Positions 1 through 37,792 of a DNA stretch of 37,792 nt are shown here, one piece after another. Every line of letters starts with the position of its first letter. The stretch's first letter is position 1. The notes below the pieces were generated by a model. The model had not been told where the DNA came from and searched no databases. It saw nothing but the letters and a program-made list of their open reading frames with translations. The DNA comes from a virus. Both the position numbers and the translations under genes were made by a program. The stretch spans positions 1 through 37,792 of IMG/VR virus record IMGVR_UViG_3300044522_000373; one strand, written 5' to 3'.

Positions 1-127
1 AACAAGTTGTCTGATTGTCAGGTTGCGGGTCTTGACAGCTCGCTTTTTTGGCTTCCGCTTTGTTTTTGATTTGGCCTGCTGCATTCGTGGCTATTTAGGA
101 AGGAAGGAACCCCCTGGGAATTTTTGT
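1..127. repeat. Terminal direct repeat, left copy (contig closure)
   Basis: This 127-bp stretch is identical to 37666-37792. Both copies carry the 5' end of the small terminase gene. An exact repeat of an odd k-mer-like length at both ends is what an assembler leaves when it closes a circle, so the simplest reading is a circular or circularly permuted genome of about 37,665 bp, not a biological terminal repeat. Confidence 0.9.
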
Positions 128-196
128 CAGTCGCGAACAGCCCGCAGTGCTTTACCTGCGCGCCCACCGGGGGTGCCTGGGAGGACCCATGATTTT
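85..196. other. Intergenic region upstream of the small terminase gene (candidate cos/pac area)
   Basis: This roughly 110-bp gap separates the BppU-like gene from terS once the circle is closed. On the minus strand it has a TTCC-repeat stretch (TTCCTTCCTTCC) and an imperfect dyad around GGGTCC/GGCACCC near 170-190. In lambda-type phages with GpA/Nu1 terminases the cos site lies just before terS, so this is the natural place to look. I see no feature that proves a cos site, and no convincing terS ribosome binding site beyond weak purines. Confidence 0.3.
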
Positions 197-586
197 CTAG
201 GCATCGATGGCATCTTGATAAGCCTCTTCACCCGTCTGTGTATCGCTATCAATGATGATCCTCAAATCCTTCTGTCTGACTGGGACAGCATCTGTCTGCC
301 CTGATTCGGTCACAAGAAACGTACCCCAATAAACACCAGCCGCATCAACACCAGTTGAGCTGAAGTCGTAGTTGACAGTCCCACTTGCAGCTGTCACCAC
401 AGTGACGCCCGTTGATGTCGCCGCAATCTTCGTCGTCCCATCGGCAGCGTTGACCATCTTGAACGTGACCGTCAGCCCTGTGAGGTTGATAGCCGCGAGC
501 GTGCCAGTTGAATCGGGCTGCTGTAATGTGACCGGCAATACTGTCCGCAGATCCCCAACCCTTCGACGATGTGTCTGTGCTGTCAT
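197..586 (-). CDS. BppU-like baseplate/tail adhesin protein
   Basis: The 129-aa product has the layout of the N-terminal domain of phage baseplate upper proteins (BppU family). A leading VGDLRTVLPVTL strand is followed by an Ig-like beta sandwich with the pattern NLTGLTVTFKM, a central GTVNYDFS stretch, AAGVYWGTFLVTE, and a final basic strand. In BppU this domain anchors receptor-binding proteins to the tail tip. It is the last of three adhesin-type genes and its start overlaps the stop of the 74-aa gene upstream (ATGA). No catalytic motif is visible. Assignment to a tail-tip structural role is good; the exact partner is unknown. Confidence 0.65.
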   Translation of the reverse strand: MTAQTHRRRVGDLRTVLPVTLQQPDSTGTLAAINLTGLTVTFKMVNAADGTTKIAATSTGVTVVTAASGTVNYDFSSTGVDAAGVYWGTFLVTESGQTDAVPVRQKDLRIIIDSDTQTGEEAYQDAIDA

Positions 587-807
587 CGGCTTGATCCCTC
601 AATAGTCAATCGCTGCTGTGATGTGCCGTTTGTGGCCAGTCGCTCCATTGACGTACCCTCAACGGCCATTCGTTTCATCGATGTACCAATCAGTGAAAGG
701 CGTGTCGTGACGATGGCCGCGTTGACAGCCTCCTCAACCCCGCCCCAAGTCCTCGCATTAAACGTCCGAGCCGCAAACGCCCGCTGCCCAAATGTTCTCA
801 GGCTCAT
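583..807 (-). CDS. Small tail-fibre-associated protein with a 10-residue tandem repeat
   Basis: This 74-aa protein is translationally coupled on both sides by ATGA overlaps with the fibre-like gene upstream and the BppU-like gene downstream. The C-terminal half is repetitive with a strict period of ten residues: GTSMKRMAVE, GTSMERLATN, GTSQQRLTIE, then GSSR. The alternating hydrophobic and polar pattern suggests short beta strands of a solenoid or trimeric shaft. The N-terminal part is Ala/Arg rich. I do not recognise a family. Position between two adhesin genes suggests a tail-tip or fibre accessory role. Confidence 0.6.
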   Translation of the reverse strand: MSLRTFGQRAFAARTFNARTWGGVEEAVNAAIVTTRLSLIGTSMKRMAVEGTSMERLATNGTSQQRLTIEGSSR

Positions 808-1634
808 GTCACCACCACTGCGGATCTGTTGCCGCTTGAATCGACTGTAATCGTCAGCGTCGCGGAAGGCCCGACAAACACTTCGGTGGATGTCCCAGCT
901 CCGGTGACAGTGCCCGATGTGGCCGCTTCGATTTTGTTGATCTTCGTCGAGGTAGCGGAGTCCAGTGCCGCTGCTATTCTGCCTGATTCCAAAGCCGCCG
1001 GAAGTCGCGTCTGAATGTCGTTTGTGTCACTCTGCACTGTTGCAATCGCTGCAAGAACAGCATCGTCGGCAGTGCCGAGGGCAGTCGCGAGTTCGGCGTT
1101 CGTTGGCAGATCGTCTACACTGGCCTGTGTCGCAAGTCCGCTCTGGATCTCTGTGACTGCATCTGCTGCAAGGGATGAAGCGTTGACTGCGTTGGATGCG
1201 ATCGACGCAACCTTGACCTCTGGGATTCCAGCCGCTGCTGTCAGTGCAGTGCCGCCGAACTTCCTCACGTCCACTGGCAACGGCCTGCAGTCGATCCTTA
1301 ATGCGGTCGGCAGTAGATTCGTGGCACCGTACAAATAGAGCGTCACAAATCCTTCAGTGTCCACCGCTGCATTAGGGATGTCGAGGCGATAAACGCCCTT
1401 CATGTCCGTTGCATCAATTTCCACGAAACCACCGCTTGACCATGCACCGCCAACCGTCTGAGTTGCGAGCGTAATAGCAGTACGCGAACCTGTGGCCCCT
1501 TTGCGATAGGACGCAACGAGACTGGCTGAATTGTAAACCAATCCCGCAAGCCCCTGTCCTGTCGAACTACTGGAGTCCTGTAAAAAGATGTCAATGGTCT
1601 GACTCGTCAGGCCCGCGTAAACATATTCGCTCAT
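804..1634 (-). CDS. Tail fibre / baseplate-associated structural protein
   Basis: This 276-aa protein starts with a module I recognise from many phage tail proteins. It reads TSQTIDIFLQDSSSSTGQGL, then GLVYNSASLVASY, a SGGFVEIDATDMKGVYRLDIP segment split over a short linker, and a YLYGATNLLPT strand; the module covers residues 1-115. The rest is low-complexity, Ala/Ser/Thr rich and probably helical and trimeric (140-240). A short beta-rich end carries VFVGPSATLTITVDSSGN. It overlaps the beta-helix gene upstream (ATGA at 1631-1634) and the 74-aa gene downstream. Host adhesion is inferred from context; no enzyme motif is present. Confidence 0.6.
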   Translation of the reverse strand: MSEYVYAGLTSQTIDIFLQDSSSSTGQGLAGLVYNSASLVASYRKGATGSRTAITLATQTVGGAWSSGGFVEIDATDMKGVYRLDIPNAAVDTEGFVTLYLYGATNLLPTALRIDCRPLPVDVRKFGGTALTAAAGIPEVKVASIASNAVNASSLAADAVTEIQSGLATQASVDDLPTNAELATALGTADDAVLAAIATVQSDTNDIQTRLPAALESGRIAAALDSATSTKINKIEAATSGTVTGAGTSTEVFVGPSATLTITVDSSGNRSAVVVT

Positions 1635-3034
1635 CTCATACCCCCGTGCATTCCGCGAGCTATTGGAATTCCGCTCGATCCACTCGCCTGAGACTGTGCT
1701 GCCCCGATATCTGGATAGCCGACAGTGCCTGCGTATCCGCTAAGGGTTTGCCTGAAGTACCCGCGAGCAGCGCCTTTTGAGGCTGCCAAACTGATTCGAA
1801 AATCACCGTTGGCCGGATCAGTCCACGGTGTAACATCTGATGCGTACGACACGCTTCCGACCTCAAGACCACCAGCATTGAAACTGACAGTGCCGGACGT
1901 ATTAATCTGCGTCCCTGTGCCGAATCCGCAATTCAGCAACAACGCTCTCGCCCATCCTGCAGAACCGCAAGTCACACCCCAGCCGCCATTTTTTACAAAG
2001 TTGCAACTGTCGATCACGCTACGACGATTGCTGCCACCGATGGCTAAGCCAGTCCCACTATTGTTGTAAAAATCACACCGCAAATAATCACCCGATTGAA
2101 GTGCTGATAGCCCTGAGCTGGTGTTGTTGGCAAAGATGCAATCCTTGATGACCGTTCCATCGAGGTTCGCCGATGCTCCAAAACCTGTGTTTGAATGGTA
2201 AATGTTACGAATAATCTGGCCACCGCTGTTATAAAGTGAACCTCCGAGTCCAGTGTTTGACTTGTTTCCCGCATAGACGCAGCACTCTATTGTGTTGGTT
2301 ATCGCAGTACACCACCCGCGAAAGTCATGAAACGAACATCGCCAGAAGACTGATGCTGCTGAACCTGTAACTCCGTTTGCGACTCCAGTGGCACCGTTGT
2401 TACAAAATTCGATCGAGTCGATTACTACGTTGTTTTGCGACGTGAAAAGAATAAACGATGCACCTGTAGTTCCACCGTCGAACTTTGCTAAACCTCCATC
2501 ACCGTAAGTCGTTGTGTAGCCTGCAATCCATGTGTGCGTCGGGCCTCCGTTGACGTTGAGGTTCGACGTTGTTGAGTAGGTCTTGTCCGATTTAAAATTG
2601 ATTCGAACAACACCTCCAGCCGCATTTTGCTGGCCACCTGCGTCGATGCCAACTAACGGCCATCGACTTGTGCCGTTTGGACCTTCCCACGCACCGCCGA
2701 TTTTCGCCGTTCGATTACTTGTGCCGTTGACTGGAGCGGTGCCAATTTTTGCTGTCAGTGACACCGTGATCGTCGTCGTTGTGCGTGCTGTCACGCGACC
2801 AACAAAACCAGTCTCAGACGATCCGTCCGCGTAGACAGATGCGAAATCGCCCACAGCCACACCATCAGCGACAGGGTCTCCAGACGCGACGGTGAAAACG
2901 CCTGTCCCCGCCACCCAAGACCCTGAGGCATATGTCAAGTCAGCAGAGGTTCCCGGCTCAGTACTGCTGCCAGTGCGAGTTCCTGCGTTGAGATTACTGC
3001 CGCCGGAACGGCAGCAAAATTCAGTAAACGCCAT
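1631..3034 (-). CDS. Right-handed beta-helix tail protein (tailspike-like adhesin)
   Basis: This 467-aa protein begins with a Ser/Thr/Gly-rich entry domain (1-120). From about 150 to 400 it shows the regular turns of a parallel beta helix: repeated strands with Asn or Cys ladders such as VIDSIEFCNNG, VFWRCSFHDF, TIECCVYAGN, VIKDCIFANN, YLRCDFYNNSG and VIDSCNFVKNG. This fold is typical of tailspikes and polysaccharide-binding or -cleaving phage adhesins. No lyase or hydrolase active site can be assigned by eye. The many cysteines placed at equivalent rungs are unusual. The start overlaps the stop of the gene upstream as TAATG. Confidence 0.65.
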   Translation of the reverse strand: MAFTEFCCRSGGSNLNAGTRTGSSTEPGTSADLTYASGSWVAGTGVFTVASGDPVADGVAVGDFASVYADGSSETGFVGRVTARTTTTITVSLTAKIGTAPVNGTSNRTAKIGGAWEGPNGTSRWPLVGIDAGGQQNAAGGVVRINFKSDKTYSTTSNLNVNGGPTHTWIAGYTTTYGDGGLAKFDGGTTGASFILFTSQNNVVIDSIEFCNNGATGVANGVTGSAASVFWRCSFHDFRGWCTAITNTIECCVYAGNKSNTGLGGSLYNSGGQIIRNIYHSNTGFGASANLDGTVIKDCIFANNTSSGLSALQSGDYLRCDFYNNSGTGLAIGGSNRRSVIDSCNFVKNGGWGVTCGSAGWARALLLNCGFGTGTQINTSGTVSFNAGGLEVGSVSYASDVTPWTDPANGDFRISLAASKGAARGYFRQTLSGYAGTVGYPDIGAAQSQASGSSGIPIARGMHGGMR

Positions 3035-3546
3035 TAAAATTGCTTCCCGGCAAGTGCAGTATTGACGCCAGCCACGTCACCAGCAGCGATCAGTGGATTT
3101 ACTGTTTCGTTGAGCCACGTCACCCACTCGGCATTGAGTGAGTCAACAGCCCATGCAGACTGACAGTCGTCTGCTGTAGCATCTGATAGCGACGTATAAG
3201 TCAATCCAGCCGCCAGTGCCGCCGACTTCAGTTCCGCTGGCCATCCAGCAGCATCGGCAAGCCCAGCAATCATGACCTGCCGTTCGTCAGTGTGCAGTTG
3301 CAAGCCCGTGATGTTTAACGCCAACCATGCACCAGCAAAGATCGGATTAGTTGCTCCAGCCGCTTGAATCGTGCCGCCAATCACCGCTGCTGATTCCGCC
3401 CCGAGCAGTGTGATCAGGTCCGCCATCGTCCAGCTTTTTGGATTGCGGACGGCTACAGTCTGCGCGTTTAGGGTGGCAGAGACTGCTGACCAATTACCAG
3501 CCTGAGCGGATGCAAGTGCGTGTGTTTTGATGAGATCAATCAGCAT
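3034..3546 (-). CDS. Hypothetical phage protein, helical
   Basis: I chose the ATG at 3546 because a TTGGAGAAAACA ribosome binding site precedes it; an in-frame GTG at 3567 exists without a comparable site. The 170-aa product is rich in Ala, Leu and Trp and predicted to be mostly helical. Two small WTMADL/WLNETV-like tryptophan motifs flank the centre (LLGAESAAVIGGT, LALNITGLQL). No signal peptide, membrane segment or family motif is recognised. It sits between the tiny membrane proteins of the lysis region and the beta-helix adhesin, to which it is coupled by a TAATG junction, so a tail-tip accessory role is the contextual guess. Confidence 0.55.
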   Translation of the reverse strand: MLIDLIKTHALASAQAGNWSAVSATLNAQTVAVRNPKSWTMADLITLLGAESAAVIGGTIQAAGATNPIFAGAWLALNITGLQLHTDERQVMIAGLADAAGWPAELKSAALAAGLTYTSLSDATADDCQSAWAVDSLNAEWVTWLNETVNPLIAAGDVAGVNTALAGKQF

Positions 3547-3567
3547 TGTTTTCTCCAATGTTTTCAC

Positions 3568-3594
3568 AAGCAGCGGAATCGAAGCCCGCTGCTT
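3568..3594 (-). other. 9-bp stem hairpin overlapping a stop codon
   Basis: AAGCAGCGG (3568-3576) pairs perfectly with CCGCTGCTT (3586-3594) around a 9-nt loop. It overlaps the stop codon of the 30-aa gene and ends about 20 nt before the start of the next gene. No T-run follows on the minus strand, so it is more likely an mRNA processing or translational spacing element than a terminator. Confidence 0.4.
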
Positions 3595-3685
3595 ACGACT
3601 GTTTCCAAATCCAATAAACCATTCCGCCGGTCAAGTCCCAGACCAGCGAAAGCAAGAACGCTATGATTCCGATTATCTGGCTCAT
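3593..3685 (-). CDS. 30-aa single-pass membrane micro-protein
   Basis: This short frame encodes 30 residues starting MSQIIGIIAFLLSLVWDLT and ending WIWKQS, essentially one hydrophobic helix with a basic end. Its ATG overlaps the stop of the 73-aa membrane protein upstream (ATGA), the same coupling used throughout this operon, which is the main support for it being real. Its place in the run of membrane genes after the lysis genes suggests a role in lysis or membrane disruption, but no family is recognised. Confidence 0.5.
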   Translation of the reverse strand: MSQIIGIIAFLLSLVWDLTGGMVYWIWKQS

Positions 3686-3903
3686 TTGTTGTCGCTCAAT
3701 CGGCCTTCCAGCCGTCCTACTGTTGTGCTGATTTCTGCGATGTTTTGGTGCATCGTCTCGACTCGGTCGTTTAATGATTTCCGATCGTCCTTGCATTCGC
3801 GGAGCTCCATCGTAAACCATAGCCACATCTTCGCGACAGCGCCGCTTAAAACCGCTCCGAGTGCAGTAATTATACCGAGTATTATTTCTGCTGATATATT
3901 CAC
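3682..3903 (-). CDS. Membrane protein with coiled coil (XhlA/second-holin-like)
   Basis: I place the start at a GTG (3903) that overlaps the preceding TGA as GTGA, matching the coupling of its neighbours; a longer frame from 3924 would overlap the upstream gene by 25 bp. The 73-aa product has one hydrophobic helix (about 5-30, IILGIITALGAVLSGAVAK) followed by a charged heptad-like region (RECKDDRKSLNDRVETM...). This layout resembles small hemolysin/XhlA-like phage proteins with the opposite order, or an accessory holin. It is one of three consecutive membrane proteins. Function is inferred only from topology and context. Confidence 0.5.
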   Translation of the reverse strand: MNISAEIILGIITALGAVLSGAVAKMWLWFTMELRECKDDRKSLNDRVETMHQNIAEISTTVGRLEGRLSDNK

Positions 3904-4193
3904 CGTGTTCGCTCCCACAGCCACTCGATTACAAGCACGGCTAGCTGCTTAAAAAACAGCGACAGCAGCAGCGTCATGAACGGAGCCACCATCTCAACCG
4001 CCGCCTCTTTCGTCAACGGCGGATCGTCGCCATTCATCACCGCAAAATATCTCTCGACAATCTTGCTGACCTTGTCTCGCTTGCCCGATCGCTTTGGATT
4101 GTCGCGACCGGCTGCCAACGGCTGGCACTGGAAATGCTTCCATGCATCCGATTCGATTTGGTAAATATCGTTGTCTAAAAATGCTGCTGTCAT
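3900..4193 (-). CDS. Small membrane protein of the lysis region
   Basis: Starting at the ATG that overlaps the upstream stop (ATGA at 4190-4193), this encodes 97 aa. Residues 1-60 are polar and rich in Lys/Arg/Asp (GRDNPKRSGKRDKVSKIVERY). Residues 68-95 form a strong hydrophobic helix (MVAPFMTLLLSLFFKQLAV) followed by a basic WLWERTR end. A C-terminal anchor with a soluble N-terminal domain is the visible topology. A longer upstream start would overlap the 95-aa gene deeply and is less likely. No family assigned. Confidence 0.5.
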   Translation of the reverse strand: MTAAFLDNDIYQIESDAWKHFQCQPLAAGRDNPKRSGKRDKVSKIVERYFAVMNGDDPPLTKEAAVEMVAPFMTLLLSLFFKQLAVLVIEWLWERTR

Positions 4194-4477
4194 TCGAATT
4201 CGATCCTCACATCGGCCCAAGGTCGCACACTGAACTCGATTCGATTTCTGTACTGTTTCACGGTCGTGATCCACGCATCAGGCCCCGGAGTTGCTACTCT
4301 CACGGCTTCTGAAAATCGCCAGACGATATGATCTTCTTCACGGGTGCCGACCGGCAAAAGCAATTCCCTTAGCTGAATCGTTCGGCCGCCAACTTCAAGC
4401 CGTCCCGTGTGAAACAAATCAAACAGCATTGCATTCGCTGTCGATTTCACTCGCTCTGTGATTCGCAGAAAGCTCAT
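4190..4477 (-). CDS. Hypothetical protein (95 aa)
   Basis: The start at 4477 overlaps the lipoprotein stop as ATGA. The 95-aa protein is predicted to be mainly beta: LFHTGRLEVGGRTIQLRELLLPVGT, then HIVWRFSEAVRVATPGPDAW (both read in pieces), and a final NRIEFSVRPWADVRIEFE. It has no signal or membrane segment and no motif I recognise. It lies inside an otherwise membrane-oriented operon after the lysis genes. A small soluble structural or regulatory role is possible; nothing in the sequence decides. Confidence 0.5.
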   Translation of the reverse strand: MSFLRITERVKSTANAMLFDLFHTGRLEVGGRTIQLRELLLPVGTREEDHIVWRFSEAVRVATPGPDAWITTVKQYRNRIEFSVRPWADVRIEFE

Positions 4478-5073
4478 CGGCGGCGTCCAAACAAGCCACG
4501 GCGAGGCGAAGGACAGACTCCGCCCGGACATTGCGACCCACGATTGATCATCTGCACCGGCTGTGATTTGTTCGCAACTTGCCGGCCCTCATGAGCCGCG
4601 GCGTGTGCATCGTGCATCTGCTGGTGAGTCATCCCGTCAGCAATGATCCCATGATCTTCGCGGAGGTGTTTTGCAGTTTCGAGGATTGTTGGATTCCAAT
4701 TCCCTTCGACGTTCCACTTCATAACGACGCTGGAAGAACGAACCGCAGGAGGTGAGGCAACCGGCTGGCTAGATTGAGACGGATTCGCCTGTGCGACCTC
4801 CTGCAGTTCGACGGCAGACTTGATCACCTCCTCCACTTTCGGGGTTTCGGATTCGACCTTGAGTGCTTCAATCTGGCCTTTTATCGCGGCCAGTGCGGTT
4901 GTGTTAGACTTCAGAATGACCAGTGATTCGTCTTGCTTTGAGACAATCACATCAGTGTTCTTCTTGAACCCACTCGACAACTCAGCGGCCCGTGCTTTGA
5001 TCTCCGCCGATGGCTCGCAGGAGCATGGATCACACCCAACCAGCATTGCAACGATTAGAATCCATCGCATCAC
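4474..5073 (-). CDS. Lipoprotein, possible outer spanin
   Basis: This 199-aa protein begins MMRWILIVAMLVGC, a short lipoprotein signal with an LVGC lipobox at Cys14, followed by a Cys-rich patch (DPCSCEPS). Residues 20-90 look like a coiled coil (SKQDESLVILKSN...IKGQIEALKVE), then a Pro/Ser/Gln linker, a HLREDHGI...HDAHAAAHEGR helical segment and a basic CPGGVCPSPRRGLFGRRR end. Location right after the protease and two genes after a holin suggests an outer-membrane lysis partner (o-spanin role), pairing with the inner-membrane protein at 5939-6418. It could also be a host-surface or exclusion lipoprotein. Confidence 0.6.
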   Translation of the reverse strand: MMRWILIVAMLVGCDPCSCEPSAEIKARAAELSSGFKKNTDVIVSKQDESLVILKSNTTALAAIKGQIEALKVESETPKVEEVIKSAVELQEVAQANPSQSSQPVASPPAVRSSSVVMKWNVEGNWNPTILETAKHLREDHGIIADGMTHQQMHDAHAAAHEGRQVANKSQPVQMINRGSQCPGGVCPSPRRGLFGRRR

Positions 5074-5942
5074 GCCACCCCCTGATTTCTTGTCCGAAAG
5101 TATCCGCCACCGCTGGCAACGCGATCGTGATACCGCTCGACAGGCTTGTCAGGCATGATCAGGTAGCCGCCGAATGGTTGCCATCGCTCTGACTGCAATT
5201 CGTCGTAGGCTTTGCGTGTCATCAAGTAAGCCCCGTAGCCGTGCGAATTCCAGACGACAAGCTGCCACACGCCATTGACGCGAATAGCCCCAATGATCTC
5301 AGTGGCATGTCCGCCACCGCCCTCCGGCGCGTCATCCATTGCCTTGAATCCGCCAATGCTTTGCTCACGGAACGGCCAGAATGTTCCGATGTGACCGACC
5401 GCTCCGACTGCAAGGCTGAGCAGGAACTGACTGAACTCAGGAAGCGGCCCCCGGCTGGCAACGTAAGTGTCTTGGATCTTCGCTGACTTCGCCCGCGTCT
5501 CGAATTTCACCACGTCGCGTTCGTAAGGTTGATAGGCCCAGTCGGATTCCAATGGAAGACCAGGAGCGACGCCCAGAGCTTTAATGCCATCAGTCCGCAG
5601 AATCGCACCGCTTTCGATTGTCGCGCCGGAGTCTCGACCGACACTGGTGCGGCCCATGATTCGCTCGGAACCCTGGTATCCGTAGGTATCCGAAAACTGA
5701 ACGATGTCACCAGTGACCCACTGCCATTGTGCTTCCGCACCGTTGGCCGTCGCGTTGCCTTCGCAGTCGTTTCGCTGCTGATTCTGCTTTCGCATGATCG
5801 TGATCAGCAGTCGAGTGCGTGCCTCTAATCGATCTTCCCAGCCTGGGAGGTCATCCGCCGCCATAGACTGGACTCGGAAGCCCGCAGCACATTCGCGGAT
5901 GCCTTCCGGTGTCGACGGGAGTAGTCCGAAGAATTCCATCAT
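5070..5942 (-). CDS. Papain-like (C1) cysteine protease, probable lysis enzyme
   Basis: This 290-aa protein shows the ordered elements of a papain-like peptidase. A Gln-rich QNQQRNDC segment carries candidate nucleophile Cys60, GGGGHATEIIG carries His212, and WNSHG carries Asn232, the counterpart of the family's NSWG. A QWVTGDIVQFSD stretch and a final FGGYLIMP strand fit the family ending. The usual CGSCW motif is degenerate. No signal peptide is seen. It follows a holin and a spanin-like gene and precedes a lipoprotein, exactly where an endolysin is expected, and no muramidase, amidase or transglycosylase is seen elsewhere. A protein-cleaving lysis enzyme is therefore inferred. A tail or head maturation protease is less likely by position. 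Confidence 0.7.
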   Translation of the reverse strand: MMEFFGLLPSTPEGIRECAAGFRVQSMAADDLPGWEDRLEARTRLLITIMRKQNQQRNDCEGNATANGAEAQWQWVTGDIVQFSDTYGYQGSERIMGRTSVGRDSGATIESGAILRTDGIKALGVAPGLPLESDWAYQPYERDVVKFETRAKSAKIQDTYVASRGPLPEFSQFLLSLAVGAVGHIGTFWPFREQSIGGFKAMDDAPEGGGGHATEIIGAIRVNGVWQLVVWNSHGYGAYLMTRKAYDELQSERWQPFGGYLIMPDKPVERYHDRVASGGGYFRTRNQGVA

Positions 5943-6418
5943 CGTGCGTACCTCCCAACGTGTGCCGCTTCTTTTTCAGCAGTCCATTGCTCGCCACCAA
6001 ACGCAGCAGCCTCAGCCGTCAGCAGCGTGGCCCATGCCGCGTCAGACTCCGGGAGATATTTCGCAGCCATCCAATCGGCAGAGGCTTTTTCGCTGGTGAT
6101 TTCACCGGCGCGGAGGGCTTTGGCTCGCTCTCCGGATAGTCGACGGAAGGCAGTTTCCTGAGTGTTGTAGACTGCGGAAACCGCGTCGGCCGGCGTTGGC
6201 CCCGGACTCACATCGATCCCACCAGCCGCCCAGATCCCGCCAAGACTGCCAAGCACCAGCAGCGATACCGCTTTCAGTCCCATCACGAGCCAAACCGGAA
6301 ACTCGACCGGCGTGCCGTAGTCGGTCGAATCGACGATTGGGACAGCAGGTTCCACAGGCACTTTTGCCCGTGGCTTGCGTTTTGCCGGTGCCTTCTTTGC
6401 GGGGGCTTTCTTTGCCAT
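5939..6418 (-). CDS. Inner-membrane protein with Lys/Ala-rich tail, spanin-like
   Basis: From the ATG at 6418, which overlaps the holin stop (TGATG), this encodes 159 aa. Residues 1-20 are a Lys/Ala/Pro repeat (AKKAPAKKAPAKRKPRAK). Residues about 44-67 form a transmembrane helix (WLVMGLKAVSLLVLGSLGG). The remainder is a mostly helical, Ala/Glu-rich domain ending in EKEAAHVGRYAR. Cytoplasmic basic tail, one membrane segment and a helical external domain match the topology of inner-membrane spanins. The gene is coupled to both the holin and the protease, supporting a lysis-cassette role. The function remains inferred. Confidence 0.55.
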   Translation of the reverse strand: MAKKAPAKKAPAKRKPRAKVPVEPAVPIVDSTDYGTPVEFPVWLVMGLKAVSLLVLGSLGGIWAAGGIDVSPGPTPADAVSAVYNTQETAFRRLSGERAKALRAGEITSEKASADWMAAKYLPESDAAWATLLTAEAAAFGGEQWTAEKEAAHVGRYAR

Positions 6419-6591
6419 CACTTCGCGGTCCTTTTTTGGACCAGCGACCACACAACTCCAGCAATCACAAGCAAGGCCCCGGCGACAGGCTCAATCTGCG
6501 AGCTGTCAAGCCACCCTTTTGCGACAGCCATTCCGCCGAGCGTCGTCAAAATATGACGGGCGAAACTGCCAATTATCAGCGATTTGTCCAC
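6418..6591 (-). CDS. Holin (Pam3-gp28-like small holin)
   Basis: This 57-aa frame starts at a GTG (6591) preceded by a strong GGAGG site seven bases upstream (6599-6603). The product reads MDKSLIIGSFARHILTTLGG, continues with VAKGWLDSSQIEP, then a hydrophobic VAGALLVIAGVVWSLVQK and a basic end. The RHILTTLGG...VAKGWL...GALL..AGVVWSL pattern is that of short phage holins of the Pam3 gp28 type. Holins make membrane lesions that let lysis enzymes out and set lysis timing. The next gene starts within the stop codon. Its leader RNA appears able to hide the ribosome binding site (see 6593-6661). Confidence 0.8.
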   Translation of the reverse strand: MDKSLIIGSFARHILTTLGGMAVAKGWLDSSQIEPVAGALLVIAGVVWSLVQKRTAK

Positions 6592-6592
6592 G

Positions 6593-6661
6593 GCTACACC
6601 TCCACCGCAAAGCGGCAGTCAAATCAGTTGAGATTTTTTGAGGTGTAGCGGTTCCACCGCT
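6593..6661 (-). promoter_or_regulatory. Holin leader RNA: RBS-sequestering stem and competing GGA hairpin
   Basis: On the minus strand GCTACACCTC (6640-6649) is perfectly complementary to GAGGTGTAGC (6593-6602), which includes most of the holin Shine-Dalgarno sequence. A second hairpin, AGCGGT-GGA-ACCGCT (6647-6661), shares its 3' three bases with the anti-SD strand, so the two structures compete. Its loop is GGA, the CsrA recognition triplet; the SD itself contains another GGA about 50 nt away. A small CCGC-TTT-GCGG hairpin (6605-6615) lies in the loop of the long stem. The phage encodes its own CsrA. Confidence 0.6.
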
Positions 6662-6667
6662 CGCTGC

Positions 6668-6695
6668 ATGTTATCGCAGATTTTTTATCTGTCCA
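6668..6695 (-). promoter_or_regulatory. Candidate promoter for the lysis/late operon
   Basis: On the minus strand TGGACA (6690-6695) and TAACAT (6668-6673) are separated by 16 bp, a fair sigma70-type match. The spacer contains the palindrome CAGATAAAAAATCTG. Expected transcription start is near 6661, precisely at the 5' base of the GGA hairpin of the holin leader, which makes the combination attractive. It is a pattern match only. Confidence 0.4.
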
Positions 6696-6754
6696 GGCCA
6701 AAACGAAAAAGTGCCGTAGGGTGTGGGGGCAGGAGAGGAAAACCAGTCCGCTGC

Positions 6755-6943
6755 TCAAACCAACTGCTCCCCGGTCACGCGATTCCAGAGCGAGGAGCAG
6801 GCCGTCATCACGCCGGTCTGATAATGGCGTTCGTGTTCGTCGGTCGCCTCACTGCGATTGCTCTTTGCAGTCCGGTAGAGATTCATGATCTCCGCCCGCC
6901 ACCGCGAATCAGGACGGGACGTTTTTTGTTCTTCGATTGCCAT
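6755..6943 (-). CDS. Hypothetical protein (62 aa)
   Basis: This short, highly charged protein (MAIEEQKTSRPDSRWRAEIM start, helical, rich in Arg and Glu, one WNRVTGEQLV end) has no membrane segment or recognised motif. It follows the Cro-like gene by 33 bp and is separated from the holin by a 160-bp region carrying a candidate promoter and leader RNA. It may belong to the early regulatory operon rather than the lysis operon. Codon pattern and lack of overlap with other frames give moderate support. Confidence 0.45.
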   Translation of the reverse strand: MAIEEQKTSRPDSRWRAEIMNLYRTAKSNRSEATDEHERHYQTGVMTACSSLWNRVTGEQLV

Positions 6944-6976
6944 AGTCTTCCTTGCTATCGGAGTTCCGATCCACTG

Positions 6977-7195
6977 CTAGTCTGACTTCTTTCGCGTCTT
7001 GTTCGGCTTCAATTCCAAGCCCAAAACGTTGCAAATCTTCGACAGGTAGGCAGACCCCAGCCCGCATCGGCCTGTCAGATATCTTTTCACCGCCTCAGGG
7101 TTTGGGCTCCCTTCGCAGCGTTTCGAAATTTCGTAGGAAGACAGCCCAAGCGATTCCGCTCGGGCTGCAATGACTGATTGCAGGTGGTCGGTCAC
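6977..7195 (-). CDS. XRE/Cro-like DNA-binding protein
   Basis: The 72-aa protein is almost entirely a lambda-repressor-like helix-turn-helix: SVIAARAESLGLSSYEISK, then RYLTGRCGLGSAYLSKICNVLGLEL with a basic KPNKTRKKSD tail. Such single-domain proteins act as Cro-type repressors or operon regulators. Its ATG overlaps the preceding stop (ATGA) and it is the second gene after a promoter whose spacer carries two CGTACG dyads, making autoregulation plausible. It is distinct from the XRE protein at 16965-17189, so the genome carries two candidates for a lysis/lysogeny switch. Confidence 0.7.
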   Translation of the reverse strand: MTDHLQSVIAARAESLGLSSYEISKRCEGSPNPEAVKRYLTGRCGLGSAYLSKICNVLGLELKPNKTRKKSD

Positions 7196-7455
7196 GCTCG
7201 TGGTTCCAAATACTGGACATCGGACATTAGCAGATCATTCCAATCCTGCTCTGACAGTTCCAAAGACTTGCGAGCCTCTTCCATTGACTCACCGGAGTAC
7301 AGGGACTCAGTGTTTCCGCTTGTGAATGTGTGGATGGTTTTTGTCGTTCCGTCGAAGTCGATCACAACACGGTCTTCACCGGCTGAGAACTGTTCGAAGT
7401 CAGTCAATTCGTCTGCGATGCGGAAGTTGTTGTAGTTCATCGTTTTAACTTTCAT
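7192..7455 (-). CDS. Hypothetical protein of the early regulatory operon (87 aa)
   Basis: I favour the ATG at 7455 (MKVKTMNYNNFRIAD...); another ATG lies at 7440 and a TTG at 7491, none with a clear ribosome binding site. The product is acidic and looks like one alpha/beta domain: RVVIDFDGTTKTIHTFTS, then ESLYSGESMEEARKSLELSE and DWNDLLMSDVQYLEPRA. No motif identifies a family. It is the first gene after the promoter at 7510-7538 and is coupled to the XRE gene, suggesting early or regulatory expression. Confidence 0.5.
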   Translation of the reverse strand: MKVKTMNYNNFRIADELTDFEQFSAGEDRVVIDFDGTTKTIHTFTSGNTESLYSGESMEEARKSLELSEQDWNDLLMSDVQYLEPRA

Positions 7456-7509
7456 TTTGGCTCGAAACCCGTCAAGGCGGACCAAACACAACTCGTGTTC
7501 GGTGTGTGG

Positions 7510-7538
7510 ATAGTATCGTACGTGCGTACGTGTTGCAA
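7510..7538 (-). promoter_or_regulatory. Promoter with CGTACG operator-like dyads in the spacer
   Basis: On the minus strand TTGCAA (7533-7538) and TACTAT (7510-7515) are exactly 17 bp apart. The spacer contains two copies of the self-complementary hexamer CGTACG two bases apart (CGTACGTGCGTACG on the plus strand, 7517-7530), which would be a natural operator for a dimeric regulator such as the XRE protein encoded just downstream. The surrounding 7539-7687 holds no gene; I see only a small GCGGA...TCCGC hairpin (near 7600) and an imperfect CTGG...CCAG dyad near 7546. Confidence 0.5.
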
Positions 7539-7687
7539 TAGTCTTTCTGGAAATATTCCCAGACAGGCTCGGAATGGTTAACCGCTGCTTTCAGCGAATC
7601 GCGGAAGTGTGCTCCGCGTTTACTCTGTCAGCGATTTGTCAGCGGGCATGACGATCGGAAAGCACCGGAACCACGAACCGATGCTAT

Positions 7688-8035
7688 TCAGCAATCATTT
7701 CGCTGCTGTGCCTTGCGGCACGGAGAACACGCACAATGGCCACACCAGCCTGGCTCATCGCCATCGGTCTCGACTTCCGAAACCAATTGATTCTTTCTCG
7801 CCTTCAGCAGCACGTCAGCATAGGCATACGCTTCCACCGCAAGTTCTGGCTTGCTGTAGGTGGCTCCCTCGGTCATCTCGCGACGATGAACCAACTGAGT
7901 GAATGCCAGCCCCGCAAAGTAATCGCGGAGGCTCATTCCCGTGAACACGTTGAACCCAATGCCACGCTCCGGATCGTCGTAAAACCCTTCTGTCGGATGC
8001 GGAAATGCTGGACCGCCGTCTTTTACCTGACTCAT
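7688..8035 (-). CDS. Conserved phage hypothetical protein (DGGPAFP family)
   Basis: This 115-aa protein opens with VKDGGPAFPHPTEG and continues GMSLRDYFAGLAFTQLV, a combination seen in many small phage proteins of unknown role near replication genes. The middle is helical (KPELAVEAYAYADVLLKAR) and the end has a CGHCACSPCRK cluster that could bind zinc. It lies downstream of the DnaC-like loader by 77 bp. The gap contains a GTTCCGC/GCGGAAC hairpin in its leader. Function is unknown. Confidence 0.6.
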   Translation of the reverse strand: MSQVKDGGPAFPHPTEGFYDDPERGIGFNVFTGMSLRDYFAGLAFTQLVHRREMTEGATYSKPELAVEAYAYADVLLKARKNQLVSEVETDGDEPGWCGHCACSPCRKAQQRNDC

Positions 8036-8112
8036 CGAAAACCCCTTTGTTTTTGAAGTTCCGCCAACAAGCAGCGGAACGGAATAGCTCTACTGACCGC
8101 CTACGCCGGCAG

Positions 8113-8757
8113 TCAGACCTTGTACCGCACATGACCATCCGTCCTTCGATCTTTTCCCTCGCAAGCAAGAGGCGTCCCAGCCATCAGCCTGCTGTAGATT
8201 CGCCCATCCTCGAACACGTCGCGAAGCTGTTCCGGAGAATGGTTGCTCGTGATCACAGTCATCTTTGCCTTGCGCCGCTCAAGGATGTCGAACAACATAT
8301 GAAACATCCCTTCAGACGGTTTCCGAAGTCCCAAGTCATCCATCACCAGAACGTGCGTGCTTTCGATCTTGCTCATCTCTTGAACGTACTTGCCATCGTT
8401 CCGGCCCATCGATAAATCGAGAAGCAGACTGTCAGCCCGTCGCCAGATTGCTGACGTTGCAATCCGATACAGCACCGCAGCGATTCCACTTTTGCCAGTG
8501 CCCGCAGGCCCATAGACATAGACTGGAAAACGCGGACTGGTGATTCCTTTTCGCGTCTGCTCTGCAATGGCCTCCGCAACTCGCTCAGGGCTGTTCATGC
8601 CCTCCCAGTTGCACTGTTCATAACCTGCTGGCCCAAGCCGCTTGTAGGCTATCCTGCGAACGTCACCGCCACTCAATTTGGGACTCATCGATTTTCCCTG
8701 GCTTGATGCGGCCCGTTCCTGCAATTGCTCTACCACTCTGTTGACTCCCTGAATCAT
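8113..8757 (-). CDS. DnaC/IstB-like AAA+ helicase loader
   Basis: The 214-aa protein has a Walker A motif GPAGTGKS (83-90), a Walker B VLVMDDLG (136-143) and a sensor-like VITSNHSPEQL, followed by the arginine-containing GRIYSRLMAGT. This arrangement is that of DnaC-type loaders that place the replicative helicase on the origin. No phage helicase, primase or polymerase is seen, so it likely recruits the host DnaB. The start at 8757 has a GGGAG site but gives a 95-bp overlap with the upstream gene; an alternative ATG at 8689 shortens this to 27 bp. Confidence 0.8.
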   Translation of the reverse strand: MIQGVNRVVEQLQERAASSQGKSMSPKLSGGDVRRIAYKRLGPAGYEQCNWEGMNSPERVAEAIAEQTRKGITSPRFPVYVYGPAGTGKSGIAAVLYRIATSAIWRRADSLLLDLSMGRNDGKYVQEMSKIESTHVLVMDDLGLRKPSEGMFHMLFDILERRKAKMTVITSNHSPEQLRDVFEDGRIYSRLMAGTPLACEGKDRRTDGHVRYKV

Positions 8758-9610
8758 TTCGCTTCTCCCAAGTAATAACGGCAGACTTCCAGTCGTTCAG
8801 TTTGTTCCCGTTTGCCAGCTTCCAGCCGTTGGCTGCGTAATGAGCGACAAACATCTCCGCATCGATGTTGTTCTTTCGCTGCTGGCAGTATTCCGCCACA
8901 TCTTCGACTGTCGGCCTGATAAACTTCGTCGGCGGGTCGAGTTCATCGGCAGCTTTTCGCAACTCACGGGCTCGCTTCTTTGGGTCGTCTGCCGATGCTT
9001 TCAGGAACGTCAGGAGTTCGACGACTGACCAATCTGCTAGTGTTGGCTCGTCTGGGACTGTTGGCGGTTCCTCAATGATCACCGGCGTGATTGTCATTGG
9101 TGCCGGCCGATCTGCTTCCTTCGCTTTTGCCGTCGCTGGCGTGTGCTTCGTGTTGGTCTTTGGTGCTGGGTTTGGATCGTCGTCTTTTTCTGGTTCGACT
9201 TCCTCAGCCTGGACAACAGTCTGTCCAACCTCCTGCACTTCGACGCGACCGGTCTTGCGTTCGGCTCGTGGGACTATGGCGGATTCCACCACCTCCTGCT
9301 TTTCATCGCTCATCATTCGCAAGGCTTCGCGGATGCTTTTGGCGTCAGTCAAATTACCAGCGTGCTGGTAATTTGCGATCTGAATGTAGTTGCTTGCTGT
9401 CTGCTGACTGTAGTTCCAATTCTTTCCAAGCCATCCGAGCCATTCACCATGCGGCACTTGAGACTTCGCAGCAGTCAGTGCCCGCCCCGCCGTGATGGCG
9501 ATTGACACAGCACTCTTTGCGTGCTTCTCGACTTGTTCGCCAGCGTCGTTTGCGGCTTCTGCAAGAGTCTCAAGAGCCATTCCTTCGAAGTTAATCATTT
9601 GCGTTTTCAT
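8663..9610 (-). CDS. DUF3102 protein fused to a replisome-type C-terminal domain
   Basis: The N-terminal half (1-110) matches the DUF3102 pattern: GRALTAAKSQVPHGEWLGWL, then NYSQQTASNYIQIA and an LREALRMM-type helix. A long acidic, Pro/Thr-rich linker (110-215) follows. The C-terminal part (about 230-290) reads FIRPTVEDVAEYCQQR, FVAHYAANGWKLANG and LNDWKSAVITWEKR, which is typical of the end of phage replisome organiser proteins. It sits between the initiator-like gene and the helicase loader, so a role at the origin is likely. A paralogue of the N-terminal domain is at 16077-16766. Confidence 0.7.
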   Translation of the reverse strand: MKTQMINFEGMALETLAEAANDAGEQVEKHAKSAVSIAITAGRALTAAKSQVPHGEWLGWLGKNWNYSQQTASNYIQIANYQHAGNLTDAKSIREALRMMSDEKQEVVESAIVPRAERKTGRVEVQEVGQTVVQAEEVEPEKDDDPNPAPKTNTKHTPATAKAKEADRPAPMTITPVIIEEPPTVPDEPTLADWSVVELLTFLKASADDPKKRARELRKAADELDPPTKFIRPTVEDVAEYCQQRKNNIDAEMFVAHYAANGWKLANGNKLNDWKSAVITWEKRNDSGSQQSGRAIAGTGRIKPGKIDESQIEWR

Positions 9611-9650
9611 TCAATCCCTTTTCAAAAAATCACAAGAGTATGTCTTTACT

Positions 9651-9946
9651 CTTATCTTCTCTTATCTTCTCTTATCTGGTCCGGGTTTTGTCCGGTGAAG
9701 TGTGGGACATTTGTCCGGGTTTTGTCCGGTCGATTACGTGACACAGCTTTACGTTTTTGCTCTTCCGCCCGTGTTTTTGCACTTTTGCCCATGTGGTAGC
9801 AGAAGTTCGGGATGACGAACGTGCTGTCGGACTGCTCCAACCATCCGACCTCCAGCATCGCGTCACAAAACCCAGAAACACCCGCGCGGCGGTCGAGTCC
9901 GGATTTTGTCCCAGTGATGACCGGACAATTTGCGGACACTTGTCCG
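9651..9946. other. Candidate replication origin with iterons inside the initiator gene
   Basis: GTCCGGGTTTTGTCCGGT occurs exactly twice (9679-9696, 9713-9730, 34 bp apart) and a variant GTCCGGATTTTGTCC lies at 9897-9911. A perfect palindrome CGGACACTTGTCCG is at 9933-9946 and another CGGACAA at 9922-9928. Next to the exact pair is a 10-bp tandem repeat, CTTATCTTCT x2.7 (9651-9677), then AT-rich sequence up to about 9635. Iterons within the initiator gene next to an unwinding-prone tract repeat the logic of lambda oriO. The repeats also encode the basic tail of the protein. Confidence 0.55.
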
Positions 9947-10071
9947 TCCGCCCACGCCCAGAAAAGTACAAGGTGCCCGATGACAGTGACCTCGTCGACC
10001 CCGAGGATTGCGGATAGCCGCATCACCTCCGGCTTGTCTGGTAGTGCGTTTTCGATTTTGATCCAACTCAT
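9652..10071 (-). CDS. Phage replication initiator / replisome organiser N-domain
   Basis: This 139-aa protein begins MSWIKIENALPDKPEVMRLS and continues DEVTVIGHLVLFWAWAD, a winged-helix pattern typical of phage replication proteins near the DnaC-type loader. FVIPNFCYHMGKSAKTRAEEQKRK closes the domain, followed by a basic, repetitive tail (NRPDKTRTNVPHFTGQNPDQ) generated by DNA iterons. It would bind the origin, probably the repeats within its own gene. The usual C-terminal loader-binding domain is missing here and seems to be carried by the next gene (8663-9610), suggesting a split initiator. Confidence 0.7.
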   Translation of the reverse strand: MSWIKIENALPDKPEVMRLSAILGVDEVTVIGHLVLFWAWADGQVSANCPVITGTKSGLDRRAGVSGFCDAMLEVGWLEQSDSTFVIPNFCYHMGKSAKTRAEEQKRKAVSRNRPDKTRTNVPHFTGQNPDQIREDKRR

Positions 10072-10362
10072 CTACTCATCCCCGAACAAAGATTTCTGTC
10101 CAACCAAAAGATTCCTTTTCACCGGCTCCGGCTGCACAGTCGGCTCAATCCACTCCTGCAACTCCTCCCAGGTCAGCACCTGATTGCCCGCACCATGAAT
10201 CACCGCAACGCCTTCGCGCACGGCCAGCCACAGCGACACCGGCCGAAGGCCTTTGTGGCCATCGACCCACAGGCATGAGCCGAGATCTGGAAGCACGCAT
10301 GATCGTGATTCTGGTAGGAATCCACGGGCTGTCAGCCATGTGAGGCGGATTGTGTGCGTCAC
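10072..10362 (-). CDS. Hypothetical protein (96 aa)
   Basis: The 96-aa product is a compact alpha/beta protein: TIRLTWLTARGFLPES, then GLRPVSLWLAVREGVAVIH and a WEELQEWIEPTVQPEPVKRN end followed by LVGQKSLFGDE. The last residues, QKSLFG, resemble short sliding-clamp-binding peptides (QxxLF), which would fit its place in the replication block, but this is inference. Coupled upstream by ATGA and adjoining the initiator start directly (TAGATG). Confidence 0.5.
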   Translation of the reverse strand: MTHTIRLTWLTARGFLPESRSCVLPDLGSCLWVDGHKGLRPVSLWLAVREGVAVIHGAGNQVLTWEELQEWIEPTVQPEPVKRNLLVGQKSLFGDE

Positions 10363-10571
10363 TTCACCACCTCAAGACTGAGCCACTTCACAGGGGCCTT
10401 GATCTTCAGCCTGATCTGCTCACAAAACGCCTCGTCATTTTCTTCGATGTCTGCGACTTGGTCCGCTCGCAGGCTCACTCGCATTACCATTAGGTAATCC
10501 ACTGGCTGCTCGTGCGGCCTGCGTTCCGGGAGTTCGTCGAGCCCGTCACATCCGATTGTTCTTTGCGTCAT
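10359..10571 (-). CDS. Hypothetical protein (70 aa)
   Basis: A 70-aa acidic protein, helical towards the end (VSLRADQVADIEENDEAFC, then EQIRLKIKAPVKWLSLEVVK). Both ends overlap neighbours by ATGA, which is the best evidence of expression. I recognise no domain. It belongs to the run of small genes between RecT and the replication initiator. Confidence 0.5.
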   Translation of the reverse strand: MTQRTIGCDGLDELPERRPHEQPVDYLMVMRVSLRADQVADIEENDEAFCEQIRLKIKAPVKWLSLEVVK

Positions 10572-10924
10572 AGCGGCACCTCAACAGTCGTTTCACTCAC
10601 AACGTGCATTGTCCGCCATGCCTTGCGATGTCGTTCCAGTTCCTGCTCTGTCAGGATTGTGCTCATCGGTGCCTCGGGTCGATCCCAGTAAACCACTGAG
10701 CAGAGCTTTATGGTTCGTGTGGTTTTTGCCGTCGACGGCTGCCAATCAAATCCCGTGCAGTGCGGTAGGTGCTCATAGGATTGCAAATCAATATTCCATG
10801 CGTCACCGTCGTCATCATGTGCGACTGGATCTCCGTTTACGTCCTGGCCAATAATAAACACAATGCCGCCGCCAGTGATGTGCCGCCACCACTCGCCCGC
10901 CGCTGGTTCCTTCTTCTGTATCAT
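10568..10924 (-). CDS. Hypothetical protein (118 aa)
   Basis: I start at the ATG 10924 that overlaps the upstream stop as ATGA; the frame extends further but into the previous gene. The 118-aa protein looks like a small beta-rich domain: EWWRHITGGGIVFIIGQDV, GDPVAHDDDGDAWNIDLQSY, then a TIKLCSVVYWDRPE strand and a helical LTEQELERHRKAWRT. The first part resembles small phage SH3-like domains. No catalytic residues are apparent. Confidence 0.5.
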   Translation of the reverse strand: MIQKKEPAAGEWWRHITGGGIVFIIGQDVNGDPVAHDDDGDAWNIDLQSYEHLPHCTGFDWQPSTAKTTRTIKLCSVVYWDRPEAPMSTILTEQELERHRKAWRTMHVVSETTVEVPL

Positions 10925-11511
10925 CACGCCACCCATCCTTTCGCAACTTCGTTAAATCGATCTAACACTTCCGGCTTCCAAGGCTGCTCACCACGCTCCA
11001 GCCGATAGAGTGCATTTGGTCGCAGCCCGAGTGACTGCGCCGCCTGATCCCGAGACAGTCCAGCGGCTTTGCGCACCGCCAGTGCTTGCCGTCCGATCTC
11101 TTCAGAGTCCAGCACCTCGACCGTTTTTGTCACCGGTGCCAGTCCATGAAACTCAGTCAATTTACTTACCCTCTTGAATGGTCCAATTGCTCGTCGCGTG
11201 ACACGCTCCTTAAAACCAAGGGCTTCCAGTGCAGGCCATTTGTTATTCACAAATCGATCGTAAATCGTGTGATGTGCGATGCCCGTGATTGCTGCCCAGT
11301 CCCGAATACTCAGGACGTTGCCACGGGCTTTAATCTTCACGACATAACGATCGACTGGCGGTCGATCTTCGTAGCCAACGCACTGCTCTGGAGTCCATCC
11401 TTGGCGAATCCTCCAGCGGATTAACCGGTGATCGATTCCGCAGCGGTCCTGCCAGTTGCTGATAGACAGTGTGAGCCCATCGACGGTTAGCTCCATTGGC
11501 GTCTTGACCAT
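10924..11511 (-). CDS. HTH regulator with two N-terminal repeats and XRE domain
   Basis: This 195-aa protein has two similar helix-turn-helix-like units near the N-terminus, LSISNWQDRCGIDHRLIRWR (18-37) and LSIRDWAAITGIAHHTIYDR (67-86), both followed by a W..E/A..G segment. A C-terminal XRE domain (145-190) reads RKAAGLSRDQAAQSLGLRPN and ALYRLERGEQPW. It may bind DNA at composite sites and control the early operon. Proteins with the N-terminal unit are frequent in phages as HNH-associated or regulatory DNA-binding modules. It follows recT directly. Confidence 0.6.
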   Translation of the reverse strand: MVKTPMELTVDGLTLSISNWQDRCGIDHRLIRWRIRQGWTPEQCVGYEDRPPVDRYVVKIKARGNVLSIRDWAAITGIAHHTIYDRFVNNKWPALEALGFKERVTRRAIGPFKRVSKLTEFHGLAPVTKTVEVLDSEEIGRQALAVRKAAGLSRDQAAQSLGLRPNALYRLERGEQPWKPEVLDRFNEVAKGWVA

Positions 11512-11514
11512 TGA

Positions 11515-12513
11515 TTAGCCCTCCGATTCCGGAACAGACCCCTGAACGAAAACAATAAACCGGCACAGCTCATCGACGTTGTTTTTGCCTAACGCCTTGA
11601 CCTGCGTGTTCTTCAGGTCCGAATGCAGCACACGCAACTCATTCTTGTTTTTCGCAGCCTTGATCGCGTCCCAATATTCGTTAACCGCGTGAAGCTGGTC
11701 CGCGTCCGTGATGCGAGTTTGTGCGCGTTTGATCCATCCATCGAAACCAGCTTTGCCAAGGGCTTGCTCGTCTGTTGGTTCCGGAGCTGCCTGCTCAATC
11801 TGCTTTGCCGCTTCCGGGACAACAATCACATCAGGACGCTCAAACTCTTCATCCGGCTCAACAGCATCACAAGCCAGGCAGTAGAGCTTTTTCAAAATGC
11901 GGGCCTCAACTTTTCCTTTCAGCCCATCGATACAGGCTGAGATGTCCTTGCCGAACGCAGACACTTGAATTCGTCCGTCGACTTCGCTCGTGACGCAGGC
12001 CGATACGCTGTAACGCTTCCCGTCTTTCATGCACGACGACTGCGCCGCGAATGTCGCAGTCACCTGGCAGTTTCCGTACTGATTCGGCGCACCCATCAAC
12101 ACTTCTTCTGGTCGTCCAACAGTTGGCACGATTTCCGTACACCCAGCTTTCCGGAGCTTTGCTTCCCATCCATTGCGAGCGATGTAGAAGTTGCCCTTGA
12201 TGATGTTGAATTGATTGCCGGCCACGCTCACGCCTCGCAGCATTGCCTCGACTACACAATCCTTAATCACCTCGACTGGATAGGGTTGTTTCGGGTCGTC
12301 CGTCTTAAATCCGAGTGCTGAGTTTTCGAGCCCTCGAATTGCCGCCATCGCTTCCGGAGTCAGTGCGGCTTTGAGATCCTGAATCGCCATCGCCAGCACA
12401 ATAGGCTTGAAAAAGTCTTCAGACGCTGCCAACTCTGCCGCGTATTTCTTACCGACCACAAGAGCATTCGAAAACGCTTCTTTTGCCTTTTCCTTAACCA
12501 GATCAGTGCTCAT
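11515..12513 (-). CDS. recT: RecT-family single-strand annealing protein
   Basis: The 332-aa protein carries the RecT core at about 95-250: GVSVAGNQFNIIKGNFYIA, RNGWEAKLRKAGCTEIVPTV, a central beta region and ARILKKLYCLACDAVEPDEEF. RecT proteins anneal complementary single strands during recombination. A helical C-terminal extension (260-332) probably binds partners such as SSB. Unusually no RecE, lambda-exonuclease or YqaJ gene sits next to it; the only nuclease candidate nearby is the small PD-(D/E)XK protein at 13011-13343. It overlaps the upstream gene by 11 bp. Confidence 0.75.
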   Translation of the reverse strand: MSTDLVKEKAKEAFSNALVVGKKYAAELAASEDFFKPIVLAMAIQDLKAALTPEAMAAIRGLENSALGFKTDDPKQPYPVEVIKDCVVEAMLRGVSVAGNQFNIIKGNFYIARNGWEAKLRKAGCTEIVPTVGRPEEVLMGAPNQYGNCQVTATFAAQSSCMKDGKRYSVSACVTSEVDGRIQVSAFGKDISACIDGLKGKVEARILKKLYCLACDAVEPDEEFERPDVIVVPEAAKQIEQAAPEPTDEQALGKAGFDGWIKRAQTRITDADQLHAVNEYWDAIKAAKNKNELRVLHSDLKNTQVKALGKNNVDELCRFIVFVQGSVPESEG

Positions 12514-12808
12514 TAATCATCGCTCCAATTTCTGCCAACTCGGTCACATCTGCATCAGTCCACACGACTGACGCCAACTTCTTTTCACGGTCAAATAAAT
12601 CAATATCACGCTTCGCCTTTTCGATCCGCCGCCGCCAATGCTCACATTCGCCCGGCATCCTCATGTCGATCGGAAGTCCATTCGGGCATGGATATGGCTG
12701 GTTGTAGTCCCTCGCGCCAAGGTGCATCGAATCGCCGGCTGTCATGCCGAAGGAGCCACGATCGCTACAGCGGCGGTCCCATGTGAGGAATCTGCTATAC
12801 TCGCTCAC
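12503..12808 (-). CDS. Hypothetical protein of the recombination block (101 aa)
   Basis: The best start is a GTG at 12808 overlapping the upstream TAG (TAGTG) with a GGGAGG site just before it; a longer frame from 12874 overlaps the previous gene by 67 bp. The 101-aa product has a Cys/Pro-rich middle (DYNQPYPCPNGLPIDMRMPG) and a helical, charged end (HWRRRIEKAKRDIDLFDREK). No family recognised. Its coupling to recT suggests a partner in recombination. Confidence 0.5.
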   Translation of the reverse strand: MSEYSRFLTWDRRCSDRGSFGMTAGDSMHLGARDYNQPYPCPNGLPIDMRMPGECEHWRRRIEKAKRDIDLFDREKKLASVVWTDADVTELAEIGAMINEH

Positions 12809-13014
12809 TACATGCCTCCCGAGATAGCGTAGGCCACTGGATCTGTTAGCGGATAAACCAGCATCGTTCCCCAATCTTCAGGGGCATAGCCTTTAACTAG
12901 AGAAACTAATTCGCGTGCCTGCTCCTCCGACTCTGCAACCGCAAACGCGAGCCCGTCCGTGTAGTCTGGCGCAAACTTCGGCCACACATACAGCATTAGT
13001 TTTTGTTCGCTCAT
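12808..13014 (-). CDS. Hypothetical protein (68 aa)
   Basis: This acidic 68-aa protein has a beta-alpha-beta look: KLMLYVWPKFAPDYTDGLAF, then AESEEQARELVSLVKG and WGTMLVYPLTDPVAY. Similar small proteins with an EEA..LV helix occur in phages as uncharacterised single-domain proteins. Its start overlaps the nuclease stop (ATGA) and its stop overlaps the next GTG. Confidence 0.5.
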   Translation of the reverse strand: MSEQKLMLYVWPKFAPDYTDGLAFAVAESEEQARELVSLVKGYAPEDWGTMLVYPLTDPVAYAISGGM

Positions 13015-13343
13015 GGTCCTGTGATCTCCTTCACCAGTTCCACGAACTCCAGCCCGTCAAACTGCTGTGGAGTCATCCGCAGCACCTTCCACCCAAGCAC
13101 CGTCGCTCGATTATATTTTTCCATGTCGCCGAGGAATCCTTTCGGCCTGACATGGCGACCACGACTGTAAACGCCGCCTTCGATCTCAATGGCAATTCCG
13201 CGTTGAATGTGCGCGAAATCAAAACGCCATCGACGCGACACACAAAACTTGTGCTCTGCTAACCAGCCAGGGAAAAGCAACTGGTTCAAAACGCCGAGCC
13301 GCACCGATTCCCCGGCAATGATTTTCGCAGGTCGTTTCTTCAT
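13011..13343 (-). CDS. PD-(D/E)XK endonuclease candidate (DUF559/HJ-resolvase-like)
   Basis: From the ATG at 13343 (GGGG site seven bases before it; a GTG lies one codon upstream) this encodes 110 aa. The core RRWRFDFAHIQRGIAIEIEGG offers the Asp and the Glu-x-Glu of a PD-(D/E)XK fold. It is followed by YSRGRHVRPKGFLGDMEKYN and RATVLGWKVLRMTPQQF, the pattern of small Vsr/DUF559-like nucleases found in phages in place of RusA. A Holliday-junction or flap-processing role next to RecT is inferred. The usual catalytic Lys is not obvious. Confidence 0.6.
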   Translation of the reverse strand: MKKRPAKIIAGESVRLGVLNQLLFPGWLAEHKFCVSRRWRFDFAHIQRGIAIEIEGGVYSRGRHVRPKGFLGDMEKYNRATVLGWKVLRMTPQQFDGLEFVELVKEITGP

Positions 13344-13354
13344 CACTTCACCCC

Positions 13355-13750
13355 TTAGCTAAAATCCATGCCACCGTGACTATCGTGATGGCACCCAGTT
13401 CGCTGTAGGTCAACAGGCTCGGTCTTATACATCCGCCTGCTATACTCTTCCTGAGGCGACCACTCTTTCTGAATTTCCAAACAGGCAGCCCGGATTTCCT
13501 CAGGAGTTGGGTCGTATGTTTTTGGCAGAGACAGCCTGCCGATTTCATCGCGACCGATCTGGCTGAGCGGCTTAAATGAATACTTCGGCGGGTCGCTTAG
13601 ATCGCGTTTTATTAGCTTTTGCCGTCGCCACTCACCAAGACTGTGGTGCATTCGCTTGATGGTCACCTCAAAGCCTTCAGCCAGTTCCATTGCTGTTAAT
13701 GGGCCTCGCTCGGTGATTAGATCGATTGCGGCTTGTACTGTGATTCTCAT
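13355..13750 (-). CDS. Winged-helix protein with a zinc-poor conserved C-terminus
   Basis: Residues 1-60 form a likely winged helix: TVQAAIDLITERGPLTAMEL, EGFEVTIKRMHHSLGEWRRQ and LIKRDLSDPPKYSF. After a linker, DPTPEEIRAACLEIQKEWSP then QEEYSRRM make a short helical motif that I associate with small planctomycete and phage proteins. It probably binds DNA. Both ends are coupled tightly to neighbours (ATGA upstream). It could regulate the replication operon or act in replication. Confidence 0.5.
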   Translation of the reverse strand: MRITVQAAIDLITERGPLTAMELAEGFEVTIKRMHHSLGEWRRQKLIKRDLSDPPKYSFKPLSQIGRDEIGRLSLPKTYDPTPEEIRAACLEIQKEWSPQEEYSRRMYKTEPVDLQRTGCHHDSHGGMDFS

Positions 13751-13977
13751 GTCTCATTCCTCCGTGGCATGTGCTGCAATTTCGCCCAGGTCTTCCAGCT
13801 GGCAACGCTGATTGATCCAGCCTGCGGACCCCTAAAACACGCTCCAACAATCTCCCATTCAACACGGTCGTCCGTGATGGCCATGATTCGTCGTCGAGTA
13901 AATGGGCCACCGATTTTGGATCGGCCTTCCCAGATTTGCCCGACTTCGGGTTTTGTTTTTCTGCGTACTGCTGGCAT
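13747..13977 (-). CDS. Hypothetical protein (76 aa)
   Basis: The 76-aa product, preceded by a strong AAGGAGAA site, looks like a small beta-barrel: KPEVGQIWEGRSKIGGPFTR, RRIMAITDDRVEWEIVG and ASWKTWAKLQHMPRR. The VGQIW...R.I..I.D..V.W pattern is common in phage SH3/PH-like small proteins that modify host complexes. It directly follows csrA and may be co-expressed with it. Confidence 0.5.
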   Translation of the reverse strand: MPAVRRKTKPEVGQIWEGRSKIGGPFTRRRIMAITDDRVEWEIVGACFRGPQAGSISVASWKTWAKLQHMPRRNET

Positions 13978-13989
13978 GTGTGGTTCTCC

Positions 13990-14181
13990 TTAATCACAGT
14001 CGGAATCTGTTGTGGTTTCGGCTGCTTTGATCGCCTCGTAGACTTCTTCGCGATGCACTTGCATACCTCGTGGAGCATCAATGCCAAGTCTGACTTTGTC
14101 CTTGCTGATTCGAGTGACCACGATTGTGATCTCGTCACCGATGCGAATCCGCTCTTCAACTTTGCGCGAAAGTACCAACAC
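13990..14181 (-). CDS. csrA: CsrA/RsmA-type RNA-binding regulator
   Basis: A GTG at 14181 with an AAAGGAG site starts a 63-aa protein that is clearly CsrA: MLVLSRKVEERIRIGDEITI at the start and APRGMQVHREEVYEAI at 36-51. The key RNA-contact residues Leu4 and Arg44 are present and the length is normal. CsrA is a dimer that binds GGA motifs in hairpin loops or ribosome binding sites and represses or stabilises mRNAs. It lies directly behind a structured RNA region. Its likely phage targets include the holin leader at 6593-6661. It could instead rewire host metabolism during infection. Confidence 0.92.
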   Translation of the reverse strand: MLVLSRKVEERIRIGDEITIVVTRISKDKVRLGIDAPRGMQVHREEVYEAIKAAETTTDSDCD

Positions 14182-14208
14182 TGCTCCACTCCTTTGATAA
14201 ATACAAAA

Positions 14209-14276
14209 ACGCCTGGCCAGTCTTCATTGACTAGCGGGGGCCAGCCGTGTGGATTCGTTCCACATTGGCCAGGCGT
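14209..14276 (-). ncRNA. Long-loop hairpin upstream of csrA (structured RNA or terminator)
   Basis: ACGCCTGGCCA (14266-14276 read on minus) pairs perfectly over 11 bp with TGGCCAGGCGT (14209-14219), followed by TTTTG, as in an intrinsic terminator. The 46-nt loop is itself structured, with a nested TGTGGA-ACGAA-TCCACA hairpin (14248-14264). It begins three to four bases after the tRNA-like element and ends 27 bases before csrA. The nested hairpin includes a GGA, so CsrA feedback on its own leader is possible. Confidence 0.5.
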
Positions 14277-14279
14277 AAA

Positions 14280-14358
14280 CCGCTGCGTTAGGAATCGAAC
14301 CCAACCAATCTCACCTCACGAGATTGCCGACAGCCTGATGCTGCTAACCACGGAGCGG
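14280..14358 (-). ncRNA. tRNA-like element
   Basis: On the minus strand CCGCTCCG (14351-14358) pairs with CGCAGCGG (14280-14287) except for one mismatch, like an acceptor stem. TTGGG-TTCGATT-CCTAA makes a canonical T arm next to its 3' side. ATCTC-GTGAGGT-GAGAT makes a 5-bp, 7-base-loop hairpin that would show GAG as anticodon (Leu). However, the segment between acceptor and this hairpin is about seven bases too long, no normal D arm with GG can be folded, and the variable loop is very short. It may be a decayed tRNA, a tRNA mimic or an att-related remnant. Confidence 0.45.
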
Positions 14359-14359
14359 C

Positions 14360-14394
14360 ACACTCCACGCGGGTGAACCCGGCTCTGGGAGTGT
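14360..14394 (-). other. Nested hairpin before the tRNA-like element
   Basis: ACACTCC pairs with GGAGTGT (outer 7 bp, 14360-14366 and 14388-14394) and encloses CGGG-TTCA-CCCG (14370-14381). It stands between the terminator-like hairpin at 14402 and the tRNA-like element, leaving no coding capacity. Together with its neighbours it makes a continuous structured region of about 220 bases. Confidence 0.45.
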
Positions 14395-14401
14395 TTAAAA
14401 T

Positions 14402-14425
14402 CCGGCGTCCCCTTGGACTGGCCGG
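14402..14425 (-). terminator. Intrinsic terminator after the 51-aa gene
   Basis: On the minus strand CCGGC...GCCGG encloses GTCC-AAGG-GGAC, followed by ATTTTAAA. It begins directly after the stop codon of the 51-aa gene, fitting the end of the DUF3102-GHKL operon. Confidence 0.6.
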
Positions 14426-14581
14426 TTAATATTTTGGATGTCGTTGGCAACGCTCGGCGGCCCAGCGTGCTCCGTCTCGCTTTTGCTTTCGTTCGGCCTT
14501 AGTGCCGTTGCTGGCAATGATCGCTTCCGCTGCGAACAGGCCAGAGAAGACGACTGCTAGGATTTGGATGAGTTCGATCAT
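14426..14581 (-). CDS. 51-aa membrane micro-protein coupled to the GHKL ATPase
   Basis: The ATG at 14581 lies inside the GHKL stop codon (TAATG) and has a GAAGGAG site seven bases upstream. The 51-aa product starts MIELIQILAVVFSGLFAAEA, a single hydrophobic helix continued by IIAS, then turns strongly basic (KAERKQKRDGARWAAERCQR). A membrane anchor with a positive cytoplasmic tail is the visible design. It ends at a terminator and therefore closes the operon. It could tether or regulate the ATPase. No family recognised. Confidence 0.65.
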   Translation of the reverse strand: MIELIQILAVVFSGLFAAEAIIASNGTKAERKQKRDGARWAAERCQRHPKY

Positions 14582-16083
14582 TATGTTCGCTCCTTCGCGA
14601 CAGTGGTGATGTGACAGATACGTTCCATCATCACGCGGTAGATGTGCGAGAAGTCGCCGTCACTGAATCCAAGATCTTTTTGCTTATCAGTCCCTGCGAT
14701 GTCCTTTGCGATGTGGCCTGCTGCCATTGTGGACAGAACCAAATCACCTTTCTTGTCTCGCAGACTTCGCACGAGCTCGCAGTCAGTGTTGAACGTGACG
14801 CGAAACCCTTCGTGCTGATACAGGACGGCCCCGCGATCTTCACCGAGCGCAGCCCAGTGGATGTTGAAAGAGTCGGGGATATGAAAGCGGCCCTTTCGTT
14901 TGCTTCCTTTACGGTCCTTTCCGGAGTCTTTTGGCGAAACGCCTTTCGACTCAGGATCTCGCCCACGAAACCGTCGTAAGTCTTGACTGCCTCCGTCTTC
15001 AATATCCGACTGCCCTGCTGCTTCTGGCTTGATAATTAAGCTTGAAAGCATGTCGCAGATTGCCGCTGTCTGGCTTTCGTCTTCATCCTTCCGGCAGATT
15101 GCGTCTGACTCTTCCAACTCTGGGCGAAACAGTTCTTCGCATTGGTCAAAGAGCTCGTCTAGAATTGGGTGGTCAATGGTCCGCTTTAGGATGTCCATTG
15201 ACTTCTTGCCGATGGTTCGCGGAATGCGAATCGCTGCATAAAAGCGATTGATCCGATAATCCCCGCACGCGGCTGGATTCGCCTCGAAAAACTTGCCGCC
15301 GTAGATCAATCGGCAACCAGCATCTCTGCACGGCTCTGTTGTCACTCCCCATTCCATCGCGAACTCATGACCGTCGATGAAAATCGTCTGCTGCTTCAGT
15401 TCCTGCACTGACGGAATAGGCTCAGCACTCACGACAATTGTTTCGCCGAGAGCTGACAACCTTAGAACGAGCTCGCCAGACCGCAGGCAAGCGGAATACT
15501 GGCGACCGAGTTTGTCGGCAATCGCTTTCAGTTGCACTAATGTTGGCGAGGACTTAATAATCTTTGAAAACGTAACGCTGGTTCCGTTCTCACCCAAGGC
15601 GTAGCTTGATCTGTTCTCTTCGTCGGCCTCGATCCTGAACGGATAAACTCCGCGACCGCCTTCAATATGACGGAAGCCAGTAATGATTTCAGGCGAGCCA
15701 GGCGGCAATGTTGCGACCTGCATTTTTGTTGGAGACCCTGCCGCTGAAAGGCAGCATTCCAAAACAAACAAGCCCATTCCGAATGTACTATTGCCAGTTG
15801 AGCGGCCAGTCATGACGCTTTCACCGGGCGTGAAAAACTGCGACACTTCCGTCGAACCGTTTCCGTTATCGACCGCTCGAAAAACGTCCCCGCTTTTCAG
15901 TCTCTTCCAGTCGAAGGAAACCGAAACGCGGCCTTGTGAATGCTCAAGAGAGTTGTCGATGAGCTCCGCACAAATGCTTTCCCATCCGAGCTTTCGATTG
16001 TTTGCTCTGAGAGTTGTCGGCAGTGCGTTGTCGCCTTCTCGGCAATCAATCATTTCAACACTGGCTTCAGTTGCGACTACCAT
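14581..16083 (-). CDS. GHKL-type ATPase (Hsp90/MutL/MORC-like fold), function unknown
   Basis: The 500-aa protein shows the three ATP-binding boxes of the GHKL superfamily: N-box AELIDNSLEHS (Glu40, Asn44), G1 VDNGNGS (Asp72-Gly76) and G2 TGNSTFGMGLFV (97-106). The region 150-330 probably holds the transducer domain (KSMDILKRTIDHPILDELFD). A Lys/Arg/Gly-rich linker (370-400) leads to a C-terminal domain ending in HIYRVMMERICHITTVAKER. No histidine-kinase, topoisomerase or MutL endonuclease motif is seen. It overlaps the DUF3102 gene upstream by 7 bp and a membrane micro-protein downstream. ATP-driven conformational clamping on DNA or protein is inferred. Confidence 0.75.
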   Translation of the reverse strand: MVVATEASVEMIDCREGDNALPTTLRANNRKLGWESICAELIDNSLEHSQGRVSVSFDWKRLKSGDVFRAVDNGNGSTEVSQFFTPGESVMTGRSTGNSTFGMGLFVLECCLSAAGSPTKMQVATLPPGSPEIITGFRHIEGGRGVYPFRIEADEENRSSYALGENGTSVTFSKIIKSSPTLVQLKAIADKLGRQYSACLRSGELVLRLSALGETIVVSAEPIPSVQELKQQTIFIDGHEFAMEWGVTTEPCRDAGCRLIYGGKFFEANPAACGDYRINRFYAAIRIPRTIGKKSMDILKRTIDHPILDELFDQCEELFRPELEESDAICRKDEDESQTAAICDMLSSLIIKPEAAGQSDIEDGGSQDLRRFRGRDPESKGVSPKDSGKDRKGSKRKGRFHIPDSFNIHWAALGEDRGAVLYQHEGFRVTFNTDCELVRSLRDKKGDLVLSTMAAGHIAKDIAGTDKQKDLGFSDGDFSHIYRVMMERICHITTVAKERT

Positions 16084-16766
16084 GATTCCACCTCCTCTTG
16101 GCTGAGTTGTTCGTAAACCTGACGCATGACAGACCGGCGATGTTTTGCGGGGATCTCGATCAGGAGAACTCGAAATTCGTCCTTCACTCCAGCAAAGAGC
16201 TCTGCGATATCTGGCGGCTCTTCGTCTTCGTCCACATAGGACGGCGTGACTGGCGTGAACTTCTCAGGGGGCCTGTGTGCGGGAGCTTTGCGAGTCTCTT
16301 CGCGATGGACTGCATTGGTTGCCGTTTCGCCTTGCGTCTTCTCGGGCCTTGGCTGTGGAAGACGAGGGTCGTTTAAAATTGACTTGGCTTCAGCTTCGAT
16401 CGGCTCGATGACTTCAACCGATGGCTTGCGTTCGCGCTTCGGTGTTTCGGGGTCTTCCGCAATCATGCGGAGTGCTTCGCGGAGACTGGTTGCGTCTTTC
16501 AAATCCGCCACGCGTGTCGTATTTGAAGCAATGTGCATGTATCGCTGTGCGTGACGTTCGGAGTAATCAAAATTCGATCCGAGCCATGCGGTAAACTTCC
16601 CATGTGGGAGTTTTTCTTTGGCTGCAAGCAACGCTCTTCCGCATCGCTCAGCATGTTCAACCGTTTTGCGGGCGCTCGTCTCGACTTGCTCAGCAGACTC
16701 ATTCGCGATTACCGCAAGTGCTTCCACGTCCAAATCGTCGAACGCCACAAGCGCAGTGCCGCTCAT
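16077..16766 (-). CDS. DUF3102 protein paired with the GHKL ATPase
   Basis: The N-terminal domain (1-110) is a clear paralogue of that at 8663-9610: LAVIANESAEQVETSARKTV, GRALLAAKEKLPHGKFTAWL, then NFDYSERHAQRYMHIA and SLREALRMIAEDP. The paralogue's replisome domain is replaced by a Pro/Glu/Arg-rich linker and a C-terminal acidic/helical part (DIAELFAGVKDEFRVLLIEI, SVMRQVYEQLSQEEVESW). It is the first gene of the GHKL operon and may supply DNA or origin recognition to the ATPase. Its leader has a GCATCCG/CGGATGC hairpin just before the start. Confidence 0.65.
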   Translation of the reverse strand: MSGTALVAFDDLDVEALAVIANESAEQVETSARKTVEHAERCGRALLAAKEKLPHGKFTAWLGSNFDYSERHAQRYMHIASNTTRVADLKDATSLREALRMIAEDPETPKRERKPSVEVIEPIEAEAKSILNDPRLPQPRPEKTQGETATNAVHREETRKAPAHRPPEKFTPVTPSYVDEDEEPPDIAELFAGVKDEFRVLLIEIPAKHRRSVMRQVYEQLSQEEVESW

Positions 16767-16784
16767 GGTCGCTACCGTTTATTC

Positions 16785-16964
16785 GCATCCGTGCGGATGC
16801 AGAATCCATCTGCGCAACACCCCTCTGAAATCATTCAAAGAGCTTCGACCGAGGCTCGGTCTGCGGTTGCAAGTCTAGTCAGGTCATTCACGAAGCAGAC
16901 ATCACTCTGTTTCGCAAACGCATCATCAACACTAAGGGAAACTTATCGGGTGGTATTCCACCCG
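16785..16964. promoter_or_regulatory. Intergenic control region with three perfect palindromes
   Basis: The 198-bp gap between the XRE gene and the DUF3102 gene holds three perfect hairpins: GCATCCG-TG-CGGATGC (16785-16800), GACCGAG-G-CTCGGTC (16847-16861) and CGGGTGG-TATT-CCACCCG (16947-16964). The last starts right after the XRE stop codon. I see no ORF. They may be operators, a processing site or attenuators; none is followed by a T-run on the minus strand. Confidence 0.45.
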
Positions 16965-17189
16965 TCAAGAGACCTTACTAAGAATTTTTGAATGTTCTTC
17001 GACCAGCCTGGCAAGTGGGACGCCAAGTTGTTCGGCGATAACTGCTGCGCGGGCAAGCGTGCATCCCTCTTTTGCGCGTAGAACCTTGCTCAGGTTTGAC
17101 CGATCCATCTCGCATCGGTCAGCCAGTTCTTGGATGCTCCAGCCTTTTTTGGCGAGCAGCGCCATCACATTGTCGGAAAAAATGCTCAT
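16965..17189 (-). CDS. XRE-family repressor candidate (CI-like switch protein)
   Basis: The 74-aa protein is a single lambda-repressor-like HTH: NVMALLAKKGWSIQELADRC, MDRSNLSKVLRAKEGCTLAR and AAVIAEQLGVPLARLVEEH. I choose ATG 17189 because the promoter at 17197-17225 would start transcription at about this base, giving a leaderless mRNA as known for lambda cI from PRM; the alternative ATG at 17198 lies inside the -10 box. It stands opposite the integrase across the tRNA-Leu, as a lysogeny regulator would. It lacks the dimerisation/protease domain of large CI proteins. Confidence 0.65.
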   Translation of the reverse strand: MSIFSDNVMALLAKKGWSIQELADRCEMDRSNLSKVLRAKEGCTLARAAVIAEQLGVPLARLVEEHSKILSKVS

Positions 17190-17196
17190 AGCGTCC

Positions 17197-17225
17197 ATTT
17201 TGGTATTGCCTGTGCTTAGTGTCAA
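17197..17225 (-). promoter_or_regulatory. Promoter of the XRE gene (leaderless type)
   Basis: On the minus strand a perfect TTGACA (17220-17225) and CAAAAT (17197-17202) are spaced by 17 bp. Expected start of transcription is about 17190, adjacent to the ATG at 17189. Confidence 0.55.
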
Positions 17226-17258
17226 CGGGTGTTATGGCACCTGATTGAAAATAAACTA

Positions 17259-17326
17259 AAAGCTGAGCAGGTGATGTTCCGTCTTCCATGGGACTTGCAA
17301 CCTATGGTTTCGGTCTGCTCAGCTTT
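17259..17326 (-). ncRNA. Long-loop hairpin after tRNA-Leu
   Basis: AAAGCTGAGCAG (right arm 17315-17326 read on minus) pairs over 12 perfect bp with CTGCTCAGCTTT (17259-17270), then TTAGTTTATTTT follows, as in a terminator with an outsized 44-nt loop. The loop includes CCAT/ATGG pairing and two GGA triplets (TGGAAG, CGGAAC). It begins three bases after the tRNA discriminator base, the same layout as the hairpin at 14209-14276. Confidence 0.5.
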
Positions 17327-17329
17327 ATT

Positions 17330-17413
17330 TCCGAGTGACTGGACTTGAACCAGCACGGGTGTAACCCCACATGCTCCTGAAGCATGCGCGTCTGCCAATT
17401 TCGCCACACTCGG
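17330..17413 (-). tRNA. tRNA-Leu (anticodon CAG)
   Basis: A complete 84-nt class II tRNA is visible on the minus strand. It has a 7-bp acceptor CCGAGTG/CACTCGG, a D arm with GAAATTGGCAGA, an anticodon arm CATGC-TTCAGGA-GCATG giving CAG, a long variable arm GGG-TTACA-CCC, and a T arm with TTCAAGT. The discriminator is A, as in Leu tRNAs; CCA is not encoded. It lies between the XRE gene and the integrase, so it may be a phage-carried tRNA and also mark an attachment region in a host tRNA-Leu gene. Confidence 0.92.
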
Positions 17414-17440
17414 TTTTACTTCATTTTACCAATGTTTTAC
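17414..17440 (+). promoter_or_regulatory. Three phased TTTTAC repeats next to tRNA-Leu
   Basis: TTTTAC occurs at 17414-17419, 17424-17429 and 17435-17440, spaced 10 and 11 bp, one helical turn. They abut the 5' end of the tRNA gene and precede the integrase by about 170 bp. They could be arm-type integrase sites of attP or part of the tRNA promoter. The rest up to 17606 holds no gene: a GGTGA/TCACC hairpin near 17575 and the integrase GGAGA ribosome binding site. Confidence 0.35.
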
Positions 17441-17606
17441 CGTGCTTCGCGCTACTTCCTGAATGGGGGGCGAAGCAGTCCCCTGGGTCAGGAAAACCGC
17501 TCCATGTAAATGGAGGGAAACCCCTCAACAACGTGAACGTTTCGGACGATACCGAAAGCCTACCTGCTATCCCCGGTGAAAGGATTCACCCACCGGAGAA
17601 TCACCC

Positions 17607-18473
17607 ATGCCGCTCATCGAATATGCCCAAGCCTATTGCACCCGCCGTCGAATCAAGCCGGTGCCCGTTTATTCCGCCCAGCGATTCGTTGCCGTCGTCG
17701 GCGCAATCGAGATTGCTCAGATCACTCAGGAAATGCTTGAGACTTTCGCCGCCCAGGCTGAAGGCTCTGCGTCAACGATCAGGGGCACCATCAAAGACAT
17801 CTTGACACTGTGCAAAGCGTCTGGAGTCACGGGCCTACGTCAATTCGTCAGGAAGCCACAGCCGAAACCAAAGCCGACTCCGATTGATTCAATTGAAAAG
17901 GCTTGGCAGTTCCTTGCCCCGTGGTCATGCCAGTACATGGTCCTGTCGTATTGGACCGGATTGCGACTTGATGACGTGCTGGAACTGCAACTAGCGGGCA
18001 TCGACCTCGACGGGGATGCGATCCGCTGGCAGGCGAGCAAGACCGGGAAAAACCATTGCTGGCCGCTGATGTCATGGATGCGACCGTATTTAACGCCAGT
18101 TCGGTTGCCCTACGCAAAATCAAACGATCATGCACAGGTGATCGTGAGGGGCGAATTGGAACGGGTGGCCCAGCTCGGGAAGGTGTCGCGCATCATGCCA
18201 CAACAACTCCGCCAACGCTCAGTGCAGGAATGGACGGCGGCAAACGCAACCGCCGGCGCAATCGTCCAAGGCATGGGACTCGGTGTCATGCAACATTATT
18301 TGGACCCGCTCATGGTTCTCCAGGGAGCTGCGCCTCGCGTCAGGCTGCCGCAATGCTTCGGAGCCACTGAATCCGCTTTGACTGAGGAAAGCTTGCTCTG
18401 TCATTTCCGCCGCCTGGATCCCGCTGCACAGGGTTTGATCAGCGGCACGGCGGAGAGGTTGGCGGCTGGGTGA
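17607..18473 (+). CDS. int: Tyrosine recombinase (phage integrase), divergent
   Basis: This 288-aa plus-strand protein has a short N-terminal core-binding domain and a catalytic domain beginning near 105. YWTGLRLDDVLELQLAGIDL holds the first catalytic Arg (120), SKTGK the beta-hairpin Lys (145), and PQQLRQRSV the second Arg (202). MQHYLDP ends with the likely nucleophile Tyr231. The HxxR histidine is replaced by Gln199 and the second His/Trp position is also not conserved (GMGLG). A GGAGA site precedes the ATG. It would catalyse integration and excision at attP, probably near the adjacent tRNA-Leu. Such substitutions are tolerated in some recombinases. Confidence 0.75.
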   Translation: MPLIEYAQAYCTRRRIKPVPVYSAQRFVAVVGAIEIAQITQEMLETFAAQAEGSASTIRGTIKDILTLCKASGVTGLRQFVRKPQPKPKPTPIDSIEKAWQFLAPWSCQYMVLSYWTGLRLDDVLELQLAGIDLDGDAIRWQASKTGKNHCWPLMSWMRPYLTPVRLPYAKSNDHAQVIVRGELERVAQLGKVSRIMPQQLRQRSVQEWTAANATAGAIVQGMGLGVMQHYLDPLMVLQGAAPRVRLPQCFGATESALTEESLLCHFRRLDPAAQGLISGTAERLAAG

Positions 18474-18474
18474 T

Positions 18475-18503
18475 TTGACATTCTCCCCGCCTCCGCGCAT
18501 TCT
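18475..18503 (+). promoter_or_regulatory. Weak promoter candidate before the 33-aa gene
   Basis: A perfect TTGACA (18475-18480) lies directly after the integrase stop; 17 bp further on CATTCT (18498-18503) is a poor -10. It would serve the two micro-protein genes. The pattern is weak and read-through from the integrase is equally likely. Confidence 0.25.
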
Positions 18504-18509
18504 TGTGGC

Positions 18510-18611
18510 ATGATCGACCCGACGCAGAAACGATTCTGGTGGCGAGTGCTGGCGGGGGTGATTGGGTTTGGTTTGTTGTGGGTGGTGGACTTTTTGTGGG
18601 GGATGGCGTAA
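18510..18611 (+). CDS. 33-aa membrane micro-protein
   Basis: A short frame starts MIDPTQKRFWWRVLAGVIGF and continues with a hydrophobic GLLWVVDFLWGMA. It has a basic/aromatic N-terminus and one membrane helix. Its TAA overlaps the ATG of the next gene (TAATG), and the gene is only 36 bp after the integrase, which argues that it is real. It may alter the envelope of the lysogen, for example superinfection exclusion, but nothing in the sequence proves it. Confidence 0.5.
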   Translation: MIDPTQKRFWWRVLAGVIGFGLLWVVDFLWGMA

Positions 18612-18802
18612 TGGCTGAGCAACGTAAACAGCGGAAGTGCAAGATGTGCGAAAAGAAGGTTTTGGCCACTCGCCCCGGAACAAGTCATCTGCTGCATTTG
18701 TTTTTGAGTGTGATCACTGCAGGCATCTGGATCCCGGTTTGGGTTCTGATCTCTGCGAAGATTGGCGGATGGCGTTGCCCGAACTGCGGAAGCAGGTGTT
18801 AA
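18611..18802 (+). CDS. Zinc-ribbon membrane protein (63 aa)
   Basis: The start is the ATG within the preceding stop codon. Two CxxC pairs, CKMC near the N-terminus and CPNC near the C-terminus, flank a hydrophobic hairpin-like helix: GTSHLLHLFLSVITAGIWIP and VWVLISAKIGGWRCP. The CxxC-GTSH..H-helix-CPNCGS arrangement is a small family I have seen in bacteria and phages, with cysteines joined across a membrane-embedded helix as in LITAF-like domains. Likely a lysogenic membrane protein co-expressed with the 33-aa one. Confidence 0.65.
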   Translation: MAEQRKQRKCKMCEKKVLATRPGTSHLLHLFLSVITAGIWIPVWVLISAKIGGWRCPNCGSRC

Positions 18803-18803
18803 A

Positions 18804-18849
18804 CGAAGCGACACCGCGAGGTAGCTCCGCGGTGTCTCCCATTGCTTCG
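18804..18849. terminator. Bidirectional terminator between convergent operons
   Basis: A 9-bp perfect stem GACACCGCG/CGCGGTGTC (18810-18818 and 18828-18836) is extended by CGAAGC/GCTTCG on the outside (18804-18809, 18844-18849). It separates plus-strand integrase-side genes from the minus-strand structural operon, whose last gene ends at 18905. A second GCTGACC/GGTCAGC dyad follows (18850-18895) with TTTTT in its loop. Confidence 0.55.
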
Positions 18850-18904
18850 CTGCTGACCTTCGCTTTTTATCCGCTGCTGGTCAGCATTGTGGTTTCAGTG
18901 TTCT

Positions 18905-19312
18905 CTACGCCTTCGCCACACCAGCCGCTTTAATATCGAGCGTGATCACGGTGGTAGTTGTCGCGAAGCCCAAAAACGTGGCGAAGTCTCCGGTGACTAA
19001 GTCAGACTCAAGACACACGCCGCCAGCTGTTGTCGAGGCGTAATAGGCCGTTCCGACAGTGACCGTGGCCCCGATCGTGATTGGCCCGGAGGTCTGGTAA
19101 GTGACGGGCTGACCTGTCGAGGCGGCATTGAGTGCGATTCCAACGACAGCAGCAGATGCGAGCACGTCAGCATCAGCCGGAAAGAGCGTTGTGGTTGCTG
19201 CGGCCAAGTAGACCGGCTGGCCTTGTGTGATTGCTGCGCCTGCTGTTCCGCTTTTTGTGTTGGAGCTTGCGCCCTTGGTTACGCTCGCCGCTGTGATTGT
19301 TAGATCCGCCAT
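18905..19312 (-). CDS. Decoration-like phage structural protein
   Basis: The 135-aa product has a typical small capsid- or tail-surface protein pattern: DLTITAASVTKGASSNTKSG, AAITQGQPVYLAAATTTLFP, then VVGIALNAASTGQPVTYQTS and GPITIGATVTVGTAYYASTT followed by a FLGFATTTTVI end. It lacks charged residues and is all beta. The family occurs in many phages next to structural genes and is likely trimeric. It is the last gene of the late operon, a few bases after the glycosyltransferase, so its surface may be the target of that enzyme. Confidence 0.6.
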   Translation of the reverse strand: MADLTITAASVTKGASSNTKSGTAGAAITQGQPVYLAAATTTLFPADADVLASAAVVGIALNAASTGQPVTYQTSGPITIGATVTVGTAYYASTTAGGVCLESDLVTGDFATFLGFATTTTVITLDIKAAGVAKA

Positions 19313-19316
19313 GTCT

Positions 19317-20360
19317 TTATTCCTTCGCTTGTGGAATTGTTTTCAAAATGCCCGCCCATGCGTCGACCATGCGTTGAACGCTGAATCGCTCAAGAATGTC
19401 TGCCGGCTGAACCTTTGCCTTCGCGTTGACAATCGCCGTTGCCCATTCAGCTGCCGTTGAATCAGTCGGCAGTGTTGTTGCGAGCTCTGGTGCGATACCG
19501 GCCGGCGTGCTGACTGTAGGCACTCCGGCTGCCATCGCCTCACCGATTGACAGGCCAAAGCCCTCGAATGTAGACAACGAAAGAAAGCAGTCGGATATCG
19601 ACAACCAGTCGGCAAGCGATTCGACAGCCCCGACAATTCGCACGCGATCACACTCCGCTGATTCTATTGCAGCCCGCTCGGGACCATCGCCAGCAATCAC
19701 CATCACCCAATCTTCCGGCAACTGGCGAGCGATCTCAACAGCCAGTCGAGGCCGCTTCTCCACGCTCATTCGATGGCCGAATAGAACGATTTTGGATTCT
19801 GCTGGAATGTCGTACTGTGCTCGCAGCTGCGTCTGTTGTCCGCTGGGAATGATTCGTGTCGGATCGATTGCGTTTGGCACATAGTGAGCAGGCTTTCCAC
19901 ACGCCTGCAGTTTCGCGGCGGTGTCCTGATTGACGCAGATGATTTCATCAATGAGGTCGAGCTGATCGAAAATCAGTCGGTTGCTCCAATCACTCGACCA
20001 GTCAGAATGATGTACGGCGATTACTCGTGGTCGATCGGCGGGAAGAATCTTTGCGAGGTCCTGAATGCCCCAGGCGACAATAACACTGCAGTGCGCGGCC
20101 AGTTGCTTCGCGGCCTCTGTGCCTGTCTCGTATTGAACTTGGAGTTTTGATCCATCACCACCGTGAAAAGCAGTTGCAACGAATCCCGCTACATCAACTG
20201 TACTTCGCAGCCGTGGCAACAGACTGCGATGGAATGTTTCAGTTCCTCCACTGGCCATGTAGGCGGCCGAAATAAAACCAACGCGCAGTGCGTCACCCGC
20301 CTGCCTTGCAGCCCATGCACGTCTCTTCACTGGGCTATACTTTTGACGCCTTGCGATCAT
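19317..20360 (-). CDS. GT4-family glycosyltransferase (GT-B fold)
   Basis: From the ATG overlapping the tail gene stop (ATGA at 20357) this encodes 347 aa. The start RVGFISAAYMASGGTETFH gives the N-terminal Rossmann signature and donor loop. The C-terminal half has IVLFGHRMSVEKRPRLAVEI, VMVIAGDGPERAAIE and the EX7E motif in STFEGFGLSIGEAMAAGVPT. This is a retaining glycosyltransferase of family 4. It may modify a phage tail or capsid protein (its neighbours are structural) or host surface sugars to block superinfection. Membrane segments are absent. Confidence 0.8.
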   Translation of the reverse strand: MIARRQKYSPVKRRAWAARQAGDALRVGFISAAYMASGGTETFHRSLLPRLRSTVDVAGFVATAFHGGDGSKLQVQYETGTEAAKQLAAHCSVIVAWGIQDLAKILPADRPRVIAVHHSDWSSDWSNRLIFDQLDLIDEIICVNQDTAAKLQACGKPAHYVPNAIDPTRIIPSGQQTQLRAQYDIPAESKIVLFGHRMSVEKRPRLAVEIARQLPEDWVMVIAGDGPERAAIESAECDRVRIVGAVESLADWLSISDCFLSLSTFEGFGLSIGEAMAAGVPTVSTPAGIAPELATTLPTDSTAAEWATAIVNAKAKVQPADILERFSVQRMVDAWAGILKTIPQAKE

Positions 20361-22699
20361 CTCACACACGTTCCGTTCTTGTACTCTCCAACAAACGCAC
20401 CATCCCCAGATGGTGGTGCTGGTGTTCTGCCGGTCGGGCAATAATCAGCGACAAGTACCCATTCCGGACTTCCGTACACAATTTCCTGCCATTGGTATAC
20501 CGAGTAACAGGTGCCGTTCACCTCTCCCCCGGTGACTATAAATGTGTCATCGAACAAAACTCCTGTGTTTCCCCCTACGTTCTGCCCACCATACGACGAC
20601 CGTCCAAAAGGTGTATCCCAAATGACATCGCCAGTCACCCAGTCCATTCGCATAATTAAGCCGCCTGTTTCCGTCCAGTCGGCTGTAGTTGTAGACCTGA
20701 TCTGAATAAATGGATTGCCGTAAATTTCTCGGTCGGCGAGGTTCCAGACGACGGCCGGAGTGGCCGCTGGCATAAATGGTTGCTCAGCCGTGATGGTGAT
20801 TGTAATCCCACGCTGCCAGATCATGCACGGAATCGGCTCGTCTGATCCCTGTGGCGTATAGGTGGGAGTCGAGACAAAAGCGTTTGGCCCTCCGTCATTA
20901 TTGCCAACGACTGCAAGCAATGCCGCCAACAGATCAGCTTCATCCGCATCAAAATCGAGCCATGCTGTCGCAGCTAATGGTGAATCGGAATTGGCTGGTG
21001 ACGGATACAGTGTTCCAGCGAGGTGCCAGGCAACTCTCCATTGCAGCCCAGTCGTTTTCCAGCGGTAGTTAAACGGACTGTATGGAGTGTACTGGAGTCT
21101 GTAATAACGCTGCAGGGAAAAGAACCCGTCCGGGTCAACCCTCGACACATAGCCGATGCTTCTTGCGTATCGCAATGTACCAACTCTGCCACTGTCCCAA
21201 GTCATTTGCTGTATTTGCCCAGAAGTGCCTCCGCTTTGCTTTCCGTAGACGGCGTACATTGACTGAGTGTCGGCAACGATGGCAGACGTGCGAATGTTGT
21301 AAAGTCCGTAAGCACCAAAATAAGACCGGTTGTAGCCGACAAGTTCAGTCTTGAGGTTGTAGTAAGATGGTGGGGCTTCTGGCGCAAATTGGTGCGTCCA
21401 AGCAATCTCGAACAGTCGATCATCAGCCGCAAAACTAGGACGCGAATTAAACGCTTGGCTAGTGCCCCCGTACGACAGCACAGCCCCAGTACTCATGTCG
21501 AGTTCATTTGTCTCACAAACGTCAAACGGTCCTTGGCCATCACCTCGTGCCATATCATGAGCGACGACCAATCTGCCCTGTCGAATCGATACTGGCTGCC
21601 GATATGTCGTTAGCCCGCCAGCCCTGCGAGGGTAGTCCTGCGTTGGCCTTGTTCGCCACGAAATACCATAACTGTCTGGTGGCCCAGTTGTGCGCGTGAA
21701 CTTCTCGACCGCACAGCCTGGTGTTACCGCAAATGTTCCGGGAATAGGAAGCCCTGCACTCGGATTTGTGCTGAGGCCGATGACGTTATCCGATCCGTCA
21801 AGTTGCCACGCTACTGCTGTCGATCCGCTTGGCTGCACGACGGCAGTGATCGCCGCAGTGTCCCAATCTCGTAGCCATGTGGACCAACTGCGGTCTGTAG
21901 TGGTCAGCCGCTGCATCGACTTGAAATGATGGTTGTTTGTAGCCCACTCAATTTCGAGCGTAATATTTTGCAGCGGGTACGGGCCGCCTGTTCCTGTGAC
22001 TGACACAATGTGAGGGAAAGCGTCTAGGTCCGTTGCTAGGTCGGCCGCAGTTTTCCCGATCATGTTCAGAACGTCTATTGTCTGCTCTGCGTTTGTACCG
22101 TCTGCCTCCGCAACAACCCTAAGTTTTGCACCTCCGGATGGAACCGTGGCAAGATTCTGCAGGGCAGATGCGAGGAACGTGTATCGCCTCGTGGTCGTTA
22201 TGTTGTTGCTATCCCAAACAATCACCAAGCCAAGCACAGAGCCTGTTCTATTGTCGCCTGACATATTTAGCAATTCACCAGCGCTCGATGCTCCAAAACA
22301 GTCTTGGACCCAGCCGATTGAATTGGCTGGTAATTCCAGCGGGCTGTCGTAAAAACTGTTGTTTCCTGTATACCACCAGAAATCACTGTCGCCTATCACC
22401 GTGCCATTGATGTCAATCTTGCGGACCCACTTTTTGAACCGGCGAATTGTTGGGCTCGCTGCTATTGTCATTGAGCCGCCAGAGCCAGTACCAGCAAGCT
22501 GATAAAGCAAACACGCCTTTGCTGCATCGCTGTCATTTTGCTCGTACGCATAGCCGTAAATGTGCGTCATATCGGAGGACATGACAGGATTATCCAGGCG
22601 ATGCTGCCAGATTTCCGTGCCGTCAGACTTTGAGAAGCCCTTCAGCGTGACTGAATCCAGTTCGCACGGTGCGCAACAATCACCAATCTGCAGACGCAT
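20357..22699 (-). CDS. Large tail protein with PQQ-propeller-like repeats
   Basis: I start at ATG 22699 (GAGGGG site, right behind the preceding TAA), giving 780 aa. The N-terminus is Cys-rich (RLQIGDCCAPCELDSVTLKG). Several blades with the PQQ-type pattern LD..TG..LW are visible: SKSDGTEIWQHRL, NELDMSTGAVLSYGG, MRMDWVTGDVIWDTPFG and others with Tyr/Gly-rich strands. A propeller or carbohydrate-binding head is likely, so a receptor-binding tail-tip role is inferred. It follows the tail tip genes and is coupled to the glycosyltransferase. No enzyme motif is seen. Confidence 0.6.
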   Translation of the reverse strand: MRLQIGDCCAPCELDSVTLKGFSKSDGTEIWQHRLDNPVMSSDMTHIYGYAYEQNDSDAAKACLLYQLAGTGSGGSMTIAASPTIRRFKKWVRKIDINGTVIGDSDFWWYTGNNSFYDSPLELPANSIGWVQDCFGASSAGELLNMSGDNRTGSVLGLVIVWDSNNITTTRRYTFLASALQNLATVPSGGAKLRVVAEADGTNAEQTIDVLNMIGKTAADLATDLDAFPHIVSVTGTGGPYPLQNITLEIEWATNNHHFKSMQRLTTTDRSWSTWLRDWDTAAITAVVQPSGSTAVAWQLDGSDNVIGLSTNPSAGLPIPGTFAVTPGCAVEKFTRTTGPPDSYGISWRTRPTQDYPRRAGGLTTYRQPVSIRQGRLVVAHDMARGDGQGPFDVCETNELDMSTGAVLSYGGTSQAFNSRPSFAADDRLFEIAWTHQFAPEAPPSYYNLKTELVGYNRSYFGAYGLYNIRTSAIVADTQSMYAVYGKQSGGTSGQIQQMTWDSGRVGTLRYARSIGYVSRVDPDGFFSLQRYYRLQYTPYSPFNYRWKTTGLQWRVAWHLAGTLYPSPANSDSPLAATAWLDFDADEADLLAALLAVVGNNDGGPNAFVSTPTYTPQGSDEPIPCMIWQRGITITITAEQPFMPAATPAVVWNLADREIYGNPFIQIRSTTTADWTETGGLIMRMDWVTGDVIWDTPFGRSSYGGQNVGGNTGVLFDDTFIVTGGEVNGTCYSVYQWQEIVYGSPEWVLVADYCPTGRTPAPPSGDGAFVGEYKNGTCVR

Positions 22700-22700
22700 T

Positions 22701-23087
22701 TTATGCCCCTCGTGAAGCCATCGGAGCACAGTCAGGGAAGAACCAATAGTGGCCGTCGATGTTTCGAGCCACTCCAAACGTGTCTACTGAACTTGGAGTA
22801 GTTTCAGAGTGATTCCATACAGTAATTTGCAGTTCTGTCTCTGCGTATTCTTCGTCCGTCGTGCTCCACTTACAAACGGTTGCCAGTGCTGATGTCGCCC
22901 CTGTTAGCGCGTGAGTCGCAACGGCAAGCTCGGCGTCAAGAATAACCGCATGGTCAGGGAAGCGACTGGTCGCTTTTTGCTGTGCCGACAAATCCATTTC
23001 ACTGGACGTGCGGCCCAGGCTGCGGACGGCAATGATTGTCTGCCTGATTTGGCCATCGTATTCTGGGCCGATCATTCCGCCGCTCAT
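22701..23087 (-). CDS. Tail-tip-associated hypothetical protein (128 aa)
   Basis: The ATG at 23087 nearly abuts the preceding stop; longer frames run into the upstream gene. The 128-aa protein is beta-rich with GPEYDGQIRQTIIAVRSLGR, a helix DHAVILDAELAVATHAL and ELQITVWNHSETTPSSV, followed by DGHYWFFPDCAP. I recognise no family. Conserved position between tail protein 23089-24036 and the propeller-like protein suggests a tail-tip role. Confidence 0.5.
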   Translation of the reverse strand: MSGGMIGPEYDGQIRQTIIAVRSLGRTSSEMDLSAQQKATSRFPDHAVILDAELAVATHALTGATSALATVCKWSTTDEEYAETELQITVWNHSETTPSSVDTFGVARNIDGHYWFFPDCAPMASRGA

Positions 23088-23088
23088 G

Positions 23089-24036
23089 TTATGGCCCCGC
23101 CCATGCAAAGACGCCAGGGAGTTGGGTGAAGTCGCCTTCCTGATACTTTTCGATCTCAAGGTAAAGCACTGTATCGGGCTGTGGGTCTTCGAGCACTGCC
23201 CCAAGGCTTGTGAGGGGGACTGGTTCTCCCGGCTCGCTGCCATCCTTGGATAAAATCGTTTCCTGCGCGTACTCAACTGGTGATGTGGCTGGAATTGCAA
23301 CACGCTGCCGGAAGCCCGCATTCAGGGGCGTTCCCTTGTGCAGATCCCGCTCATCGATCGACAGCAGGAAGCTGAATTCCAGATACTCCGTATCGTTTCG
23401 GCGCTTCACCTCACTGAGGAATCCTGATTCAAAAATGACACGAGCCATGTTGGTGTCGATATACCACCGGCCGCATCTGATTGGGGCGATGTTAACGCGG
23501 TTTCGTAGTGCTACCACCAGAGCTTCGACACCAGAATCGACCGCCACATTGCAGGTGACGGCGATGTTAATTGTGTTGTCTTCAACGCTTTGAATGACAG
23601 GGTCGCCAGCCTTGTTGAGAATGGCTTCGTCGTTTCGGTCTTTGGTAATTGCCCGCTCTCGCATTCCTCCGACTGGCTTGATGATCGGCAAATCATTGAT
23701 CGGGTTTTCGTCAGTGGCTTTTGAGTCCTGACTGTCTTCGTTTTGCTTCGCGTTTTCGTCTGACCACTCGGTCACGTACTTATAGATTCCGCCTTCGATT
23801 TGATCGCAGGCAACACTCCGGCAACTGGTATAAGGCCAAAGCGGATTGTAATCGCCGTAGGCTGTGCCCTCGACTGGCAGCCATGCAAACAGACCAGCAA
23901 TCTGCGATGGTGCCATGTCGGCCACGTTGCTGGAGATCGTACACGTCAACGTCCATTCCATTGTCGCGCTGAAAACGCCCTTCGCGATCTTTTCAGACCA
24001 CCTTGTCAGGTCGTATCGAATTGCAGTTGCTGCCAT
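23089..24036 (-). CDS. Tail protein after the tape measure (315 aa)
   Basis: The ATG lies within the tape-measure stop codon (TAATG). The 315-aa protein has a beta-rich N-terminal domain (MEWTLTCTISSNVADMAPS) with WLPVEGTAYGDYNPLWPYTS, a charged insertion around 95-115 and a second beta domain (NTINIAVTCNVAVDSGVEAL, EYLEFSFLLSIDERDL). A C-terminal Pro/Glu-rich tail ends QLPGVFAWAG. Its place after the tape measure is where distal tail or hub proteins stand. No homology is recognised. It may be the distal tail protein of this group. Confidence 0.5.
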   Translation of the reverse strand: MAATAIRYDLTRWSEKIAKGVFSATMEWTLTCTISSNVADMAPSQIAGLFAWLPVEGTAYGDYNPLWPYTSCRSVACDQIEGGIYKYVTEWSDENAKQNEDSQDSKATDENPINDLPIIKPVGGMRERAITKDRNDEAILNKAGDPVIQSVEDNTINIAVTCNVAVDSGVEALVVALRNRVNIAPIRCGRWYIDTNMARVIFESGFLSEVKRRNDTEYLEFSFLLSIDERDLHKGTPLNAGFRQRVAIPATSPVEYAQETILSKDGSEPGEPVPLTSLGAVLEDPQPDTVLYLEIEKYQEGDFTQLPGVFAWAGP

Positions 24037-27000
24037 TAACTAACTCCTCCCAATACTGCAGGCTGAGGCTTGTTTGCGATGGTGGCAAGATGAGCGTTTG
24101 TTTTCTTGTGCTCAGCCAGAGCCTGTGACGGCGTCTTGTCTTTCTGAGCGCTGAAGATTGCTTTCAATGCCGCCTCGCTTCCACGTTCCATACCTGAGAC
24201 GGAAAAGTCAGATCGGTTGTTTTTGCCTGCCCCCGTGTCGGTTCCGTCTCCGGTGCCACCGGCCTGCAGAGTTGGGTCGATGGCTGGAAGCTCCGGAGGT
24301 GCCACGGTCAGTGCGGCCTGTGCTTCGACGTTGAGTGCGTCAAAACTGTCAGCCAGTTGCGTTGCCACGGCTTGTGTCTGCTGTTCGAGTGACTGTTCCA
24401 GCTCGGTCATTGCACGTTCCGGAACGTCTGGGAGTTGTGCGACGGTGCTTTCGAATCCTGTAAGCAGTGGAGTCCACGCAAACTCTAGCGTTGATGTGCC
24501 GCCCGATGCGATGAAGTCCCAAATGACAGTCATCGCGTTGACGATGTTGTTCATTATGTTTTCAAAGATTGTTCCCGTGAACGTCGCAATGTCATAAAAG
24601 ATGTTCGTCCAGTTTTCGCCAAACCATGTGAGGTAAGCCGGCATGGTGTCAGTGAGCCAATAAGCGATGCTATTGAACGCCGATACCATTATCGAAATCA
24701 TGGACAGCCCGACGAATTGCACGATCGGGACAATGTTTTCAAAGAACCATCGGAACTTCGTGACCCATTCCATAACGACAGAAAGCATTCCGCCAAATGT
24801 CGCTGTCGCTGCTCCGAAGATGCTCGTGTAGGTGGTGTTCACAACAGCGTGCATCCCGGAGAACGCACCCTTGATTACTGCAAACAACTGATTGACGATC
24901 GGAGCAATGGCCCCGACTGAGGACTTGATTCCTTCGCTCATTGAAAGAATGCCCGCAAGCACTGGCTTGAATGCTTCGAGACCGACGCCGCCCAGTGACC
25001 CGAGTGTTTGCATCAAGTTGTTTTTGATCTGCGATAACATGCCGGAAGACGTGTTGCCAATGTCCTCTAGGGAGTTCGCGTAGTATCCATTTCCTTCTGT
25101 CAGGTACGTCATTGCGGCATCCATTTCTGTGATGCCGATTTTTCCGTCGCTGATCATCTTATCGAGCGCCGCGCCGCTCTTTCCGGTGGCGTGCTGCAGC
25201 CCTTCGTAAATCGCAATCCCACGCTCAGACAGCTGGTTGATTTTATCCTGGCCGAACGATCCGCGATTCGCTCCCTGCTGGTAAATGCGTGCAAGGTCGC
25301 CAAGCTCCGTACTCGTGCCGGCTGCGATCTTCGCGAGCTGGTCTGTTTTGCCAGCAAGGTCGACAGCCGCAACGCCACCCTTGAACAGCAGTCGTGAGGA
25401 ATCAAGCAATTCCTGATTGTCGAACAGTCCGGCCGCTTTGGTCTTCTGGATAGAAGCGACAATTGCTGCCCCTTGCTCCATTGAATGCACCATCGTGCCG
25501 AAGACTGCGATATTCTTTTCTGTTGCCATCGCCGTAGTTGTTGCCATGCCGACCATAGCAACGCCCAGTGCTCCCGCTGCCACCGCGCCCATTTTTAGGC
25601 CGCCCGCCATTGAAGACAGGCCGCTGCCAATGGACGATGACGCGAGTCGACTTCCAGCTGCTGCCACTTGCTCCACTGATGCTTTTAGGGCTCGCATTCC
25701 AGCGGCTGCTGCCTGTGTTGGCTTCAGTAATCCGTAGATCTTTGTTGCTAAAAACGTGATTGGAGTAGCTGCGGTTTTAATCGCTGAAAGTACCTGCGAT
25801 GTGAAAAGTGTTGCGTGGGAAAATGCTCGCATCGCACGAACGCTCAACTGCAGACCACCAGTGAGTGGCGGAAGATTGGCCCGAAGTTCTCGGAACTCTC
25901 CACTACTGCGTTGCATAGCCATGCTGACCGCGTGAATTGGAGACGTAATAACCGCAAAGGCACGGCGAACGAGCGCCATCGATCCGGCTGCAAACTTTGC
26001 TTCGAAAGCCATTAAGCGAGTCGGCAGCAGGGCGTGATAGGCTCCCTTCGCGTAGAGGTCAGCAGAAGTTCCGGTTTTGATAAAAGAACCAGTGGCCACG
26101 AACGCTAGGTTTCGTGCCGAGATCGCTGCTTCTCTGACGCTGGCGTTTGCCTTGTCAACGCCCTGAGCAACCTTCTCCGCTGCCGGTGCGATGAAGTTCA
26201 TCGCATCCTTTAGCATCCCAACAGCAGTGCCCGTCGTGGGGTAAATGCTGGCAACTCGGTCGAGTGCTCCGCGTTGCAGGTCAAACTGGCTGGTGATCTT
26301 GCTCATGGTTGCCTGGAGGCTGTCACCGCTGCCGAGAACCTTTTGCATTCCGCCAGCGATTGCGGTCATGATTGCTGGAGTCCCGGAAATTGTTGCATCG
26401 CCGAACCCTCGAAATGATTCGACAGCACCTGCCACGCCCCCGGAAATCTTCTGAATGAGTCCAGGGAGTGTATTCAACGCTGGATTGACTGCCGGGGCCG
26501 CGAGCCCCATTCGGAATCGATCCAGTGAAAGCACTGCAGTCCGTGTCGTTGTGTCAATGCTGGCGATGGTTGTCCGCGCCGTCGTCATCGCAGTTGAAAC
26601 ACTGGTGACAGCTTTCACGGCCAGTGCGGCACCAGCCAGCTTAACCAAATCGAGTCCGGCTGTTGGTTTTGCCGCCGCTGGAGTCATCTTGCTTGTGGCG
26701 GCGTTAACTGTAACGGTCTGCATCGCAGATGCGGCAGCCTGAGTCTGTGAAACAAACTCCCGCATATTGTCCGTAGACGACTTCACATCTCTGTTTACGT
26801 ATTGCCAATGATCAGACAATTCTGGAGTCAACTGGACCGCGTCTTCAAGCGTTTTTCCGAATTGCCCAGTCTGAGCGTCAAGCTGTAGCGTTGCGGCATT
26901 CAGCCCATCGAATGACGAACGCAGACCGGCGGCGTTCGTTTTAATGCCATCCACATGGGCAACGACATCACGCAGTCCCTGCAGTGACTTTTGCAAATCA

Positions 27001-27044
27001 ATGTCGAGTGCGAATTCCAGATCGTCGAGATTACCACCAGCCAT
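24036..27044 (-). CDS. Tail tape measure protein
   Basis: At 1002 aa this is the largest gene, placed directly after the tail chaperones. The first 300 residues are helical coiled coil (SLQGLRDVVAHVDGIKTNAA), with long Ala-rich hydrophobic stretches (450-520, KMGAVAAGALGVAMVGMATT). The tape-measure domain around 510-690 has TKAAGLFDNQELLDSSRLLF and ELGDLARIYQQGANRGSFGQ. Membrane-like helices (780-830, FVGLSMISIMVSAF) follow. The length predicts a tail of roughly 150 nm by the usual proportionality, compatible with a long flexible tail; no sheath gene is seen. Confidence 0.9.
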   Translation of the reverse strand: MAGGNLDDLEFALDIDLQKSLQGLRDVVAHVDGIKTNAAGLRSSFDGLNAATLQLDAQTGQFGKTLEDAVQLTPELSDHWQYVNRDVKSSTDNMREFVSQTQAAASAMQTVTVNAATSKMTPAAAKPTAGLDLVKLAGAALAVKAVTSVSTAMTTARTTIASIDTTTRTAVLSLDRFRMGLAAPAVNPALNTLPGLIQKISGGVAGAVESFRGFGDATISGTPAIMTAIAGGMQKVLGSGDSLQATMSKITSQFDLQRGALDRVASIYPTTGTAVGMLKDAMNFIAPAAEKVAQGVDKANASVREAAISARNLAFVATGSFIKTGTSADLYAKGAYHALLPTRLMAFEAKFAAGSMALVRRAFAVITSPIHAVSMAMQRSSGEFRELRANLPPLTGGLQLSVRAMRAFSHATLFTSQVLSAIKTAATPITFLATKIYGLLKPTQAAAAGMRALKASVEQVAAAGSRLASSSIGSGLSSMAGGLKMGAVAAGALGVAMVGMATTTAMATEKNIAVFGTMVHSMEQGAAIVASIQKTKAAGLFDNQELLDSSRLLFKGGVAAVDLAGKTDQLAKIAAGTSTELGDLARIYQQGANRGSFGQDKINQLSERGIAIYEGLQHATGKSGAALDKMISDGKIGITEMDAAMTYLTEGNGYYANSLEDIGNTSSGMLSQIKNNLMQTLGSLGGVGLEAFKPVLAGILSMSEGIKSSVGAIAPIVNQLFAVIKGAFSGMHAVVNTTYTSIFGAATATFGGMLSVVMEWVTKFRWFFENIVPIVQFVGLSMISIMVSAFNSIAYWLTDTMPAYLTWFGENWTNIFYDIATFTGTIFENIMNNIVNAMTVIWDFIASGGTSTLEFAWTPLLTGFESTVAQLPDVPERAMTELEQSLEQQTQAVATQLADSFDALNVEAQAALTVAPPELPAIDPTLQAGGTGDGTDTGAGKNNRSDFSVSGMERGSEAALKAIFSAQKDKTPSQALAEHKKTNAHLATIANKPQPAVLGGVS

Positions 27045-27046
27045 GT

Positions 27047-27735
27047 TTACCTCGACATTCGTTCGCGAATTCGTTGCATGATCTGTTCCGCATCGTTTAA
27101 CGGTGCCGCGTCATCAAACTTGAGCATGTACTTCTGTGGCGAGTGGTCCGGAGGTGCCTCAGAGATTGATGCCGAGACGCTCCAGTACGTTGCCACCGCT
27201 GCCCTGAGGTCATCTCGCTTCGTTCCAAAAGGCCGCATCCGATAAAACGCCAGCCAGCCATTGATATCATCGCGAGTCAGAACGGACTTCAGGAACCGCG
27301 GATGTGCTGAGTATTCACCGCCGACTCCACAGAGACAGAGTTCATACAGAATCTGTTCTGCGAAGTCCGCTCTTAGTTTTTTTCCGCGTCGTCCAGATCC
27401 TTTTCGGCTTCTGGCCGCGTCTTGTTATTCGCCTTGCCGATGACGGTCATCAGGTCACTGAAGATTGGTGCGTTACAGATAGCCAGATCCGCAGCCAGTT
27501 CGGCGGTGAAAACTGGTGTTCCGTCTTCGTTGACGATTGACTTCGTGATCAGTTCAATGCGGGCCTTGTCGCCTTCCGGGCCTGGCTTGACTGCAGGCTT
27601 CGCCAGTCGATTCAGCTCATTGACTGGCAACTGCTGAACTCTCGCGGAAGTGCCGGGATGGTTCGGAAGTTCAATCGCTTCTGACTTGCAGCTGATGATT
27701 TCGCGAGCATTGATCGATGATAGAAAAACGGTCAC
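27047..27735 (-). CDS. Tail assembly chaperone, -1 frameshift product (gpGT-like)
   Basis: A ribosome slipping by -1 at A AAA AAC (27376-27382) leaves the G frame and reads on as LRADFAEQILYELCLCGVGG, through HPRFLKSVLTRDD and GWLAFYRMRPFG to a stop at 27047, adding 109 residues to give a 229-aa fusion. The extension is open, uses ordinary codons and has no start of its own within range. In lambda and most long-tailed phages the two-frame gpG/gpGT pair guides tail-tube assembly on the tape measure, which is the next gene. The ratio of the two products matters for tail length assembly. Confidence 0.85.
27373..27735 (-). CDS. Tail assembly chaperone, 0-frame product (gpG-like)
   Basis: A GTG at 27735 (GGAAAG site) starts a 120-aa protein: TVFLSSINAREIISCKSEAI, then HPGTSARVQQLPVNELNRLA and GTPVFTAELAADLAICNAPI, ending KDLDDAEKN. 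The terminal Lys-Asn codons are themselves part of the slippery heptamer just before the TAA. It is the non-shifted chaperone and follows the gp10-like gene by three bases. Confidence 0.75.
   Translation of the reverse strand: MTVFLSSINAREIISCKSEAIELPNHPGTSARVQQLPVNELNRLAKPAVKPGPEGDKARIELITKSIVNEDGTPVFTAELAADLAICNAPIFSDLMTVIGKANNKTRPEAEKDLDDAEKN
27376..27382 (-). promoter_or_regulatory. -1 programmed frameshift slippery site A AAA AAC
   Basis: In the G frame the codons read GAA AAA AAC TAA, so the X XXY YYZ heptamer A AAA AAC sits immediately before the stop codon. The -1 frame is open for 109 further codons. I see no strong pseudoknot directly downstream, but the adjacent stop would itself favour slipping. 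Confidence 0.85.
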
Positions 27736-27738
27736 AGA

Positions 27739-28041
27739 TTACTTTCCGTTGATGATGTTGTTGAGCCTGGCAATCAGTCGCTGCTTTGCTTTCGGCCTGA
27801 TCTCTCGCCAGTGTCGTTTGAAGTTTTCGTGAGTCGTCGTGTCGTTGCCGGCGAATCGCTGGGCGAAGTAGATACCCACCTTTGCCCGCGTTCCTTGTGA
27901 TCTTGATCTGATTGCCTGTCGCGTTTTTCGTCGTTTTGCCGGTGTCTTGCTGCGTATCTCAGACGCGATCAACCGGGCCTCTTCTGCAACCGCCTGAGCA
28001 ACTTGTTTTTCCAGCCGATTGATGAATTCTGTCAGTGTCAC
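27739..28041 (-). CDS. HK97 gp10-like head-tail/tail completion protein
   Basis: A GTG at 28041, with a purine-rich GGGGGTGAT before it, opens a 100-aa basic protein: MTLTEFINRLEKQVAQAVAE, ARLIASEIRSKTPAKRRKTR, then GTRAKVGIYFAQRFAGND and HWREIRPKAKQRLIARLNNI. The helix-loop-beta with SKTPAKRRKTR and VGIYFAQ.F is the HK97 gp10 pattern. It overlaps the 3' end of a glycosyltransferase-like gene by 83 bp, unusually long for this genome. Confidence 0.7.
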   Translation of the reverse strand: MTLTEFINRLEKQVAQAVAEEARLIASEIRSKTPAKRRKTRQAIRSRSQGTRAKVGIYFAQRFAGNDTTTHENFKRHWREIRPKAKQRLIARLNNIINGK

Positions 28042-28783
28042 ACATCACCCCCGGCAACTGGCTTTCCGTTACGCTCGCGCTGTCGAACTTCTGGCCCCAC
28101 TGTCGATCGTTGCGGAAGTCCAGTTCCCCGCGATGGCTGATGAGTACCTTTCGCGTTGCTCCGAGTTTCAAAGATCGCTCATTCAGCTGCCGTGAGAAAT
28201 TCCAATCCTCCGGTTCGACCTGTGGTTCCCATTGATTCGTGGCCTCATTTGGTGCAATGCGATCGTTAATTGTGAAAGACACCCGGCAAGCCCATTCATA
28301 TTCAAACTTGCAAACCCAGCAACCGGTATTAAGCAGCAGAGGCCCGCCAGCGTCTTTGCTGGTGAACGTTTCTGGAAGACTCATCACCTCGTGCATGGTC
28401 ATTCGAAACTTTGGTTTCCACTGGTCGCCGCCATCGACTGCAACGCTGGTCAGTCCCTGCATGTTCTTGATTGGAGACACAACGCTGAGCACATCCAGTT
28501 GTTTCGCTTCAAGTTCCTCAATCAGGTCATCAAGCCAGAAGTCAGTCGGCCCGATGTCATCATGCAGCATCGCGAAATACTTGATATCTTCGCCTGCCAG
28601 AACTCGATTGAGTGCCGAGCACCAGAGCCCATTAAAGTTTGCGGCCAGCAATGAACCCTGCCGATACTCAACAGCAACGGAATCCATGTCACGACAGGCT
28701 CGCCACAAGCCACGCGCCGCAGGGGCCGTTTGCTTGCCGTATCCTGGCATTCCAAGAAACACGTTGCCGACTCGTTCAGTCAT
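27959..28783 (-). CDS. Glycosyltransferase-like protein (GT-A fold) in the tail gene cluster
   Basis: The 274-aa protein begins VGNVFLGMPGYGKQTAPAAR, a typical nucleotide-sugar Rossmann start. RQGSLLAANFNGLWCSALNR follows, then FAMLHDDIGPTDFWLDDLIE with an HDD triad in the DxD position, and VVSPIKNMQGLTSVAV. Late motifs include GGPLLLNTGCWV and a His/Glu segment EPEDWNFSRQLNE. This is a GT2-like/GT-A transferase family I associate with phage tail clusters. It may glycosylate a virion protein. The last ~27 residues are in a region shared with the gp10-like gene and could be spurious. Confidence 0.65.
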   Translation of the reverse strand: MTERVGNVFLGMPGYGKQTAPAARGLWRACRDMDSVAVEYRQGSLLAANFNGLWCSALNRVLAGEDIKYFAMLHDDIGPTDFWLDDLIEELEAKQLDVLSVVSPIKNMQGLTSVAVDGGDQWKPKFRMTMHEVMSLPETFTSKDAGGPLLLNTGCWVCKFEYEWACRVSFTINDRIAPNEATNQWEPQVEPEDWNFSRQLNERSLKLGATRKVLISHRGELDFRNDRQWGQKFDSASVTESQLPGVMCDTDRIHQSAGKTSCSGGCRRGPVDRV

Positions 28784-29210
28784 GGTCTGATTCTTCCTCG
28801 ACTTGATCGACCGGTGGCTCTGCCTTTACCGGAACATCCAGCGGTGATGGGACAATTCCCAAATCTACTGCGTAGGCGCGTTCCATCATGGCCAGCATCC
28901 GCTTATCTTTTTCGCCGAGCGAGTTGGTTTTTGAGGCCTCTCGAAGCAGCTTAATGTCTGCGACGATTGCCTCACGCTTCGGTGCGGTGAGGTATGCCAT
29001 AACTCGTTTGCGGCACGCCTCGTCTTCTGGCAGCGCCTTGCCGAGAACGCAGAGCTTCCAGGCGTCTGGATGGTCGACAACCTGGCCGACTGGCTGCTCC
29101 AGAAACTCCAGCGAGTCGTACATATCGCCCGCCGCTTCCACGCGGTTTTTTTCGTCGCGTGAAAACAGAGGATTGATGGCCCGTCCCGGTACTGTTCGGA
29201 TGCACTTCAT
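28776..29210 (-). CDS. Hypothetical tail-region protein (144 aa)
   Basis: A mainly helical, acidic protein: NRVEAAGDMYDSLEFLEQPV, then HPDAWKLCVLGKALPEDEAC, RKRVMAYLTAPKREAIVADI and SLGEKDKRMLAMMERAYAVD, with a Pro-rich VPSPLDVPVKAEPPVD end. No family recognised. It overlaps the GT-A start by 8 bp and follows the putative tail tube gene. It might be a tail assembly or GT partner protein. Confidence 0.5.
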   Translation of the reverse strand: MKCIRTVPGRAINPLFSRDEKNRVEAAGDMYDSLEFLEQPVGQVVDHPDAWKLCVLGKALPEDEACRKRVMAYLTAPKREAIVADIKLLREASKTNSLGEKDKRMLAMMERAYAVDLGIVPSPLDVPVKAEPPVDQVEEESDHD

Positions 29211-29227
29211 TGGAGCCCCTCAGCCTA

Positions 29228-29644
29228 TCAGGTAGGCATTGCAATCTTTTCGGTGATGACAGCCTCGAACTTGCTTTCGATGACTGCTGCGCCCTTTGTC
29301 GAAATCGGCATCTTCGTAACGATGTACTTAACGCTGATCGTCTCGCCAGAGTTCGCTAGCTTGTAAGCACCGGTGATCGTAGTCTGGGCGTCAAAAGCAG
29401 CTCCCAACGCGATGTGCACTGCGTCAGTCGGATCGTAAGCAATGATGTCGGCCGACAGCGACCCCACGCCACGGACACCGGTGGCGATCGGCGTTTCATA
29501 AGTGCGATTCACGCCCATCAGGTTGTGAATCTTGTTCTCGCCCGGATCCAGCTCGATGTTGTCGAGAAATGGAATTTCGGTGAGCGTATTTGAAATGGTC
29601 ATCTGCAGTTCGGTCAGCAGAGTCTTGTGAGCTACTGCGGGCAT
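29228..29644 (-). CDS. Probable major tail tube protein
   Basis: The 138-aa protein has the beta sandwich layout of small tail tube subunits: ISNTLTEIPFLDNIELDPGE, TYETPIATGVRGVGSLSADI, IAYDPTDAVHIALGAAF and a final ISTKGAAVIESKFEAVITEK. It lies before the chaperone and tape measure genes, in the usual tube position. There is no competing candidate in the cluster. Identity is inferred from fold pattern and context. Confidence 0.5.
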   Translation of the reverse strand: MPAVAHKTLLTELQMTISNTLTEIPFLDNIELDPGENKIHNLMGVNRTYETPIATGVRGVGSLSADIIAYDPTDAVHIALGAAFDAQTTITGAYKLANSGETISVKYIVTKMPISTKGAAVIESKFEAVITEKIAMPT

Positions 29645-29659
29645 TGTCTGGCCTTTCGG

Positions 29660-30043
29660 TTATTCGGAAGCAAATTGAATTTGATCGCCGTTTAAGGCGT
29701 AAAGGTTCGTGTGTTGACGCTCTGCGTGCTTGCGTCGAATCGGGTATTTCGTCACCCCGAATTCGTCTGTTGACTGCTCATACAGATGCCACGTCTGGTT
29801 CCTGATCGTCGCCTCAAGTACCACGCCGTCTTTCAGCCTCAACCGCTTCAGATCTGCCGTTGCAACGCTGATTGATCCAGTCACCGGAAACGAGCCTTCG
29901 CCCGAATCTGTCACGTCCGGAATGTCAACGATTGCTTTGAGCTTCACGCCGCCATCAAGATGGAGTGTGATGAGTTCGGCAAAATCGCTGACGTTCAAAA
30001 ACACGTCTTGAACGTCAGCGGTGATCAGATCCTTCAGCGACAT
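29660..30043 (-). CDS. Head-tail joining protein, FII / Gifsy-2-barrel type
   Basis: This 127-aa protein opens with SLKDLITADVQDVFLNVSDF AELITL, the pattern of a small beta barrel (lambda FII-like, Gifsy-2 ATP-binding sugar transporter-like barrel of phage connectors). It continues VKLKAIVDIPDVTDSGEGSF, TADLKRLRLKDGVVLEATIR and NQTWHLYEQSTDEFG. These barrels close the portal complex and connect the tail. The start overlaps the upstream stop by one base. Confidence 0.65.
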   Translation of the reverse strand: MSLKDLITADVQDVFLNVSDFAELITLHLDGGVKLKAIVDIPDVTDSGEGSFPVTGSISVATADLKRLRLKDGVVLEATIRNQTWHLYEQSTDEFGVTKYPIRRKHAERQHTNLYALNGDQIQFASE

Positions 30044-30726
30044 TATGCACCGTAGGCGTAGTTGAAGATTGGTCGCACGGTCGCAACGGTGATTGATGGA
30101 ACGCCGGTTCCTGATGCCTTGGCAACAGCGACATATGGCTGCACGTTCAGGCCAGCGGTAAGTGCTGACATATCGAACGTGGTATCCTGCGCGACTCGTT
30201 CGCCTTCAATGAAAAATCGAACGTCAGAAAGACCTTTTTCAAAGTCGATTTTGAACGTCTTGTAAACGGCTGCCAGTGTCTGGCCAGTCGCCTTATCGTC
30301 GTTGTCAACGGTTGCGTCGTCTGTTTCAACAACCACTGCAGTCGTTGAAACAGAGCCCTGCATTCTGAACCAAGCGTTCGTCGCGATGCTGTCCAGAGTT
30401 GCGTTGTGGGCTGATGCAAGGCCGAAGACAACTGTCGAAACTGAGTCAATGCCCGCAACCAGAGCAACAAACTCGATGTACTTAAGCGTTCGCACGTCGA
30501 ACGCCAGAACATCGTTGTGGTACAGAACCGCCAACTGAGCTTCGCTGGTGCTCGTCAGCGTGAGCTTTGCAGCTCCGCCGTCAGCAGTGACGCAAAGAGC
30601 CGTTGGCGTGGTTCCGGTGAGAACTGCAGTCCATCCGTTTTGCCCCGGAGTTGTTGTGAATGCCTGGGCTCGCGTAAAGTGTTCGCCGCCAGTCACTGGC
30701 CATTCCACTGTTCCACGGTTGATCAT
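30043..30726 (-). CDS. Structural protein with LamG/jelly-roll-like domain
   Basis: The ATG at 30726 has an AAGGAAG site; an upstream extension into the hairpin region is unlikely. The 227-aa product is beta-rich: NRGTVEWPVTGGEHFTRAQA, YHNDVLAFDVRTLKYIEFVA, NAWFRMQGSVSTTAVVVETD, then YKTFKIDFEKGLSDVRFFIE and a YVAVAKASGTGVPS strand, the succession typical of concanavalin-type sandwiches in phage head-fibre or decoration proteins. Position directly after the major capsid gene fits a capsid-decorating protein. Confidence 0.5.
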   Translation of the reverse strand: MINRGTVEWPVTGGEHFTRAQAFTTTPGQNGWTAVLTGTTPTALCVTADGGAAKLTLTSTSEAQLAVLYHNDVLAFDVRTLKYIEFVALVAGIDSVSTVVFGLASAHNATLDSIATNAWFRMQGSVSTTAVVVETDDATVDNDDKATGQTLAAVYKTFKIDFEKGLSDVRFFIEGERVAQDTTFDMSALTAGLNVQPYVAVAKASGTGVPSITVATVRPIFNYAYGA

Positions 30727-30751
30727 TGTAGTCTTCCTTCGAGTCTGTTTG

Positions 30752-30834
30752 CCCCTCTCGGGGACTGAGCTATTCGCGGGAAACATTCCCGAACAGTAAC
30801 ACTGCCGCAAGCCAGCCCTCGGAAGGACTGGCTT
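30752..30834 (-). other. Three hairpins between capsid and next structural gene
   Basis: The 132-bp gap behind the capsid stop contains CTGGCTT/AAGCCAG (30809-30815 and 30828-30834), CGGGAA-TGT-TTCCCG (30777-30791) and CCCC-GAGA-GGGG (30752-30763). None has a T-run on the minus strand. They might stabilise the abundant capsid mRNA or mark a processing point. I see no gene here. Confidence 0.45.
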
Positions 30835-30858
30835 TTGGCGAACGCTGGGCGTGGCTAA

Positions 30859-33051
30859 TTACGCTCCGTCGTGCTTCTGGATGCCGCGATGGTCAAGAGC
30901 CTTGGCGGCAACTGACTGCAGCACGTAGTAAGTGCTGGCGAGCGTGTGCTCGTCGCGGACTTCGCGGACCTGTGGAGTCTCCTGGCCAGCCAGGAAAGTG
31001 ACCTCGACGGTTTCAACCCGTGTCGGCTCAGCAAATAAGTACCACGCTGTGGATGATGCAGCGTCCAGCAATGGCTCGACAACCAGCTTCAGCGACCGAG
31101 TTGGGTTGAACGTGCCAGCTCCGGTCGATGAAGGATCAAACGCTGAGTTGATCAGAATTTCCGCAGTGGTTTCCAACGCTGCTGGAACAACCAGGTAAGA
31201 CGGAGTCAGGTTGAGAATGTCAGCTGACTCTGTGCCTTCTGGAGTGTTCTCCCCACGCATTAGTCGCATCAGAGCCTTCAGCGCCCCGAGTGTCGTTGAG
31301 CTTGGCGCACCGGCTCCGGTTGTTAGATTCTTTCGGAATCGCAGGCCGGCTGCTGTTGCGAGGAACAACGCCTGTGCGTCTCGCATTGTCGGGTTGCTTG
31401 TGACCTGTGCCCATGCGACGGTGTTGACCGTTCGGGCTGCAGCATCACCCAACTTCATCGGCGTTGATGTCAGGGCTGACATATCGTCGTTGACAATCAG
31501 CTTGTAACCGAAGTCAATCCCGATCGAACGGCACTCGACGGCATAGGTTGCTTTGCCGTCTGCCATGCTCGCCATGTCCGGACGAACCGAATCATTCCAC
31601 ACCGGCAGATTTGGAATTGCTCCCAATTGCATCCGGTGGATATTTTTGAAGTCGGTCGCTGACTGGCCCTGCTTCATTGGTCCGCGCCATGAGGCAGGGA
31701 CTTCCTGATAACCAATCATCATGGACTTGTTGACGGCGTCCAGAGTCAGGTTGCTGAATGAACCCGTCCCGTGATAGGCCGCTCCACCTGGAGTCGCACG
31801 AATACCAGCCTTCTCCGGTCCGAACATCGCACAGATTGCGATCTGGTCGCGGGTCAGACCGAGCGTTTGAACGCCGCGAGAGCGAACGTATTCTGTGGCC
31901 ATGTCGAACAGCGTTGCGTGGCGGAACGTGTCGGCCGCTTTGCTTCGCTGAGCTGATGGGTAATACTTTTCAAGCTTTGCTTCGTCGCCGTTGAGTGCAG
32001 ATCGGCAGGCCGTGAGCGTCAATGCCGAACGTAGATCAACTTCGAGTCGTTCCGTTCCGCTCGACACATGTCGGACAGTCACGCCGTAGCCGACATTTTC
32101 CGTCTGCTTGGCCTTTGCGTCCTTGATGTGCTTGCGAACGGCCGCAATGTCTTCCAGTCCTCGGCAGGCTTCCACTTCGCCAGGCATGTCGGACAATTCG
32201 CAAAGTTCACGAACATCAACTTCAAATGCCTTGCGAGTTGCGTTCTGATCGGCAATTGCCTGACGTGTTGCATCAGCAACAAGCTTGGCAAGATCTGCAG
32301 CCGATGGCAGCGTGTTTTGCTGGCTGCGTTCTTCTTCCTTCTTGGCTTCGCTAAGCTTTGACGGGTTGTCAATCAGCCATCGCTGAGCCTGATCGTCGGT
32401 TAGTTCTGCTGACATGCCTTTTGACACCAGCAAAGCGCGGAGTTCTGCATTCATTGTAAAATCTTCCTGTTCTTCTGAGGACTTGAAACGAGTCGCCGCT
32501 GGATCAAGTCCCCGCAGCTTTGCCTGATCATCTGCCCCGATTGGAGTCAACGAGACTTCGCGGAGCCGCCACTTCGTCACAACATTTAACGGGCCTTCGT
32601 AGGTCCGATTTCCGATTGTTTTCTTCGCGCCCGCTTCGATGTATTGGCGTTTCAAAACGTCATATCCGACCGAAACGTCGGTGATATGACCGTCACGCAC
32701 ACCGCCAAGCGCGTCGTCTGATTCTTTGCTTTTACGGAACACCAGCTTCGCGGTGATCTCGCTGCCGTTAACTTTGATTTCGCGAGCTGAACCGAGCTGA
32801 TCTTTGACCGATCGGCGTTGATGCGAGTCAAGGAACGGAACCTGTCGATTGCCTGGGTATTCCGCGCCAGATGGCACGAGAACTTCCGGAACCATTGATT
32901 GACGGCCCCAATCGGGCATGTCTACCGGCTGCTCCGTGCTGATGACTGCTTCAACGCTGCGGGTTTCTTCGTCGAATGTCGCCGCTCGCACGGTCAGGGA
33001 GCGATAGTTTGTATCAGCTGTTGCCTGATCTCTCTGGTCGCGTTTACGCAT
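30859..33051 (-). CDS. Fused prohead protease and major capsid protein
   Basis: I start at ATG 33051, which has a GGAGGAGG site seven bases upstream; the product is 730 aa. Residues 15-180 form a U35/HK97-type prohead protease, with VPFLDSHQRRS carrying His77, ITDVSVGYDV carrying Ser127, and the WRLREVSLTPIGAD strand. Residues 200-330 are a charged scaffold-like delta region (LSEAKKEEERSQQ). The rest is the capsid protein: GYQEVPASWRGPMKQ, SIGIDFGYKLIVNDD, ILNLTPSYLVVPAALETTAE and YLFAEPTRVETVEVTFL, as in Mu gpT-type coats. An internal in-frame ATG at 32454 with an AGGAAGA site could make capsid precursor without protease. Confidence 0.85.
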   Translation of the reverse strand: MRKRDQRDQATADTNYRSLTVRAATFDEETRSVEAVISTEQPVDMPDWGRQSMVPEVLVPSGAEYPGNRQVPFLDSHQRRSVKDQLGSAREIKVNGSEITAKLVFRKSKESDDALGGVRDGHITDVSVGYDVLKRQYIEAGAKKTIGNRTYEGPLNVVTKWRLREVSLTPIGADDQAKLRGLDPAATRFKSSEEQEDFTMNAELRALLVSKGMSAELTDDQAQRWLIDNPSKLSEAKKEEERSQQNTLPSAADLAKLVADATRQAIADQNATRKAFEVDVRELCELSDMPGEVEACRGLEDIAAVRKHIKDAKAKQTENVGYGVTVRHVSSGTERLEVDLRSALTLTACRSALNGDEAKLEKYYPSAQRSKAADTFRHATLFDMATEYVRSRGVQTLGLTRDQIAICAMFGPEKAGIRATPGGAAYHGTGSFSNLTLDAVNKSMMIGYQEVPASWRGPMKQGQSATDFKNIHRMQLGAIPNLPVWNDSVRPDMASMADGKATYAVECRSIGIDFGYKLIVNDDMSALTSTPMKLGDAAARTVNTVAWAQVTSNPTMRDAQALFLATAAGLRFRKNLTTGAGAPSSTTLGALKALMRLMRGENTPEGTESADILNLTPSYLVVPAALETTAEILINSAFDPSSTGAGTFNPTRSLKLVVEPLLDAASSTAWYLFAEPTRVETVEVTFLAGQETPQVREVRDEHTLASTYYVLQSVAAKALDHRGIQKHDGA

Positions 33052-34732
33052 CGAGAACCTCCTCCAGTAAATCGTCTTCAACGGCATCTTCTGGCGATTG
33101 CTCTTCGCTTGAAGCTGCCATCTGCTGAACGGCCATCTGGTCCTGAGCGTCGATGCCCATGATGTTGTTAATCACTTCTGTCGGAATGCCTTTTGCCTCG
33201 GCCACCTCGTAAAGCTCCGCGACATCGTTCAGAACATCTCGCCAGTTGACGTTGATCTTGGCGCATTCCATTTGAAGTGATGAAAGCCCTGCGTGAATTC
33301 GTTCGCTGGCTGCTCTAACGTCATCCTTCGGATTGATGGAAAGCGCAACCGGGCCTTGCCAGTTGGCTGCTGAGAACATTTCTGGATTTGACTGGAACTC
33401 TTCAGCTGACACGATGCCATCGAAGTAGCCTTCAAAGACTGCGGTGCGAAGAATCGTTTCCCAAATTGGCTGGCAATAATGGGACGCAAACCACTCTTGG
33501 ACGATCTGAATTTCAGGCCAGCAATCGTTGTCCGCAGAGCGCTCCGAACTGAATGAGCTGTTGCGATAATCGCCGGTCACTGTGCTGGCTTTTGTGCCAG
33601 GCATGGCCGACGCGGTGCCTCGTTGAAGGTGTTGCACGAACGCTTCTGGATTCATGTTCGGCTGGTTTGGGCTAAGAAGCTCGAACGAGCCGTCTTTCCC
33701 TTTATTGACCACCATTCCCGGCTGAATTTTGTTGATCGTGTTGCCGTCGCTGTCTGTCAGGTCCGTGCCGTCTGCAGATCCGGAGTTGTATTCGGATCCT
33801 GAATTCAGCCCGAGCTTGTTGGCCCCGGTCGGCTTGCTGTAGGTCGCAACCATGCACGATGCCATCGCCGAAGCGGTCAGCACGTTGTATTCGAGGTCGT
33901 CAGTCCGGCGAGCGCGAAGGATTGCAGACGAAAACCACGGCACGCCGCGAAGCTCGTCAATGTCTTCTTCAATGTAAAGGTGGCCCATCTTGTCGATTGG
34001 GATCCGCGTTGCCGTTGCTGGTGCGGATGCGGCGTCTGAAATCAGAGTGTTCTTCACCCAGTAGGCAGTTCGCTCATCATTTTCGTTCAATTCGATGCCA
34101 CGAAAGACGCGACGGCCATCCGGCAAAGAGTTTTGCAAAATCTCTGATTCACTCGCCAGCCGGCAGGTATCAACCAACTGTAATACGACTGCAATCGGAA
34201 GATTCCGGCGTGATTGCTCTGCGGAACTGATTGGTTTGATTCGGTAAAGGGTGTCACCGGACAAAACAACCGACCGGAACGCCAGCCGCTGTTGGCATCC
34301 CATCGTTAAACCGCCTTTTCCAGGCAGTCCACGGGCATCAAAGCCGCTCTGTAATTGCTCCCAAAGCTGCATTGCACGCTCGCGAAATGGCACGTTTGGG
34401 GTGCCATCGGCGAACAATGCGATCGATTCCGGGTGCATACCCTTGCCAATCACCTTGGCTTCGAGGGATCGAACGATTTTTCGGCAGCTTGGATTGTCGC
34501 GGTACAGATCCCATGACTGAGCGCGAAGGAATTCAATGCGGCTCCCGCTGACTTCATTTTCTTTCTGAACAACTCCGCGAAGTGCGTTCAGTCGATTGAA
34601 ATTGGCCGCTGCATAGGGGCCTTTTGCGGTGCCTAGCAGTTTGTTGACCTGCTGAATCGTGGCCCGTGCTTCGATGCGGCGAAGCTGTGCGGATGGTGAG
34701 AAGATGCCGACGATGGAATCGATGATACTCAT
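33044..34732 (-). CDS. Portal protein (lambda gpB type)
   Basis: The start at 34732 overlaps the gpW stop as ATGA and has a GGAGGGG site; the frame is open further upstream but without support. The 562-aa product shows the lambda-portal layout: WDLYRDNPSCRKIVRSLEAK, VIGKGMHPES, LWEQLQSGFDARGLPG, AFRSVVLSGDTLYRIKP and later LRGVPWFSSAILRARRTDDL EYN, GTASAMPGTKAS and a C-terminal acidic tail (EEQSPEDAVEDDLLEEVLD). Portals form the dodecameric gate through which terminase packs DNA. It overlaps the protease start by 8 bp. Confidence 0.88.
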   Translation of the reverse strand: MSIIDSIVGIFSPSAQLRRIEARATIQQVNKLLGTAKGPYAAANFNRLNALRGVVQKENEVSGSRIEFLRAQSWDLYRDNPSCRKIVRSLEAKVIGKGMHPESIALFADGTPNVPFRERAMQLWEQLQSGFDARGLPGKGGLTMGCQQRLAFRSVVLSGDTLYRIKPISSAEQSRRNLPIAVVLQLVDTCRLASESEILQNSLPDGRRVFRGIELNENDERTAYWVKNTLISDAASAPATATRIPIDKMGHLYIEEDIDELRGVPWFSSAILRARRTDDLEYNVLTASAMASCMVATYSKPTGANKLGLNSGSEYNSGSADGTDLTDSDGNTINKIQPGMVVNKGKDGSFELLSPNQPNMNPEAFVQHLQRGTASAMPGTKASTVTGDYRNSSFSSERSADNDCWPEIQIVQEWFASHYCQPIWETILRTAVFEGYFDGIVSAEEFQSNPEMFSAANWQGPVALSINPKDDVRAASERIHAGLSSLQMECAKINVNWRDVLNDVAELYEVAEAKGIPTEVINNIMGIDAQDQMAVQQMAASSEEQSPEDAVEDDLLEEVLDA

Positions 34733-34938
34733 AGGCTTGGCCCCTCCAGTGATAGGAGGGAACACATTGAGCTTGATGAACCATCAGCAATTTGACGAAG
34801 CAGTTCGTCCCGGCGTTTCGTCAGTGACCCATAGAGGGCCATTTGTTTTTGACGGCCACCAGGCGCTGAGTACCCCTGCGCAACAAGACAGTTGCGAATG
34901 GCTGTGTCGGTTAGCTCTAGCTCTTCCTGTGGCGTCAT
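34729..34938 (-). CDS. gpW-like head-tail joining protein
   Basis: The start is probably ATG 34938 (MTPQEELELTDTAIRNCLVA), two codons inside a GTG-initiated frame. The 69-aa helical protein with GYSAPGGRQKQMALYGSLTK and RRDELLRQI has the size and helix pattern of the lambda gpW family, and gpW genes lie between terminase and portal in this type of phage. A mini frame of three codons (ATG TGG CAA TGA) overlaps its start. Confidence 0.65.
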   Translation of the reverse strand: MTPQEELELTDTAIRNCLVAQGYSAPGGRQKQMALYGSLTKRRDELLRQIADGSSSSMCSLLSLEGPSL

Positions 34939-34989
34939 TGCCACATATTGAGCGGATCAACGACAATTGTCCTTACTAATGATTTCCAA

Positions 34990-35340
34990 TCATCTAAGCG
35001 ACTGAATATTAACCGGCCGATGATCGACGATAATGGCCTGCAGTTGTGCGATGTATTGCTGTCTTGCGGCTTGAATCTCAGCCCACTCCATTGACCATGT
35101 GAACCCGCACGGCCCAAACTCACTGCCTGGAATAGTCTTGTCGCACTTGTAATAACGCTTGCCCATAAAACTGGAATTTGTGGCTGTGCCGTATCCTTTA
35201 AAACGGCCCCAGCAAATCGGGCAGAATCGCTCAGCCTCAATCTTTTTACCTGATGCGTCTTTTTGCACGTTAAGCTGCACTGGCTCCTGTAGTGCCTCGA
35301 CTGGCTTTGTCTTTTCTGCTTCCTGCTTCTTCTTACTCAT
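34990..35340 (-). CDS. Zinc-ribbon protein between terminase and gpW
   Basis: The ATG at 35340 overlaps the terminase stop by 8 bp; a longer frame running up to 35652 lies inside the terminase gene and is a shadow. The 116-aa product has a charged start (SKKKQEAEKTKPVEALQEP), then ERFCPICWGRFKGYGT and YYKCDKTIPGSEFGPCGFTW, giving four cysteines for a zinc ribbon, and a helical end. It may bind DNA or terminase; such small zinc proteins often accompany GpA-type terminases. Confidence 0.7.
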   Translation of the reverse strand: MSKKKQEAEKTKPVEALQEPVQLNVQKDASGKKIEAERFCPICWGRFKGYGTATNSSFMGKRYYKCDKTIPGSEFGPCGFTWSMEWAEIQAARQQYIAQLQAIIVDHRPVNIQSLR

Positions 35341-37273
35341 TCCACGCCCTTCCGTCTGGTCTTGTGGTGCCTGAATTGACAACCGTTTTGGCTTTGGTGT
35401 AGACACCGCTGCGAGGCGGGAAGCCTCCGTTTTGCTCAACGTAGGCGCTTGCGAGCGCGATCCCGTACCGGACTGCGTCGCGGAAGTCGTTTGCAATGTT
35501 TTCATCCTTTTTCTGCCAAAACAGTTTTGCGTTGCCGCGGTTGTCGATCTTGTCCGCCAGCGTGCCATTGCACAACTGCTCAAGAAACTCGATATCTGAT
35601 TCGGCACCAATACAGAGCGAAAGAGATTCATCATCGCTCGGAAGCCGCTCATCCAGCCTAGCCTGTAGGTCTGTTTCCCAGTAGTCGGTGTTCACCCGGA
35701 ACAGTTCTTGACCAGCGTTGTCACCTGTTTCCACGCTCCCGAGCTTGTAAGGCAGCCCGCCCATGTCTGTTGACGCCCCTTTGATGGCGAGCATACCACT
35801 GTGCGCGTTGCAAAAGTCATAGGTTTTTTTTGTGTCCCATCCCGAGTCAGCAGCTGCAGCGTGCGGCATCATTGGGTTTCCGCCGTCCAGATGCTGGTAC
35901 GGGTTGCGAATGTGCCGATCCCACACTTCCTCAAGCGTCGACGAAAAACCGTAGTCGACCAGATGCGCGGACCGATTAATTCCGTGAGCCAGGAGAACCC
36001 AAAGGCGATATCCACCATCGGCAGCCTGTTGGTCGATTGTCACCGTCAGCAGGCGAGCCCATTCCGGCAGGACGCGGCGTGGAATCTTCGTCGCCAGCCG
36101 CTCGCCAACCTTCTCCGGAGTGCTCTTGGATTTCTTCGCCTCCCATGTCTCGCCCTTGTCTTCGTTGATCCACTGCTGCAGGTCGCGAGGCTTTTTGCAC
36201 TTGCTCAGGAAGTCGTCAACGATGTCGCCCCAACCATGAAACAAGGCATAGAAGACGCTAATCTGACAACCGTAATCAGAGCCCCAGTTGAGCGGCTTTC
36301 CAATCAGCCAACTGTGATCGTCTGGCGCGAGGCTGCGGGCCTCCATTGCCTTCTCGTGGTTCACTTTGCATCCGGCCGGAACCCAGACGCCGCGATTGAT
36401 CATCCACGGGCGATGGATATCGTTGATGCGTCCCTCGCAGTGCAAGCAGACGTAATGAGCCGTTCGACGTGCGAGTCCTCTATCGGTCTGGCCGCTCGGT
36501 GTCTTTTCGTAATGAATCATTCCCGGCCCGGAACCGTCGCCGAATTCGAGAGTCTGGAACTTGAAGCAATGAGGGCAGGGAACGTGATAGCGGTGATTTG
36601 TGGACTGCAGACGCCCCGTCTCGATCGCGCTGCGTCCCCGCACGCTCGGAGTGGATTCGAGGATGAACTTTCGGTCTGGGTATTCAGCTCCGCGTTTTCT
36701 AAATCGCTGGATTGGATCCCCTTCTGTCGATGTTGACTCGACCACCCATTTGTCAATTTCGTTGCCAACACCCACCCTGATTGACTTGTCGGCAAGTCGA
36801 GACTTTCCGCGAGGCCATGCGCCATGGCAGACAGACCGCTGCAGTTTGATTTGCGTTTTGCTTTGCCGGATTGCACGGGGGGCCTGATCTCGCAGGCGTG
36901 GACAGTGCTCAATCATCTTCCAGAATCGGCCAAACACGCTTTTACAGTTCGTTTCGTCCGGAGTGGCAAACATTGTTTCTTCCGGCCGCTGATCCATCGA
37001 CCGCTGCAACATCGCCAGCGTGAAGTTGGTCTTGAACATTCGGGCGGCCCACTGCAGCCAGATCGTTCGAAACTGAATCGAGTCGTACGCCCAGCATGGG
37101 CCCTGCGGAGCTGTCACCCAGGGAGATTGCTGTTCTGAGAATGCTTCGCCCGTGTGTGAGTAGAAGTGCGTGCGGATCCAGTCGGCTGCGCATTCATTCA
37201 TTCGCGGCCTGAGCAGCTCCAGCATTGTGTCGAGAACGAAACTCACTTCTTTCGAATCCTCAAATCGTCGCAT
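35333..37273 (-). CDS. terL: Terminase large subunit, GpA type
   Basis: The 646-aa protein belongs to the lambda GpA class. The ATPase part carries a degenerate Walker A (ARMFKTNFTL, Lys81-Thr82) and a Walker B where the usual DE is replaced by Asn-Glu (VGVGNEIDKWV, 167-177). A Zn knuckle follows (CPHC 234-237, CLHC 277-280). The nuclease domain starts at LLTVTIDQQAADGGYRLWVL with Asp415, and later Asp-rich strands (AAADSGWDTKKTYD). Terminase cuts concatemeric DNA and pumps it into the prohead. It overlaps terS by 31 bp. Confidence 0.88.
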   Translation of the reverse strand: MRRFEDSKEVSFVLDTMLELLRPRMNECAADWIRTHFYSHTGEAFSEQQSPWVTAPQGPCWAYDSIQFRTIWLQWAARMFKTNFTLAMLQRSMDQRPEETMFATPDETNCKSVFGRFWKMIEHCPRLRDQAPRAIRQSKTQIKLQRSVCHGAWPRGKSRLADKSIRVGVGNEIDKWVVESTSTEGDPIQRFRKRGAEYPDRKFILESTPSVRGRSAIETGRLQSTNHRYHVPCPHCFKFQTLEFGDGSGPGMIHYEKTPSGQTDRGLARRTAHYVCLHCEGRINDIHRPWMINRGVWVPAGCKVNHEKAMEARSLAPDDHSWLIGKPLNWGSDYGCQISVFYALFHGWGDIVDDFLSKCKKPRDLQQWINEDKGETWEAKKSKSTPEKVGERLATKIPRRVLPEWARLLTVTIDQQAADGGYRLWVLLAHGINRSAHLVDYGFSSTLEEVWDRHIRNPYQHLDGGNPMMPHAAAADSGWDTKKTYDFCNAHSGMLAIKGASTDMGGLPYKLGSVETGDNAGQELFRVNTDYWETDLQARLDERLPSDDESLSLCIGAESDIEFLEQLCNGTLADKIDNRGNAKLFWQKKDENIANDFRDAVRYGIALASAYVEQNGGFPPRSGVYTKAKTVVNSGTTRPDGRAWNE

Positions 37274-37749
37274 ATCTCTTTCAGGGATGTTCTGACTGTG
37301 TCTTCGATGGCTTCTTTAATCGGTGCTTTAAGTTCCGATGGGCAGATATTGGCACACTTCAGCCCGAGCGAGTTGAGGCGATTCACCAAGCGGGAGACGG
37401 CGATTGACAGATCCCGCTCAATATCTTCCTTTCGGACCAATCGACCACTGACGATATCGTTCTTCAGTTGTCGCGTTCTTGCGTTTTCCCACCGCTCAGC
37501 CATCTCCGCCCGCTTCAGCTCGATTCCGATTTCCGAAACTTCAGCGTCTTCGGCGACCGCTTTGATATTTTCTGACCGCCACTTCTGGACCGCCTCAGTC
37601 GATGTTCGCGGGCAGCCTCGCGCGAAGTATTTCTTCAGCGTTGTGTCTGAGACTCCAACACCCTCAACAAGTTGTCTGATTGTCAGGTTGCGGGTCTTGA
37701 CAGCTCGCTTTTTTGGCTTCCGCTTTGTTTTTGATTTGGCCTGCTGCAT
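37243..37749 (-). CDS. terS: Terminase small subunit, Nu1-like
   Basis: The 168-aa protein begins with a basic stretch (KSKTKRKPKKRAVKTRN) and an HTH (TIRQLVEGVGVSDTTLKKYF) typical of DNA-packaging Nu1-type proteins, continues RGCPRTSTEAVQKWRSENIK and a helical RLVRKEDIERDLSIAVSRLV multimerisation segment. It recognises the packaging site and recruits the large subunit. The gene crosses into the terminal repeat, so its 5' end is also present at 1-84. No good ribosome binding site is seen at the ATG. Confidence 0.8.
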   Translation of the reverse strand: MQQAKSKTKRKPKKRAVKTRNLTIRQLVEGVGVSDTTLKKYFARGCPRTSTEAVQKWRSENIKAVAEDAEVSEIGIELKRAEMAERWENARTRQLKNDIVSGRLVRKEDIERDLSIAVSRLVNRLNSLGLKCANICPSELKAPIKEAIEDTVRTSLKEICDDLRIRKK

Positions 37750-37792
37750 TCGTGGCTATTTAGGAAGGAAGGAACCCCCTGGGAATTTTTGT
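37666..37792. repeat. Terminal direct repeat, right copy (contig closure)
   Basis: Exact second copy of 1-127, covering the start of terS and its upstream sequence. Joining the copies gives a continuous late operon from the BppU-like gene into terminase. Confidence 0.9.

Follow-up and report, generated by a model that had tools for sequence, protein, structure and literature searches.

A promoter-linked leader predicted to pair the ribosome binding site of the first late gene, a holin in one phage and unrelated lysis-slot genes in its relatives

The window, that is the whole 37,792-nt stretch of DNA that was analysed, is a virus record of IMG/VR, and the relatives with which it is compared here are uncultivated phages. 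Nearly all of its genes lie on the minus strand, where a holin gene comes first, followed by other lysis-region genes down to position 197 and then, across the genome end (circular or concatemeric), by a small terminase gene at 37749, the same order as in lambda; the terminase itself is a distant relative of the lambda/phage 21 type. The holin gene (6418-6591, minus strand) starts with GTG and encodes 57 amino acids plus a stop, a product that belongs to the Pam3 gp28 family (Pfam Phage_holin_10, PF23987) with a profile score of 72.7 bits against a cut-off of 27. A second in-frame start was looked for at the 5' end of the gene (VDKSLIIGSF) and none was found near the first codons; with one start codon there, a dual start of the lambda S type was rejected. 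In two relatives (G013 and G021) the leader described below and the terminase likewise lie close to opposite ends of the record. Given these positions and the lambda-like gene order, the late mRNA probably begins with the leader. Elsewhere in the window, a tRNA gene (17330-17413, minus strand) adjoins an integrase gene of opposite orientation (17607-18473, plus strand), a pair that possibly marks an attachment site, and a 41-bp block (4868-4908) in gene 5073-4474 is 90-93% identical in the relatives L003 and L046, with neighbouring matches at 66-75%, and may hide an overlapping element.

Upstream of the holin gene, a -35-like TGGACA (6690-6695) and a -10-like TAACAT (6668-6673) lie on the minus strand with 16 bp between them, a combination (6695-6668) whose scan score by itself is at chance level. 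In 17 distinct relatives the position is conserved as a TTGACA promoter with the same 16-bp spacing and the same distance to the lysis gene, mostly with an extended -10 (TGGTAnnnT); TAACAT itself recurs in L078 and L085, and most of the others have TAnnnT after TGG. It is this conservation of TTGACA and the extended -10 at equal distance that makes a promoter before the window's holin likely. The sequence-only reading had placed the RNA start exactly at a hairpin if this promoter is used; the site is present, and from its position the RNA would be expected to start at about 6661, so that the leader probably begins at the 5' hairpin. Most relatives (L062, L067, L072, L085 and others) carry the palindrome ATCGGAACTCCGAT or close variants of it at about 20 bp from the leader promoter, on its upstream side, possibly an operator or activator site; the window has the exact 12-mer core once, at 6958-6971 (minus strand), before a small gene (6943-6755). 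L003 has a strong terminator-like hairpin (2603-2640, GCCCGTG...CACGGGC TTTTTT) after the gene upstream of its holin promoter, and nothing like it is apparent before the promoter of the window.

The Shine-Dalgarno sequence (SD) of the holin gene, GGAGGTG (6597-6603, minus strand), ends 5 nt before the GTG start (6591-6589) and pairs with the anti-SD of the ribosome at -10.2 kcal/mol. As had been noticed from the sequence, it lies in a perfect 10-bp stem, here called P1, whose upstream anti-SD arm (GCTACACCTC, 6649-6640) complements the 3' arm over the SD (GAGGTGTAGC, 6602-6593) without a mismatch, and this stem is present in the minimum free energy (MFE) fold (-34.1 kcal/mol, z = -4.0, with none of 200 shuffles equally good; z = -3.0 when the leader is folded without further sequence). 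In that fold P1 closes around two small hairpins on the minus strand: an A/U-rich one, AAATC-TCAACT-GATTT (6621-6636), which is predicted in the MFE and centroid folds, and a predicted hairpin, GCCGC-TTT-GCGGT (6604-6616), which by its position and by the GACTGC just upstream appears to be the counterpart of a covarying hairpin, P2, in relatives. Opening the SD would cost 12.0 kcal/mol, the highest value among the 49 gene starts of the window, and the complementarity between SD and anti-SD arm exceeds that of dinucleotide shuffles (p = 0.012). The stem also emerges from an inverted-repeat search of the window (I7, 13 nt, 92%), and since ten inverted repeats of that size occur there, the repeat taken alone is not remarkable. 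A transcription terminator at the leader was ruled out: P1 has no T-run after it and no terminator is called at the site.

The predicted 5' end of the RNA forms a further hairpin, AGCGGU-GGA-ACCGCU (6647-6661, minus strand; -7.0 kcal/mol alone), which does take bases from the stem, as claimed: it has 3 nt (6649-6647) in common with P1, namely the outer 3 bp. The sequence-only reading had built on this competition a lysis-timing switch in which CsrA, encoded by the phage, contacts GGA in the hairpin loop and in the SD and either blocks the SD or, by holding the hairpin, frees it. Both GGA motifs are indeed there in the window (in the hairpin at 6661-6647 and in the SD at 6603-6601), about 50 nt apart; in relatives they are not conserved, none of the 18 that were aligned having GGA in the SD and L003, L066, L080 and L082 lacking it anywhere in the leader. 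The 5' hairpin loop of L003 is CCAA. Nor does the hairpin release the ribosome binding site, for when it is enforced, at a cost of about 6 kcal/mol, 7 bp (ACACCUC/GAGGUGU) stay over the SD, which has an unpaired probability of 0.00-0.09 at six of its seven positions. As the SD stays paired through these inner 7 bp, the GGA hairpin and P1 are not an on/off pair.

The csrA gene (window 13990-14181, minus strand) is a remarkably constant phage gene in this phage group. Its product is intact in the window, with Leu4 and Arg44, residues that are important in CsrA. Every one of the 13 related records that reach 28 kb carries csrA, whether or not it has a leader of the family, and its co-occurrence with the leader is for that reason uninformative. 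The temperate Burkholderia phage JC1 also carries a CsrA homologue, described as a moron gene whose product is possibly virion-associated, and a link to lysis is not reported for it (PMC9144972). CsrA of phage or host might still bind the GGA hairpin and the SD of the window leader itself and repress or derepress the holin, and the two well-spaced GGA sites and the intact phage protein would fit such binding; against the non-conservation of GGA, the closed SD under the enforced hairpin and the independence of csrA from the leader, we regard it as very improbable. As a general mechanism in this phage group, the CsrA switch was rejected on the same three results.

What relatives retain was followed from the closest outwards. 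In L002/L051, which differ from the window at 12% of aligned positions overall, a 142-nt block (6542-6683, minus strand) covering promoter, leader and early holin codons is unchanged between two diverged flanks; it is the second-longest identical run in the 5.9 kb aligned (the other being 176 nt), and its identity could come from recent recombination. L003 has a holin with 91% amino acid identity to that of the window, yet a different leader sequence, in which the SD is fully paired by other bases (ACUCCACGA/UCGUGGGGU, pairing probability 0.99-1.00). The outcome that was to tell against the earlier reading, a holin kept and its complementary pairs lost, was checked in L003: the holin is kept, the leader looks unrelated, and a different stem nevertheless covers the SD. 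Judged by eye, the window leader keeps GACTGC and CGCTTTGCG-GTGGAGGTG, as against CGTTGCGTCGTGGGGTG in L003.

More distant leaders were searched for by three routes, namely through the neighbouring gene, with a pattern that includes the SD and with a pattern blind to it. The neighbouring downstream gene, used as query, led to 14 loci with the same arrangement, at which the lysis slot holds proteins of the PF23987, WWQSKTIW, KVWYSK or MxKLIGE type, and the pattern scan, which gave 17 distinct leaders with a common promoter and plan, added a lipoprotein-like protein as a fifth type. In spite of these different slot proteins, most of the loci have the same promoter and a leader that can be aligned. 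The SD-blind scan, aimed at members with an altered SD, returned the same family together with 11 chance matches and no further kind; it and the neighbour-gene route, neither of which uses the SD, recovered the same SD. On this point the earlier reading is supported, relatives keeping a leader of the same plan. A model of the family finds one leader copy per record, and its match to the window leader is correctly placed and weak (9.8 bits, E = 2.6 in 122 kb); compared by eye, the window leader seems to have shed some 20 nt, the P2 loop among them, and to have gained a stronger P1. A third leader type, in L064/L112/L113, has the same promoter spacing and a GGAG SD within a long stem, at an opening cost of 9-11 kcal/mol, so that an SD held in a stable stem by an upstream arm is found in the window, in L003 and in L064/L112 alike. 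In L046/L058 the lysis slot is without the family leader and has a short, different one instead.

The promoter and a leader of about 70-90 nt are conserved before at least five unrelated small lysis-slot proteins, and the phages in which these proteins are exchanged have flanking genes or the leader in common. The leader belongs with the promoter rather than with the holin. In L052-L065 and L085, five or more small proteins, membrane or lipoprotein-like and unrelated to one another, take the slot before the equivalent of window 5939-6415. A leader peptide was considered and rejected: the frame and start differ between leaders (TADRPQKCGG..., TAPGLRNVPD*), L003 and L082 have none, and no SD precedes the frame.

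In the alignment of the family P2 covaries, and its stem occurs as CCGCC/GGCGG, CCGGC/GCCGG and CCCGC/GCGGG, with two pairs changed on both sides from G-C to C-G; 98.9% of its alignment cells are paired, against 17-59% with slid partners, and its covariation score is above those of all 500 shuffles. For P1, the anti-SD helix, 90% of cells are paired (29-55% in slid controls of the whole structure), and the changes mostly retain C or U opposite G and A or G opposite U. Variation in P1 is one-sided within the main family because the SD side is invariant there; across the three divergent leader types (window, L003 and L064/L112/L113) the helix has changed on both sides.

Shuffle tests of SD masking itself gave a mixed picture. 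Shuffles of the 5' region let the SD pairing of L003 and L072 stand out (nominal p < 0.05), whereas in the commonest subtype (L054, L067, L071, L084) neither SD pairing nor fold energy is better than in dinucleotide shuffles, and a G-rich SD is often paired anyway, which limits SD pairing as a general proof. Combined across the distinct leader classes, whose independence is not complete, the anti-SD complementarity has a p of about 0.001. In four relatives the SD opening cost of the lysis gene ranks 1/63, 8/55, 4/59 and 4/55 when only the leader is folded, and 23, 17, 2 and 19 when coding sequence is included, three of the four then standing at 17-23 of 55-63. Since the commonest subtype pairs its SD no more strongly than shuffled sequence does, the general claim of SD masking is only of moderate strength. 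In L068, L072 and L075, the first bases of the RNA (GGCACCCC) form a second complement to the SD (GGGGUGUC), and two different upstream arms could therefore mask one SD.

The same shuffles lend something to the view that the region is retained as DNA, a promoter and a recombination linker for the exchange of lysis genes with RNA folds that are incidental, and so does the way in which unrelated lysis genes are flanked by conserved sequence, the leader upstream and a gene downstream. A linker would not be expected, though, to show compensatory G-C/C-G flips in P2 or three different SD/anti-SD sequence pairs in the window, L003 and L064, and we consider it an unlikely explanation. Alternatively, the leader may act on transcription, in the way that the put RNA of HK022 and the nut and qut sites make polymerase resist terminators, its RNA carrying terminator resistance along the late operon and the SD pairing being a by-product. 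Its place at the head of a late operon that resembles that of lambda and the conservation of its sequence and of P2 whatever gene lies downstream would suit this role; but the most constant part of the leader extends into the SD, the window retains the SD stem and not the P2 loop, and Rfam has no match, all of which makes the role improbable.

We find it reasonably probable that a promoter-linked, SD-masking leader limits the translation of the first late gene, the cassette staying constant while lysis-slot genes are swapped. A dedicated sigma-70-like promoter would give a late mRNA from about 6661, the first 70 nt or so of which would fold with P1 pairing the holin SD to the upstream anti-SD around the GC-rich P2; P1 would strongly restrict ribosome entry, and with ribosome entry restricted, the holin is proposed to build up slowly and lysis to be delayed. 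The promoter-leader cassette would remain while unrelated lysis-slot genes were exchanged beneath it. Most likely, on the predicted folds, the SD masking would serve as an intrinsic brake on translation of the first late gene, and the sharing of promoter and leader by unrelated lysis genes suggests that this brake on lysis is portable.

A lock of 12 kcal/mol is heavy enough to leave room for an opener, and the leader might be a genuine switch instead of a constant brake if a trans-acting factor other than CsrA, a phage protein or a small RNA, opened P1 late. Very little translation would proceed unaided at such an opening cost, and the main family keeps both the CCUCAG loop of P2 and the GACUGC/GCGUC on its flanks constant while the P2 stem covaries, as for a recognition site. 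The window leader, however, is without the CCUCAG loop and would work, if at all, lacking it, and the factor is hypothetical; we hold an opener to be rather doubtful. The boldest form of the preferred masking model, in which a promoter-linked leader class foreign to Rfam masks the start of any lysis gene, yields to an opening factor of phage or host and so works as a portable lysis clock, is put forward tentatively, as a possibility. If true, unrelated holins would be exchanged under one conserved timing element, and these phages would owe part of their lysis timing to an RNA element that can be exchanged. The timing of lysis is commonly put down to the holin protein; in this phage group the holin looks less conserved than the regulatory leader. 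The leader RNA is a candidate for RNA family libraries.

The leader has no match in Rfam at or near the gathering score. No relatives were found in sequenced prokaryote genomes, and isolate phages and plasmids yielded none of the holin, the endolysin slot or the leader, apart from short stretches of plasmid sequence that match the leader by chance. In the literature, no paper was found on a link between CsrA and a holin leader or on this leader.

Leaders that mask an SD are already known, those of lysis genes included, and the new aspect here is that the leader is common to unrelated lysis-slot genes. The window leader resembles E. coli leaders of the glgC type, which are repressed by CsrA, in carrying GGA both in the loop of a hairpin and within the SD, and differs from them in that its GGA motifs are not kept in relatives and that the RNA alone already masks the SD. 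The lambda S leader, with its sdi and dual start, is alike as a structured RNA before the first gene of the late operon that tunes holin output, whereas the window holin is without a holin/antiholin pair from one gene. In gene e of T4, which encodes the lysozyme, and in similar lysis-gene hairpins, an upstream complementary arm likewise masks the SD of a lysis gene. The late promoter of T4 gene e starts inside the hairpin and the SD is thereby freed; the only visible promoter of the window, by contrast, lies upstream of the leader, and the masking arm would accordingly always be in the transcript.
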